Source: Streptococcus australis (GTDB lineage: Bacteria; Bacillota; Bacilli; Lactobacillales; Streptococcaceae). Taken from it: a stretch of DNA of 64,000 nucleotides. Below are positions 1-64,000 of this stretch, in pieces (within the stretch, counting starts at the first letter, position 1; the number at the start of each line of letters is the position of its first letter). The notes beneath the pieces are model-generated. The model was not told the DNA's origin. It searched no databases and saw only the letters and a program-made list of their open reading frames with translations. Made by a program: the position numbers and the translations under genes. Where the stretch lies: positions 62,001-126,000 of the forward strand of contig NZ_LR594040.1 in assembly GCF_901543175.1 (NCBI RefSeq), given 5' to 3'.

Positions 1-919
1 AGAGACCAATATGCAGAGTGTTCGTGCAGAAGTAGAAAGAATTCAGCCAGACTTTCTCATCATTGACTCCATCCAGACTATCATGTCTCCTGAGATTTCA
101 GGGGTACAAGGATCGGTGTCTCAGGTGCGAGAGGTGACAGCTGAGCTCATGCAGCTGGCAAAGACTAATAACATTGCCATCTTTATCGTAGGGCATGTGA
201 CCAAGGAGGGCACTCTGGCTGGTCCTCGTATGTTGGAGCATATGGTGGATACGGTACTTTACTTTGAAGGGGAACGTCACCATACCTTTCGTATCTTGAG
301 AGCAGTCAAAAACCGTTTTGGCTCCACTAATGAGATTGGGATTTTTGAGATGCAGTCGGGCGGATTGGTTGAGGTGCTCAATCCGAGTCAAGTTTTCCTA
401 GAGGAGCGTTTGGATGGGGCTACTGGCTCGTCAATTGTTGTGACCATGGAAGGGACCCGTCCGATTTTGGCGGAGGTTCAGGCTTTGGTAACACCAACCA
501 TGTTTGGAAATGCTAAACGCACGACGACAGGACTTGATTTCAATCGTGCAAGTCTGATTATGGCTGTTTTGGAAAAACGAGCAGGGCTTCTCTTGCAAAA
601 TCAGGATGCCTATCTCAAATCTGCTGGTGGTGTCAAATTAGATGAGCCTGCTATTGATTTAGCCGTTGCAGTGGCTATTGCCTCTAGTTACAAGGACAAG
701 CCAACCAATCCTCAGGAATGCTTTGTAGGAGAGTTAGGTTTGACTGGAGAAATTCGACGCGTGAATCGTATCGAACAGCGCATCAATGAAGCTGCTAAAC
801 TGGGTTTTACTAAGATTTATGTACCTAAGAATTCCTTGACAGGCATTACTCCACCTAAGGAAATCCAGGTAATCGGAGTGACGACTATTCAGGAAGTTTT
901 GAAAATGGTCTTTGCTTAA
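1..919 (+). CDS. radA: DNA repair protein RadA, 3' part (5'-truncated by window edge)
   Basis: The reading frame is open to the left edge, so the true start lies outside; an internal ATG at 11 is not the start. RadA is a RecA-like ATPase that helps branch migration in recombination and transformation. The visible part begins just before the Walker B strand ([10 protein letters not shown]). It contains the RadA signature KNRFGSTNE near residue 97 of the visible protein and ends in a Lon-protease-like domain ([19 protein letters not shown] onward, then [12 protein letters not shown]). The zinc finger and Walker A expected at the N-terminus are not in the window. The next gene starts about 70 bp downstream on the same strand. 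Confidence 0.95.
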
Positions 920-991
920 ACTGTGACAAATCCTCTCAAAAATGATAAGATAGGAGAAATATTTGGTTATCAAATTTTTAAGGGGGAAATC

Positions 992-1486
992 GTGTCGTAT
1001 TTTGAACAGTTTATGCAAGCCAATCAGGCTTATGTTGCCCTTCATGGGAAATTAAATCTGCCACTTAAGCCAAAAACCAGAGTAGCTATCGTGACCTGCA
1101 TGGACTCGCGGCTACACGTCGCACAAGCTTTAGGTTTGGCACTTGGGGATGCCCATATCCTGCGGAATGCGGGTGGTCGAGTGACAGAGGATATGATTCG
1201 TTCTCTGGTGATCTCCCAGCAACAAATGGGCACACGTGAAATTGTGGTGCTTCACCATACAGACTGTGGAGCTCAAACCTTTCAAAATGAAAGTTTTCAT
1301 GAACATTTGAAACACGAGCTCGGGGTTGATGTGTCTGATCAAGATTTTTTACCATTCCAGGATGTTGAAGAGAGTGTGAGAGAGGATATGCAGTTGCTTC
1401 GAGAATCTCCACTGATTCCTGATGATGTGGCTATTTCAGGTGCGGTTTACGATGTGGATACAGGGAGTATGAGAGAAGTATACTAA
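992..1486 (+). CDS. beta-class carbonic anhydrase
   Basis: A 164-residue protein of the beta carbonic anhydrase family, which interconverts CO2 and bicarbonate with a Zn ion. Zn-binding motifs are visible: CMDSR (Cys, Asp, Arg) near residue 36 and HTDC near residue 90. I chose the GTG at 992 because it follows the purine-rich AGGGGGAAATC and matches the N-terminus (SYFEQFMQAN) I recall for the pneumococcal homologue. An upstream frame from 923 also exists but has no good ribosome binding site. The gene follows radA, as in pneumococcus. The closest streptococcal homologues are annotated only as putative carbonic anhydrases; activity is inferred. Confidence 0.9.
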   Translation: MSYFEQFMQANQAYVALHGKLNLPLKPKTRVAIVTCMDSRLHVAQALGLALGDAHILRNAGGRVTEDMIRSLVISQQQMGTREIVVLHHTDCGAQTFQNESFHEHLKHELGVDVSDQDFLPFQDVEESVREDMQLLRESPLIPDDVAISGAVYDVDTGSMREVY

Positions 1487-1615
1487 CTTCATCTCGCAGA
1501 ATTCTAATCCTAGCATAAGATCGATGCTTCAAATGTAGCGGTTTTAATTTTAATATAGCCAATACAAATTAGAAAAAAACAAGGGTATAAATGTTTGCTC
1601 TTGTTTTATTTTTGA

Positions 1616-1644
1616 TTGAAAAATAAAGGAAAAAGCGCTACAAT
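1616..1644 (+). promoter_or_regulatory. sigma-A promoter of prs
   Basis: TTGAAA at 1616-1621 and TACAAT at 1639-1644 are separated by 17 bp, about 57 nt upstream of the prs start. The 214-bp gap from 1487 to 1700 otherwise holds only AT-rich sequence. Confidence 0.65.
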
Positions 1645-1700
1645 GGTAGATGGAAAATGTTGTGTAAAAAACAAGTGATACATAAATACCGGAGGAAATC

Positions 1701-2669
1701 ATGTCTTTTTCTGATTTAAAGCTGTTTGCCCTTTCTTCTAATAGAGAATTGGCAGAGCGTGTGGCGCAAGAAATTGGGATAGAGTTGGGGAAATCGACTG
1801 TTCGCCAATTTTCAGATGGGGAGATTCAAGTCAACATAGAAGAATCAATCCGTGGAAAACACGTCTTTATCCTACAATCAACTAGTTCACCAGTAAATGA
1901 TAATCTACTTGAGATTTTGATTATGGTAGATGCTTTGAAGCGTGCAAGTGCAGAATCTGTCAACGTTGTCATGCCTTACTATGGTTACGCACGTCAGGAT
2001 AGAAAAGCGAGAGCGCGTGAGCCAATCACTTCAAAACTCGTTGCCAATATGCTAGAAGTGGCTGGAGTGGATCGTTTGTTGACGATTGATTTGCACGCTG
2101 CACAGATTCAGGGATTCTTTGATATTCCTGTAGATCACTTGATGGGTGCTCCATTGATTGCGGACTATTTTGAACGTCGTGGCATGGTTGGCTCTGACTA
2201 CGTGGTTGTCAGCCCAGACCATGGTGGGGTGACTCGTGCTCGTAAATTGGCAGAGTTTTTGAAAACTCCGATTGCGATTATTGACAAACGCCGTAGTGTA
2301 GACAAGATGAATACCAGTGAAGTGATGAACATTATCGGTAAGGTAGAAGGTAAGACTTGTATCTTGATTGACGACATGATCGATACAGCTGGAACCATTT
2401 GTCATGCAGCGGATGCTCTTGCTGAAGCGGGTGCTGTTGAAGTATATGCAAGCTGTACGCACCCAGTACTTTCTGGTCCTGCTATGGATAATATCCAAAA
2501 ATCAGCTATTAAAAAATTGGTTGTTTTGGATACCATCTACCTACCAGAAGAGCGTTTGATTGATAAGATTGAACAAATTTCGATTGCCCACCTTCTAGGA
2601 GATGCCATCGTGCGTATCCATGAAAAACGCCCTCTTTCTCCTTTGTTTAGCATTGAGAAAAAGATTTAA
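1701..2669 (+). CDS. prs: ribose-phosphate pyrophosphokinase (PRPP synthetase)
   Basis: Makes 5-phosphoribosyl-1-pyrophosphate from ribose-5-phosphate and ATP, the entry substrate for purine, pyrimidine, His and Trp synthesis. It supplies PurF, encoded 16 kb downstream. The 322-residue length is normal. Visible motifs are the flexible-loop region [17 protein letters not shown], the Mg-binding [11 protein letters not shown], and the PRPP-binding loop [11 protein letters not shown] near residue 223. The ATG follows ACCGGAGGAAATC, a strong ribosome binding site. It is a single transcription unit with its own promoter and a terminator at 2693-2728. Confidence 0.97.
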
Positions 2670-2692
2670 TCTTTCACTTGAAGTAGACAGAA

Positions 2693-2728
2693 CTCCTAGC
2701 AAGTTTCTTTTCTTGCTAGGAGATTTTT
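2693..2728 (+). terminator. rho-independent terminator of prs
   Basis: The perfect 11-bp stem CTCCTAGCAAG / CTTGCTAGGAG has an 8-nt loop and is followed by ATTTTTT. Confidence 0.9.
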
Positions 2729-2789
2729 TGTAGTCAAAATCTGCAAGCCTTTTCAAAATATGCTATACTGATGAAAAAGGAGGATTTCT

Positions 2790-3227
2790 ATGAGCCAAGA
2801 ATTTATCAATCCAAGTGATGGAGTGGTCCGTCAGTATCTGGCAACCAGTAAAACGTTAGCAGTGGTGGGCTTGTCCGAACGTGAGGAGACAACCAGCAAT
2901 CGAGTGACCAAGGAAATGCAGGCTCGAGGCTATAAAATCATTCCAGTTAATCCCAAGGCTGAAGGTGGTGAAATTTTGGGAGAAAAGGCTTATGCCAGTC
3001 TAGCTGAGATTCCTTTTCCTGTAGATATTGTCAATGTTTACCGTCGCAGCGAGTTTCTGCCAGATGTGGCGCGTGATTTTCTCAAGGCTGATGCCAAGAT
3101 TTTTTGGGGACAACTAGGACTTGAAAGTCTAGAAGCAGAAAAAATCCTGCGTGCTGGAGGATGCGATGACATCGTGATGAATCGCTGTATCAAGAGAGAA
3201 CATACACGCTTAATTCTTGAACAATAA
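2790..3227 (+). CDS. CoA-binding domain protein (YccU family)
   Basis: A 145-residue single Rossmann-fold CoA_binding domain related to the succinyl-CoA synthetase alpha N-terminus. The region VVGLSEREETTSNRV near residue 26 is the nucleotide/CoA loop, and VDIVNVYRRSEF and CDDIVMNRCIKREH follow in family order. The role is unknown in the family. Start ATG follows AAAAGGAGGATTTCT. A TATACT-type -10 lies at about 2763. In pneumococcus, polA sits directly upstream of this gene; here prs is immediately upstream. Confidence 0.85.
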   Translation: MSQEFINPSDGVVRQYLATSKTLAVVGLSEREETTSNRVTKEMQARGYKIIPVNPKAEGGEILGEKAYASLAEIPFPVDIVNVYRRSEFLPDVARDFLKADAKIFWGQLGLESLEAEKILRAGGCDDIVMNRCIKREHTRLILEQ

Positions 3228-3251
3228 AAGGTAGCCAGTAGGCTACCTTTT
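3226..3251. terminator. bidirectional terminator between convergent genes
   Basis: The perfect stem AAAAGGTAGCC / GGCTACCTTTT has an AGTA loop and sits between the convergent CoA-binding gene and the yeiH-like gene. It has A-run and T-run arms suitable for both directions. Confidence 0.9.
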
Positions 3252-3254
3252 GTG

Positions 3255-4265
3255 TTAAAAAATACCAATCAATGCCTGCATGCCTAGGCTGGTAAGGATG
3301 ATGGCAATCCAGCAAAGGGCCCCAAGGACAATAGATTTGCCACTGGATCTAACCATGCCAATCAGATTGGTTTTGAGACCGATGGCACTCATGGCCATGA
3401 TAATGAGAAATTTGGAGAGTTGTTTGAGAGGGGTGAAGAAGCTACTGGACACACCGAGAGAGGTGAGAAGAGTCGTTAAGAGAGAGGCTAGGATGAAATA
3501 AAGGATAAAAAGTGGGAAGACTTTTTTTAGTTGGAAACCCTGGCTGTTTTTTTGCTGGTGACTTTGCCAGTAGGAGAGAAAGAGCGTGATAGGAATAATG
3601 GCAAGGGTGCGTGTGAGTTTAACAATGGTTGCAGACTCAAGGGTATTGGTCTGGTAGAGACTGTCCCAAGCACTAGCTGTGGCCGTTACAGAAGAAGTAT
3701 CATTGACCGCAGTTCCTGCAAAGAGGGCGAAGCCTTCATTGGATAGGTGAAGCCAGGTTCCTAGAGTTGGAAAGATAAGTGCCGCTAAGATATTGAAGAA
3801 AAAGATAACGGAAATGGCTTGGGCTACTTCTTTTTCCTTGGCATGGATAACGGGTGCTGTCGCAGCAATGGCAGAGCCACCACAGATAGAAGATCCCACT
3901 CCAATCAAGGTAGCTAGTTTTGTGTCTAGCGCAAAGAAACGCTGGAAGAGGTAGGCAAGAATCAAAGCTATTGAAATGGTGGACAGGATGACAGGGAGCG
4001 AAGATTGGCCAACTGCAAAGACCTGCGAGATATTGAGACCAAAACCGAGCAAGATAACGGCATATTGAAGCAATTTTTTTGAACTAAAGGTTAATCCAGC
4101 ATCCAGTTGTTTGTAGGAAGAGAGAAAAGGATGAAGGAGCATTCCCGCAAAAATAGCAAAGACAGGTGCTCCCACGACAGGAAAGAATCCTCCTAGGTAC
4201 CAAGACACGATAGAAATGACAAGGCAGGCTAAGATTCCTGCCCCATTTTTTGATAAAAATGACAT
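3255..4265 (-). CDS. YeiH/YtvA-type putative sulfate exporter family membrane protein
   Basis: A 336-residue protein with about ten hydrophobic segments across its length, of the UPF0324 / Cons_hypoth698 family. Family-like motifs are [12 protein letters not shown] near residue 73, [19 protein letters not shown] near 122, and [19 protein letters not shown] near 180. Some relatives are described as sulfate or sulfonate exporters, but transport by this protein is not shown by the sequence. Start ATG follows a GGAGG-type ribosome binding site on the minus strand. It is convergent with the upstream CoA-binding gene and divergent from the aminotransferase. Confidence 0.85.
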
Positions 4266-4415
4266 ATAAACCTCCGAAAATAAGCACTTATTATTATAGT
4301 CCTGTTGAGAAGAAAAGTAAAACAGAAAGTGAAAAATGCAGGTTTCAGATGGATTTTGCGGTCAGGGAGCTTTTGTAGTATAATAGTACTATGTTCTGTA
4401 AGCAAGGGGGTATCT

Positions 4416-5585
4416 ATGGACTTAACCAAGCGCTTTAATAAACAATTAGATAAGATTCAAGTGTCCTTGATTCGTCAGTTTGATCAGGCAATTTCAGAGA
4501 TCCCTGGAGTTCTGCGTTTGACCTTGGGAGAGCCTGACTTTACAACGCCAGATCATGTCAAGGAGGCAGCTAAGCGAGCCATTGACCAGAACCAGTCCTA
4601 CTATACAGGGATGAGCGGTTTACTGACCTTGCGCCAGGCAGCCAGTGATTTTGTAAAAGAAAAATACCAGCTAGATTATAATCCTGAAAATGAAATCTTG
4701 GTTACAATTGGGGCGACAGAGGCTTTATCTGCTACTTTGACGGCTATTTTGGAAGAGGGGGACAAGGTACTCTTGCCAGCTCCTGCCTATCCAGGATATG
4801 AGCCGATTGTCAATCTAGTTGGGGCAGAGATTGTCGAGATTGATACAACTGAAAATGGTTTTGTCTTGACTCCTGAGATGTTGGAAAAGGCCATTTTGGA
4901 GCAAGGGGACAAGCTCAAAGCGGTTATTCTCAACTATCCAGCCAATCCGACAGGAATTACTTATAGTCGGGAGCAGTTGGAAGCCTTGGCAGACGTTTTA
5001 CGCAAGTATGAGATTTTCGTTGTCTGTGATGAGGTTTACTCAGAATTAACCTATACAGGCGAAGCCCATGTATCTCTGGGAACTATGCTGAGAGACCAGG
5101 CTATTATTATCAATGGCTTGTCTAAATCGCATGCTATGACAGGTTGGCGTTTAGGCTTTATCTTTGCTCCTGCAGCTTTCACATCTCAGTTAATCAAGAG
5201 TCACCAATATTTGGTTACTGCCGCAAATACTATGGCTCAACATGCTGCAGTGGAGGCTTTGACCGCTGGTAAAAACGACGCAGAGCCTATGAAGAAGGAA
5301 TACATTCAGCGTCGAGATTATATCATCGAAAAGATGACTGCTCTTGGTTTTGAGATTATCAAACCAGACGGGGCCTTCTATATCTTTGCTAAGATTCCAG
5401 CGGGCTACAATCAAGACTCCTTTGCTTTTCTTAAGGATTTTGCCTATAAGAAGGCCGTTGCCTTTATCCCTGGTGCAGCCTTTGGGCGTTACGGAGAAGG
5501 CTATGTTCGCCTGTCTTATGCAGCCAGCATGGAAACGATCAGAGAGGCAATGAAACGACTTGAGGAGTACATGAGAGAAGCATGA
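4416..5585 (+). CDS. class I/II pyridoxal-phosphate aminotransferase (AraT/PatA-like)
   Basis: A 389-residue fold-type I aminotransferase. Visible motifs: substrate-binding LTLGEPDF near residue 31, the YTGMSG region, [11 protein letters not shown] (Asn contacting PLP), and the PLP-lysine motif [16 protein letters not shown] near residue 232. Streptococcal homologues are called aromatic amino acid aminotransferase; substrate choice is not readable here. The ATG at 4416 follows AAGGGGGTATCT; the frame runs further upstream but without start support. A TATAAT -10 sits about 35 bp upstream. The stop codon overlaps the recO start (ATGA), so the two are probably translationally coupled. Confidence 0.9.
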
Positions 5586-6352
5586 TTCAGTCTATAACGA
5601 GTCAAGGCTTGGTGCTCTACAATCGTAACTTTCGTGAGGATGACAAGCTAGTCAAGATCTTTACCGAGCAGGCGGGCAAGCGCATGTTTTTCGTCAAACA
5701 CGCTGGCCAGTCCAAACTAGCTCCAGTTATTCAGCCCTTGGTGTTAGCACGATTTCTCTTGCGAATCAATGATGACGGGCTTAGCTACATCGAGGACTAC
5801 CATGAGGTGATGACCTTTCCCAATATTAATAGTGATCTCTTTGTCATGGCCTATGCGACCTATGTTGCTGCCCTTGCAGATGCTAGTTTGCAGGACAATC
5901 AGCAGGATGCTCCCTTGTTTGCTTTCTTGAGGAAGACTCTAGAGTTGATGGAAGCGGGTTTGGATTATCAGGTTTTAACCAATATTTTTGAAATTCAAAT
6001 CTTAACCCGATTTGGGCTTAGCCTTAATTTTAATGAGTGTGTCTTTTGCCATCGGGTCGGTCAGGCCTTTGACTTTTCTTTTAAATATGAAGCCTGCCTC
6101 TGTCCAGAGCATTATCATGAGGATGAGAGACGTTGCCATCTGAATCCCAATATCCCTTATCTTCTCAATCAATTTCAAGCCATTGATTTTGAGACCTTGG
6201 AGACCATTTCGCTCAAGTCTGAAATCAAGCAAGACTTGCGCAAGTTTATAGACCAAATCTATGAAGAGTACGTTGGGATTCACCTAAAATCAAAGAAATT
6301 TATTGATTCCCTAGCAGACTGGGGACAATTACTAAAAGAGGAAGACAAATGA
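5582..6352 (+). CDS. recO: DNA repair protein RecO
   Basis: A 256-residue RecO of the RecFOR pathway, which loads RecA on SSB-coated single strands. The N-terminal OB fold starts [22 protein letters not shown]. The zinc finger is visible as CVFCHRVG near residue 149 paired with ACLCPEHYH near residue 171. It overlaps the aminotransferase stop by 4 nt, and its own stop overlaps the plsX start (ATGA), so aminotransferase-recO-plsX-acpP form one operon. Confidence 0.95.
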
Positions 6353-7341
6353 AAAAAATTGCAGTAGATGCTATGGGGGGCGATTACGCACCTCAAGCCA
6401 TCGTTGAGGGGGTCAATCAAGCCCTAGCTGACTTTTCAGATATTGAGATTCAACTCTATGGAGATGAAAGCAAGATCAAGCAATATCTAACAGCGACAGA
6501 GCGTGTTAGCATTATCCATACGGATGAGAAAATTAACTCAGACGATGAGCCGACAAAAGCTATCCGTAAGAAGAAAAATGCCAGCATGGTATTGGCAGCC
6601 AAGGCAGTCAAGGAGGGAGAAGCAGACGCTGTCCTCTCTGCAGGCAACACAGGTGCCTTGTTGGCAGCAGGATTCTTCATCGTGGGTCGTATCAAGAACA
6701 TCGATCGTCCTGGGCTTATGTCGACCTTGCCGACTGTAGATGGGAAGGGTTTTGATATGCTAGACCTCGGTGCCAATGCGGAAAATACAGCTCAACACCT
6801 GCATCAATATGCTGTCCTAGGTTCCTTCTACGCGAAAAATGTTCGTGGAATTTCGAAACCACGTGTTGGTTTGCTCAACAATGGAACAGAAAGCAGCAAG
6901 GGAGATCCCCTTCGCAAGGAAACATACGACTTGCTAGTAGCTGATGAAAGTTTGAACTTTGTCGGAAATGTGGAAGCGCGTGATCTGATGAATGGCGTTG
7001 CGGATGTTGTCGTAACAGATGGTTTCACGGGAAACGCTGTTCTCAAATCTATCGAAGGGACCGCTTTGGGAATCATGGGCTTACTTAAAAATGCTATTAC
7101 AGGTGGTGGACTTCGAGCGAAGCTAGGTGCTCTACTTCTCAAGGATAGTCTTAAGGGGTTGAAGACACAGCTCAACTATTCAGATGTTGGAGGGGCAGTC
7201 TTGTTTGGTGTCAAGGCGTCAGTTGTAAAGACTCATGGTTCCAGTGATGCCAAGGCTGTGTACAGTACGATTCGCCAGATTCGTACCATGCTCGAAACAG
7301 ACGTAGTTGCTCAGACTGCGCGTGAATTTTCAGGAGAATAA
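6349..7341 (+). CDS. plsX: phosphate acyltransferase PlsX
   Basis: Converts acyl-ACP to acyl-phosphate, feeding PlsY in membrane phospholipid synthesis. The 330-residue length is normal for the family. Family motifs: N-terminal [22 protein letters not shown] near residue 97, [19 protein letters not shown] near residue 175, and [17 protein letters not shown] near residue 222. Translation is coupled to recO by a 4-nt overlap. The partner acyl carrier protein gene follows by 4 nt. Confidence 0.97.
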
Positions 7342-7345
7342 AAAG

Positions 7346-7582
7346 ATGACAGAAAAAGAAATTTTTGACCGTGTTGTAACCATTATCCAAGAGCGACAGG
7401 GAGAAGACTTTGTCGTGGCAGAAGCCTTGAGTTTGAAAGACGACCTAGATGCAGACTCAGTAGACTTGATGGAGTTCGTCCTAACGCTAGAAGATGAATT
7501 TGGTATCGAGATCAGCGATGAGGAAATCGACCAACTTCAAAGCGTAGCAGATGTGGTCGGAACTATTAAAGGTAAGATATAG
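7346..7582 (+). CDS. acpP: acyl carrier protein
   Basis: A 78-residue acidic four-helix ACP. The phosphopantetheine attachment Ser is in LDADSVDLMEFV (DSV in place of the usual DSL), near residue 37. The start at 7346 follows CAGGAGAATAAAAAG. Downstream of plsX, ACP provides the acyl donor for that enzyme. Streptococci often carry a second ACP in the fab cluster, so this copy may serve phospholipid synthesis or fatty acid uptake rather than bulk synthesis; that is inference. Confidence 0.92.
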   Translation: MTEKEIFDRVVTIIQERQGEDFVVAEALSLKDDLDADSVDLMEFVLTLEDEFGIEISDEEIDQLQSVADVVGTIKGKI

Positions 7583-7589
7583 CAAAAAG

Positions 7590-7615
7590 CAACATGCAAG
7601 TCATGTTGTTTTTTT
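7590..7615 (+). terminator. terminator after acpP
   Basis: The 7-bp stem CAACATG / CATGTTG has a CAAGT loop and is followed by seven T. It separates the housekeeping operon from the peptide locus. Confidence 0.85.
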
Positions 7616-7656
7616 GTTTGCAGGAAAAAGGAAAAATTTGAAACATTTTTGTAGAA

Positions 7657-7666
7657 ATTGCGAATA
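7657..7666 (+). promoter_or_regulatory. CGAATA box 1 (candidate sigma-X/ComX cin-box)
   Basis: ATTGCGAATA ends 32 nt before the ATG of micropeptide 1. TGCGAATA differs at one base from the streptococcal competence consensus TACGAATA, and a T-rich stretch (CATTTTTGTAG) lies upstream. The same hexamer recurs at the same distance before two more paralogous ORFs. Confidence 0.55.
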
Positions 7667-7698
7667 AAGAGATGAGAAAGAAAAAAGGAGGAACGTTC

Positions 7699-7749
7699 AT
7701 GTACATGCCAATCTTGTATCCATGGTACATCAAGTGGTTTTTAAAATAA
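7699..7749 (+). CDS. Trp-rich micropeptide 1 (16 aa)
   Basis: ATG with AAAAAAGGAGG eight nt upstream encodes MYMPILYPWYIKWFLK and then TAA. I do not recognise a named family. The peptide is cationic (Lys 12 and 16), aromatic and amphipathic, with no leader. It shares the pattern P-W-aromatic-I-K-W-aromatic-L-K with the second peptide. The ORF is too short for routine gene calling. The strong ribosome binding site, upstream CGAATA box and two downstream paralogues are the evidence that it is real. Function could be pheromone-like, toxin-like or leaderless antimicrobial; the sequence does not decide. Confidence 0.65.
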   Translation: MYMPILYPWYIKWFLK

Positions 7750-7780
7750 AAATAAAATAGTTGTTCATTTTCGAATTGTT

Positions 7781-7789
7781 TTTCGAATA
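7781..7789 (+). promoter_or_regulatory. CGAATA box 2 (candidate sigma-X/ComX cin-box)
   Basis: TTTCGAATA is preceded by GTTTT and ends 33 nt before the ATG of micropeptide 2. The following sequence GATAGGTAAGAGGAAAAGGA is nearly repeated after box 3. Confidence 0.5.
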
Positions 7790-7822
7790 GATAGGTAAGA
7801 GGAAAAGGAAGGAGACTACGCG

Positions 7823-7873
7823 ATGTATTTACCAATCTTATTGCCATGGTTTATCAAATGGTATTTAAAATAA
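7823..7873 (+). CDS. Trp-rich micropeptide 2 (16 aa)
   Basis: Encodes MYLPILLPWFIKWYLK. Thirteen of 16 positions are identical or conservative relative to micropeptide 1, so this is a tandem duplicate kept in frame. The ribosome binding site AAGGAAGGAG lies upstream. The Trp-Lys periodicity would place both Lys on one helix face. It has no signal peptide and no double-glycine leader. Retention of reading frame, length and stop position argues for selection. Function unknown. Confidence 0.65.
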   Translation: MYLPILLPWFIKWYLK

Positions 7874-7902
7874 ATGAAATTTACCTGTTCATTTTAAATC
7901 AC

Positions 7903-7912
7903 TTCTCGAATA
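7903..7912 (+). promoter_or_regulatory. CGAATA box 3 (candidate sigma-X/ComX cin-box)
   Basis: TTCTCGAATA ends 32 nt before micropeptide 3. No other promoter is evident between here and the bacteriocin genes at 8036, so this box may also drive the bacteriocin operon. Confidence 0.5.
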
Positions 7913-7944
7913 GATAAGTGAGAAGAAAAGGAAGGAGAGAAAAA

Positions 7945-7995
7945 ATGATTTCAGTAATTTACCCAATCTGGTTTTTTAAATGGTTTAAAGCCTAG
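7945..7995 (+). CDS. Trp-rich micropeptide 3 (16 aa)
   Basis: Encodes MISVIYPIWFFKWFKA. It is the most diverged of the three but keeps the length, a Pro in the middle, the W-aromatic-aromatic-K-W core and a Lys near the end. The ribosome binding site GAAGGAGAG lies upstream. It is the last unit before the bacteriocin precursor at 8036 and is probably cotranscribed with it. Function unknown. Confidence 0.6.
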   Translation: MISVIYPIWFFKWFKA

Positions 7996-8035
7996 AAACC
8001 ATAAACTAAAAAAATAAAAATGAAGGAGAAAACAA

Positions 8036-8227
8036 ATGACAAACTTTGACAAAATGGAACAGAACTTTGTAGCTCTTACTGAAGAAGAGTTGATGGATGT
8101 GGATGGGGGATTGATTATTACAGCAGCTGGAATTATTTTAGCAGGAAAAGTAGCAGGTGCTGTGGTTACAATTGGAGGAGCTCTTTATGGAGCAGGATAT
8201 GCTATTGGAACAGCATTGCGACCTTAA
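8036..8227 (+). CDS. class IIb bacteriocin-like precursor, double-glycine leader (peptide 1)
   Basis: A 63-residue precursor. The 25-residue leader contains LTEEELMDVDGG, the canonical GG motif cut by C39-peptidase ABC transporters. The 38-residue mature part is hydrophobic, rich in Gly and Ala, with GxxxG-type spacing (GKVAGAVVTIGGALYGAG), as in two-peptide bacteriocins. The next gene encodes a similar partner. ComA, 1.6 kb downstream, has the matching peptidase domain. Start ATG follows AATGAAGGAGAAAACAA. It corresponds in position to the BlpU-type bacteriocin seen upstream of comA in pneumococcus. Confidence 0.85.
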   Translation: MTNFDKMEQNFVALTEEELMDVDGGLIITAAGIILAGKVAGAVVTIGGALYGAGYAIGTALRP

Positions 8228-8251
8228 TATGATTAGAAAGGAGGCTTAGTA

Positions 8252-8434
8252 ATGAAACAATTTCAAGAATTATCTTTTCAAGAACTTGAAGAGGTTCAAG
8301 GTGGTGTTATTACATTAACGATAGGTACGGTAGTACTTGTAGGCTGGAAAGCAGTAGCAGCTTATGGTGCAGCGGCTACTTTAGCAGGAGGCACACTTGG
8401 ATTGGGAGTCTATAATGGGTACAGAGGGCGTTAG
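8252..8434 (+). CDS. class IIb bacteriocin-like precursor, double-glycine leader (peptide 2)
   Basis: A 60-residue precursor with the 18-residue leader MKQFQELSFQELEEVQGG. The 42-residue mature peptide is hydrophobic, Gly/Ala-rich and ends in basic YNGYRGR. It is likely the second component of a two-peptide bacteriocin with the gene at 8036, by adjacency and similar size. Ribosome binding site AGAAAGGAGG. The stop codon lies 4 bp before the next ORF, a probable immunity protein. Confidence 0.85.
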   Translation: MKQFQELSFQELEEVQGGVITLTIGTVVLVGWKAVAAYGAAATLAGGTLGLGVYNGYRGR

Positions 8435-8437
8435 ATT

Positions 8438-8662
8438 ATGAACAATCACAACCTTAATCTCAATACACTCTTACCCAAATTAGCCACTATAGTTCCTTTG
8501 TTGGCTATAGCTCTCAATCTTGTACTTCATGTAATTCGTACAGGTTCATTAGTATCCTTTGATTGGAAATGGACTGTAGTTGGTTTACTTGCTTCGGGCT
8601 ATTTTGGTATTTTTTGTAAGGATTTGACGAAAAATAATCAAAACTATAAAAGATCAATCTGA
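8438..8662 (+). CDS. small membrane protein, probable bacteriocin immunity
   Basis: 74 residues with two hydrophobic segments (roughly residues 12-30 and 42-60) and a basic tail (KNNQNYKRSI). It starts 3 nt after the bacteriocin stop, the usual position of a class II immunity gene. No family is recognised from sequence; immunity is inferred from position, size and topology. Confidence 0.7.
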   Translation: MNNHNLNLNTLLPKLATIVPLLAIALNLVLHVIRTGSLVSFDWKWTVVGLLASGYFGIFCKDLTKNNQNYKRSI

Positions 8663-8733
8663 ATGAAAAGGATTTTGTGCATGTAAATGACGGAGTTTTT
8701 CCGCCTTTCTTGTCAGGCAAATAGGAGTCTGCT

Positions 8734-8922
8734 ATGAAAAAAATCTTATTAAGTTTTGCTGAAGGATATTTTATCGTATCACTCATTACCTACATCGCAA
8801 CGTATTTGATTTTGAAAAATCCGATCAATACCTTGTTTTATCCAGAAACCTATCCAATTCTGCTTGGTCTGTTTTATGTAGGATACAAGTACAAAACAAA
8901 AGAAAGTAAGATAGGAAATTGA
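8734..8922 (+). CDS. small membrane protein in bacteriocin locus
   Basis: 62 residues with two hydrophobic stretches (about 5-28 and 38-52) and a Lys-rich C-terminus (YKYKTKESKIGN). The start follows AATAGGAGTCTGCT. It is one of five consecutive small membrane ORFs after the bacteriocin pair, which may be immunity proteins against several bacteriocins. Unrecognised otherwise. Confidence 0.65.
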   Translation: MKKILLSFAEGYFIVSLITYIATYLILKNPINTLFYPETYPILLGLFYVGYKYKTKESKIGN

Positions 8923-8946
8923 TGGACCATCAGATTGGAGTTTGGG

Positions 8947-9156
8947 ATGAAAGTTGTTCAATTACTACGAAAAGCTTGGCCAGAGACTACTGTATTATTT
9001 AGCTCGATGGCTTATCTAATTATTAGAATTGTAGCTGATGTAAACAAAATACATCTACCTACATGGTTTGAATATTTTGATGTGCCTACGATTTCATTAT
9101 TCTTGATGACCTTTATCTTACTTTATAGAAGTGAAGAAAAAGATAACAAATGGTGA
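8947..9156 (+). CDS. small membrane protein in bacteriocin locus
   Basis: 69 residues. I chose the ATG at 8947 because GGAG lies 6 nt upstream; a TTG at 8935 would add 4 residues. Two hydrophobic segments flank a DVNKIHLPTWFEYFDVP linker, with a charged tail (YRSEEKDNKW). This topology resembles the neighbouring small proteins. A putative immunity role is inference. Confidence 0.6.
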   Translation: MKVVQLLRKAWPETTVLFSSMAYLIIRIVADVNKIHLPTWFEYFDVPTISLFLMTFILLYRSEEKDNKW

Positions 9157-9252
9157 CAATATGAGTCTGATTTCTGTAGATCCAGCATAAAAGCAATCTT
9201 GGAGTGTTAGACCAATGAACCATAATCTATATTTAGTTAGGAAGGTGTCTGT

Positions 9253-9488
9253 ATGTTAAAAAAGAAGTGATGTTATTAGGGGGGCTTTTACTAGTACGTA
9301 TTGTGCTTTCTATCCTTCAAGTTTTAATGGACTATAATCTATTACCAGGAAAGTGTAGTATAAATTTCATGGAGGTTTCAGACTTGTTCTCTTATCCCCT
9401 ACTTCTTTTAATCATTTACATAGCGGTAAAATACCATACTATCCCGAAAATAACGGCTAAAGAAGGAAATGAGGACGAAAATGAATAA
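9253..9488 (+). pseudogene. small membrane protein gene, apparent frameshift in A-run at its start
   Basis: A good ribosome binding site (TTAGGAAGGTGTCTGT) leads into ATGTTAAAAAAGAAGTGA, which stops after five codons. One extra A in the run at 9258-9263 would join this start to the open frame from 9267 (MLLGGLLLVRIVLSIL onward, about 73 codons). That frame has two membrane segments and an acidic tail (KEGNEDENE). The ATG at 9267 has no ribosome binding site of its own. This is either a real indel, a sequencing error at a homopolymer, or slippage-dependent expression. Confidence 0.55.
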
Positions 9489-9675
9489 GATTTTAAAATC
9501 TATTCTTGTATTTGTTTTCCTATTTTTGATGAATATTTTCATCTTTGGGATACTAGCAACTCTTGGATTTCAGGTAACAATGAGTGAAAATAGTTATGTG
9601 GTGCCACCTGTGTTTGCGTTTATCGTTTTATACGCTATTCACAAAAGAAGTGGGGAAGGTAAGAAATCTGTGTAA
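9481..9675 (+). CDS. small membrane protein, last gene of bacteriocin locus
   Basis: 64 residues from the ATG at 9481, preceded by GAAATGAGGACGAAA; an in-frame ATG at 9469 is less well placed. It overlaps the preceding frame by 8 nt. Two hydrophobic segments (about 5-30 and 37-53) and a basic tail (HKRSGEGKKSV). It is followed directly by a strong terminator that closes the peptide locus. Function unknown. Confidence 0.6.
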   Translation: MNKILKSILVFVFLFLMNIFIFGILATLGFQVTMSENSYVVPPVFAFIVLYAIHKRSGEGKKSV

Positions 9676-9686
9676 TTGAATATTCT

Positions 9687-9715
9687 AGGCAGAACTTTTG
9701 TTCTGCCTATTTTCT
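9687..9715 (+). terminator. terminator of the bacteriocin locus
   Basis: Stem AGGCAGAAC / GTTCTGCCT with a TTTT loop, followed by ATTTTCTTT. Confidence 0.85.
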
Positions 9716-9726
9716 TTGGTAAAAGT

Positions 9727-9756
9727 GCTGTTCAGGTGAGGATATTGTTTTTTCAG
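9727..9756 (+). promoter_or_regulatory. ComE-type direct repeat upstream of comAB
   Basis: Two half-sites ending in TTCAG (9731-9735 and 9752-9756) lie 21 bp apart, the spacing of the ComE binding repeat at pneumococcal early competence promoters. A TAAAAT/AATAAT -10-like region lies about 32 bp downstream with no -35 box, as expected for an activator-dependent promoter. Confidence 0.75.
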
Positions 9757-9838
9757 AAATAATTCCCTTATTTCTTCCTTGTTTGGTTAAAATAATCTTA
9801 CAAAGTTTTTAAGAGATTATTAGGAAAAGGAGATGAAT

Positions 9839-11992
9839 ATGAAATTTGGGAAAAGGCACTATCGTCCCCAGGTGGATCAGATGGATTGTGGCGTGGCTTC
9901 CTTGGCCATGGTCTTTGGCTACTATGGTAGTTATTACTCCTTGGCTCACTTGCGAGAGTTAGCTAAGACGACCATGGATGGGACGACGGCTTTGGGTCTT
10001 GTAAAGGTAGCAGAGGAGATTGGTTTTGAAACGCGAGCTATCAAGGCAGATATGACGCTCTTTGATCTGCCTGATTTGACCTTCCCTTTTGTGGCCCATG
10101 TGCTCAAGGAAGGGAAATTGCTCCACTATTATGTGGTGACAGGTCAGGACAAGAAGACGATCCATATCGCTGATCCAGATCCTGGTGTTAAGCTGACCAA
10201 GATTTCCCGTGAGCGATTTGCGCAAGAATGGACAGGGGTCAGTCTCTTTATGGCTCCGTCTCCAGACTATAAACCCCATAAGGAGAAAAAACAGGGGCTC
10301 CTATCCTTCTTGCCAATCTTATTCAAACAGCGTGGCTTAATCACCAATATCGTCCTAGCGACACTCTTGGTAACTCTGATCAATATTGTGGGCTCCTATT
10401 ATCTACAGTCTATCATTGATACCTATGTGCCAGATCAGATGCGCTCGACCTTGGGCATCATCTCAATAGGACTGGTCATCGTCTATATCCTTCAGCAGAT
10501 CTTGTCTTATGCGCAGGAATACCTTTTACTTGTTCTGGGGCAACGGTTGTCAATTGACGTGATTTTGTCCTACATCAAGCATGTTTTTCACCTGCCGATG
10601 TCATTTTTCGCGACACGCAGGACAGGAGAAATCGTGTCTCGCTTTACGGACGCCAATAGTATCATCGATGCGCTAGCGTCGACCATTCTTTCTATCTTTT
10701 TGGATGTGTCGACGATTTTGATTATCTCGCTTGTCTTGTTTTCACAAAACATAACGCTCTTTTTCATTAGTCTGCTTGCACTTCCTATTTATACGGTGAT
10801 TATCTTTGCCTTTATGAAGCCTTTTGAAAAGATGAATCGGGACACTATGGAAGCCAATGCGGTTCTGTCCTCTTCTATCATCGAGGACATCAACGGTATT
10901 GAGACTATTAAGTCTTTGACCAGTGAAAGCCAGCGTTACCAAAAGATTGACAAGGAATTTGTAGCTTATCTGAAAAAATCCTTTACCTATAGTCGGGCAG
11001 AAAGCCAGCAAAAGGCCCTGAAAAAAGTTGCCCAGCTCCTGCTCAATGTTGCCGTTCTCTGGATGGGAGCAGTACTCGTTATGGATGGAAAAATGAGTTT
11101 GGGGCAATTGATTACCTATAATACTTTGCTTGTTTACTTTACCAATCCTTTGGAAAATATCATAAACCTGCAAACCAAACTTCAGACAGCGCAGGTTGCC
11201 AATAACCGTCTGAATGAGGTTTATCTGGTCGCTTCGGAGTTTGAGGAGAAGAAAACAGTCGAAGATCTGAGTATGATGAAGGGAGATATGACCTTTAAGC
11301 AAGTCCACTATAAGTATGGCTATGGTCGTGATGTTTTGTCGGATATCAATTTGACGATTTCGCAAGGTTCTAAGGTAGCTTTTGTCGGGATTTCAGGGTC
11401 AGGCAAGACTACCTTGGCCAAGATGATGGTTAATTTTTACGACCCTAGTCAGGGAGAGATTAGTCTGGGTGGTGTCAATCTCAATCAGATTGATAAAAAA
11501 GCCTTGCGCCAGTATATCAACTATCTACCTCAACAGCCCTATGTCTTTAACGGAACGATTTTGGAGAATCTTCTCCTTGGAGCCAAAGAAGGGACGACAC
11601 AGGAGGATGTTCTGCGAGCAGTCGAGTTAGCTGAGATTCGGGAAGATATTGAGCGGATGCCATTGAATTACCAGACAGAGTTGACTTCGGATGGGGCTGG
11701 AATTTCTGGTGGGCAACGGCAGCGAATCGCTCTGGCGCGTGCTCTTTTAACGGATGCTCCTGTTCTGATATTGGACGAGGCGACCAGCAGTCTGGATATC
11801 TTGACAGAAAAGCGGATTGTGGATAATCTTATGGCTTTAGACAAGACCTTGATTTTCATTGCTCACCGCTTGACCATTGCTGAGCGGACAGAGAAGGTTG
11901 TTGTCTTGGATCAGGGCAAGATTGTCGAAGAAGGCAACCATGCAGCCTTGCTTGCCCGAGGTGAATTTTACGCCCATTTGGTCAATAGCTAG
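9839..11992 (+). CDS. comA: competence factor exporter ComA (C39 peptidase-ABC transporter)
   Basis: A 717-residue protein that cleaves double-glycine leaders and exports peptides, classically competence-stimulating peptide, with ComB. Domains: C39 peptidase (catalytic Cys17 in QMDCGVAS, His96 in HYYVVTG, Asp in IADPDPG), six-helix membrane domain (about 165-440), and ATPase with Walker A GISGSGKTT, signature ISGGQRQR, Walker B LILDEATS and the switch His in IFIAHR. The ATG at 9839 has AAGGAG at 6 nt; the ATG at 9833 abuts that site. It is likely also the exporter for the adjacent double-glycine bacteriocins, given known cross-processing in pneumococcus. Confidence 0.97.
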   Translation: MKFGKRHYRPQVDQMDCGVASLAMVFGYYGSYYSLAHLRELAKTTMDGTTALGLVKVAEEIGFETRAIKADMTLFDLPDLTFPFVAHVLKEGKLLHYYVVTGQDKKTIHIADPDPGVKLTKISRERFAQEWTGVSLFMAPSPDYKPHKEKKQGLLSFLPILFKQRGLITNIVLATLLVTLINIVGSYYLQSIIDTYVPDQMRSTLGIISIGLVIVYILQQILSYAQEYLLLVLGQRLSIDVILSYIKHVFHLPMSFFATRRTGEIVSRFTDANSIIDALASTILSIFLDVSTILIISLVLFSQNITLFFISLLALPIYTVIIFAFMKPFEKMNRDTMEANAVLSSSIIEDINGIETIKSLTSESQRYQKIDKEFVAYLKKSFTYSRAESQQKALKKVAQLLLNVAVLWMGAVLVMDGKMSLGQLITYNTLLVYFTNPLENIINLQTKLQTAQVANNRLNEVYLVASEFEEKKTVEDLSMMKGDMTFKQVHYKYGYGRDVLSDINLTISQGSKVAFVGISGSGKTTLAKMMVNFYDPSQGEISLGGVNLNQIDKKALRQYINYLPQQPYVFNGTILENLLLGAKEGTTQEDVLRAVELAEIREDIERMPLNYQTELTSDGAGISGGQRQRIALARALLTDAPVLILDEATSSLDILTEKRIVDNLMALDKTLIFIAHRLTIAERTEKVVVLDQGKIVEEGNHAALLARGEFYAHLVNS

Positions 11993-12004
11993 AAAGAGGA
12001 GAAG

Positions 12005-13354
12005 ATGAAACCAGAATTTTTAGAAAGTGCGGAGTTTTATAATCGTCGTTATCATAATTTTTCCAGTCGGGTGATTTTACCCATGTCGCTTCTGCTCGTG
12101 TTTCTATTTGGATTTGCAGTCTTTGCAGAGAAGGAGATTAGTTTGTTTACCAGAGCCACTGTCGAACCTAGTCGGATCATTGCCAACATCCAGTCGACAA
12201 GCAATCAACGCATTGTGGCTAATTATCTAGAAGAGAACAAACTAGTCAAGCAGGGGGATCTACTCGTTCAGTACCAGCAAGGGGCGGAAGCTGTTCAAGC
12301 TGAAGCATACGCCAATCAGTTGGAGATGTTAAAGGATCAAAAAAAGCAGTTAGGGTATTTGCAATCCAGTTTGAAAGAGGGAACTGATCAATTTCCAGAG
12401 GCGGATAAGTTTGGATATCAGGAGATGTTTCGAGACTATCTCAGCCAAGCTAGTAGTCTTAGGAGCAATGTTTCGCAGCAAAATGCCAACATCTCCTCGC
12501 AGAATGCGGCGGCAAGTCAGAGCCAGGCCGAGATTGGCAATCTTATCAGTCAAACACAGGATAAAATTCGAGATTATAAAACAGCTAAGTCGGCGATTGA
12601 AGCAGGAGCTCAACTGGATAGTCAAAATGCAGCCTACTCATTTTATCAGACCTATAAAAATCAAGGTGGAGAAGATCCGCAAGCTAAATCGCAAGTTATT
12701 GCACAGGTGGATGCACAAATCGACCAGCTAGAGTCTAGTTTAGCTACTTATCGTGTGCAGTATGCGGGTTCTGGAGCTCAACAAGCCTACGCAAGTGGAT
12801 TGGATAGTCAGCTTGAATCCCTCAAGTCTCAGCACCTAGTTAAAGTTGGACAGGAATTAACCCTTTTGGAGCAGAAAATTTTAGAAGCAGAGTCGGGTAA
12901 GAAAGTCCAAGGAGGTCTGCTGGACAAGGGGAAAATTACAGCAAGCGAGGACGGGGTGCTTCACCTTAATCCTGAAACCAGTGATTCTACCATGGTTGCA
13001 GAAGGCACCTTGCTCGCTCAACTCTACCCAGCCTTGGAAAAAGAAGGCAAAACCAAACTCACAGCTTATCTCAGTTCAAAAGATGTTGCAAGGCTCAAGG
13101 TCGGTGATTCTGTTCGTTTCACTACAAGCAAAGATGCCAACAAAGAGCTCGTTCTTGTTTCTGCTATTACGAATATTGATGCGACAGCTACCAAGACTGA
13201 TAAGGGAAATTTCTTTAAAATAGAGGCGGAGACCAGTCTGACTCCTGAGCAGGCAGAAAAACTTCGCTATGGTTCAGAAGGGCGTTTGACGCTAATCACA
13301 GGAAAGAAAAGTTATTTGCGCTATTATTGGGATCAATTTTTGAACAGAGAATAA
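12005..13354 (+). CDS. comB: competence transport accessory protein ComB (HlyD-like)
   Basis: 449 residues with one N-terminal membrane anchor (about 22-42, [15 protein letters not shown]), a long coiled-coil central region (about 85-300, repeated Gln/Ala/Ser segments) and a C-terminal beta-barrel/lipoyl-type domain. It is the membrane-fusion partner of ComA. It begins 12 nt after the comA stop with AAAGAGGAGAAG as ribosome binding site, and is closed by a terminator. Length equals the pneumococcal protein as I recall it. Confidence 0.95.
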
Positions 13355-13383
13355 TGTTCGTCTTTTTCTGAGCTAACTGATTG

Positions 13384-13421
13384 AAAAACTGTAAGACAAA
13401 GGTGTTTTGCAGTTTTTTCTT
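13384..13421 (+). terminator. terminator of comAB
   Basis: Imperfect stem AAAACTGTAAGACA / TGTTTTGCAGTTTT with an AAGG loop and a T-run. Confidence 0.8.
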
Positions 13422-13446
13422 TACGCAACAAGTACTATCTTGGTAA

Positions 13447-13520
13447 TGGTTCGTAAAAATCTTGAATTTTTGTTTATTTTGTGGTAGAATATGCTCAAGT
13501 AATACGAAAGGCGAACTTTA
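13447..13520 (+). promoter_or_regulatory. purC promoter with flanking PurR-type boxes
   Basis: TTGAAT (13462-13467) and TAGAAT (13485-13490) are 17 bp apart. A GGTTCGTA motif (a CGAAC box on the minus strand) lies just upstream of the -35, and AAAGGCGAACTTT lies between the -10 and the start codon. These resemble the CGAAC-centred PurBoxes bound by PurR in lactic acid bacteria and suggest purine-responsive control of the whole cluster. Confidence 0.6.
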
Positions 13521-13522
13521 AA

Positions 13523-14230
13523 ATGTCAAAAAAACTGATCTATTCGGGGAAAGCCAAGGATATCTATACAACTGAGGATGAAAATCTCATTATTTCAACT
13601 TACAAGGACCAGGCGACTGCTTTCAATGGTGTTAAGAAGGAGCAGATTGCAGGCAAGGGAGTCTTGAATAATCAGATTTCATCTTTTATTTTTGAAAAGT
13701 TAAATGCTACTGGTGTGGCAACTCACTTTGTGGAGAAGCTTTCAGATACGGAACAACTCAATAAAAAGGTGGAAATCATTCCTTTGGAAGTCGTTCTTCG
13801 CAACTATACGGCTGGTTCTTTTTCAAAACGTTTTGGTGTGAAAGAGGGCATTGCCTTGGAGACTCCAATCGTTGAATTTTATTATAAAAACGATGATTTG
13901 GATGATCCTTTTATCAATGATGAGCACGTGAAATTCCTAAATATTGCGGATGATCAGCAGATTGCCTATTTGAAGGAAGAGACGCGTCGTATCAATGAAC
14001 TCTTGAAAGTCTGGTTTGCTGAGATTGGGCTTAAGTTGATTGACTTTAAACTGGAATTTGGTTTTGACAAGGATGGCAAAATTATCTTGGCAGACGAATT
14101 TTCACCAGATAACTGCCGACTTTGGGACGCTGACGGTAACCACATGGACAAGGATGTTTTCCGTCGGGGTCTAGGTGAACTAACCGACGTTTACGAAGTT
14201 GTCTGGGAGAAATTGCAAGGTTTAAAATAG
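13523..14230 (+). CDS. purC: phosphoribosylaminoimidazole-succinocarboxamide synthase
   Basis: Ligates aspartate to CAIR to make SAICAR in de novo purine synthesis. 235 residues, typical of the single-domain enzyme. Motifs: [11 protein letters not shown] at the N-terminus (ATP loop), [17 protein letters not shown] near residue 90 and the Mg-binding [13 protein letters not shown] near residue 190. The ATG at 13523 follows GAAAGGCGAACTTTAAA. It is the first gene of the pur cluster, 56 bp ahead of purL. Confidence 0.96.
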
Positions 14231-14286
14231 CACCTTCAAGGTCATTTGGGAACATTGCAAGAGCTGAAATAAAGGAATAAGAATTG

Positions 14287-17200
14287 ATGAATAAACGTAT
14301 TTTTGTTGAAAAAAAGGCTGATTTTCAGGTCAAGTCAGAGAGTTTGGTGAGAGAGCTCCAGCACAACTTGGGGCTTTCAACCTTGAAAAGCATTCGTATC
14401 GTGCAAGTTTATGACGTTTTTGACTTGTCAGAGGACTTGTTTGCGCCTGCCGAGAAGCATATCTTCTCTGAGCAGGTGACAGACCATGTCTTGGACGAAA
14501 CGGCTGTGCATAAGGATCTGGCTAACTATGCTTTCTTTGCCATCGAAAGCTTGCCGGGTCAGTTTGACCAGCGTGCAGCTTCTTCACAAGAAGCCTTGCT
14601 CTTGCTAGGTAGCTCAAGTGATGTAACGGTTAATACAGCACAATTGTACTTGGTTAATAAAGATATCGATGCGTCTGAGTTGGACGCGGTCAAGAACTAC
14701 CTGCTCAATCCAGTGGATTCACGTTTCAAGGACATCACAACAGGGATTGCCAAGCAGGAATTTTCAGAGTCAGACAAGACCATTCCAAAATTGACTTTCT
14801 TTGAAAGCTATACAGCAGAAGACTTTGCTCGCTACAAGGCTGAACAAGGGATGGCTATGGAAGTGGATGATTTGCTCTTTATCCAGGATTATTTCAAGTC
14901 AATCGGGCGCGTGCCAACAGAAACTGAGCTCAAGGTTTTGGACACTTACTGGTCTGACCACTGCCGTCACACGACTTTTGAGACTGAGTTGAAGAATATC
15001 GACTTTTCAGCATCTAAATTCCAAAAACAATTACAGGCAACCTATGACAAATATATCGCTATGCGTGAGGAATTGGGACGCTCTGAAAAACCACAAACCT
15101 TGATGGATATGGCGACTATTTTCGGTCGTTATGAGCGTGCTAATGGACGTTTGGATGACATGGAAGTGTCTGATGAGATCAATGCTTGTTCGGTTGAAAT
15201 TGAAGTAGATGTCAACGGTGTGAAAGAACCATGGCTTCTCATGTTCAAGAACGAAACCCACAACCACCCAACGGAAATTGAACCATTTGGTGGGGCGGCT
15301 ACTTGTATCGGTGGTGCTATTCGTGACCCATTGTCAGGTCGTTCCTACGTTTACCAAGCTATGCGTATCTCAGGTGCTGGTGATATTACAGCACCGATTT
15401 CGGAAACTCGCGCTGGGAAATTGCCACAACAAGTGATTTCTAAAACAGCGGCTCATGGTTATTCTTCATACGGGAATCAGATCGGTCTTGCGACGACCTA
15501 TGTTCGTGAATACTTCCACCCAGGTTTCGTTGCTAAGCGTATGGAGCTTGGTGCTGTTGTCGGTGCGGCTCCAAAAGAGAATGTTGTCCGTGAAAAACCT
15601 GAAGCGGGCGATGTGATTATCCTTCTCGGTGGTAAGACTGGACGTGATGGTGTCGGTGGTGCGACAGGGTCTTCTAAGGTTCAAACGGTTGAGTCTGTAG
15701 AGACTGCTGGTGCTGAGGTTCAAAAAGGGAATGCCATCGAAGAACGAAAGATTCAACGTCTTTTCCGTAATGGCGATGTCACTCGTCTCATCAAGAAATC
15801 CAACGACTTTGGTGCAGGTGGTGTCTGTGTGGCCATCGGTGAATTGGCAGACGGTCTTGAAATCGACCTCAATAAGGTTCCTCTTAAATACCAAGGTTTG
15901 AATGGCACAGAAATTGCGATCTCTGAATCTCAAGAACGGATGGCAGTCGTGGTTCGTCCTGAGGATGTAGATACCTTCGTTGCGGAATGTAACAAAGAAA
16001 ACATTGATGCTGTTGTGGTTGCGACAGTGACTGAAAAACCAAATCTAGTCATGCACTGGAATGGTGAGACAATCGTCGACTTGGAACGCCGTTTCCTTGA
16101 TACCAATGGTGTGCGTGTCGTTGTAGATGCCAAGGTTGTGGACAAGGATATCAAGCTTCCAGAAGAGCGCAATACAAGTGCTGAAACCCTCGAAGCAGAT
16201 ACTCTTGCGGTTCTATCTGACCTCAACCATGCGAGTCAAAAAGGCTTGCAGACTATCTTTGATAGCTCTGTCGGTCGTTCGACTGTCAATCACCCACTTG
16301 GTGGTCGCTATCAACTCACACCAACTGAGGCATCTGTACAGAAATTGCCAGTTCAACATGGAGTAACTCATACTGCGTCTGTCATGGCTCAAGGTTTCAA
16401 CCCTTATCTAGCAGAATGGTCACCTTACCACGGTGCTGCCTATGCGGTTATCGAAGCGACAGCTCGTTTGGTGGCTGCTGGTGCAAACTGGTCCAAGGCT
16501 CGCTTCTCTTACCAAGAGTACTTCGAGCGGATGGACAAGCAAGCCGAGCGCTTTGGTCAGCCAGTAGCAGCTCTTCTAGGCTCTATCGAAGCTCAAATTC
16601 AACTTGGCTTACCATCTATCGGTGGTAAGGACTCCATGTCCGGTACCTTTGAAGAATTGACGGTGCCACCAACCTTGGTTGCCTTTGGGGTGACAACAGC
16701 AGATAGCCGTCAAGTTCTCTCACCTGAGTTCAAGACTGCTGGTGAAAACATCTACTACATTCCAGGTCAAGCCTTGGCACAAGAGATTGACTTTGATCTT
16801 ATCAAGTCTAACTTTGCCAAGTTTGAAACCATTCAAAAGGCTCACAAAGTAACAGCTGCTTCGGCTGTTAAATATGGTGGTGTCCTTGAAAGCTTGGCTC
16901 TTGCTACTTTTGGGAACCATATTGGTGCAGAGGGAACCCTATCTGAACTTGAAAGTTCTTTGACAGCTCAGCTAGGCGGATTTATCTTCACCTCCCCTGA
17001 AGAAATCGCTGGAGTAGAAAAAATTGGTCAAACGAAAGCAGACTTTACACTGCTTGTCAACGGTGTGAAGCTAGATGGACACAAGCTTGACAGTGCTTTC
17101 CAAGGAAAACTGGAAGAAGTTTACCCAACTGAATTTGCCCAAGCAAAAGAACTGGCTGAAGTACCAGCTGTCGCTTCTGACGTAATCATCAAAGCCAAAG

Positions 17201-18012
17201 AAAAGGTTGAAAAACCTGTGGTTTACATTCCAGTTTTCCCAGGAACCAACTCAGAATATGACTCAGCCAAGGCCTTCGAAAAAGAAGGTGCAGAGGTCAA
17301 CTTGGTACCATTCGTGACACTCAATGAAGAAGCTATTGTCAAGTCAGTCGAAACCATGGTTGACAATATTGGCAAGGCTAACATCCTCTTCTTTGCAGGT
17401 GGATTCTCAGCTGCGGACGAGCCAGATGGTTCAGCTAAGTTTATCGTCAATATCCTGCTCAATGAAAAAGTGCGTGCAGCCATTGATAACTTTATCGCTC
17501 GCGGTGGCTTGATTATCGGTATCTGTAATGGATTCCAGGCCTTGGTCAAATCAGGTCTTCTTCCATACGGGAACTTTGAAGATGCCACTAGTACTAGCCC
17601 AACTCTCTTCTACAATGATGCCAACCAACACGTGGCCAAGATGGTGGAAACTCGGATTGCCAATACCAACTCGCCATGGTTGGCTGGAGTGCAAGTGGGC
17701 GATATCCACGCCATTCCTGTTTCGCACGGTGAAGGGAAGTTTGTCGTGACGGCTGAGGAATTTGCGGAGCTCCGTGACAGTGGTCAAATCTTTAGCCAAT
17801 ACGTTGACTTTGACGGAAAACCAAGTATGGACTCTAAGTACAATCCAAATGGTTCTGTCCATGCTATCGAAGGGATTACCAGCAAGAATGGCCAAATCAT
17901 CGGTAAGATGGGGCATTCAGAACGTTATGAAGACGGTCTCTTCCAAAATATCCCAGGAAATAAAGACCAGCATCTGTTCGCGTCAGCGGTTAAATACTTT
18001 ACTGGGAAGTAA
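14287..18012 (+). CDS. purL: phosphoribosylformylglycinamidine synthase (large single-chain form)
   Basis: Converts FGAR and glutamine to FGAM. At 1241 residues it is the long form joining synthetase and glutaminase, as in streptococci and proteobacteria rather than the split PurS/L/Q of Bacillus. Visible: TYWSDHCRHTTFE near residue 220, NETHNHPTEIEPFGGAATC near 323, SIGGKDSMSGTFE near 780, and a C-terminal class I amidotransferase with VYIPVFPGTNSEYDSA, nucleophile Cys in IIGICNGFQALVKSG near 1080, and His/Glu in PVSHGEGKFV. An upstream in-frame TTG at 14284 is ignored. Followed by a 304-bp structured gap. Confidence 0.97.
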   Translation: MNKRIFVEKKADFQVKSESLVRELQHNLGLSTLKSIRIVQVYDVFDLSEDLFAPAEKHIFSEQVTDHVLDETAVHKDLANYAFFAIESLPGQFDQRAASSQEALLLLGSSSDVTVNTAQLYLVNKDIDASELDAVKNYLLNPVDSRFKDITTGIAKQEFSESDKTIPKLTFFESYTAEDFARYKAEQGMAMEVDDLLFIQDYFKSIGRVPTETELKVLDTYWSDHCRHTTFETELKNIDFSASKFQKQLQATYDKYIAMREELGRSEKPQTLMDMATIFGRYERANGRLDDMEVSDEINACSVEIEVDVNGVKEPWLLMFKNETHNHPTEIEPFGGAATCIGGAIRDPLSGRSYVYQAMRISGAGDITAPISETRAGKLPQQVISKTAAHGYSSYGNQIGLATTYVREYFHPGFVAKRMELGAVVGAAPKENVVREKPEAGDVIILLGGKTGRDGVGGATGSSKVQTVESVETAGAEVQKGNAIEERKIQRLFRNGDVTRLIKKSNDFGAGGVCVAIGELADGLEIDLNKVPLKYQGLNGTEIAISESQERMAVVVRPEDVDTFVAECNKENIDAVVVATVTEKPNLVMHWNGETIVDLERRFLDTNGVRVVVDAKVVDKDIKLPEERNTSAETLEADTLAVLSDLNHASQKGLQTIFDSSVGRSTVNHPLGGRYQLTPTEASVQKLPVQHGVTHTASVMAQGFNPYLAEWSPYHGAAYAVIEATARLVAAGANWSKARFSYQEYFERMDKQAERFGQPVAALLGSIEAQIQLGLPSIGGKDSMSGTFEELTVPPTLVAFGVTTADSRQVLSPEFKTAGENIYYIPGQALAQEIDFDLIKSNFAKFETIQKAHKVTAASAVKYGGVLESLALATFGNHIGAEGTLSELESSLTAQLGGFIFTSPEEIAGVEKIGQTKADFTLLVNGVKLDGHKLDSAFQGKLEEVYPTEFAQAKELAEVPAVASDVIIKAKEKVEKPVVYIPVFPGTNSEYDSAKAFEKEGAEVNLVPFVTLNEEAIVKSVETMVDNIGKANILFFAGGFSAADEPDGSAKFIVNILLNEKVRAAIDNFIARGGLIIGICNGFQALVKSGLLPYGNFEDATSTSPTLFYNDANQHVAKMVETRIANTNSPWLAGVQVGDIHAIPVSHGEGKFVVTAEEFAELRDSGQIFSQYVDFDGKPSMDSKYNPNGSVHAIEGITSKNGQIIGKMGHSERYEDGLFQNIPGNKDQHLFASAVKYFTGK

Positions 18013-18026
18013 GACTTGCAGATTTT

Positions 18027-18032
18027 CGAATA
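18027..18032 (+). promoter_or_regulatory. orphan CGAATA box downstream of purL
   Basis: TTTTCGAATAGATAG matches the box 2 context (TTTTTCGAATAGATAGG) over 14 nt, but no ORF with a ribosome binding site follows at the 33-nt distance. It may be a relic of the module at 7.7-8.0 kb or chance. Confidence 0.25.
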
Positions 18033-18119
18033 GATAGTATCAGTAATGTGAAAGTCATGTGAATCTGGTTCGTGGTGATTGCAAATGGTTTGTTTTGCGA
18101 GTGAAACGAGCTTCTACAG

Positions 18120-18291
18120 TATCATTCCGCAGTAGTGTCGTTAGGGAGTATTTGAGACTTTGGCTCAAATACTAGCTAGAAAATTTCTTGATAGACTTTC
18201 TGTTTTTTTCGTCAGCATTTATGACGACAATAAAAAAATTAGAAAGTCATCACAGAAAGTTGAGAGCGTCCCTACTACTAAAGGAATGATA
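18120..18291 (+). other. structured intergenic element upstream of purF (copy 1)
   Basis: Terminal inverted repeats TATCATTCC (18120-18128) and GGAATGATA (18283-18291) enclose GCAGTAGTG (18129-18137), a hairpin with core GAGACTTTGGCTC (18154-18166), and a right-hand CTACTAC that can pair with GTAG of the left. An inner hairpin CGTCAGCATTTATGACG lies at about 18211. The right end is 25 bp before the purF ATG. The layout is shared with the element at 24820-24949. Confidence 0.6.
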
Positions 18292-18316
18292 CACAAATAA
18301 AAATTAGGTATAAAAA

Positions 18317-19759
18317 ATGACATACGAAGTAAAATCTCTTAATGAAGAATGTGGTGTTTTCGGTATCTGGGGGCATCCAGATGCTGCCAAATTGACCTAT
18401 TTTGGACTCCACAGTCTTCAGCACCGTGGTCAGGAGGGGGCAGGGATCCTCTCTAATGACCAAGGGAAATTGAAGCGCCATCGTGATATGGGGCTTTTAT
18501 CAGAAGTTTTCAAAAATCCTACTAAATTGGACAAACTAACAGGAAATGCTGCCATTGGGCATGTGCGTTATGCGACTGCTGGAGAAGCTTCTGCGGATAA
18601 TATCCAGCCTTTCATTTTTCGCTTTCATGATATGCAGTTTGGACTGGCTCATAATGGGAACCTGACCAACGCATCATCGCTCAAGAAAGAATTGGAACAA
18701 AGAGGCGCTATTTTCAGCTCAACTTCGGACTCGGAAATCTTGGCTCACCTCATTCGTCGGAGTCATAATCCTAGTTTGATGGGGAAAATCAAAGAAGCAC
18801 TCAGCCTGGTCAAAGGTGGTTTCGCCTACATCTTGATGTTTGAGGATAAGCTGATTGCAGCCCTTGACCCAAACGGCTTCCGTCCGCTTTCTATCGGGAA
18901 AATGGCTAATGGAGCAGTCGTGGTTTCCTCTGAAACCTGTGCTTTTGAAGTGATCCGAGCAGAGTGGATTCGAGATGTGAAGCCAGGGGAAATTGTCATT
19001 ATCGATGATAATGGCATCCAGTATGATAGCTACACAAATGATACCCAGCTGGCAATCTGCTCCATGGAGTATATCTACTTTGCCCGTCCTGACTCCAATA
19101 TCCATGGTGTCAATGTCCATACGGCTCGGAAACGTATGGGTGCCCAATTAGCCCGTGAATTTAAGCATGAGGCGGATATCGTAGTCGGTGTGCCGAATTC
19201 CTCACTCAGCGCAGCCATGGGCTTTGCGGAAGAATCAGGTCTGCCAAACGAAATGGGTCTCATCAAAAACCAATATACTCAACGTACTTTTATCCAACCG
19301 ACTCAAGAATTGCGCGAGCAAGGGGTGCGGATGAAGCTATCAGCCGTTTCAGGCGTTGTCAAAGGCAAACGTGTGGTTATGGTGGATGATTCCATTGTCC
19401 GCGGGACAACCTCTCGCCGCATTGTTCAGCTATTGAAAGAAGCAGGTGCGACAGAAGTTCACGTTGCTATTGGGAGCCCTGCGCTAGCTTATCCATGCTT
19501 CTACGGGATTGATATCCAGACGCGTCAGGAGTTGATTGCTGCTAATCATACGGTGGAAGAAACCTGCCAAATCATTGGTGCGGATAGCCTGACCTATCTT
19601 TCGATTGATGGCTTGATTGATTCTATCGGGATTGAAACAGATGCGCCGAATGGTGGGCTTTGCGTCGCTTACTTTGACGGCGACTACCCAACTCCTCTCT
19701 ACGATTATGAGGAAGAATATCGAAGAAGCTTGGGTGACAAGACCAGTTTTTACAAATAG
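18317..19759 (+). CDS. purF: amidophosphoribosyltransferase
   Basis: The committed step: PRPP and glutamine to phosphoribosylamine. 480 residues. After an 11-residue propeptide the catalytic Cys lies in EECGVFGIWG. The glutaminase domain has HSLQHRGQEGAG and GHVRYAT. The phosphoribosyltransferase domain has the PRPP loop VVMVDDSIVRGTTS near residue 355. Four-Cys Fe-S ligands, as in Bacillus PurF, appear plausible (CSMEY, CFYG, CQII), but I did not verify the full set. It is preceded by the structured element at 18120-18291. Confidence 0.96.
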   Translation: MTYEVKSLNEECGVFGIWGHPDAAKLTYFGLHSLQHRGQEGAGILSNDQGKLKRHRDMGLLSEVFKNPTKLDKLTGNAAIGHVRYATAGEASADNIQPFIFRFHDMQFGLAHNGNLTNASSLKKELEQRGAIFSSTSDSEILAHLIRRSHNPSLMGKIKEALSLVKGGFAYILMFEDKLIAALDPNGFRPLSIGKMANGAVVVSSETCAFEVIRAEWIRDVKPGEIVIIDDNGIQYDSYTNDTQLAICSMEYIYFARPDSNIHGVNVHTARKRMGAQLAREFKHEADIVVGVPNSSLSAAMGFAEESGLPNEMGLIKNQYTQRTFIQPTQELREQGVRMKLSAVSGVVKGKRVVMVDDSIVRGTTSRRIVQLLKEAGATEVHVAIGSPALAYPCFYGIDIQTRQELIAANHTVEETCQIIGADSLTYLSIDGLIDSIGIETDAPNGGLCVAYFDGDYPTPLYDYEEEYRRSLGDKTSFYK

Positions 19760-19776
19760 ACGACAGATCCTCTATT

Positions 19777-19818
19777 AAAGAAAAGGAAAAATAAAATGGC
19801 AAATAAAAATGCGTACGC
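19777..19818 (+). repeat. 42-bp duplicate of the purM translation start
   Basis: Positions 19777-19818 are identical to 20059-20100, which cover the purM ribosome binding site, ATG and first seven codons. The upstream copy reads from ATG 19796 into [14 protein letters not shown] and then stops at 19840, a 14-codon ORF with the authentic purM ribosome binding site. The duplication brackets a 240-bp insertion that includes a BOX element. Confidence 0.85.
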
Positions 19819-19914
19819 TCCACGTCTCACTACTGACTAAAAGCTGAAGCATTTGTCAGTAGACGCTTTGCCTTATGGGGCCAAAGCTAGAGCCCTGACT
19901 AGTATTTTTAGATA

Positions 19915-20019
19915 ATACTCTTCGAAAATCAAATTCAAACCACGTCAGCGTCGCCTTACCGTACTCAAGTACAGCTTGCGGCTAGCTTACTAGTTTGCTT
20001 TTTGATTTTCATTGAGTAT
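19915..20019. repeat. BOX element (short form) before purM
   Basis: Begins ATACTCTTCGAAAATC and ends GATTTTCATTGAGTAT, with CACGTCAGCGTCGCCTT and GCTAGCTTACTAGTTTGC inside, the typical boxA/boxC arrangement without boxB. It is flanked by a perfect 13-bp inverted repeat, GTATTTTTAGATA (19902-19914) and TATCTAAAAATAC (20032-20044). BOX repeats are common in S. pneumoniae and relatives. Confidence 0.85.
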
Positions 20020-20077
20020 AAAATAATTGTTTATCTAAAAATACGTCGCAATCTTCTCAAAGAAAAGGAAAAATAAA

Positions 20078-21100
20078 ATGGCAAATAAAAATGCGTACGC
20101 CCAGTCGGGTGTGGATGTTGAAGCGGGTTATGAAGTAGTTGAACGGATCAAAAAGCATGTAGCGCGTACGGAGCGTGCGGGTGTCATGGGAGCTCTAGGT
20201 GGCTTTGGTGGCATGTTTGACCTTTCAAAAACAGGTGTCAAAGAGCCCGTATTGATCTCAGGGACTGATGGCGTCGGGACCAAGCTCATGTTGGCCATCA
20301 AGTATGACAAGCATGATACGATTGGGCAGGACTGTGTAGCCATGTGTGTCAATGATATCATCGCTGCAGGTGCGGAGCCCCTCTATTTCCTCGATTATGT
20401 GGCGACTGGTAAAAATGAACCAGCTAAGCTAGAACAAGTCGTAGCTGGTGTGGCAGAGGGTTGTGTGCAGGCTGGTGCTGCCCTCATCGGTGGGGAAACG
20501 GCTGAAATGCCTGGTATGTATGGCGAAGATGACTATGATTTGGCTGGATTTGCGGTCGGTGTGGCTGAAAAATCCCAAATCATCGACGGCTCAAAAGTGG
20601 CAGAAGGGGATGTTCTGCTCGGACTTGCTTCGAGTGGTATTCACTCAAATGGCTACTCACTCGTGCGTCGTGTTTTTGCCGACTACACAGGTGAGGAAAT
20701 CCTGCCAGAATTGGAAGGCAAGAAACTCAAGGAAGTTCTTCTTGAGCCGACTCGTATCTATGTCCAGGCTGTCTTACCCCTTATCAAGGAAGGCTTGGTC
20801 AACGGCATTGCCCATATCACAGGTGGTGGATTTATCGAGAATGTCCCTCGCATGTTTGCAGACGATCTAGCAGCAGAAATCGAAGAAGACAAAGTTCCAG
20901 TCCTTCCGATTTTCAAAGCTCTTGAGAAATACGGTCAGATCAAACACGAAGAAATGTTTGAAATCTTCAACATGGGTGTGGGGCTTATGCTGGCAGTTAA
21001 GCCTGAAAATATCGAGCGGATCAAGGAATTGTTGGATGAACCATTCTATGAAATTGGTCGCATCGTCAAGAAAGAAAACGAAAGTGTCATCATCAAATGA
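20078..21100 (+). CDS. purM: phosphoribosylformylglycinamidine cyclo-ligase (AIR synthetase)
   Basis: Closes the imidazole ring: FGAM plus ATP to AIR. 340 residues. Motifs: [16 protein letters not shown] near the N-terminus, [14 protein letters not shown] near residue 61, [11 protein letters not shown] near residue 141, and [13 protein letters not shown] near residue 247. Of two identical starts, only the one at 20078 opens the full frame. The stop overlaps the purN start (ATGA). Confidence 0.96.
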
Positions 21101-21642
21101 AAAAAATAGCGGTTTTTGCCTCTGGTAATGGCTCAAATTTTCAGGTGATTGCCGAAGAATTTCCAGTGGAGTTTGTCTTTTCAGACCATCGTGATGCCTA
21201 TGTGCTTGAGCGTGCAGACAAGCTCGGCGTTCTGTCCTATGCTTTTGAACTCAAGGAGTTTGAGAGCAAGGCAGACTTTGAAGCAGCCCTTGTCGAACTC
21301 TTGGATGAGCACCAGATTGACTTGGTTTGCCTAGCAGGCTACATGAAAATCGTTGGGTCAACCTTATTGGTGGCTTATGAAGGTCGAATCATCAATATCC
21401 ATCCAGCCTACCTGCCAGAATTTCCAGGAGCTCATGGGATTGAGGATGCTTGGAATGCTGGTGTTGCTGAGAGTGGTGTTACCATTCACTGGGTGGACTC
21501 GGGTGTGGATACAGGCAAGGTTATCAAACAAGTGCGCGTGCCGCGGCTGGCTGATGACACAATCGAAAGCTTTGAAGCTCGGATTCATGAAGCAGAGTAC
21601 AAGTTGTATCCAGAGGTCATTAGAGAATTGTTGGACAAGTAA
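21097..21642 (+). CDS. purN: phosphoribosylglycinamide formyltransferase
   Basis: Transfers formyl from 10-formyl-THF to GAR. 181 residues. Motifs: N-terminal [11 protein letters not shown] (phosphate loop), the formyl-transferase core [21 protein letters not shown] near residue 105 with catalytic Asn and His, and [11 protein letters not shown] near residue 133 with the catalytic Asp. Overlaps purM by 4 nt and abuts the next small ORF directly. Confidence 0.96.
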
Positions 21643-21816
21643 ATGAAAAAATGGTTGGAAACACTTGCCTTGATTACCTTGGCAATCATTCTACGTTTAC
21701 TGGTAAATTTTTTCTTCCCAGAGTTTCCCTATTGGGGGAGATTTTTACTGACAGTAATTTTGGGAGTCGTGGTAATCGTCTCCCTATACTTTATGAATCG
21801 AAAAATGCGCAGGTAG
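21643..21816 (+). CDS. small membrane protein between purN and purH (57 aa)
   Basis: The ATG follows the purN stop with no gap (TAAATG). The product begins [20 protein letters not shown], has two hydrophobic segments (about 6-25 and 34-51) split by [10 protein letters not shown], and ends in basic MNRKMRR. I do not recognise a family. In pneumococcus a VanZ-like membrane gene occupies this slot; this ORF is far shorter and could be unrelated or a remnant. Cotranslation with purN is likely from the junction. Confidence 0.55.
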
Positions 21817-21842
21817 AGAGTTTGAAAATGAAAGGAAAAAAC

Positions 21843-23390
21843 ATGACTAAACGCGCCTTAATCAGCGTCTCAGACAAAGCGGGTATTGTTGAATTTGCCC
21901 AAGAACTTAAAAAACTTGGTTGGGATATCATCTCAACAGGTGGAACCAAGGTCGCCCTTGAAAATGCTGGGGTAGAGACTATTGCCATCGATGATGTGAC
22001 TGGTTTTCCAGAGATGATGGATGGTCGTGTTAAGACTCTTCATCCAAATATACACGGCGGACTTTTGGCTCGTCGTGACTTGGATAGTCACTTGGAAGCA
22101 GCCAAAGACAATCAAATCGAGCTCATTGACCTTGTTGTGGTAAACCTCTATCCATTTAAAGAGACTATCCTTAAACCGGGTGTAGAGTATGCAGATGCGG
22201 TGGAAAATATTGACATTGGTGGGCCTTCTATGCTTCGTTCAGCTGCCAAAAACCATGCCAGCGTAACAGTTGTGGTAGATCCTGTGGACTATGCAGTGGT
22301 GCTTGATGAATTGGTAGCTAACGGAGAAACCACTTATGAAACGCGTCAACGTTTGGCGGCTAAGGTTTTCCGTCACACAGCAGCTTATGATGCTTTGATT
22401 GCAGAGTATTTTACAGCTCAGGTCGGCGAAAGCAAGCCTGAAAAACTCACTTTAACCTATGACCTCAAACAAGCCATGCGCTATGGGGAAAATCCTCAAC
22501 AGGATGCGGACTTCTACCAAAAAGCTTTGCCGACTGATTACTCCATTGCTTCAGCGAAACAGCTTAACGGTAAGGAATTATCCTTTAACAATATCCGTGA
22601 TGCGGATGCTGCAATCCGGATCATCCGTGACTTCAAAGACCTTCCAACCGTTGTGGCTTTGAAACACATGAACCCATGTGGAATCGGTCAGGCAGATGAC
22701 ATCGAGACTGCTTGGGACTACGCTTATGAATCTGACCCAGTGTCTATCTTTGGTGGTATCGTCGTTCTCAACCGTGAGGTGGATGCTGCGACAGCTGAAA
22801 AGATGCACGGCGTTTTTCTTGAAATCATCATCGCGCCAAGCTATACGGATGAGGCGCTAGCTATTTTGACCAATAAAAAGAAAAACTTGCGTATCCTCGA
22901 GTTGCCGTTTGACGCTCAAGATGCTAGCGAAGTAGAAGCAGAATACACAGGTGTCGTAGGTGGACTTCTCGTGCAAAACCAAGACGTGGTCAAGGAAAGA
23001 CCAACTGACTGGCAAGTGGTGACCAAACGCCAGCCAACCGAGACAGAAGCAACCGCCCTCGAGTTCGCTTGGAAAGCTATCAAATACGTCAAATCCAACG
23101 GTATCATCATCACCAATGACCACATGACACTTGGTGTTGGTCCGGGTCAAACTAACCGTGTGGCCTCTGTTCGTATTGCCATCGACCAAGCTAAAGATCG
23201 TCTGGACGGTGCGGTTCTTGCTTCGGATGCCTTCTTCCCATTTGCCGATAACGTGGAAGAAATCGCTAAAGCAGGCATCAAGGCCATCATCCAGCCAGGT
23301 GGCTCCGTTCGTGATCAAGAGTCTATCGAGGCTGCTGACAAATATGGCTTGACCATGGTCTTTACAGGCGTGAGACATTTTAGACATTAA
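21843..23390 (+). CDS. purH: bifunctional AICAR transformylase / IMP cyclohydrolase
   Basis: Last two steps to IMP. 515 residues, normal. The N-terminal MGS-like cyclohydrolase domain has [17 protein letters not shown] and [10 protein letters not shown]; the C-terminal transformylase has RYGENPQQ near residue 215, [14 protein letters not shown] near 270 and the late motif [17 protein letters not shown] near 480. The true start is ATG 21843 after GAAAGGAAAAAAC; the frame is open upstream to 21651, but that part lies over the small membrane ORF in another frame. Confidence 0.96.
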
Positions 23391-23396
23391 GAAGCA

Positions 23397-23427
23397 AAAG
23401 GGAAGAAAACAGTTTCTTTCCTTTTTT
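23397..23427 (+). terminator. terminator after purH
   Basis: Near-perfect stem GGGAAGAAA / TTTCTTTCC followed by seven T, inside the pur cluster. It implies that purD and downstream genes rely at least partly on their own promoter. Confidence 0.7.
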
Positions 23428-23453
23428 TAGCTTAAAATGCTAAGTGAAACAAG

Positions 23454-23479
23454 ATTAAAACGAACGTTTGTGATATAAT
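23454..23479 (+). promoter_or_regulatory. purD promoter with PurBox-like site
   Basis: TATAAT at 23474-23479 is preceded directly by TTAAAACGAACGTTTG, a CGAAC-centred PurBox-like motif. There is no clear -35, consistent with an activator-dependent promoter. The purD ATG is 33 nt downstream of the -10. Confidence 0.6.
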
Positions 23480-23511
23480 GATAGTAAATAATTCGCAAAA
23501 GAGGTTGAGAG

Positions 23512-24777
23512 ATGAAGCTGTTAATTGTCGGTTCGGGTGGTCGTGAACATGCGATTGCTAAGAAGTTGCTTGAGTCAAAAGACGTTGAAAAAGTCTTTGT
23601 AGCTCCTGGAAATGACGGAATGACTCTGGATGGTCTGGAATTGGTAAACATTTCTATTTCCGAACATTCTAAGTTAATAGAGTTCGCAAAGGATAACGAT
23701 ATTGCTTGGACCTTCATTGGACCAGATGATGCCCTTGCTGCTGGAATTGTGGATGATTTTAACCAAGCTGGGCTTAAGGCCTTTGGTCCGACAAGGGCTG
23801 CAGCTGAGCTAGAGTGGTCCAAGGATTTTGCTAAGGAAATTATGGTCAAATACGGCGTTCCGACAGCAACCTATGGTACATTTTCAGATTTCGAGGAGGC
23901 CAAGGCCTATATCGAAGAAAAAGGTGCCCCAATCGTAGTCAAGGCGGATGGATTGGCGCTTGGGAAAGGTGTTGTCGTTGCTGAGACAGTCGAGCAAGCA
24001 GTAGAAGCTGCTCATGAGATGCTCTTGGACAATAAATTCGGTGATTCAGGCGCGCGTGTGGTCATCGAGGAATTCCTTGACGGGGAAGAGTTCTCTCTCT
24101 TTGCCTTTGTCAATGGGGACAAGTTCTACATCATGCCGACGGCTCAGGATCACAAACGTGCTTACGATGGCGACAAGGGCCCTAACACGGGCGGTATGGG
24201 AGCTTATGCGCCAGTTCCTCACTTGCCACAGAGCGTGGTTGACACAGCGGTTGAGACTATTGTCAAGCCAGTTCTTGAAGGGATGATTAAAGAAGGTCGT
24301 CCTTATCTTGGTATTCTTTACGCGGGGCTTATTTTGACTGCTGACGGTCCGAAGGTTATAGAGTTTAACGCTCGATTTGGAGATCCCGAAACACAGATTA
24401 TCCTGCCTCGCCTGACGTCTGACTTTGCGCAAAATATCACGGATATTCTCGATGGCAAGGAGCCAAACATCACGTGGACGAATAAGGGTGTGACTCTGGG
24501 TGTGGTTGTCGCATCCAAGGGCTACCCGCTAGATTATGCAAAGGGTGTCGAGTTGCCAACTAAGACCGAAGGCGACATCATCACCTATTATGCAGGGGCT
24601 AAGTTTGAGGACAATAGCAGAGCACTACTCTCAAACGGTGGACGTGTCTATATGCTCGTCACCACAGCAGCCACCGTCAAAGAAGCCCAAGACACCATCT
24701 ACCAAGAACTCGCCCAACAAAACACAGAAGGCCTCTTCTACCGAACCGATATCGGAAGCAAGGCCATAAAAGATTAA
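23512..24777 (+). CDS. purD: phosphoribosylamine-glycine ligase
   Basis: ATP-grasp enzyme joining glycine to phosphoribosylamine to make GAR. 421 residues. Motifs: N-terminal VGSGGREHAIAKKL, ATP-grasp IVVKADGLALGKGVVVAE near residue 143, HKRAYDGDKGPNTGGMGAY near residue 218 and VIEFNARFGDPETQ near residue 283. Ribosome binding site AAAGAGGTTGAGAG. Preceded by its own terminator/promoter pair, so it may start a second pur transcription unit. Confidence 0.96.
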   Translation: MKLLIVGSGGREHAIAKKLLESKDVEKVFVAPGNDGMTLDGLELVNISISEHSKLIEFAKDNDIAWTFIGPDDALAAGIVDDFNQAGLKAFGPTRAAAELEWSKDFAKEIMVKYGVPTATYGTFSDFEEAKAYIEEKGAPIVVKADGLALGKGVVVAETVEQAVEAAHEMLLDNKFGDSGARVVIEEFLDGEEFSLFAFVNGDKFYIMPTAQDHKRAYDGDKGPNTGGMGAYAPVPHLPQSVVDTAVETIVKPVLEGMIKEGRPYLGILYAGLILTADGPKVIEFNARFGDPETQIILPRLTSDFAQNITDILDGKEPNITWTNKGVTLGVVVASKGYPLDYAKGVELPTKTEGDIITYYAGAKFEDNSRALLSNGGRVYMLVTTAATVKEAQDTIYQELAQQNTEGLFYRTDIGSKAIKD

Positions 24778-24819
24778 CAGACATATTTGCCATGGCGAGC
24801 GAAAGCGAGCCACTATAGG

Positions 24820-24949
24820 ATAATCGTCGCAGTAGTGGAACTCCTAGTAGCTTTGCTACTAGGAGCGGAAAACTGGAGACCTAGGCTCCAGTTTTAGTAA
24901 TGGAACGCCATAGGCGGTCGCTTATGTCCGCACTACATTAGACGATTAT
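24820..24949 (+). other. structured intergenic element upstream of purE (copy 2)
   Basis: Terminal inverted repeats ATAATCGTC (24820-24828) and GACGATTAT (24941-24949) enclose GCAGTAGTG (24829-24837), a strong hairpin CTCCTAGTAGC / GCTACTAGGAG, a hairpin with core GAGACCTAGGCTC (24876-24888), and a right-hand GCACTAC. The outer stem sequence differs from copy 1 at 18120-18291, yet pairs perfectly in both. It ends 16 bp before the purE ATG. Confidence 0.6.
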
Positions 24950-24965
24950 TAAAAAAGGAGAAGAA

Positions 24966-25454
24966 ATGAAACCAGTAATTTCCATCATCATGGGCTCAAA
25001 ATCCGACTGGACCACCATGCAAAAAACAGCCGAAGTCCTAGACCGCTTCGGTGTAGCCTACGAAAAGAAAGTTGTTTCCGCCCACCGTACACCAGACCTC
25101 ATGTTCAAGCATGCGGAGGAAGCACGTAGTCGCGGTATCAAGATCATTATCGCTGGTGCTGGTGGTGCAGCCCATTTGCCAGGTATGGTTGCTGCCAAAA
25201 CAACCCTTCCTGTCATTGGTGTACCAGTCAAATCACGTGCTCTTAGTGGCGTGGATTCTCTTTACTCGATTGTCCAGATGCCAGGAGGAGTACCAGTTGC
25301 AACTATGGCTATTGGTGAAGCTGGAGCGACTAACGCTGCCCTCTTTGCCCTTCGTCTCCTCTCTGTCGAGGACCAGTCTATTGCGACAGTTTTGGCAGAT
25401 TTTGCAGAAGAACAAGGAAAAATCGCAGAGGAGTCGACAAATGAGCTCATCTAA
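24966..25454 (+). CDS. purE: N5-carboxyaminoimidazole ribonucleotide mutase
   Basis: Isomerises N5-CAIR to CAIR after PurK. 162 residues, class I PurE. Motifs: [12 protein letters not shown] near residue 7, [11 protein letters not shown] near residue 37 and [17 protein letters not shown] near residue 63. Ribosome binding site AAAAAAGGAGAAGAA. Overlaps purK by 14 nt, so the two are translationally linked. Confidence 0.96.
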
Positions 25455-26532
25455 AACAATCGGAATTATCGGTGGCGGTCAGCTGGGTCAGATGATGGCC
25501 ATTTCTGCTATCTACATGGGGCACAAGGTTATCGCGCTGGATCCTGCGGCTGATTGCCCGGCCTCTCGCGTGGCGGAAATCATTGTGGCACCTTATAACG
25601 ATGTGGATGCTCTTCGTCAGTTGGCGGAACGTTGCGATATCCTCACCTATGAGTTTGAAAATGTCGATGCCGACGGATTGGATGCGGTTGTCAAGGATGG
25701 GCAACTCCCTCAAGGGACAGATCTGCTCCGCATTTCCCAAAATCGCATCTTTGAAAAGGACTTCCTCTCAAACAAGGCCCAAGTCACTGTTGCACCTTAC
25801 AAGGTCGTAACTTCTAGCCAAGATTTGGCAGATATGGACCTGTCGAAAAACTATGTCCTCAAAACGGCGACTGGTGGCTACGACGGACATGGGCAAAAGG
25901 TCATTCGCTCAGCAGAAGACATGGAAGAAGCCTATGCGCTAGCTGACTCAGCAAACTGCGTTTTGGAAGAATTTGTCAACTTTGATCTTGAAATTTCCAT
26001 CATCGTGTCAGGAAATGGCAAGGATGTGACGGTTTTCCCAGTTCAGGAAAATATCCATCGCAACAATATTCTTTCGAAGACCATTGTCCCAGCTCGCATT
26101 TCAGAAAGCCTAGCCGAAAAAGCCAAAGCCATGGCAGTGCGAATCGCTGAACAGCTTAACCTGTCTGGAACTCTTTGTGTGGAAATGTTTGCGACGGCCG
26201 ATGATATCATCGTCAATGAGATTGCCCCACGCCCACATAACTCAGGACACTACTCGATTGAAGCCTGTGACTTCTCCCAGTTTGATACCCATATCTTGGG
26301 TGTTCTGGGAGCACCATTGCCAGCCATCAAACTACATGCGCCTGCTGTTATGCTCAATGTCCTCGGCCAGCATGTCGAGGCCGCTGAAAAATATGTCACA
26401 GAAAATCCAAGCGCCCACCTCCACATGTATGGTAAAATAGAAGCAAAGCACAATCGCAAGATGGGACATGTGACTTTGTTTAGTGATGTGCCAGATGAGG
26501 TTGAGGAGTTTGGGGAAGGGATTGATTTTTAG
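25441..26532 (+). CDS. purK: N5-carboxyaminoimidazole ribonucleotide synthase
   Basis: ATP-grasp enzyme making N5-CAIR from AIR, bicarbonate and ATP. 363 residues from ATG 25441, which lies inside the end of purE; the open frame extends to 25072 but over purE. Motifs: [14 protein letters not shown] near the N-terminus, [17 protein letters not shown] near residue 140 and [23 protein letters not shown] near residue 259 (split: [12 protein letters not shown]). Ribosome binding site AGAGGAGTCGACAA within purE. Confidence 0.95.
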
Positions 26533-26541
26533 GAGAAATCT

Positions 26542-26769
26542 ATGATTCAAATAATCGTAAATGCATTTGTTGAAAAGGATAAGACTGGAGCAGTTGTCGA
26601 AGTCTTGTTTGCTAGTGCTGACCAAGATAAGATACAAGCTAAATATGAAGAGCTAATTGCTCAATATCCTGAAAACTATTTAGCAATTTATGATTTACCA
26701 TTGGATACAGATTTGAATACACTCAATCACTACCCATCTGTGTTTATTGGAAAAGAGGAGTTTGAGTAG
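26542..26769 (+). CDS. conserved small hypothetical protein after purK
   Basis: 75 residues, acidic, with an alpha/beta appearance (MIQIIVNAFVEKDKTGAVV, then SADQDKIQAKYEELIAQYPE). Starts 9 nt after purK with TAGGAGAAATCT. A similar small ORF follows purK in pneumococcus, so it is probably conserved at the locus. No function recognised. Confidence 0.7.
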   Translation: MIQIIVNAFVEKDKTGAVVEVLFASADQDKIQAKYEELIAQYPENYLAIYDLPLDTDLNTLNHYPSVFIGKEEFE

Positions 26770-26852
26770 TAAGACAGGACATAAATTATAAGATTTGCTG
26801 TTTTATCTTTGTTAGGAAATCTATTACTTTTGAAAGGGTGTTAGTAGTTAAA

Positions 26853-27788
26853 ATGAAGTATGTAACATACAAATTAGCTAGTGATGGAAGTTATGATAAT
26901 GAAAAAAGAAAAATTACTGGAAATAAAAAGAAGTTGGTTGAAGCTGTATATTATTCATTAAGGAAAAGGTTGGTATTTCGAGGGATAGATAAAAAAACAT
27001 ATAAGGGCTTTAATGACTTTATTTTTATTGGAGGTGAAAAAGCAAGATTTAATTTATTTAAGGGTTTAGAAAATGATTTGGGTTATAATACTCTGGAAGA
27101 GTGGAATGAAAACGAATACGAAAATTTTAAACTAATATTAAAACATTTAAAAGAAAATTTTGAAAATTTTGCCACTTATGGTATATCTGGCGATATTTCT
27201 ACTATAATTGAGAAGATAAAAAATTATAAAGCTACATACAATTACTCTTATTATGATATGTATTTAAAAGTACTAAGTATTTTACATATTGTACAAGATA
27301 AAGCTCCTTTTCAATCGAAAATTCCTTGTGTATCAACATCTAGAAGTAAAGATATTGCACAGGAAATATTTTCTGAAAAAGATGATATTTCATATATAAT
27401 AGTTGCTTTTACAAATAAGTCCCCAGAATGTATGTATCTCGAAACAAAAAAGATTAAACGATTTTGTGATGAGATTGGAATTGAAGGTTTTAAAGATAAG
27501 TATAAAGAGGTAATATTTTTAGATTGTATTTTTCCACATAATATTTTAGGGTTGATTGAAAAAAGTTGTTCAGGCGAAGAAGTATTTATAGTAAATCCTA
27601 ATTTATTGGAAATGATAGATAAAGCAGATTCTTTTGATGCTATAATAAAGAAATTAGAAAATAGTGGAGTAGAAATTAATCAAGAAGCATTTTATCAAAA
27701 GCTAAAAGAAAGTAGTTTATATAAAAAATATATATTTCAGGAAGAACGTAGAAGATTGATTGAAGATATTGCGGGAGAAAATGAGTAA
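26853..27788 (+). CDS. AT-rich hypothetical protein with ADP-ribosyltransferase/FRG-like motif layout
   Basis: 311 residues from ATG 26853; a GTG at 26838 is an alternative. Base composition and codon use are much more AT-rich than the pur genes on both sides, a sign of acquisition. Motifs in order: VFRGID (Arg43), PCVSTSRS (Ser-Thr-Ser at 161-163) followed by a helix and SYIIVAF strand, then KEVIFLDCIFPHNILGLIE (Glu219). This Arg, STS, Glu order with a final hydrophobic strand resembles R-S-E ADP-ribosyltransferase folds and FRG-type domains. That is pattern recognition, not a profile match. The stop overlaps the next ORF by 8 nt, so the two form a module. Confidence 0.6.
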   Translation: MKYVTYKLASDGSYDNEKRKITGNKKKLVEAVYYSLRKRLVFRGIDKKTYKGFNDFIFIGGEKARFNLFKGLENDLGYNTLEEWNENEYENFKLILKHLKENFENFATYGISGDISTIIEKIKNYKATYNYSYYDMYLKVLSILHIVQDKAPFQSKIPCVSTSRSKDIAQEIFSEKDDISYIIVAFTNKSPECMYLETKKIKRFCDEIGIEGFKDKYKEVIFLDCIFPHNILGLIEKSCSGEEVFIVNPNLLEMIDKADSFDAIIKKLENSGVEINQEAFYQKLKESSLYKKYIFQEERRRLIEDIAGENE

Positions 27789-41148: not shown

Positions 41149-42144
41149 ATGAGTAAATTACAATTAAGTCCGAATAAAGTAGCTTGCTTGCAAAAACTCT
41201 CTGACGAGAACGGCATTATCTCAGCTCTTGCCTTTGACCAACGTGGCGCTTTGAAACGCCTCATGGCCCAATACCAAACGGAAGAACCAACAGTCGCTCA
41301 AATGGAAGAACTCAAAGTCTTGGTTGCAGATGAATTGACAAAATACGCATCCTCTATGCTTCTTGACCCAGAGTATGGACTTCCAGCTACAAAAGCGCTT
41401 GATGCTAATGCTGGTCTTCTCCTAGCTTATGAGAAAACTGGCTACGACACAGCTAGCACTAAACGCTTGCCTGACTGCTTGGATGTTTGGTCTGCAAAAC
41501 GCATCAAGGAACAAGGCGCAGACGCTGTTAAGTTCTTGCTTTACTATGACGTAGATAGTTCTGATGAACTCAACCAACAAAAACAAGCCTACATCGAACG
41601 CATCGGTTCAGAGTGTGTGGCGGAAGACATTCCATTCTTCCTTGAAATCTTGGCTTACGATGAAAAAATCGCTGACGCAGGCTCTGCAGAATACGCAAAA
41701 GTGAAACCACACAAGGTTATCGGTGCGATGAAGGTCTTCTCAGACCCACGCTTCAATATTGATGTTTTGAAAGTTGAAGTTCCAGTCAATGTGAAATACG
41801 TTGAAGGCTTTGGTGATGGTGAAATCGTCCATACTCGCGAAGAAGCAGCAGCCTTCTTCAAAGCACAAGATGAGGCAACGAACTTACCATACATCTATTT
41901 GAGTGCAGGTGTGTCAGCTAAACTCTTCCAAGAAACGCTTGTCTTTGCCCACGAATCAGGCGCAAACTTCAACGGAGTTCTTTGTGGCCGTGCAACATGG
42001 GCAGGATCAGTTGAAGCCTACATCAAAGACGGTGAAGCAGCAGCTCGTGAATGGCTTCGCACAACTGGTTTTGAGAACATTGACGAACTCAACAAGGTTC
42101 TTCAAACAACAGCGACTTCATGGACTGAACGAGTAGAAGCATAA
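41149..42144 (+). CDS. lacD: tagatose 1,6-diphosphate aldolase
   Basis: 331 residues, LacD type class I aldolase. Motifs: [15 protein letters not shown] near residue 25, the Schiff-base region [12 protein letters not shown] near residue 125 and [10 protein letters not shown] near residue 163. Ribosome binding site AATAAGGAAGTATCT. Cleaves tagatose-1,6-bisphosphate to triose phosphates. In pneumococcus as I remember it, agaS is followed directly by galM, so lacD here is an addition. The kinase LacC that should act before it is not in the window. Confidence 0.92.
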
Positions 42145-42290
42145 AACAAGAATAGAAGAATTCCCTTTTGTTAAGAAGATACTTAAGGTTTTCTGACAAA
42201 GGATTCTGAAAATAGAAACTACAACCATAGATGGTGAATACACTTTCTATGGTTTGTTTACTTAAGAGAAATGGATCAAAGGAGAGAAGA

Positions 42291-43328
42291 ATGAAAGCAT
42301 ACACAGAGCGTGTATTTGGAAATCACGAGGGCAAGGATGTCTTGGCCTATCGCTTTGAGACTGACGGCGGCTACCAGCTTGAAGTCATGACTTATGGTGC
42401 GACCATCTTACGCTATGTCACACCTGACAAGGCTGGTAATTTTGCCAATGTTATCTTGGGCTTTGATGACTTTGCTAGCTATATAGGCAATAGTCCCAAG
42501 CATGGAGCAAGTGTAGGTCCTGTAGCGGGCCGTATTGCAGGTGCAACATTTGAGCTCAATGGCCAGACCTATAATCTTGAAGTCAACAACGCTAGCAACT
42601 GTAACCACGGTGGTTCAACAGGTTGGGATGCGAACTTGTTTGAACTGGTTGAGGTGAGCGACCATGGCTTGACTCTCTACACAGAGCGTACAGACGGGAC
42701 AGGGGGATTCCCTGGTAATCTCAAGATTTGGATCAGCTATCACTTGGAAGAAACTGGTGCCTACGAAGTCAGCTATAAGGTGACGACAGATCAGGATACG
42801 CTTGTCAATCCAACTAATCACAGCTACTTCAACTTGTCTGGTGATTTCACGCAGACAATTGACCGCCATGTCTTCCAACTAAATACGGAGGGCATTTACC
42901 CAATCGCTCCCGACGGTGTTCCAGCTAAGACTCCAGATGCTGATCGTGATGCAGTGAAACACATCTACAATGGTGCTTTGCTCAAGGATATCTTTGCAGA
43001 GGAAGATGAGCAAATCCAGTTGGTATCTGGTTTGGATCACCCATTTGCCCTTCCTACAGGTCATGACAATGCTGGTTTCCTTTATGACCAAAACTCAGGT
43101 CGCTTCCTACTTTTCAAGACAGAGGCCCCTTGCTTTGTGGTCTACTCAGCAAACTTTGTGGATGAGAGTGTCATCATAGCTGGTCAGCCAATGGTACAAC
43201 ACAATGGGATTGCCCTTGAAGCGCAGGTCTTACCAGATGCCATTCACAGTGACCTTAAAGACCAAGTTATTCTCAAAGCAGGGCAAACCTTTACTAGTAA
43301 AACTCGCTACGAGCTTGTTGTTAAATAA
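42291..43328 (+). CDS. galM: aldose 1-epimerase (galactose mutarotase)
   Basis: 345 residues. Interconverts alpha and beta galactose, making BgaC-released sugar usable. Motifs: GPVAGRIAGATFELNG near residue 77, NCNHGGSTGWD near residue 103 and the catalytic NPTNHSYFNLSG near residue 175 with His. The ATG at 42291 follows AAAGGAGAGAAGA. The 146-bp gap from lacD has no clear terminator, so readthrough is likely. Closed by the terminator at 43334. Confidence 0.95.
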   Translation: MKAYTERVFGNHEGKDVLAYRFETDGGYQLEVMTYGATILRYVTPDKAGNFANVILGFDDFASYIGNSPKHGASVGPVAGRIAGATFELNGQTYNLEVNNASNCNHGGSTGWDANLFELVEVSDHGLTLYTERTDGTGGFPGNLKIWISYHLEETGAYEVSYKVTTDQDTLVNPTNHSYFNLSGDFTQTIDRHVFQLNTEGIYPIAPDGVPAKTPDADRDAVKHIYNGALLKDIFAEEDEQIQLVSGLDHPFALPTGHDNAGFLYDQNSGRFLLFKTEAPCFVVYSANFVDESVIIAGQPMVQHNGIALEAQVLPDAIHSDLKDQVILKAGQTFTSKTRYELVVK

Positions 43329-43333
43329 AAAGA

Positions 43334-43355
43334 AGAGCTGGTTTCCAGCTCTTTT
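43334..43355 (+). terminator. terminator of the galactoside operon
   Basis: Stem AGAGCTGG / CCAGCTCT with a TTT loop and trailing TTT. Confidence 0.85.
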
Positions 43356-43367
43356 GAGTTGTCTTCA

Positions 43368-43395
43368 TTGACATTTTATCTCATTAGTGTATAAT
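43368..43395 (+). promoter_or_regulatory. sigma-A promoter of the VOC gene
   Basis: TTGACA (43368-43373) and TATAAT (43390-43395), 16 bp apart, about 40 nt before the ATG. Confidence 0.8.
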
Positions 43396-43434
43396 TGATG
43401 TAATCGATAAAGTTACAACAAGAGGAGATACCTT

Positions 43435-44289
43435 ATGACTTATGCATACCAAAGCCACATTTACCTAGCAGAAGTGGTTTTAAATGTCAAGGATTTGGCA
43501 AGTCAAACGGCTTTTTATCACCAGATTATTGGCTTGGAGATTTTATCTCAAACAGAGACAGAAGCGATTTTGGGACTTGGTAAAAAAGCCTTGGTCCACT
43601 TGATTGAGACAGAAAAAGCTGGGGAAGTAAGGGAGCATTATGGGCTCTACCATCTGGCGATTTTGTTGCCGACACGAAAAGCCTTGGCAGATGTCTTGAA
43701 GCACCTAAGTGACTTGCGGATTCCTCTGGTTGGGGGTGCAGATCATGGATACAGCGAGGCTATTTATCTAGAGGATTTGGAAGGAAATGGCATTGAACTT
43801 TACCGTGATAAGCCAGTTTCTTCATGGGATATTCGAGAAGACGGTCGTATTATTGGTGTGACCGAGGCTCTTGCGGCACAGGACATCTATGAGTTGGGGG
43901 AAAAGGCAGAGCCCTTTTCCCTAGCCGAAGGGACGAGAATGGGACATATCCATCTATCGGTTAAGGATAGCCACGCGGCAAGTCAGTTTTATCAAAAGGT
44001 GTTGGGGCTGGAAGATAAATTTAGTATTCCTAGTGCTAGTTGGATAGCGGCAGGTCAGTACCATCACCACCTGGCTGTCAACGAATGGGCTGGAAAAGGT
44101 CTGGCTCCGCGTGAGCAAGGCTTGCCAGGCTTGGCCTACTACGCCCTTGAGGTCGAAAGCAAGGAAGAACTCTTGAACATCGTTAAGCAAGCACAAGAGC
44201 TAGAAGCTCCGATCAAGTGGTTACATTCGAGTGAAGTGGATCTTGTAGACCCAGACGGGATTGTGACACGCATTCGCTTGGCACGATGA
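43435..44289 (+). CDS. VOC superfamily (glyoxalase / extradiol dioxygenase-like) protein
   Basis: 284 residues with two VOC modules (about 8-125 and 160-282). Metal-site residues: His10-region SHIYLAEVVLNV, HLAILLP, GIELYRD in the first; GHIHLSVKD, HHHLAVNEW and DGIVTRIRL in the second. Resembles CatE-type catechol 2,3-dioxygenase of Bacillus, but a specific substrate cannot be assigned. Has its own promoter and a following hairpin, so it is monocistronic. Confidence 0.85.
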   Translation: MTYAYQSHIYLAEVVLNVKDLASQTAFYHQIIGLEILSQTETEAILGLGKKALVHLIETEKAGEVREHYGLYHLAILLPTRKALADVLKHLSDLRIPLVGGADHGYSEAIYLEDLEGNGIELYRDKPVSSWDIREDGRIIGVTEALAAQDIYELGEKAEPFSLAEGTRMGHIHLSVKDSHAASQFYQKVLGLEDKFSIPSASWIAAGQYHHHLAVNEWAGKGLAPREQGLPGLAYYALEVESKEELLNIVKQAQELEAPIKWLHSSEVDLVDPDGIVTRIRLAR

Positions 44290-44325
44290 GACGAGGAAAA
44301 TACGTCATTTATTTTAGAGACATAG

Positions 44326-44381
44326 AAAAAGGCGGACAAGCTCGTATTCTGTTTTTAGAATAGAGACTTGTTCGCTTTTTA
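44326..44381 (+). terminator. terminator after VOC gene
   Basis: AAAAAGGCGGACAAG pairs with CTTGTTCGCTTTTT (one G-T pair), with an inner TATTCT / AGAATA stem. Confidence 0.7.
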
Positions 44382-44427
44382 TGGAATGATAAAGAGTGAA
44401 ACCATTATAGCCAAACTGTAAAGGTAA

Positions 44428-44598
44428 TCACCTGTTTTTTGTAGCTGACAAGGATTTTTCCTCTTTGAAGTTTGTAGCAGCTTTTTCTATATCTTGGACA
44501 AAGGTCTGCAAGATAGTGGGTAAGTAGGCTTCGCAAGGGCCATAGATAGAGTTCATAGGCTGGTCCATTCTAAGAATGGCTCGTATTGCTACGAGCAT
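44428..44598 (-). CDS. possible small ORF or gene remnant (56 aa)
   Basis: Minus-strand frame beginning MLVAIRAILRMDQPMNSIYG and ending FKEEKSLSATKNR. It has no convincing ribosome binding site, but a TATAAT-like motif lies upstream at about 44622-44627. The middle (PCEAYLPTILQTFVQDIEKA) looks like real protein sequence. It could be a degraded 3' end of a gene. It lies in a 449-bp gap that otherwise holds only the terminator and the csoR promoter. Confidence 0.25.
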   Translation of the reverse strand: MLVAIRAILRMDQPMNSIYGPCEAYLPTILQTFVQDIEKAATNFKEEKSLSATKNR

Positions 44599-44682
44599 AG
44601 ATTCTAATAGTATTTGTCATTCTATTATACCATGAAAGCGATAGCAGGGTAAGATTCTATAGATAAAGAGGGAACGAGAACT

Positions 44683-44711
44683 TTGACAAAGGAGTCCATT
44701 AGAGATATAAT
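44683..44711 (+). promoter_or_regulatory. strong sigma-A promoter of the CsoR/CstR gene
   Basis: Consensus TTGACA (44683-44688) and TATAAT (44706-44711) with 17 bp spacing, 27 nt before the ATG. No CsoR-type palindrome is seen here, so this gene is probably not autoregulated. Confidence 0.85.
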
Positions 44712-44738
44712 GAAGAAAAAGTGACCAAGGATAAATCA

Positions 44739-44996
44739 ATGACAAACTCAAAGTATATTACACGGCTTAAACGCTCAGAAGGCCAGTTACGTGGTATCCA
44801 AAAAATGATAGAAGAAGAGCGTGATTGTGCAGATATCATTACCCAGTTGACAGCGGTTCGTTCGAGTGTGGAGCGTGTGATTGAGATGATCATTACCGAG
44901 AATCTCACAGCCTGCATCAACCAACCACTAGACGACCCTGGAGCTCAAAAAGAACGCTTAGAAAAGGCTGTTCAATACCTTATCAAACGAAAATAG
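44739..44996 (+). CDS. CsoR/CstR-family (DUF156) repressor, persulfide-sensor type
   Basis: 85 residues, all-helical DUF156 fold. Start ATG 44739; a frame upstream to 44721 is open. RLKRSEGQLRGIQKMI is the family helix-1 signature. Cys30 (ERDCADIITQL) and Cys59 (NLTACIN) match the two Cys of S. aureus CstR. The His that Cu-sensing CsoR has four residues before the second Cys is absent (Glu-Asn-Leu-Thr there), which favours persulfide sensing. A CsoR-type palindrome lies 4.9 kb away in front of the rhodanese operon, the likely target. Confidence 0.85.
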   Translation: MTNSKYITRLKRSEGQLRGIQKMIEEERDCADIITQLTAVRSSVERVIEMIITENLTACINQPLDDPGAQKERLEKAVQYLIKRK

Positions 44997-45049
44997 TAGT
45001 TCTCTATGTGATAGAACAAGATAAGAAAGTAAATCACAGGAGGGGAAAG

Positions 45050-46363
45050 ATGACAAAAGAAGAACGAGCAGAAAAATGGTTTCAGAGTGTTCCTGAAGCA
45101 GAAGCTATTCCTATACAAACCAAAATGGAGATCTGTAGTCAGGCAGCGAAGCGAATGGCGTTTATCTGGCTTGTACTACTTGGTGTGGAATGCTTGTCCC
45201 TATTCTGGGGCACTAGAGGAGAACTGTTCAATCAAGTAGCGGACTTTCTAAATCAGCTATCAGAAGGGAGTCCCACAAAAAATCGATATAAGGGTCTCGC
45301 ACTTGCAGGGACTCTTATTTGTCTGCCTGTCTTGATTTTGCCTAGCGTTGTTGCCCATTTCTTTAGACAAGTTTGGATTCAAAAAGAGGCTGAAAAGGTA
45401 GTCAAAGTGATGACCCCTGTTACAAGTGATCAGCCTTATCTAGATGGAGATGAGGGAGCAGATTTTGCGAGTATTTCCGGAGGAATCTTTGCGGATTGGG
45501 TGCTAGATGATGGTGAGAAGGAACAAAATGGCTTTGAACTTGAGGAAGTATGGCAGCAACTGGCAGCTGTACAAGATGGTGATAGGGATTTTCTCATTTT
45601 AATACCTCAGCAACCAGTTAAACTAGAGGGGAGTCAGCTTGTATCGGATTTTGTACAGGTTTGTCAGGATGAAGATTCGGACGGTTTTCATTTTGAGATC
45701 AGTGTTGCCGATGCTGAACGGATCAATGAGAATGTAATCTACGAAAAAAATGGGCTGAGCAAGAAAGAAACTCAAGACATGCTTTGGGCATATTTGGAGA
45801 ACAGAGTCACATCAGAGCTAGAAGACTGGGAAATTGTACTAGATATGCGGACAGATGAGCAGAAAAATATCGCAATCTATCAGGAAATAACCCAATTGCT
45901 AACAGATGATAGTGAGGTACGATCTCGTTTGACCTCCTGTTTTGAATCACCGAAAGCCTATTTCAAGCAGTATGCAGAGAGATATGACGTGCGGGGTATA
46001 GGAGAAGAAGCCAATGAAGCCACGATAAAATGGCTTGCTATTGCTGATGAACTGCTTGCTGTGGATGCAGTCATTGAGTTAGACTGGAAGACAGATAAGG
46101 ACGAATTTCTGTACCAACTAGCACCTCTGGCAGCTAAACAAACTCTTGATTTGGAGGAGAATTGGTTCGACGAGGGTGATGACATCCCTACTTGGTGTAA
46201 AATTTTGGACGAAAGATGGGCTGGACACGATTTCTGTCTTGCTTGTATGGATATTAATAGTGATAGTTATGTGCTATTTATCTGCAAGAGGGATATTCTG
46301 GAAAAATTAATCACCTTGAGTCACACAATCAATCAGCGTTTCGGCTATGCAAAAAATATGTAA
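45050..46363 (+). CDS. two-TM protein with C-terminal DUF6630-like domain
   Basis: 437 residues from ATG 45050 (CACAGGAGGGGAAAG upstream). Two membrane segments, about 35-55 (AFIWLVLLGVECLSLFW) and 85-110 (ALAGTLICLPVLILPSVV), then a long acidic cytoplasmic region. The end (CKILDERWAGHDFCLACMDINSDSYVLF, split) resembles DUF6630. Function unknown. Starts 53 nt after the CsoR-type repressor and may be cotranscribed with it. Confidence 0.7.
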   Translation: MTKEERAEKWFQSVPEAEAIPIQTKMEICSQAAKRMAFIWLVLLGVECLSLFWGTRGELFNQVADFLNQLSEGSPTKNRYKGLALAGTLICLPVLILPSVVAHFFRQVWIQKEAEKVVKVMTPVTSDQPYLDGDEGADFASISGGIFADWVLDDGEKEQNGFELEEVWQQLAAVQDGDRDFLILIPQQPVKLEGSQLVSDFVQVCQDEDSDGFHFEISVADAERINENVIYEKNGLSKKETQDMLWAYLENRVTSELEDWEIVLDMRTDEQKNIAIYQEITQLLTDDSEVRSRLTSCFESPKAYFKQYAERYDVRGIGEEANEATIKWLAIADELLAVDAVIELDWKTDKDEFLYQLAPLAAKQTLDLEENWFDEGDDIPTWCKILDERWAGHDFCLACMDINSDSYVLFICKRDILEKLITLSHTINQRFGYAKNM

Positions 46364-46394
46364 TTGCTAGTGTATTTCAAGGAGGGAGTTCAAG

Positions 46395-46673
46395 ATGATT
46401 TTTGCATTTAAGGATGCACCCAACACAGCCTGTATAGTTTGTCACCATGTCTTGGCTGGGAAAAATCCGATCACCTTTATCTCCCACGATGAAGAGGATG
46501 GCATGTGGCAATTTTTGTGTTCAGATGACCACACTGGAGAGGATGCACGCCTCATTTCCCTAGCTGAAGCATTTAAACTAGACGCATCTATCGGACAAGT
46601 CGCGTATATACCTTGTGGCTATGCGGTGGAAAGAAAAGATATGCTTACTGGCTGGAAACCATGCCCATCTTAA
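46395..46673 (+). CDS. DUF2185-like small protein
   Basis: 92 residues. Features CIVCHHVL with two Cys, SHDEEDGMWQFLCSDDH and a late AVERKDM, resembling DUF2185 / Imm33-like proteins. Families of this kind occur as immunity or housekeeping proteins; the role here is unknown. Ribosome binding site CAAGGAGGGAGTTCAAG. Follows the two-TM protein by 31 nt. Confidence 0.65.
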   Translation: MIFAFKDAPNTACIVCHHVLAGKNPITFISHDEEDGMWQFLCSDDHTGEDARLISLAEAFKLDASIGQVAYIPCGYAVERKDMLTGWKPCPS

Positions 46674-46805
46674 CAGTTGGGGTTCCGTCTAAGACAACTT
46701 GTATGAAAATGAAAGAAACCTAGAGATGCTTGGATACAAATTGGAAGAAAACCCATTGTTGTTGTATAATTAAAGGTGGCAAGACAAGTTAAAGGAGGCC
46801 AGCAA

Positions 46806-47294
46806 ATGGAAGCATACGAAAAAGTAGTAGAAATGCTAAATGGGCTAGATATTCCTTTTGAAATCGTGGAGCACGATCCAGCCTTAACGACGGAGCAGGC
46901 AGATAGTTTTATCGAAGGAATCGAAGGTGTCCGTACCAAAACCATGTTTCTCACCAACAAAAAGAAAACAGCCTATTGTCTCGTGATTATGGATGATAAG
47001 AAACGTTTGGATATGGACCTCTTGAAAGACTTGGTAGGAGCCAATAGAATCCGTATGGCTTCCTCTGAGAGCTTGTTTGAAAAAATGATGTTACCAGCAG
47101 GTGTTGTTTCTCCATTTGGCTTGCTGAACAATACTGACAAGGATATTCAAGTTTATTTCGACAAAGAAATCACGTCGGAAAAACGGATGAGTTTCCACCC
47201 CAATACCAACGAGAAAACCCTTTTTTTGGACACGACAGATATACTCAAATTCCTAGAAGCCATTGGTTACGAGTTCCATATCATTGAGTTGTAA
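46806..47294 (+). CDS. YbaK/ProX-type aminoacyl-tRNA deacylase
   Basis: 162 residues from ATG 46806 (AAAGGAGGCCAGCAA). YbaK/aaRS-associated domain: FEIVEHDPALTTEQAD near the N-terminus, GVRTKTMFLTNKKK with the conserved Lys near residue 45, and MLPAGVVSPFGLLN near residue 97 forming the substrate pocket. Clears mischarged tRNA-Pro or a related tRNA in trans. Ends at a bidirectional terminator. Confidence 0.85.
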   Translation: MEAYEKVVEMLNGLDIPFEIVEHDPALTTEQADSFIEGIEGVRTKTMFLTNKKKTAYCLVIMDDKKRLDMDLLKDLVGANRIRMASSESLFEKMMLPAGVVSPFGLLNNTDKDIQVYFDKEITSEKRMSFHPNTNEKTLFLDTTDILKFLEAIGYEFHIIEL

Positions 47295-47300
47295 AAACGA

Positions 47301-47332
47301 AAAAACCGATTAAGTTTCTTAATCGGTTTTTT
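47301..47332. terminator. bidirectional terminator between YbaK gene and rhodanese operon
   Basis: Perfect stem AAAAACCGATTAAG / CTTAATCGGTTTTT with a 3-nt loop. Confidence 0.92.
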
Positions 47333-47334
47333 AC

Positions 47335-47631
47335 TTATTCTACTTGACCAGGCCAAGCATTCATACCACCTTCTACATTGGTAACGGTGAGGCCTTGGGC
47401 GCTGAGAAATTGACAGGCAGAGGCAGAACGCACTCCACCTTGGCATATGACATGGTATTCATGGTCCGGTTTGAGTTCTTTGTAGTCTTGCTCCAAGGTA
47501 CTTAACGGAAGATTTTTGGCACCTGGTGCATGTCCTGCTTGGAATTCATGTACTTCACGTACATCGATAAGATCTAGTTTTTCATTTTGATATTTTTCAT
47601 AAAAGTTAGCCATGCTGATATTAGTTACCAT
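47335..47631 (-). CDS. single-domain rhodanese (last gene of sulfur operon)
   Basis: 98 residues with active Cys in the CQGGVRS loop near residue 69 and the rhodanese opening DLIDVREVHEFQAGHAPGA. Sulfurtransferase handling persulfide sulfur. The start overlaps the end of the CoA-disulfide reductase gene by 11 nt, so it is translationally coupled. Confidence 0.88.
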   Translation of the reverse strand: MVTNISMANFYEKYQNEKLDLIDVREVHEFQAGHAPGAKNLPLSTLEQDYKELKPDHEYHVICQGGVRSASACQFLSAQGLTVTNVEGGMNAWPGQVE

Positions 47632-49276
47632 ATTCTACTCCTTCTGGGTTAGCCATTTTGTACAGTGAATAAGCGCCGTCAAGGTTTTGGACGGTAAATC
47701 CTGCTTGTTTGAGGATACGCTCTGCGATATAGCTGCGCAAACCGCTATGGCAGCTAACGATGTAGGCTTGATTCTTGTCCAGTTCGTCCAAGCGTTCTCG
47801 TAGTTCGTTTAGGGGGATGTGGATGGTATCGACTCTGAGTCGACCACTCTGGAATTCGCCACTTGTCCGTACATCTAAGAATTTCTTACCAGTAGCCAGT
47901 TCGTCTTCGAGCTGGTACCATTGAATATTGTCGCTTAAACCTTCGATTAGGTTCAAGGCCGCGTAGCCCAGCATGTTGACGGGATCCTTAGCGGAGCCAA
48001 ATGGTGGCGCATAGGTGAACTCCAATTCTGGTAAGTCAAAGACGGTGAGATTTCCCTTGATAGCAGTTGCTAGGATATCAATTCGCTTGTCAACACCTTT
48101 CTTCCCAACTCCTTGGGCACCATAGATTTTTCCAGTGGTTGGTTCAAAGAGAAGCTTCAAGGTCATATCAGTAGCGCCTGGATAATAACCAGCGTGGTCT
48201 TTCCCACTGACATGAAGGGCCTTGTAAGGAAGTTGATTCATGACAAGGATACGTTCGCTGAGACCAGTCGAAGCAGCTGTCATATCAAAGGCACGAACGA
48301 TGGCAGTACCGATACTGCCCTTGTTGGTACGACCGAGTCCTGCGATGACATCCGCTACTTGTCGTCCTTGACGATTGGCAGGAGAAGCTAGAGAGATGAG
48401 GGCATCTTGGCCCGTAATCTCTTGCTTGACGACGATGGCATCCCCAACTGCAAAAATATCTTTTTGACTGGTTTCGTAATGTTCATCGACCAGAATCCCA
48501 CCACGGAGTCCCAGTTCAATCTCCGCAGCTTTAGCCAGTCCATTTTCAGGTTCAACACCAACAGAAAGGATGGTGAGGTCAGAAGTGATCTCTTGACCGT
48601 TTTCGAGAATGATGACTTTTCCTTGGTCTTCAAATCGAGTCGCAGACTGAGAAGTGATAACGCGAACACCGTTTGCCAGCAATTCTGCTTGGACAAAGGC
48701 CGCCATTTCGTGATCTAATGGTGGCAAGACATGGGGCGCTTTCTCAACGATAGTAACTTGCAATCCACGTTTGGCCAGATTTTCAGCCATTTCAAGCCCG
48801 ATAAAGCCTGCACCGATAACGACAGCTTCTGTTGGATGATTGTCCAAGGCTGCCATAATTTCATCGAGATCGGGAACATTGCGGAGCGTATAGGTATTCT
48901 TAGTTTCTGCCAAACCCTCAATGGCAGGAACAAATGGTTTAGCTCCTGGGGAGAGGATCAACTTGTCATAGCTTTCTGTGAATTCCTGTCCATCGTGTCG
49001 CACTGTCACAGTGTGTTCTTCTGGCGAAATCTGGATGACTTCATGAAATGGGCGCACATCGAGATTAAATCGGGCCTTGAGACTTTCAGGAGTTTGGACC
49101 AATAAACTATCACGGTTTGCAATTTCTCCTGAAACATAGTAAGGAAGTCCGCAGTTTGCAAAGGAAACAAAGAGACCTTTCTCAAAAATAGTGATTTCAG
49201 CGTCTTCCATGAGACGTCTGAGACGGGTTGCTGCTGACATTCCGCCTGCAACTCCCCCGACAATGATAATTTTCAT
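47621..49276 (-). CDS. CoA-disulfide / CoA-persulfide reductase with C-terminal rhodanese domain
   Basis: 551 residues. N-terminal FAD/NAD(P) oxidoreductase: IIVGGVAGGMSAATRLRRL, the redox Cys in SFANCGLPYYVSG (Cys43), NAD loop VVIGAGFIGLEMAENLAK near 152 and FAD-site DIFAVGDA near 271. Dimerisation domain, then a rhodanese domain (about 450-545) with active Cys in SCHSGLRS. E. faecalis has a homologue that reduces CoA persulfide and is controlled by CstR. The operon layout here, with two extra rhodaneses, fits persulfide detoxification. Confidence 0.92.
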   Translation of the reverse strand: MKIIIVGGVAGGMSAATRLRRLMEDAEITIFEKGLFVSFANCGLPYYVSGEIANRDSLLVQTPESLKARFNLDVRPFHEVIQISPEEHTVTVRHDGQEFTESYDKLILSPGAKPFVPAIEGLAETKNTYTLRNVPDLDEIMAALDNHPTEAVVIGAGFIGLEMAENLAKRGLQVTIVEKAPHVLPPLDHEMAAFVQAELLANGVRVITSQSATRFEDQGKVIILENGQEITSDLTILSVGVEPENGLAKAAEIELGLRGGILVDEHYETSQKDIFAVGDAIVVKQEITGQDALISLASPANRQGRQVADVIAGLGRTNKGSIGTAIVRAFDMTAASTGLSERILVMNQLPYKALHVSGKDHAGYYPGATDMTLKLLFEPTTGKIYGAQGVGKKGVDKRIDILATAIKGNLTVFDLPELEFTYAPPFGSAKDPVNMLGYAALNLIEGLSDNIQWYQLEDELATGKKFLDVRTSGEFQSGRLRVDTIHIPLNELRERLDELDKNQAYIVSCHSGLRSYIAERILKQAGFTVQNLDGAYSLYKMANPEGVEYGN

Positions 49277-49296
49277 TGACTCTCTCCTTTATAAAT

Positions 49297-49605
49297 CTAG
49301 ATGACCTTGCCTGTCCAAGCACTCATACCGCCTCGGACATTGATGACATCGTAGCCTTTTTTCTTTAACTTCTTCGCAGCCATCTTACTGCGCACACCAG
49401 AATGACAAATGACATAAAGTGTTTCTTTTGTCGCTGGTGTATAAGATCCGATTTCGGATAGAGGGACATTCTTGGCATTTTTGATATGACCTCTATGGAA
49501 TTCCGTAGGCGTCCGAACATCCAGTAGCTGAATCGGTTCTCTGAGTTTAGCTTCTAACTCGCTGGTAGAAATACTGTCAATTTTTGTAAATAATAAGTGA
49601 AACAT
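49297..49605 (-). CDS. single-domain rhodanese (first gene of sulfur operon)
   Basis: 102 residues from ATG 49605 (TTTGGAGGTGCCT upstream); a TTG start at 49617 is less likely. Opens with LLFTKIDSISTSELEAKL, has LLDVRTPTEFHRGHIKNA and active Cys in CHSGVRSK near residue 72. Leads the three-gene minus-strand operon; its promoter overlaps a CsoR-type palindrome. Confidence 0.9.
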   Translation of the reverse strand: MFHLLFTKIDSISTSELEAKLREPIQLLDVRTPTEFHRGHIKNAKNVPLSEIGSYTPATKETLYVICHSGVRSKMAAKKLKKKGYDVINVRGGMSAWTGKVI

Positions 49606-49617
49606 AGGCACCTCCAA

Positions 49618-49665
49618 ATATACCCTTATGGGGTATATTAAACCATGAAGTTAAGCTTTTGTCAA
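49618..49665 (-). promoter_or_regulatory. CsoR/CstR-type operator overlapping the rhodanese operon promoter
   Basis: Inverted repeat ATATACCC (49618-49625) and GGGTATAT (49631-49638) around TTATG resembles known CsoR-family operators (ATACCC...GGGTAT). Minus-strand TTGACA at 49665-49660 and a TTAATA/TAATAT -10 at about 49641-49636 place the operator over the -10, suited to repression. Confidence 0.8.
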
Positions 49666-49792
49666 GCAAGTTGTTTTGAGTTGGGATGGGGAATGGTTTC
49701 GAGAGTCTAGAAAGAAGTCCTAGACCAGCTTATTCTTGACCTTTCAAAGCCTTTTTGATATGATGGCGTCAAAGTAAGTGTGAGGTGATAAG

Positions 49793-50356
49793 ATGACCAG
49801 TGAATACCAGAAAATGATAGCGGGAGAACCCTATCATCCGTTTGATCCTGAGTTGCGGGGCTTGGCTCAGACAGCACGTCAGAAGCAGACAGACTTCAAC
49901 CAGGAGTTAGATCCCTTGAAAGGGGCGGAGATTATCAAAAGTTGGTTTGGTTCAACTGGGCAAAATCTCTATGTCAATCCACGCCTGGTGGTTGATTATG
50001 GAATTAATATCCATCTCGGGGAAAATTTCTACTCCAATTGGAACTTGACCATGCTGGATGTTTGCCCGATTCGGATTGGTGACAATGCTATGATTGGTCC
50101 CAACTGTCAGTTCTTAACCCCACTCCATCCACTGGATCCGCATGAGCGCAATTCAGGGATCGAATACGGCAAGCCCATCACCATCGGTGACAATTTCTGG
50201 GCTGGTGGTGGTGTCATTGTTCTTCCTGGAGTGACACTGGGAAATAACGTAGTGGCGGGAGCAGGAGCTGTGATTACCAAATCCTTTGGAGACAATGTTG
50301 TCCTAGGTGGCAATCCTGCGCGAGTTATCAAGGAAATCCCTGTGAAAGAAAATTAA
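49793..50356 (+). CDS. maa: maltose O-acetyltransferase-like hexapeptide acetyltransferase
   Basis: 187 residues. N-terminal Mac domain (EYQKMIAGEPYHPFDPEL) and a left-handed beta-helix with hexapeptide repeats from about residue 65; catalytic His in FLTPLHPLDP near residue 115 and GDNFWAGGGVIVLPGVTLG near residue 140. Acetyl-CoA dependent sugar acetylation; the true substrate is unknown. Ribosome binding site TGTGAGGTGATAAG. Closed by a terminator. Confidence 0.88.
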   Translation: MTSEYQKMIAGEPYHPFDPELRGLAQTARQKQTDFNQELDPLKGAEIIKSWFGSTGQNLYVNPRLVVDYGINIHLGENFYSNWNLTMLDVCPIRIGDNAMIGPNCQFLTPLHPLDPHERNSGIEYGKPITIGDNFWAGGGVIVLPGVTLGNNVVAGAGAVITKSFGDNVVLGGNPARVIKEIPVKEN

Positions 50357-50382
50357 AAAGAACAGCTGGGGCTGTTCTTTTT
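50355..50382 (+). terminator. terminator of maa
   Basis: Stem AAAGAACAGC / GCTGTTCTTT with a TGGG loop and T-run. Confidence 0.88.
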
Positions 50383-50624
50383 GTAATCTTTACCTTAGTC
50401 TTATAAATTTTTCTTCTTTTTGGTTAGGGAGACATGGCACTGGGGGATGTTGGTTTTAAAAACTATTAACTGTATTTTAGTATTCTTAAATTGTTTCTAG
50501 TAGCCTTTTCAAAAAAATACTAGGCGAAACTAAATTTAAGGAAACTCTCAGAAAAGTTTTAGTTTTGTTTCAGGAATCTTCTGTAGACTGTCTAGCTATA
50601 TCATACGAAGGAGAGGAAAAAGGT

Positions 50625-51860
50625 ATGAAATCAAAAAAATGGATCCTACTCGCAACGAGTCTAACAGCAATGGTGCTGATGGCAGCATGTGCCCAGTCAA
50701 CAACTACATCCAATACCAATGCAACTACAAATAATGCAAGAACAACTTCAACCAAAACAAATCCATCTTCCTATTTCACAGAGAAGGACTATGATACTTC
50801 CTATAATGAAAGCACAGCTTCTAAGATCGAGCTATCTGGCTCATCTGCAAACGTCTCTGGAGATGGCGTGACAGTCTCTGGCTCAACAGTAACCATCACA
50901 AAATCTGGAACCTATGTGATTTCAGGTCAGTCTGATGGAGTGCAGATCAAGGTCGAGGCAGATGAGTCGGCAGATGTTCAGCTAGTCTTAAAAGGTGTCA
51001 CCATGACCAACACCAATGCAGTGATATCTGCTACATCAGCTGGTCATGTCTACCTGACTCTAGCAGAAGGAACAACCAACAGTCTCTCTGACTCAAGCTC
51101 GAACAGCGACGAAAAAGCCGACGCAGCCTTATTTTCTAAGGTGGATTTAACCATCAACGGGAAAGGCACTCTTAATGTAGAAGGTAAGAAAAATAATGGT
51201 ATTAAGGCTAACGACACCCTCCACATCACAGGTGGAACCTATAACATCACAGCGGTTGGCGATGCCTTTAATGTAAATGATGAACTCAATATCACTGGTA
51301 CAACCATGACCATCGATGCTAAAGAAGATGGAGTCAAGGTGGACAATGACGAGGATACTTCAGTCGGAACCATGTACCTATCTAACAACAACATCACCGT
51401 TACAGCAGGGGATGATGGCATCCACGCTTCTGGAGACCTTGTCATCGATAGTGGGACCTACACAGTCAAGAATTCCACCGAAGGACTTGAAGGTAAGTCA
51501 ATCACTATCAACGGTGGGGACATTACCATCTATTCAACAGATGATGGAGTCAACGCGGCTAATAAAAACGCCCAACAAAGTGAAATCTTCTTCACCATGA
51601 ACGGTGGGAACCTGACAGTAGAAGTCGGTCAAGGGGACACAGACCCAATCGACTCAAACGGGAACGTGACGGTTACTGGAGGAATCATTAAAATGACAGG
51701 TCAAACAGGTTTTGACTTTGATGGAACTGCGGCCTACACAGGTGGAGATATCTATCTCAACGGCGAAAAACAAACGGAAATCGTCAATTCTATGCCTGGT
51801 GGCGGTGGACCAAATGGAGGCCCTCAAGGCGGCGGTCCAGCCCCTGGCGGACAAGGATAA
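50625..51860 (+). CDS. carbohydrate-binding domain lipoprotein (DUF4353-like)
   Basis: 411 residues. Lipoprotein signal with lipobox Cys22 (AMVLMAAC). A Thr/Ser/Asn linker precedes a repetitive beta-helix region rich in DGV, NGI and GGT turns (for example KNNGIKANDTLHITGGTYNI, DDGVNAANKNAQ), as in Cthe_2159-type carbohydrate-binding proteins. The Gly-Pro-rich tail (PGGGGPNGGPQGGG) is unusual. The ATG at 50625 follows AAGGAGAGGAAAAAGGT. Exported and membrane-anchored; ligand unknown, probably acidic glycan with calcium by family analogy. Confidence 0.8.
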   Translation: MKSKKWILLATSLTAMVLMAACAQSTTTSNTNATTNNARTTSTKTNPSSYFTEKDYDTSYNESTASKIELSGSSANVSGDGVTVSGSTVTITKSGTYVISGQSDGVQIKVEADESADVQLVLKGVTMTNTNAVISATSAGHVYLTLAEGTTNSLSDSSSNSDEKADAALFSKVDLTINGKGTLNVEGKKNNGIKANDTLHITGGTYNITAVGDAFNVNDELNITGTTMTIDAKEDGVKVDNDEDTSVGTMYLSNNNITVTAGDDGIHASGDLVIDSGTYTVKNSTEGLEGKSITINGGDITIYSTDDGVNAANKNAQQSEIFFTMNGGNLTVEVGQGDTDPIDSNGNVTVTGGIIKMTGQTGFDFDGTAAYTGGDIYLNGEKQTEIVNSMPGGGGPNGGPQGGGPAPGGQG

Positions 51861-51865
51861 AAAAG

Positions 51866-51899
51866 AATCTCCTTTCTCGAAAGAGAAGGGAGACTTTTG
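51866..51899 (+). terminator. terminator after the lipoprotein gene
   Basis: Stem TCTCCTTTCTC / GAGAAGGGAGA with a GAAA loop, then CTTTT. Confidence 0.88.
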
Positions 51900-51985
51900 T
51901 GTTGTTATTAGAGGAAATGTAAAGGTAACTCCTTGACACTCCGTCAGCTTTTGATACAATAGTACAAAATTAGAGGAGGTGGGCT

Positions 51986-52750
51986 ATGATTCAGAAACAT
52001 GCGATTCCCATTTTAGAGTTTGATGACAATCCTCAGGCCGTCCTTATGCCAAATCACGAGGGATTGGACTTAAAGTTGCCAAAGAAGTGCATCTATGCGT
52101 TTTTGGAGGAAGAGATTGACCGCTATGCTCAGGAAGTAGGGGCGGATTGTGTTGGTGAGTTCGTTTCGGCCACCAAGACTTATCCAGTCTACGTCCTCAA
52201 CTACAAGGGCGAGGAAATCTGTCTAGCCCAGGCGCCCGTAGGCTCAGCCCCAGCGACCCAGTTTATGGATTGGTTGATTGGCTATGGTGTGGAGCAAATC
52301 ATTTCCACTGGTACTTGTGGAGTCCTAGCCGATATAGAGGAAAATGCCTTTCTCGTCCCTGTTCGCGCTCTGCGAGATGAGGGGACCAGCTACCACTATG
52401 CAGCGCCTTCTCGTTATATGGAGATGCAGATTGAGGCTATCTATGCCATTGAGCAAGTCTTGGAACAAAGAGGCATTCCTTACGAGGAGGTCATGACCTG
52501 GACGACAGATGGTTTTTATCGAGAGACGGCTGAAAAGGTTGCCTATCGCAAGGAAGAAGGCTGTGCTGTTGTGGAGATGGAGTGCTCTGCTCTTGCGGCA
52601 GTAGCCCAGCTACGTGGGGTTGTCTGGGGAGAGTTGCTCTTTACCGCAGATTCCTTAGCGGATCTAGATAACTACGACAGTCGTGACTGGGGCGCAGAAG
52701 CTTTTGATAAGGCACTCGAACTCTGTCTTGCCATTGTGCACCACATGTGA
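51986..52750 (+). CDS. nucleoside phosphorylase (uridine phosphorylase-like)
   Basis: 254 residues, PNP_UDP_1 family. Motifs: AQAPVGSAPATQFMDWL and STGTCGVLADI (phosphate and ribose sites) and VVEMECSALAAVAQLRG near residue 195, the signature loop with Glu-Met-Glu binding ribose. Cleaves nucleosides with phosphate; the base specificity is not clear. Ribosome binding site AGAGGAGGTGGGCT. Confidence 0.85.
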   Translation: MIQKHAIPILEFDDNPQAVLMPNHEGLDLKLPKKCIYAFLEEEIDRYAQEVGADCVGEFVSATKTYPVYVLNYKGEEICLAQAPVGSAPATQFMDWLIGYGVEQIISTGTCGVLADIEENAFLVPVRALRDEGTSYHYAAPSRYMEMQIEAIYAIEQVLEQRGIPYEEVMTWTTDGFYRETAEKVAYRKEEGCAVVEMECSALAAVAQLRGVVWGELLFTADSLADLDNYDSRDWGAEAFDKALELCLAIVHHM

Positions 52751-52783
52751 GTGTTCTTACTGTTTTTATGGTAGAATGTAGCT

Positions 52784-54163
52784 ATGTTATTCAAATCTTT
52801 TTTGGAAAAAATCAAGACGACATTGGGACGTTTATCGCCAGCCCGTCGCATCTTTTTAAGTTTTGCCTTAGTAATCTTCTTGGGCTCGCTCCTTTTAAGC
52901 CTCCCCTTTGTGCAAGCAGAAACGTCACAAGCGACCTACTTTGACCATCTCTTTACGACTGTGTCTATGGTCTGTGTGACAGGGCTCTTTACCCAGCCGG
53001 TAGCCTCTACTTACAATATCTGGGGCCAGTTGATCTGTATGATTTTGATCCAGATCGGTGGTTTGGGGCTCATGACCTTTATCGGAATCTTTTATATCCA
53101 AGGCAAGCAAAAGCTCAGTCTTCGTGGCCGTGAGACTATTCAAGAAAGTTTTAGTTATGGAGAAACCCAGTCTCTAAAGGATTTCATCCGTTCAATCTTT
53201 CTGACGACTTTTCTGGTGGAAGGGCTCGGTGCCTTTCTCTTGAGTTTCCGCTTTATTCCTGAATTTGGCTTTGGGCGAGGGATTTTAACCTCTATCTTTT
53301 TGGCTGTTTCAGCTTTCTGCAATGCTGGATTTGATAATTTTGGAAGTACGAGTTTGCTAGCCTTTCAAACGGACCCCTTGATCAATCTAGTGATTGCAGG
53401 CTTGATTATCACGGGTGGTCTAGGATTTATGGTCTGGTTTGATCTAGCGACTCAGTTTTGGAAAAAGAAAAAACGACGCCTGCGTTTCCATACCAAGCTG
53501 GTTCTCTTTCTAACGGCGGGAATTTTGCTCTTTGGAACAGTATCGACTCTCTTAATTGAGTGGAACAATCCTGGGACGATTGGAAATCTCAGCGTCCCAG
53601 AGAAACTGCTGGTTAGTTTCTTCCAGACTGTCAGCATGAGAACGGCAGGCTTTGCTTCCATTGACTACACCCAGGCTCGACCAGTTACCTTACTGATCTA
53701 CATTTTGCAGATGTTTCTGGGCGGGGCACCTGGAGGGACAGCAGGGGGGCTCAAGATTACGACCTTCTTTGTCTTGTTGGTCTTTGCTCGCAGTGAATTA
53801 TTGGGTTTGCCTCATGCCAATGTAGCTCGGAGGACCATTGAACCCCGAACCGTGCAAAAATCTTTCAGTGTCTTTATTATCTTCTTGCTGACCTTCTTGC
53901 TGGGCTTGATTCTACTAGGGGTAACCGCAGAAGGAACTCCGCGCTTTATCTACCTCATGTTTGAGACTATTTCAGCACTTGCAACTGTTGGGGTAACGGC
54001 AAATTTAACACCGGAGTTAGGTAAGTTAGCCCTCAGTATCGTTATGTTGTTGATGTTTATTGGCCGTATTGGTCCCTTGACACTACTGGTCAGTGTAGCG
54101 GAATACCAGCCAGACAAGAAAGATACGATTCACTATATGAAAGCAGATATCACTATCGGATAA
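52784..54163 (+). CDS. trkH: potassium uptake protein, TrkH/KtrB family
   Basis: 459 residues, eight membrane spans in four pore repeats. Selectivity-filter-type loops: TTVSMVCVTGLF near residue 62, FCNAGFDNFG near 180, SMRTAGFASID near 287 and ALATVGVTANLT near 400. Pore for K+ or Na+/K+ uptake gated by the TrkA subunit. A TAGAAT -10 lies about 8 nt before the ATG, so the leader is very short. Confidence 0.94.
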   Translation: MLFKSFLEKIKTTLGRLSPARRIFLSFALVIFLGSLLLSLPFVQAETSQATYFDHLFTTVSMVCVTGLFTQPVASTYNIWGQLICMILIQIGGLGLMTFIGIFYIQGKQKLSLRGRETIQESFSYGETQSLKDFIRSIFLTTFLVEGLGAFLLSFRFIPEFGFGRGILTSIFLAVSAFCNAGFDNFGSTSLLAFQTDPLINLVIAGLIITGGLGFMVWFDLATQFWKKKKRRLRFHTKLVLFLTAGILLFGTVSTLLIEWNNPGTIGNLSVPEKLLVSFFQTVSMRTAGFASIDYTQARPVTLLIYILQMFLGGAPGGTAGGLKITTFFVLLVFARSELLGLPHANVARRTIEPRTVQKSFSVFIIFLLTFLLGLILLGVTAEGTPRFIYLMFETISALATVGVTANLTPELGKLALSIVMLLMFIGRIGPLTLLVSVAEYQPDKKDTIHYMKADITIG

Positions 54164-54176
54164 GAAAGGAAAAACG

Positions 54177-54842
54177 ATGTCAGATCGGACAATTGGAATT
54201 TTAGGCTTGGGAATTTTTGGGAGCAGTGTTTTGGCTGCCCTAGCCAAGCATGACATGAATATCATTGCTATTGATGACCACGAGGAACGCATTAATCAAT
54301 TTGAACCTGTGCTGGCGCGTGGGGTAGTTGGAGATATCACTGATGAAGAACTCCTTCTATCAGCGGGGATTGACACCTGTGATACCGTAGTTGTCGCAAC
54401 GGGGGAAAATCTGGAGTCCAGTGTTCTCGCGGTTATGCACTGCAAGAGTCTAGGAGTGCCAACCGTCATTGCCAAGGTCAAAAGCCATACAGCTAAAAAG
54501 GTTCTAGAAAAAATTGGCGCGGACGCAGTCATCTCACCAGAGTTTGAGATGGGGCGCTCATTGGCACAGACCATCCTCTTTCATAACAGCGTGGATGTCT
54601 TTCAGCTGGACAAGAATGTTTCGATCGTCGAGATGAAAATCCCTCAATCATGGGTAGGTAAAAGCCTCAGTCAGTTAGATCTACGTGGGCGATACAACCT
54701 CAACGTACTTGGTTTTCGTGCCTACGAAAACGCTCCTCTGGATGTTCAATTCGGACCTAATGATCTCTTGCAGGCAGATGCCTACATCATGGCAGTCATT
54801 AATAACCAACATTTGGATACCCTAGCTGAACTGAGTGAGTAG
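54177..54842 (+). CDS. trkA: potassium uptake regulatory subunit, TrkA/KtrA
   Basis: 221 residues. RCK_N Rossmann domain with NAD/ATP loop ILGLGIFGSSVLAAL and acidic D at the end of strand 2 (IAIDDHEERI), then an RCK_C domain (from about 140). Gates TrkH. Starts 13 nt after trkH with AAGAAAGGAAAAACG. Confidence 0.94.
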   Translation: MSDRTIGILGLGIFGSSVLAALAKHDMNIIAIDDHEERINQFEPVLARGVVGDITDEELLLSAGIDTCDTVVVATGENLESSVLAVMHCKSLGVPTVIAKVKSHTAKKVLEKIGADAVISPEFEMGRSLAQTILFHNSVDVFQLDKNVSIVEMKIPQSWVGKSLSQLDLRGRYNLNVLGFRAYENAPLDVQFGPNDLLQADAYIMAVINNQHLDTLAELSE

Positions 54843-54910
54843 GAGAGGAAGAGTTACTCTCTTTCCAAATGATTAACGAGTCAATATAAGTATTTTATAA
54901 GAGGGATTTA

Positions 54911-54961
54911 AGAAAAATTTTAACTTTTTCTTAATCCTTTTTAATTTTAGGAGATTATACT
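54911..54961 (+). promoter_or_regulatory. pavB-like gene promoter with direct repeats
   Basis: CTTTTTCTTAATC and CTTTTTAATTT are direct repeats spaced about one helical turn apart, ahead of a TATACT -10 (about 54955-54960). The layout suits a response-regulator site, possibly RR08 encoded downstream, but the operator has not been assigned from sequence. Confidence 0.4.
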
Positions 54962-54998
54962 AGAGTCATCAAAAAAAGAAAACTCTAAGGAGAATCCT

Positions 54999-56252
54999 AT
55001 GAAATTCAATACAAATCAGAGATATACTCGTTGGTCTATTCGCCGTCTCAGTGTCGGTGTTGCTTCAGTTGTTGTGGCTAGTGGCTTCTTTGTCCTAGTC
55101 GGTCAACCAAGTTCTGCTCGTGCTGATGTCGTCAATCCGACTCCTGCCCAAGTCGTGCCAGATGTTGCTTCGGTGAGTGAAAAGAGCGACTTACCAGCAG
55201 AGGTTCTCAAAAAAGCAGTCGATGTAGCTCTTCCTTCAGAACAAGCAGACTCAGCACCTAAAGCAAGCTTGGATACTACAAGCTCTTCAGAAAAAGTGGA
55301 CGCAACTGCTAAAGAGCCAGTAGTGGCACCAAAAGAAGAAGTGCAAGCACAACCTGACTCTAAGAAACAAACAGAAGATGCAGTTAAACCTGTGGAAAGT
55401 CCTGCGTCTACAGTTTCTGGACAAGACCGTGAAGCCAGTGAAGCGCAACCAGCGACCACTCCAGCTGAAGTGCAAAAAGGAGTGGCCGACAACACCAAAG
55501 ATACAGTAGATGTCCCAGCTAGCTACCTTGACAAAGCCAATTTCCCAGGACCATTTACAGCTGGTGTTAACCAAGTCATTCCATACGAATTCTTCGCTGG
55601 TGACGGTATGTTGACTCGTCTTATCTTGAAAGCATCCGATAAGGCTCCGTGGTCCGACAACGGAACAGCTAAAAATCCTGCTCTCCCACCAGTAGAGAAA
55701 TTGGGCAAAGGCCTTTACTTCTACGAAGTAGACTTGGCAGGCACCCAAGGAAAATCTGATAAAGAGCTGCTTGACCTCTTGAAACAAAATGGTACGCAAA
55801 GCTATAAAGCTACTATCAAGGTGTACGGTGCAAAAGACGGCAAGCCTGATTTGACTAACCTCGTAGCGACTAAAGAATTGACAGTGAACTTGAATGGGTA
55901 TAAGTCCCTCAATGAGATGAAATCTAAAGTGCCAGCTGCTAGTCAGGATAAGATGATGCCTAACAAAGAGCAGGATAAAACCATGAATGCTAGCCAGCCT
56001 ATGGCAACACCAAGCATGAAACAAGACCAAGCTCCAGCAGCCTCAAGCAAAATGTCTGATGAAGGCAAGATGGCAGCTACTAACAAGGCGTCAAATCCAA
56101 TGATGGCCGATCAAATGAAAGACCAAAAAGACATGCTTCCATATACTGGTGAAGCTCAAACATCAATGGCTACTCTTGGATTCTTTGGACTCGCCTTGGC
56201 TGGACTGCTAGGTGGCCTCGGTTTGAAAGCTAAAAAAGAGGAGAATGACTAG
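54999..56252 (+). CDS. pavB: LPXTG surface adhesin with one SSURE-type unit (PavB-like)
   Basis: 417 residues. YSIRK-like signal (WSIRRLSVGVASVVVASG), a Pro/Glu/Ala-rich spacer (about 45-170), one SSURE-type domain (DVPASYLDKANFPGPFTAGV onward to about residue 305), a Met/Lys-rich spacer (KMMPNKEQDKTMNAS) and the LPYTG sortase motif with hydrophobic segment and KAKKEEND. The pneumococcal protein at this locus, PavB, has several SSURE repeats that bind fibronectin and plasminogen. A single repeat makes this the minimal version. The DNA of the repeat shows no scars of recent loss. Confidence 0.85.
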   Translation: MKFNTNQRYTRWSIRRLSVGVASVVVASGFFVLVGQPSSARADVVNPTPAQVVPDVASVSEKSDLPAEVLKKAVDVALPSEQADSAPKASLDTTSSSEKVDATAKEPVVAPKEEVQAQPDSKKQTEDAVKPVESPASTVSGQDREASEAQPATTPAEVQKGVADNTKDTVDVPASYLDKANFPGPFTAGVNQVIPYEFFAGDGMLTRLILKASDKAPWSDNGTAKNPALPPVEKLGKGLYFYEVDLAGTQGKSDKELLDLLKQNGTQSYKATIKVYGAKDGKPDLTNLVATKELTVNLNGYKSLNEMKSKVPAASQDKMMPNKEQDKTMNASQPMATPSMKQDQAPAASSKMSDEGKMAATNKASNPMMADQMKDQKDMLPYTGEAQTSMATLGFFGLALAGLLGGLGLKAKKEEND

Positions 56253-56375
56253 TCTAGCTACAGACTTTCTATCTAGGATTTGAAAAATCCAGATATCGTT
56301 TAGAATGTTCGTAAAGAGATTAAAATAGTGTTATACTATTGTGGTATAGCACTGTTTTTTTCAAAGGAGAGACAG

Positions 56376-57074
56376 ATGGGAAAGACAATTTTACTCGTTG
56401 ACGACGAGGTGGAAATCACAGATATTCATCAACGTTATCTGGTTCAGGCAGGGTATCAGGTTTTGGTGGCCCATGATGGAGTAGAGGCCTTAGAAATTTT
56501 CAAGCGAAAACCGATTGATTTGATTATTACAGACATCATGATGCCTCGGATGGATGGTTATGATTTGATTAGTGAGGTCCAGTATCAATCTCCGGATCAG
56601 CCTTTTCTCTTTATCACGGCTAAGACCAGTGAGCAGGACAAGATTTACGGCCTGAGCTTGGGGGCAGATGACTTTATTGCCAAGCCCTTTAGCCCTCGTG
56701 AACTGGTTTTGCGCGTCCACAATATCTTGCGGCGCCTTCATCGTGGAGGTGAGACAGAAGTTATCAGTCTCGGGGATTTACGGATGAATCACGCTAGCCA
56801 TGAGGTTCAAGTCGGAGATGTGGCGCTTGATTTGACAGTCAAATCCTTCGAACTTCTATGGCTTCTAGCCAGCAATCCAGAGCGAGTTTTCTCTAAGACA
56901 GACCTCTATGAAAAGGTCTGGCAAGAAGACTACGTGGATGATACCAATACCTTGAATGTTCATATTCATGCTCTGCGACAGGAGTTGGCTAAACATGCTA
57001 GTTCAGAAACACCCACCATCAAAACTGTTTGGGGCTTGGGCTACAAAATTGAGAAAGCACGAGGTAGTCAATGA
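56376..57074 (+). CDS. rr08: response regulator of two-component system 08
   Basis: 232 residues, OmpR family. Receiver domain: acidic pocket DDEVE, phospho-Asp in LIITDIMMPRMDGY near residue 53, Lys in FIAKPFSPREL near residue 104. C-terminal winged helix with VKSFELLWLLASNPERVFSK. The ATG at 56376 follows AAAGGAGAGACAG. In pneumococcus TCS08 regulates PavB and other surface or metabolic genes. Overlaps hk08 by 4 nt. Confidence 0.92.
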   Translation: MGKTILLVDDEVEITDIHQRYLVQAGYQVLVAHDGVEALEIFKRKPIDLIITDIMMPRMDGYDLISEVQYQSPDQPFLFITAKTSEQDKIYGLSLGADDFIAKPFSPRELVLRVHNILRRLHRGGETEVISLGDLRMNHASHEVQVGDVALDLTVKSFELLWLLASNPERVFSKTDLYEKVWQEDYVDDTNTLNVHIHALRQELAKHASSETPTIKTVWGLGYKIEKARGSQ

Positions 57075-58123
57075 AATTAAAAAGTTACATTTTAGTGGGG
57101 TACATCATTTCAACACTTCTAACGATTATCGTGGTTTTTTGGGCCATCCAGCGAATGTTAATTGAAGAAAGAGAGATTTATTTCCTAGTGGGGATGACTC
57201 TCATGGCTAGTTTTGTCGGTGCTGGGATTAGTCTCTTTCTCCTATCGCCGGTTTTTACTTCATTGGACAAACTCAAGGAACATGCTAAGCGGGTAGCAGA
57301 CAAGGATTTTCCATCAAATCTGGAGGTTCAAGGTCCTGTGGAATTTCAGCAATTAGGCCAAGCTTTCAATGAAATGTCCCATGATTTGCAGGCGACCTTT
57401 GATTCCTTGGAAGAAAGCGAACGAGAAAAGGGTTTGATGATTGCCCAGCTATCGCATGATATCAAGACCCCCATCACTTCGATTCAAGCGACGGTAGAAG
57501 GGATTTTGGATGGGGTTATCAAGGAAGGAGAACAAGCCCATTATCTAGCAACCATTGGACGCCAGACGGAAAGACTCAATAAACTGGTTGAGGAGTTGAA
57601 TTTTTTGACACTAAACACAGCTAAAACTCAGGTGAAAACTGCCAGCAAAGACAGCATTTTTCTGGACCAGCTCTTGATTGAGTGCATGAGTGAATTTCAG
57701 TTCTTGATTGAGCGTGAGGAGCGAGATGTTCACTTGCAGGTAATCCCGGAGTCTGCTCGGATTGAGGGAGATTATGCCAAGCTTTCTCGTATCTTGGTGA
57801 ATCTGGTCAATAATGCTTTTAAATACTCTGCTCCAGGAACCAAGCTGGAGGTGGTAGCTAAGCTGGAGAGTAGCCAGCTTTCAATCAGTGTGACCGATGA
57901 GGGTCAGGGCATTGCCCCAGAGGATTTGGAAAATATTTTTAAACGCCTTTATCGTGTCGAAACTTCGCGTAACATGAAGACAGGTGGGCATGGTCTTGGT
58001 CTTGCGATTGCGCGTGAATTGGCCCATCAATTGGGTGGGGAAATCACAGTCAGCAGCCAGTACGGCCTAGGAAGCACCTTTACCCTCGTTCTCAACCTCT
58101 CTGGCAATGAAAATAAAGCTTAA
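57071..58123 (+). CDS. hk08: sensor histidine kinase of two-component system 08
   Basis: 350 residues with two membrane segments (about 5-28 and 35-60) around a very short outer loop, so it is an intramembrane-sensing type. HAMP (about 65-115), H-box AQLSHDIKTPITSIQATVEG (His near 135), N-box NLVNNAFKYSAPG, G1 VTDEGQGIAPEDL, and G2 TGGHGLGLAIARELA. Pairs with RR08 by 4-nt overlap. Confidence 0.92.
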   Translation: MKLKSYILVGYIISTLLTIIVVFWAIQRMLIEEREIYFLVGMTLMASFVGAGISLFLLSPVFTSLDKLKEHAKRVADKDFPSNLEVQGPVEFQQLGQAFNEMSHDLQATFDSLEESEREKGLMIAQLSHDIKTPITSIQATVEGILDGVIKEGEQAHYLATIGRQTERLNKLVEELNFLTLNTAKTQVKTASKDSIFLDQLLIECMSEFQFLIEREERDVHLQVIPESARIEGDYAKLSRILVNLVNNAFKYSAPGTKLEVVAKLESSQLSISVTDEGQGIAPEDLENIFKRLYRVETSRNMKTGGHGLGLAIARELAHQLGGEITVSSQYGLGSTFTLVLNLSGNENKA

Positions 58124-58129
58124 AACCCC

Positions 58130-58317
58130 TTTACAAATCTAGCTATTCATGGTACAATAGCCTTTGTGTGAAATAGCAGCAGGAAAGCATGAAGCTCGTC
58201 AACAGGTGTCTTATGACAAGTAACCTTGGCTGTTTAGGCGAAGGGCATCTGCACGAATCAGGGCTTTCTAAGTGACTATTTCCGCCAAAATATTTTTATT
58301 TTTAGGAGGACATACAT
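58130..58317 (+). ncRNA. rpsD promoter and probable S4-binding leader
   Basis: TTTACA (58130-58135) and TACAAT (58153-58158) are 17 bp apart. A leader of about 150 nt follows, with GCAGCAGGAAAGC, GGCGAAGGGCATCTGC and CAGGGCTTTC motifs, as in Firmicutes rpsD leaders where S4 binds its own mRNA. The class is inferred from position and rough sequence. Confidence 0.6.
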
Positions 58318-58929
58318 ATGTCACGTTATACAGGACCATCTTGGAAACAAGCTCGTCGCCTTGGCCTTTCACTTACAGGTACAGGTAAAGAATTGTCACG
58401 TCGTAACTACGTACCAGGACAACATGGACCAAACAACCGTTCTAAATTGTCAGAATACGGTTTGCAATTGGCTGAAAAACAAAAACTTCGTTTCACTTAC
58501 GGTGTAGGTGAAAAACAATTCCGTAACTTGTTCGTACAAGCTACAAAAATCAAAGGCGGAATCCTAGGTTTCAACTTCATGCTTCTTTTGGAACGTCGTT
58601 TGGATAACGTTGTTTACCGTCTTGGTCTTGCGACTACTCGTCGTCAAGCTCGTCAATTCGTAAACCACGGTCACATCCTTGTTGACGGAAAACGCGTTGA
58701 TATCCCATCATACCGCGTAACTCCAGGTCAAGTGATCTCAGTTCGTGAGAAATCATTGAAAGTTCCAGCAATCCTTGAAGCAGTAGAAGCTACTCTTGGA
58801 CGTCCAGCATTCGTATCATTCGACGCTGAAAAATTGGAAGGTTCATTGACTCGCTTGCCAGAACGCGACGAAATCAACCCAGAAATCAATGAAGCACTTG
58901 TCGTTGAATTCTACAACAAAATGCTTTAA
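58318..58929 (+). CDS. rpsD: 30S ribosomal protein S4
   Basis: 203 residues. Body: [20 protein letters not shown] at the N-terminus, then the S4 RNA-binding domain ([30 protein letters not shown], split: [13 protein letters not shown]) from about 90. Codon use is strongly biased, as for a highly expressed gene. Zinc-site Cys are absent, so this is the Zn-free form. Ribosome binding site TAGGAGGACATACAT. Confidence 0.98.
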
Positions 58930-58950
58930 TTTTAAAAAATATCTTACAGA

Positions 58951-58975
58951 AAGCCTACAACAGTGGGCTTTTTGC
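58951..58975 (+). terminator. terminator of rpsD
   Basis: Short imperfect stem AAGCCTAC / GTGGGCTT with T-run. Confidence 0.65.
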
Positions 58976-59060
58976 TTTGTCTTAAAAAACTATAGAACAC
59001 TTCTTAACTGTGAAGGGGGATAAAAAATTCCCTGCAAATTGAAATTGCAAGGAACTTTTG

Positions 59061-59579
59061 TTAATGGTAATGGGCAAGCCAGATGGAATACTTTCTCCCA
59101 AGCCAGAGAGCAAAGAGGAGATTGATGACGACAATGTCTGAACCGACCAGTGAAAATAGGGAAAATTCGCTAGTCGAAACCTGCCATAAATGTACGACGT
59201 CTGTAATCAAATAAGCACTGACAGGAAAACAAATGGTAGAAGTAATCAGAGCAGGAATATACTTGCGAAGAAGGAGTGATTGTCCGACATGGAGCAAGAG
59301 ATGAAGCGCAAAGGCTACAAATCCCCCTAACCAAACTAGTTCGAGCGTTCTAGATTGACTAAAATACGCTAATAAAGTGATGGATAAGACAAGAATAAAC
59401 TCTTCAAAAACAGTGAGGGCAAATCCCTCTGTTGTCATTTCTTTGTGGATTTTGAGAATAGTTGGAGCCTTTTGGGCCAGCAAGGTTTCGTTGAGATGAA
59501 TCCAAGGGACAAGACCGATAATTTCTTCCATATCGTGAAAGATAAAAAGTAGAGGAAACATCCAAAGATAAAATGCCAT
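59061..59579 (-). CDS. HXXEE-motif membrane protein
   Basis: 172 residues, five or six hydrophobic segments. The HDMEE motif near residue 15 is the signature of the HXXEE family, and HLLLHVGQ near residue 93 and VFEEF near residue 58 add conserved polar residues inside the membrane, suggesting a metal site. Function unknown. Lies between rpsD and the integrative element on the minus strand; I cannot say whether it belongs to the chromosome or to the element's border. Confidence 0.75.
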   Translation of the reverse strand: MAFYLWMFPLLFIFHDMEEIIGLVPWIHLNETLLAQKAPTILKIHKEMTTEGFALTVFEEFILVLSITLLAYFSQSRTLELVWLGGFVAFALHLLLHVGQSLLLRKYIPALITSTICFPVSAYLITDVVHLWQVSTSEFSLFSLVGSDIVVINLLFALWLGRKYSIWLAHYH

Positions 59580-59622
59580 AAATCTCTCCTGAAAAGCTAA
59601 AGACTGCCAGCCAATAAAGCAA

Positions 59623-59645
59623 AAAACGCCCAGTAAGGCGTTTTG
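59623..59645. terminator. bidirectional terminator near element edge
   Basis: Perfect stem AAAACGCC / GGCGTTTT with a CAGTAA loop. It lies just outside the integrase gene, and the attachment site is likely in 59645-59769, but the second copy is outside the window. Confidence 0.75.
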
Positions 59646-59769
59646 AGTTAGGTATGCTTACTTAACTTCTGTAAGAGTTAAATAATTTCTATTTTAGCTG
59701 TTAGAAACGTTGGTACATCAATGTTTTTAGAATGCTACATAATAAAAGGTAGAGTGAATGGTAGAGTAG

Positions 59770-61035
59770 TTATTGCGTTAGTTCAGCAATCTTTTCAAGA
59801 TAAATACCCACAGCTTCTAACTTTCGTTGTGGTGCTAATTCAGCGTAAGTATCCATTGTAGTTGAAATTGATTTATGTCCCATTCTGACTTGGAGTTCTT
59901 TCCAATTTGTGCCAGCGTTGAGCAACATTGAAGCATGAGTATGTCGGAATAAATGGAAACCATAGTTTGGTAATCCAAGACCTACTAACCTTTTCTTAAG
60001 AGTTGTTCTCTCGTTTCTATCACACATATAGTTCCCATAGATTGTAGGGAAAATCAGTTTTGTTCTATGTCTGTTGTGCAATTCGAGATACTCGTTCATT
60101 TCATTGTGAAAATCTCGAAGTTCCTCAAGTATAGACAAAGGAACTGGAATAGAGCGATTGCCTGCATCAGTTTTGGGTGTTGCTTTACAGATAACTTTCC
60201 CTTTTGTTCCGGTCTTTTTGTTAGCTGTTTTCCAAAGTAATGTTTTATTGACACTAATAGAGGATTCTTCAAAGTTCAAATCATCAATTGTCAATGCTAA
60301 TAACTCATTTATGCGCAAGGCTGAAGCTAAGAGTGTATTACAAATCAGCTTAAACCGTCGATTGGCTCTACTATTATCTAAGCTTTCAAGATAGTTAAGC
60401 CACCTAGCAAGACTATCATCATGTAAAACCATGATACGTTTCTTACTAGACTTTGGCTTTGGTGGAATCTTGATAGCATTTACGGGATTAGCAGTCAGAT
60501 CATAGTTAGTAATGCCATAGTCAAAAATATCTTTCAACTTATGAATAACAGCACCGAAATCTTTTGCACATCCTTTATTTGCACGCTTTACACCTGATTC
60601 AACTGATTTTTTTGATTTCTTTGCTAGGTCATTTAACCATAGCTGAATATCCGCAGATTCAATTTTATCTGGTTTGTAATCTCCGAATTTAGGGATAATA
60701 TAATTATCTAGGTAACCCCTTACCCTATTTAATGTATTATGTGAACTAACCCAAGTTTGATAAGCTTGAAACCAAGCTTCGGCTAAATATTCCAGCGTAT
60801 TAATAGACACATTCTCTTTTCGAGTAAATCCATTTCTTTCAAAGTCTAAGCGAGCTTGAATAACTTCTCTATCAAGCTGCTTAAGTGTTTTTGCAGTAAT
60901 AGTTGTTGTGACTTGTTTGCCAGTTTTAACATCTTTACCGAGAAATGCTCCTTTGAGCGTATACGAAATGGATTTATCTTTTTTGATTTTTTTAATGACC
61001 TTTTTGCCATTATGGATAATTGTTTCAGTTTCCAT
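59770..61035 (-). CDS. int: tyrosine recombinase integrase of an integrative element
   Basis: 421 residues, arm-type AP2-like N-terminus, SAM-like core-binding domain (about 75-170) and catalytic domain with Arg in LLASALRINELLALT, His-x-x-Arg in HLFRHTHAS, His in RMGHKSISTT and nucleophile Tyr in MDTYAELAP. It sits at the element edge and reads outward, as in Tn916-like integrases. Ribosome binding site GAAAGGCAAAC. Confidence 0.95.
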   Translation of the reverse strand: METETIIHNGKKVIKKIKKDKSISYTLKGAFLGKDVKTGKQVTTTITAKTLKQLDREVIQARLDFERNGFTRKENVSINTLEYLAEAWFQAYQTWVSSHNTLNRVRGYLDNYIIPKFGDYKPDKIESADIQLWLNDLAKKSKKSVESGVKRANKGCAKDFGAVIHKLKDIFDYGITNYDLTANPVNAIKIPPKPKSSKKRIMVLHDDSLARWLNYLESLDNSRANRRFKLICNTLLASALRINELLALTIDDLNFEESSISVNKTLLWKTANKKTGTKGKVICKATPKTDAGNRSIPVPLSILEELRDFHNEMNEYLELHNRHRTKLIFPTIYGNYMCDRNERTTLKKRLVGLGLPNYGFHLFRHTHASMLLNAGTNWKELQVRMGHKSISTTMDTYAELAPQRKLEAVGIYLEKIAELTQ

Positions 61036-61124
61036 GTTTGCCTTTCTTCAGGGATATTGAAGTAGGCTAAAATAGTTATCACTCTTTCTTTTAGATAAAA
61101 CTATTTTAGCACAAATTTTCAATA

Positions 61125-61373
61125 TTAGGATTGTAAGAAGTTAATAACATCATCTAGTAAATAGAAGACAGTTCGTGTTCCCTCAATTGGAGGTTCTAAT
61201 CTTTTTAATCCTTTTCGTTCCCATGTTTTTAGTGTGTTTGGAGAGATATTTAGCTGTTTTAGCAATTCTCTCTGTTGTACTATCTTTGGTGGTATGTTCT
61301 GTTCTTTGATTTGAATGAGTTTGATAAGTGTTTGCAATGATTGTTCAATTTGTTCTAATTTTTCGTTATTCAT
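61125..61373 (-). CDS. excisionase-like HTH protein
   Basis: 82 residues. N-terminal coiled coil (EKLEQIEQSLQTLIKLI) and a MerR-type winged helix (ELLKQLNISPNTLKTWERKG, then YLLDDVINFL). Its position between rep and int is typical of Xis factors. Overlaps the rep gene end by 8 nt. Confidence 0.8.
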   Translation of the reverse strand: MNNEKLEQIEQSLQTLIKLIQIKEQNIPPKIVQQRELLKQLNISPNTLKTWERKGLKRLEPPIEGTRTVFYLLDDVINFLQS

Positions 61374-61971
61374 TATTTTTTTTCTCCTCTGTGTTTGAAT
61401 TATGGAGTCGATTAGGATTATATCGTCGTGAATCTAGGTACTTGGCGAAGAAATACGTACGTTCAATGATTAGAGATAGTAAATTGGTATTGTTTGCTCG
61501 GGCATACCAGACCAATTCTTCAAATTCGGTAAAGTCGTTCTCTTCGATAATATCAACTACTTCATGTATAAAATCCGAGGAGTTCATCTCCATCAAGAAT
61601 TTTTCTAAATTAAAGCCGCAACCGACTTCAATATCCTCAATGTTGTAGGGGGTCTTATCTGGATTTTCCGCATGGGTAAAGTAGTCAAATAAACCAGTGG
61701 GAGACATAACTACCTCCACATGTGCTGGACCGTTTAGTTTGTCACTGATGATATTTGATACTTGTGAATAGCTTTTCAGTGAATCAAAGAAGAAAGCACC
61801 GTGTTTGTGCGATTTCTTGAACTCTCCCGTCTGTCTATTAAAGTCCTTATCGTGCCAAGGACTAAGAATAAACGGAATATGGAGTTCCTCTAATATATTC
61901 AAGTAGTTCTCTGGTGCGCTTTCCTCATAGAAGAGAAACGTCCATTTGGTTGAGCGCTGTTCTTTTGCCAT
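61366..61971 (-). CDS. Rep_2-family (pMV158 RepB-like) rolling-circle replication initiator
   Basis: 201 residues. Metal/HUH region: SPWHDKDFN near residue 38 and SHKHGAFFF near residue 53. Putative nucleophile Tyr in LFDYFTHAENPDKTPYN, matching the YxTHxxNPxKxxY motif of RepB. In pMV158 it nicks the double-strand origin; here it probably replicates the excised element or acts in mobilisation. A matching nick motif lies 100 bp upstream. Ribosome binding site GAGGTAACTGCCT. Confidence 0.85.
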   Translation of the reverse strand: MAKEQRSTKWTFLFYEESAPENYLNILEELHIPFILSPWHDKDFNRQTGEFKKSHKHGAFFFDSLKSYSQVSNIISDKLNGPAHVEVVMSPTGLFDYFTHAENPDKTPYNIEDIEVGCGFNLEKFLMEMNSSDFIHEVVDIIEENDFTEFEELVWYARANNTNLLSLIIERTYFFAKYLDSRRYNPNRLHNSNTEEKKNNE

Positions 61972-62074
61972 AGGCAGTTACCTCATTTCTTTTGGGTTCT
62001 ATTACTAAGGAGAAATGACAGGTCGTATGCAAAGTTTTTTTGAAAAAATTGAATTTTTTGTGATTATTGATTAT

Positions 62075-62110
62075 TGACCTATTGGGGGTCGTAGTCACCC
62101 CAATAGGTCA
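62075..62110 (-). other. candidate double-strand origin / nick hairpin for the Rep_2 protein
   Basis: Perfect 13-bp inverted repeat TGACCTATTGGGG (62075-62087) and CCCCAATAGGTCA (62098-62110) with a 10-nt loop. On the minus strand the loop and stem read TGACTACGACCCCC, which contains ACTACGAC of the pMV158-family nick consensus TACTACG/AC. The predicted nick is between 62090 and 62089. It is located just upstream of rep. Confidence 0.7.
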
Positions 62111-62125
62111 TGATAGAAAAGAATA

Positions 62126-62171
62126 TAAAAAGGGGCTGTCTGGCTTTTGCTTAACGCAAGCCACAGCCCCA
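62126..62171 (-). terminator. terminator after the element membrane-protein gene
   Basis: GGGGCTGT...GGCTT pairs with AAGCC...ACAGCCCC; on the minus strand the hairpin is followed by CCCTTTTTATATTC. It separates the FtsK/membrane operon from the nick site and rep. Confidence 0.8.
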
Positions 62172-62176
62172 AGGGA

Positions 62177-62782
62177 TTAACGTTTTTGTCCAGTGAACCA
62201 CAATTGGTTACGAACTCGAATAGGAGAGGAGAAATAATAGTCTGCGTGTTGGCTGACGATTTCTTCTTTTAATTGTGCTTCCATCTCTTTTAGGATTTTT
62301 TGCCCTTGTTGGTCTCTAGGGACTTTTAGAAAAATAGTGATGGTATCTTTTCGTATATCTACGATACACTTACGAACAGCTCGGTTAAATCCGTTATGGA
62401 TTGGGTTGATAGTAGTAACCGTCTGATGTTCAAGATTGCTTATCTTCTGTACTCGTTCACGCTGAAACAGGAAGTGTCGCAACAGAAAAGTGTGATAGAC
62501 AGATTGGATATAGTTCCAAAGACTATCTGTTTTCAACCGTTGTATTATTTCTAATCCTACCAAAAATAAGGCAAGTAGAAGAGAAATAAGTGCAAATCCA
62601 TGACAAACGGAACTAATGATATCCGTAATACTTTTGACCGTATCTAAATTGACAAACGTGATATTTGTTAATTGAACGGAAAGATAATTGAATAACCAGC
62701 CAAATGCAGAACAGATAGGTGCAAATAGAAATAAATATAGTATGAGATTAAAACTTCTCATAAAGTAGGTTTTATTGGTCAT
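62177..62782 (-). CDS. membrane protein of the integrative element
   Basis: 201 residues with two membrane segments (about 10-32 and 55-78) and a soluble C-terminal half containing VRKCIVDIRKDTITIFLKVP. Follows the FtsK-like gene with a 4-nt overlap, so they are likely partners. No family recognised. Confidence 0.7.
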   Translation of the reverse strand: MTNKTYFMRSFNLILYLFLFAPICSAFGWLFNYLSVQLTNITFVNLDTVKSITDIISSVCHGFALISLLLALFLVGLEIIQRLKTDSLWNYIQSVYHTFLLRHFLFQRERVQKISNLEHQTVTTINPIHNGFNRAVRKCIVDIRKDTITIFLKVPRDQQGQKILKEMEAQLKEEIVSQHADYYFSSPIRVRNQLWFTGQKR

Positions 62783-63879
62783 AGAATACCTCGTTTAGTG
62801 TAGTAGGTTGGACAGAGTAAGGGCAGAACTTGGTAGGGATGTTCATTATCGATAACTCGAATGATACCTGTCCCATGTCCTATTGGAATAACAATACCCT
62901 CTGGGTCTAGGTCTGGAAATAAAAATTGAGTAGTTTTCTGATTGATATTTCCAATTTGCAACACTACGTTTAGCTGTTCCCTAACGGAAATTGGAATAGT
63001 ATTGTGGTCAAAACGCTGGCTTACCAAAAACAGATGGATTTTGGTAGCACGTCCTAGTAAGGCAATCTGAGAGAGTAGGGAGAAAAAGGCTTCTTTGATA
63101 TTCTTATTGACTCCCTCGGATAAAGCTAGGACTTCATCAATAACAATGGTTAGATGAGTAAATTGATGATTGGGGTTATCATACAAAATAGCTTGTCGTT
63201 TCTGAATGAGGTTTGTGCACTGACTTAATTGTTCATTGACCTGTGAAACAAAATCAGATTTTGAACGATTTTCGACAGGATGGATAACCGCAATTTGATT
63301 TTCTCTTGCCCAACGACTTGGTGTATCGAATTTAGGGTCAATGATAATTAAGTCAGACATATGCTTCAGTACACTCAAAAAGTAAGTGAGAGCGTACGAT
63401 TTCCCAGAACCCGACGAACCTGCTATAGCCCAATGGTTTATCCTTTCCAGGTTGAGTTCAAAGTGCTTCATGATAGGGATTTTCCCATGTGGTAATCTGG
63501 CTGAAAACTTATCCAAATCAGGAATCGCTAAACGTTCTGAAATTCCTCTTTGCCAAGGGAAGAATAAACCACGTTGAATGTGTAAGTCATCCGTTTCTAG
63601 AGGGACAAAATAGGTAGCATTTTGTTTTAGGAGCGTGAATTGTGGATAAAGTGAAGCATTGGCAATCAGAAAGATTTTCTTGTACAAGTCATCATCAAGG
63701 ATATAGGCACATGGCAGACGAGGGACAAAAACAAAGCCGTCTTCTTGAATGACAATATTAAAAGAATTGGTGTAGCTAGTTTCTCCCTGCATTAAAGCCC
63801 CCAGAGCCATGTTTAGGCTCTGGAGCAGGTAAGATTGCAGGTAAGATTGGTTCAGCACATCACGAGATTGTGAAGTCAT
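62779..63879 (-). CDS. FtsK/SpoIIIE-like ATPase (TcpA-type coupling protein)
   Basis: 366 residues. Walker A GSSGSGKSYALTYFL near residue 154, IIDPKFDTPSRWA, Walker B LTIVIDEVLALSE near residue 245, and sensor LFLVSQRFD near residue 290. Short for an FtsK but normal for the DNA-coupling ATPases of Gram-positive integrative elements. Lacks membrane segments; its 4-nt-overlapping partner may supply them. The stop of the preceding gene overlaps its ATG. Confidence 0.85.
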   Translation of the reverse strand: MTSQSRDVLNQSYLQSYLLQSLNMALGALMQGETSYTNSFNIVIQEDGFVFVPRLPCAYILDDDLYKKIFLIANASLYPQFTLLKQNATYFVPLETDDLHIQRGLFFPWQRGISERLAIPDLDKFSARLPHGKIPIMKHFELNLERINHWAIAGSSGSGKSYALTYFLSVLKHMSDLIIIDPKFDTPSRWARENQIAVIHPVENRSKSDFVSQVNEQLSQCTNLIQKRQAILYDNPNHQFTHLTIVIDEVLALSEGVNKNIKEAFFSLLSQIALLGRATKIHLFLVSQRFDHNTIPISVREQLNVVLQIGNINQKTTQFLFPDLDPEGIVIPIGHGTGIIRVIDNEHPYQVLPLLCPTYYTKRGIL

Positions 63880-64000
63880 TACCGAACCTCCTTGATACCA
63901 TTTGCTTTGAAGTAAACGTTATATTTTACTTCACACGCTTGTAGGGTGTCAAATTGAATCATAGATTGAAAAGCTGGAAGTTCAATCGTATCTTCAAATT
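63879..64000 (-). CDS. partial element gene at right edge (C-terminal end)
   Basis: Open frame from the right edge ending in VYFKANGIKEVR and a stop that overlaps the FtsK-like start (TAATG). Only about 40 codons are visible. In other streptococcal elements a small DUF961-type protein precedes this ATPase, but the fragment is too short to assign. Confidence 0.6.
   Translation of the reverse strand, partial: FEDTIELPAFQSMIQFDTLQACEVKYNVYFKANGIKEVR

Follow-up and report, generated by a model that had tools for sequence, protein, structure and literature searches.

Arrays of candidate 16-codon peptide genes behind SigX-type boxes at the cab bacteriocin locus of Mitis-group streptococci

The closest described relative of the locus analysed here is the Cab (competence-associated bacteriocin) locus of Streptococcus mitis, and the published statements given below are taken from those portions of the cited papers that were available. 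In strains other than ours, a cab-type locus has been found to be SigX-dependent by RT-PCR and luciferase assay (PMC6001120, PMC13059744), the type strain having been analysed by RT-PCR in a double sigX mutant (PMC6001120). Expression of cab requires comE, is lost on deletion of both sigX copies and is lowered by single deletions (PMC13059744). The same study reported that cab loci carry at least two and up to 38 SigX boxes, that box number rises with locus size, and that cab is expressed less when five boxes are reduced to one; the multiple boxes were read as promoter amplification or as recombination remnants (PMC13059744).

The locus described here shares with the S. mitis Cab locus (PMC13059744, PMC6001120, PMC11921387) its place between plsX-acpP and comAB, its boxes and its operon of double-glycine (GG) bacteriocins. 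What differs is the reading of the boxes, which have been treated as promoters or remnants (PMC13059744); in the window each precedes an ORF of 16 codons. Such genes receive no mention in the available portions of these three papers, nor in those of PMC2828477, PMC5729180, PMC4517551, PMC6328492, PMC6560143, PMC9426450 and PMC6476965. Small unannotated ORFs were searched for in PMC11921387, and bacteriocin ORFs were sought in PMC13059744 as stretches of 100–300 nt with a GG motif. In the main text of the open-access literature, supplements aside, we found no description of the micropeptides and no match to six peptide strings, in keeping with the suggestion in a first-pass annotation of this DNA that the family may be undescribed. 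ORFs of 16 codons lie beyond the reach of a search set to 100–300 nt and a GG motif.

Leaderless bacteriocins such as aureocin A53 and lacticin Q lack a leader, are often encoded in tandem, include Trp-rich members and span roughly 30–50 or more residues. The micropeptides, known here from their genes alone, are likewise leaderless, tandem and Trp-rich, but have 16 residues and low amphipathicity, and no dedicated exporter or immunity gene was identified for them. Phenol-soluble modulins, which are short leaderless staphylococcal peptides encoded in tandem under quorum-sensing control, are similar in being short, leaderless and tandem; the micropeptides differ from them in having no clear amphipathic helix and in their SigX-type promoters. 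XIP is a double-tryptophan pheromone, and SHP peptides usually carry their charge in an N-terminal export segment. Compared with these, the micropeptides are also short, hydrophobic and competence-linked, but they have no adjacent regulator in the window, form multi-copy arrays and show the opposite charge layout. Finally, type I toxins of the Ibs/Sib kind are tiny hydrophobic ORFs in repeats, as are the micropeptides, which however lie behind SigX-type boxes; a consensus scan of 7570–8430 found no promoter-like site on the minus strand over the array, and this region gave no Rfam match. Leaderless bacteriocins are also touched on in PMC11580447, as far as its available portion goes.

Anatomy of the array in the window

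The window, the whole 64-kb stretch of DNA analysed, covers positions 62001–126000 of a contig in the 1.93-Mb genome of a Mitis-group Streptococcus. Within it, three tandem micropeptide repeats open a bacteriocin locus between acpP and comA/comB (Table 1), which its position between plsX-acpP and comAB and its GG-leader bacteriocins identify as a cab locus. The first-pass annotation had described three 16-codon ORFs with strong ribosome binding sites, a CGAATA 32–33 nt before each ATG, a module repeating about every 120 bp, and a location directly upstream of a bacteriocin operon and comAB. All of this was borne out: the gaps between box and ATG are 32, 33 and 32 nt, the start-to-start distances are 124 and 122 nt (about 124 bp per repeat), and the array is followed by GG bacteriocins and then by comA- and comB-like ORFs. 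A purine-rich spacer follows each CGAATA.

Table 1. Features of the cab locus in the window, in window coordinates
Feature	Position	Strand	Remarks
plsX	6349–7341		
acpP	end at 7582		
Stem-loop with T-run, 3' of acpP and 5' of the array	7590..7608	.	scored on − in the scan; T-run also on +
SigX box 1 (TGCGAATA)	7659..7666	+	CGAATA core 7661–7666
Shine-Dalgarno 1 (AAGGAGG)	7685..7691	+	
Micropeptide ORF, type A, MYMPILYPWYIKWFLK	7699..7749	+	16 codons + stop
SigX box 2 (TTCGAATA)	7782..7789	+	CGAATA core 7784–7789
Shine-Dalgarno 2 (AAGGAAGGAG)	7805..7814	+	
Micropeptide ORF, type B, MYLPILLPWFIKWYLK	7823..7873	+	16 codons + stop
SigX box 3 (CTCGAATA)	7905..7912	+	CGAATA core 7907–7912; two departures from TACGAATA
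Shine-Dalgarno 3 (AAGGAAGGAG)	7928..7937	+	
Micropeptide ORF, type C, MISVIYPIWFFKWFKA	7945..7995	+	16 codons + stop; final ORF of array
cab bacteriocin 1, GG leader MTNFDKMEQNFVALTEEELMDVDGG	8036..8227	+	Pfam Bacteriocin_IIc E 9e-6, 26 bits, slightly below cut-off of 27.1
cab bacteriocin 2, GG leader	8252..8434	+	Pfam Bacteriocin_IIc E 1.7e-8, above cut-off
Five small ORFs of ~62–74 aa, putative immunity/membrane proteins	8438..9675	+	no Pfam match above cut-off
comA-like ABC transporter ORF, 719 aa	9833..11992	+	named from position and literature
comB-like ORF, 449 aa	12005..13354	+	putative; named by position

When 20,000 sequences were simulated with a first-order Markov model of the same 436 bp, none contained three 16-codon ATG ORFs preceded by a Shine-Dalgarno sequence; two such ORFs were seen in one sequence, and one in 301. 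By consensus scan, neither vegetative promoter-like sites within the array nor terminators between its repeats were detected.

Distribution and coding constraint across Streptococcus

PlsX is present in 284 of 284 Streptococcus genomes. The comparison was built on 100 regions downstream of plsX: three come from genomes with PlsX at 85% identity, and 97 from the 99 genomes at 93% or above, the two omitted being G080 and G106. Excluding one region of 280 bp without acpP (L054) and one without plsX or acpP (L107) left 98 loci with acpP, of which 78 have both acpP and comA. A box-first scan, which starts at CGAATA boxes with T-rich sequence upstream and is blind to peptide sequence, returned 233 boxes in the 98 loci; 169 of these are followed by a short ORF, of 16 codons in 153 cases and 17 in 16, and the 16-codon ORFs begin with an ATG 31–35 nt past the box. 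This comparison across loci, going beyond the Markov test, is decisive support for the ORF array.

In a complementary scan that scored peptides and was confined to ORFs of 16 and 17 codons, 215 ATG or GTG ORFs (193 with 16 codons, 22 with 17) were found in 77 of the 98 loci. Micropeptides occur in 69 of the 78 loci with both flanks. By strand, the same scan gave 246 sense matches against four weak ones in reverse. Nine two-flank loci have no micropeptides: six (L114, L123, L129, L130, L132 and L133) have a short acpP–comA gap of 207–239 bp, and three (L099, L105 and L113) hold other insertions. In L105 a single GG peptide (..GGGCNWGDFAKAG..), which we take to be BlpU-like, stands in place of the micropeptides. 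A single blpU has been reported at the acpP–comA position of S. pneumoniae, in the part of the source available.

Sorting of the 233 boxes assigned 173 to micropeptides, 16 to a 42-codon GG peptide, about 14 to decayed copies, 11 to the inside of a bacteriocin gene end and 19 to other contexts. The decayed copies imply that single family members are dispensable. Nine boxes that the box-first scan had placed before a ‘66-codon ORF’ are mainly CGAATA within a bacteriocin gene end, and the 11 boxes of this kind separated by the later sorting lie within gene ends encoding ..YANRP (TATGCGAATAG) in loci from L039 to L138 (for example region 1273 of L078 and region 6355 of L094, counted after acpP). 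Counting SigX boxes by motif alone can therefore give too many for a cab locus.

A profile search of 279 Streptococcus genomes yielded 80 with a best E of 5e-4 or lower, the next value being 0.0116 (counted by eye); the other 47 of the 127 genomes matched at E ≤ 1 were taken as noise. In the window's own genome, the three profile matches at E ≤ 1 are the three array ORFs. At the DNA level, 70 of 197 genus genomes matched at E ≤ 0.001, weak short matches included. A pattern scan of genome_contigs, whose limited sensitivity recovers 56 of the 98 loci, returned 60 stretches, 44 from Streptococcus; the remaining 16, from unrelated taxa, each held one match and were taken as chance. Named Streptococcus matches include S. 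mitis, S. oralis, S. infantis, S. pseudopneumoniae, S. thalassemiae and S. shenyangsis, together with two records labelled S. pneumoniae. A mobile or phage origin was considered and set aside, the module pattern having no exact match in viral_contigs. In five genomes (G080, G089, G104, G149 and G163) plsX and the micropeptides fall on separate contigs, or the matches lie at contig ends; such breaks probably cause arrays to be undercounted.

The peptides were typed by their first residues as A (MYVT.. or MYMP..), C (M(I/L)IS.. and kin) or B (the rest). In all 67 loci with a locatable MTNFD-type bacteriocin the order is A-B-C, with A solely in first position and C solely in last position before the bacteriocin. 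Arrays contain from none to five B copies, five being reached in L066, L094, L101, L117 and L120, and L087 has seven, split into two groups by a GG peptide. Among the 133 pairs of adjacent starts closer than 300 nt, 127 show a spacing of 120–127 nt. The type B peptide MYLPILLPWFIKWYLK is identical in 23 of the 169 box-linked ORFs, and the bacteriocins behind it show nine different 8-residue mature starts, some of which differ little from one another. In L060 and L061 a micropeptide is present with a TTGAATA box, and no GG peptide was found by pattern. Six loci (L051, L055, L057, L073, L109 and L119) have a lost or broken C-type ORF and have kept the CGAATA box and the bacteriocins.

The micropeptides, 16–17 residues in all, lack a leader, are hydrophobic and aromatic and carry Lys near their end; W9 is found in 165 of 169 A/B peptides and the last Lys in 169 of 169. 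No GG motif occurs among 44 distinct box-linked peptides, which places them apart from double-glycine class II bacteriocins. Net charge is +2 in 196 of the 215 peptides, 0 in 15, +1 in two and +3 in two. The helical moments of the 14 commonest peptides, calculated alongside no control set, range from 0.06 to 0.32. We regard moments in this range as low. An initial description of the peptides as cationic, amphipathic and aromatic hence holds for their aromatic content and, for most, their charge; it does not suit the 15 neutral peptides, and amphipathicity is weak.

The first-pass annotation had also proposed that the reading frames be examined for codon-level conservation. Pooled pN/pS in the box-selected sets is 0.32 for types A and B, from 42 distinct DNAs, and 0.33 for the 22 of type C, and the share of diversity at third positions gave permutation p values of 0.00085 for A/B and 0.056 for C. 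In the peptide-scored sets of 65 and 23 sequences, whose choice by peptide score may lean towards low pN/pS, the corresponding values are 0.001 and 0.081, in agreement with the box-selected sets, for which box, start and length were the sole criteria. In the peptide-scored sets, column permutations, which retain the kinship of loci related through descent and exchange, reached the observed pN/pS in 0 of 200 cases for A/B and in 19 of 200 for C. With the ATG as anchor of the module alignment, 15-nt bins inside the ORF had a mean diversity of 0.21–0.25 for A/B and 0.04–0.15 for C. Outside the ORF it was 0.34–0.58 for A/B (save for 0.26 in a 3-nt end bin) and 0.28–0.65 for C, values inflated by the ungapped alignment, in which changes in flank length count as diversity. 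An RNA element was considered and rejected: Rfam gave no match across 7300–9900, and RNAalifold on 40 randomly drawn A/B modules found no consensus structure (z 0.37). Across the Mitis clade, codon-level conservation of this kind makes a strong case that types A and B are selected coding sequences, and is suggestive for type C taken alone. Overall, the micropeptides very probably represent a real gene family. To our knowledge, few dedicated sigma-factor-driven genes are as small as these would be, if real.

SigX boxes and the published cab promoters

A T-run and a (T)NCGAATA box, the features of the SigX-regulon motif, lie upstream of the starts. TgCGAATA and TtCGAATA are both listed as SigX-box variants; the box 1 variant is also given for ssbB and comGA (PMC6001120 Table 4), and box 2 is the box published for the cib-like operon (PMC6001120). 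The assignment of SigX promoters by the first-pass annotation accordingly stands for boxes 1 and 2, and for a locus type that is SigX-dependent in other strains, and is weaker at box 3, with its two departures.

The geometry of published promoters can be compared with that of our loci. SMSK321_1305 was described with three boxes, a 229-nt distance and mature peptides 40 and 33 aa long (PMC6001120). Among our loci, in seven of seven whose bacteriocin has the 40-aa mature part starting IAPIIIGGVVIGWKL, the last box stands 33 nt ahead of the MYLPILLPWFIKWYLK start codon and 229 nt ahead of that of the bacteriocin; the 33-aa partner is present in at least six of these. A close 40-aa allele, IAPIIIGGVVISWKL, shows 120–130 or 362 nt in five loci, which limits the 229-nt match to one allele, and L094 and L120, with another bacteriocin, also show a distance of 229 nt. 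From this strain match by geometry we infer that the published SK321 SigX promoters include a micropeptide promoter. The type strain was described with two boxes, 33 nt to SM12261_0044 and mature peptides 20 and 32 aa long (PMC6001120). In L108, which has two T-rich boxes and three CGAATA in all, 33 nt separate the box from a GG peptide of 42 codons whose mature part has 20 aa; beyond another GG peptide lies a mature peptide of 32 aa, and the upstream box lies 35 nt from MFISMFYPWFTELFFK. By the same kind of geometric match, the type strain would have one micropeptide gene upstream.

We regard it as evenly balanced whether what have been read as multi-SigX-box ‘promoters’ in the cab loci of Mitis-group streptococci are arrays of genes for peptides of fewer than 20 residues, forming a shared module that takes exchangeable bacteriocin sets. 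If they are, the puzzling tandem runs of 2 to 38 SigX boxes could be re-read as an unannotated, selected peptide gene family, and the reading of promoter-truncation and whole-locus-deletion results at cab could change; should G22 have the array, the published promoter truncation would have taken out several peptide genes along with the boxes. Genes of 16 codons can be found by box-anchored searches, and competence biology would gain a new, directly testable component.

Possible roles of the peptides

In the account we favour, each repeat of about 124 bp would be a complete gene, with a SigX promoter and a strong ribosome binding site ahead of 16 codons that encode an aromatic and hydrophobic peptide lacking a leader. 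In late competence, SigX would start nested transcripts at the boxes, reading on into the cab bacteriocin operon; as no terminator was detected between the repeats in the window, these transcripts would give both the peptides and the bacteriocin operon. The array would then be peptide genes and a multi-start promoter at once, and nested transcripts entering the operon would explain the published gain from more boxes. Given the strong ribosome binding sites, translation is expected to yield a burst of 16-residue peptides in competence, which would remain with the producer, inserted in its cytoplasmic membrane, and serve the Cab system as generic partners, in export through ComAB, in surface retention or in general self-protection. 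A generic role is suggested by the constancy of the peptides while a locus's bacteriocins are swapped, and the occurrence of the same peptides before different bacteriocins counts against a bacteriocin-specific one. The first-pass annotation had put forward competence-induced toxin, fratricide or signal peptides as possible roles. Being hydrophobic, aromatic and leaderless, with Lys near the end and low moments, they fit, in our view, the producer's membrane interface better than they fit a classical amphipathic toxin. The account as a whole, SigX-driven peptide genes whose products act as generic Cab partners at the producer's membrane, could equally well prove right or wrong. Its final element, the membrane-partner role, which is drawn from peptide composition, we put forward tentatively, at somewhat less than an even chance.

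Synthetic CabA and CabB together lyse pneumococcus (PMC13059744), so that the micropeptides would not be needed for that killing step. The main competing possibility is that they are antimicrobials themselves: leaderless, fMet-started, membrane-active killers, exported or released by lysis and encoded in tandem for dose, in the manner of leaderless bacteriocins or staphylococcal phenol-soluble modulins. This would suit the tandem amplification of B copies (five in each of five loci, seven in L087), the aromatic-rich and mostly +2 composition of peptides encoded in a predation locus, and competence-only expression, which would limit self-harm. It is at odds with the low hydrophobic moment, the neutral charge of 15 of the 215 peptides, the lack of a leader, and a pattern of change that is purifying and not diversifying; moreover, the window has no ORF of at least 100 aa between acpP and comA, on either strand, that might serve as an extra exporter. 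Published supernatant data, in the portions available, point both ways: a cab-dependent loss of supernatant inhibition was described for C22 and G22 (PMC11921387), but S. mitis G22 supernatant did not inhibit pneumococcus (PMC13059744), and both results would bear on the micropeptides only if these strains carry the array. These mixed results slightly raised our estimate for the killing role, which we still consider unlikely, and slightly lowered that for the membrane-partner role. Transformation was unchanged when CSP-responsive genes found only in S. mitis were deleted, and the available text does not state whether the array was among the genes removed (PMC6001120).

It is improbable that the ORFs act only in cis, as leaders whose translation protects or tunes nested SigX transcripts while the peptide itself matters little. 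Strong Shine-Dalgarno sequences, and the position of a micropeptide ORF, in many loci, after the last box and ahead of the bacteriocin ATG, would be expected of such leaders, but the constraint acts at the amino-acid level, neither a conserved RNA fold nor an Rfam match was found, and the C-type ORF, nearest the bacteriocin, can be lost with box and bacteriocins kept (as in L051, L055, L073 and L109). Promoter amplification alone, the published reading, in which recombination remnants were kept for more bacteriocin with the ORFs as passengers, would account for the lower expression on truncation to one box and for the growth of box number with locus size (PMC13059744), but passengers should not retain a 16-codon frame, variation concentrated at third positions and a fixed A-B-C order; we consider it decidedly improbable. 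Very unlikely, in spite of their short, hydrophobic, Trp-containing and competence-linked character, is that the peptides are pheromones of the XIP/SHP type, imported and read by an Rgg-type receptor, as the absence of ORFs of 100 aa or more leaves no Rgg-type regulator beside the genes in the window, each locus has several different copies, and the charge lies at the C-terminus and not in an N-terminal export segment.

Turning to the neighbouring genes, the five small unassigned ORFs downstream of the bacteriocins may belong with the Cab peptides. The comA-like ORF is 76.6–98.3% identical over its first 300 residues to its counterparts in the other 77 two-flank loci. Upstream of it, judged by eye, TGCTGTTCAGG at 9726–9736 matches the left half of the published ComE site well and its right half poorly (consensus from the available portion of PMC11921387). 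In the first cab bacteriocin (8036–8227 in the window), the leader is nearly constant across many loci (MTNFDKMEQNFVALTEEEL..GG) and the mature part is swapped, with 20 distinct 8-residue starts, several of them near-variants.
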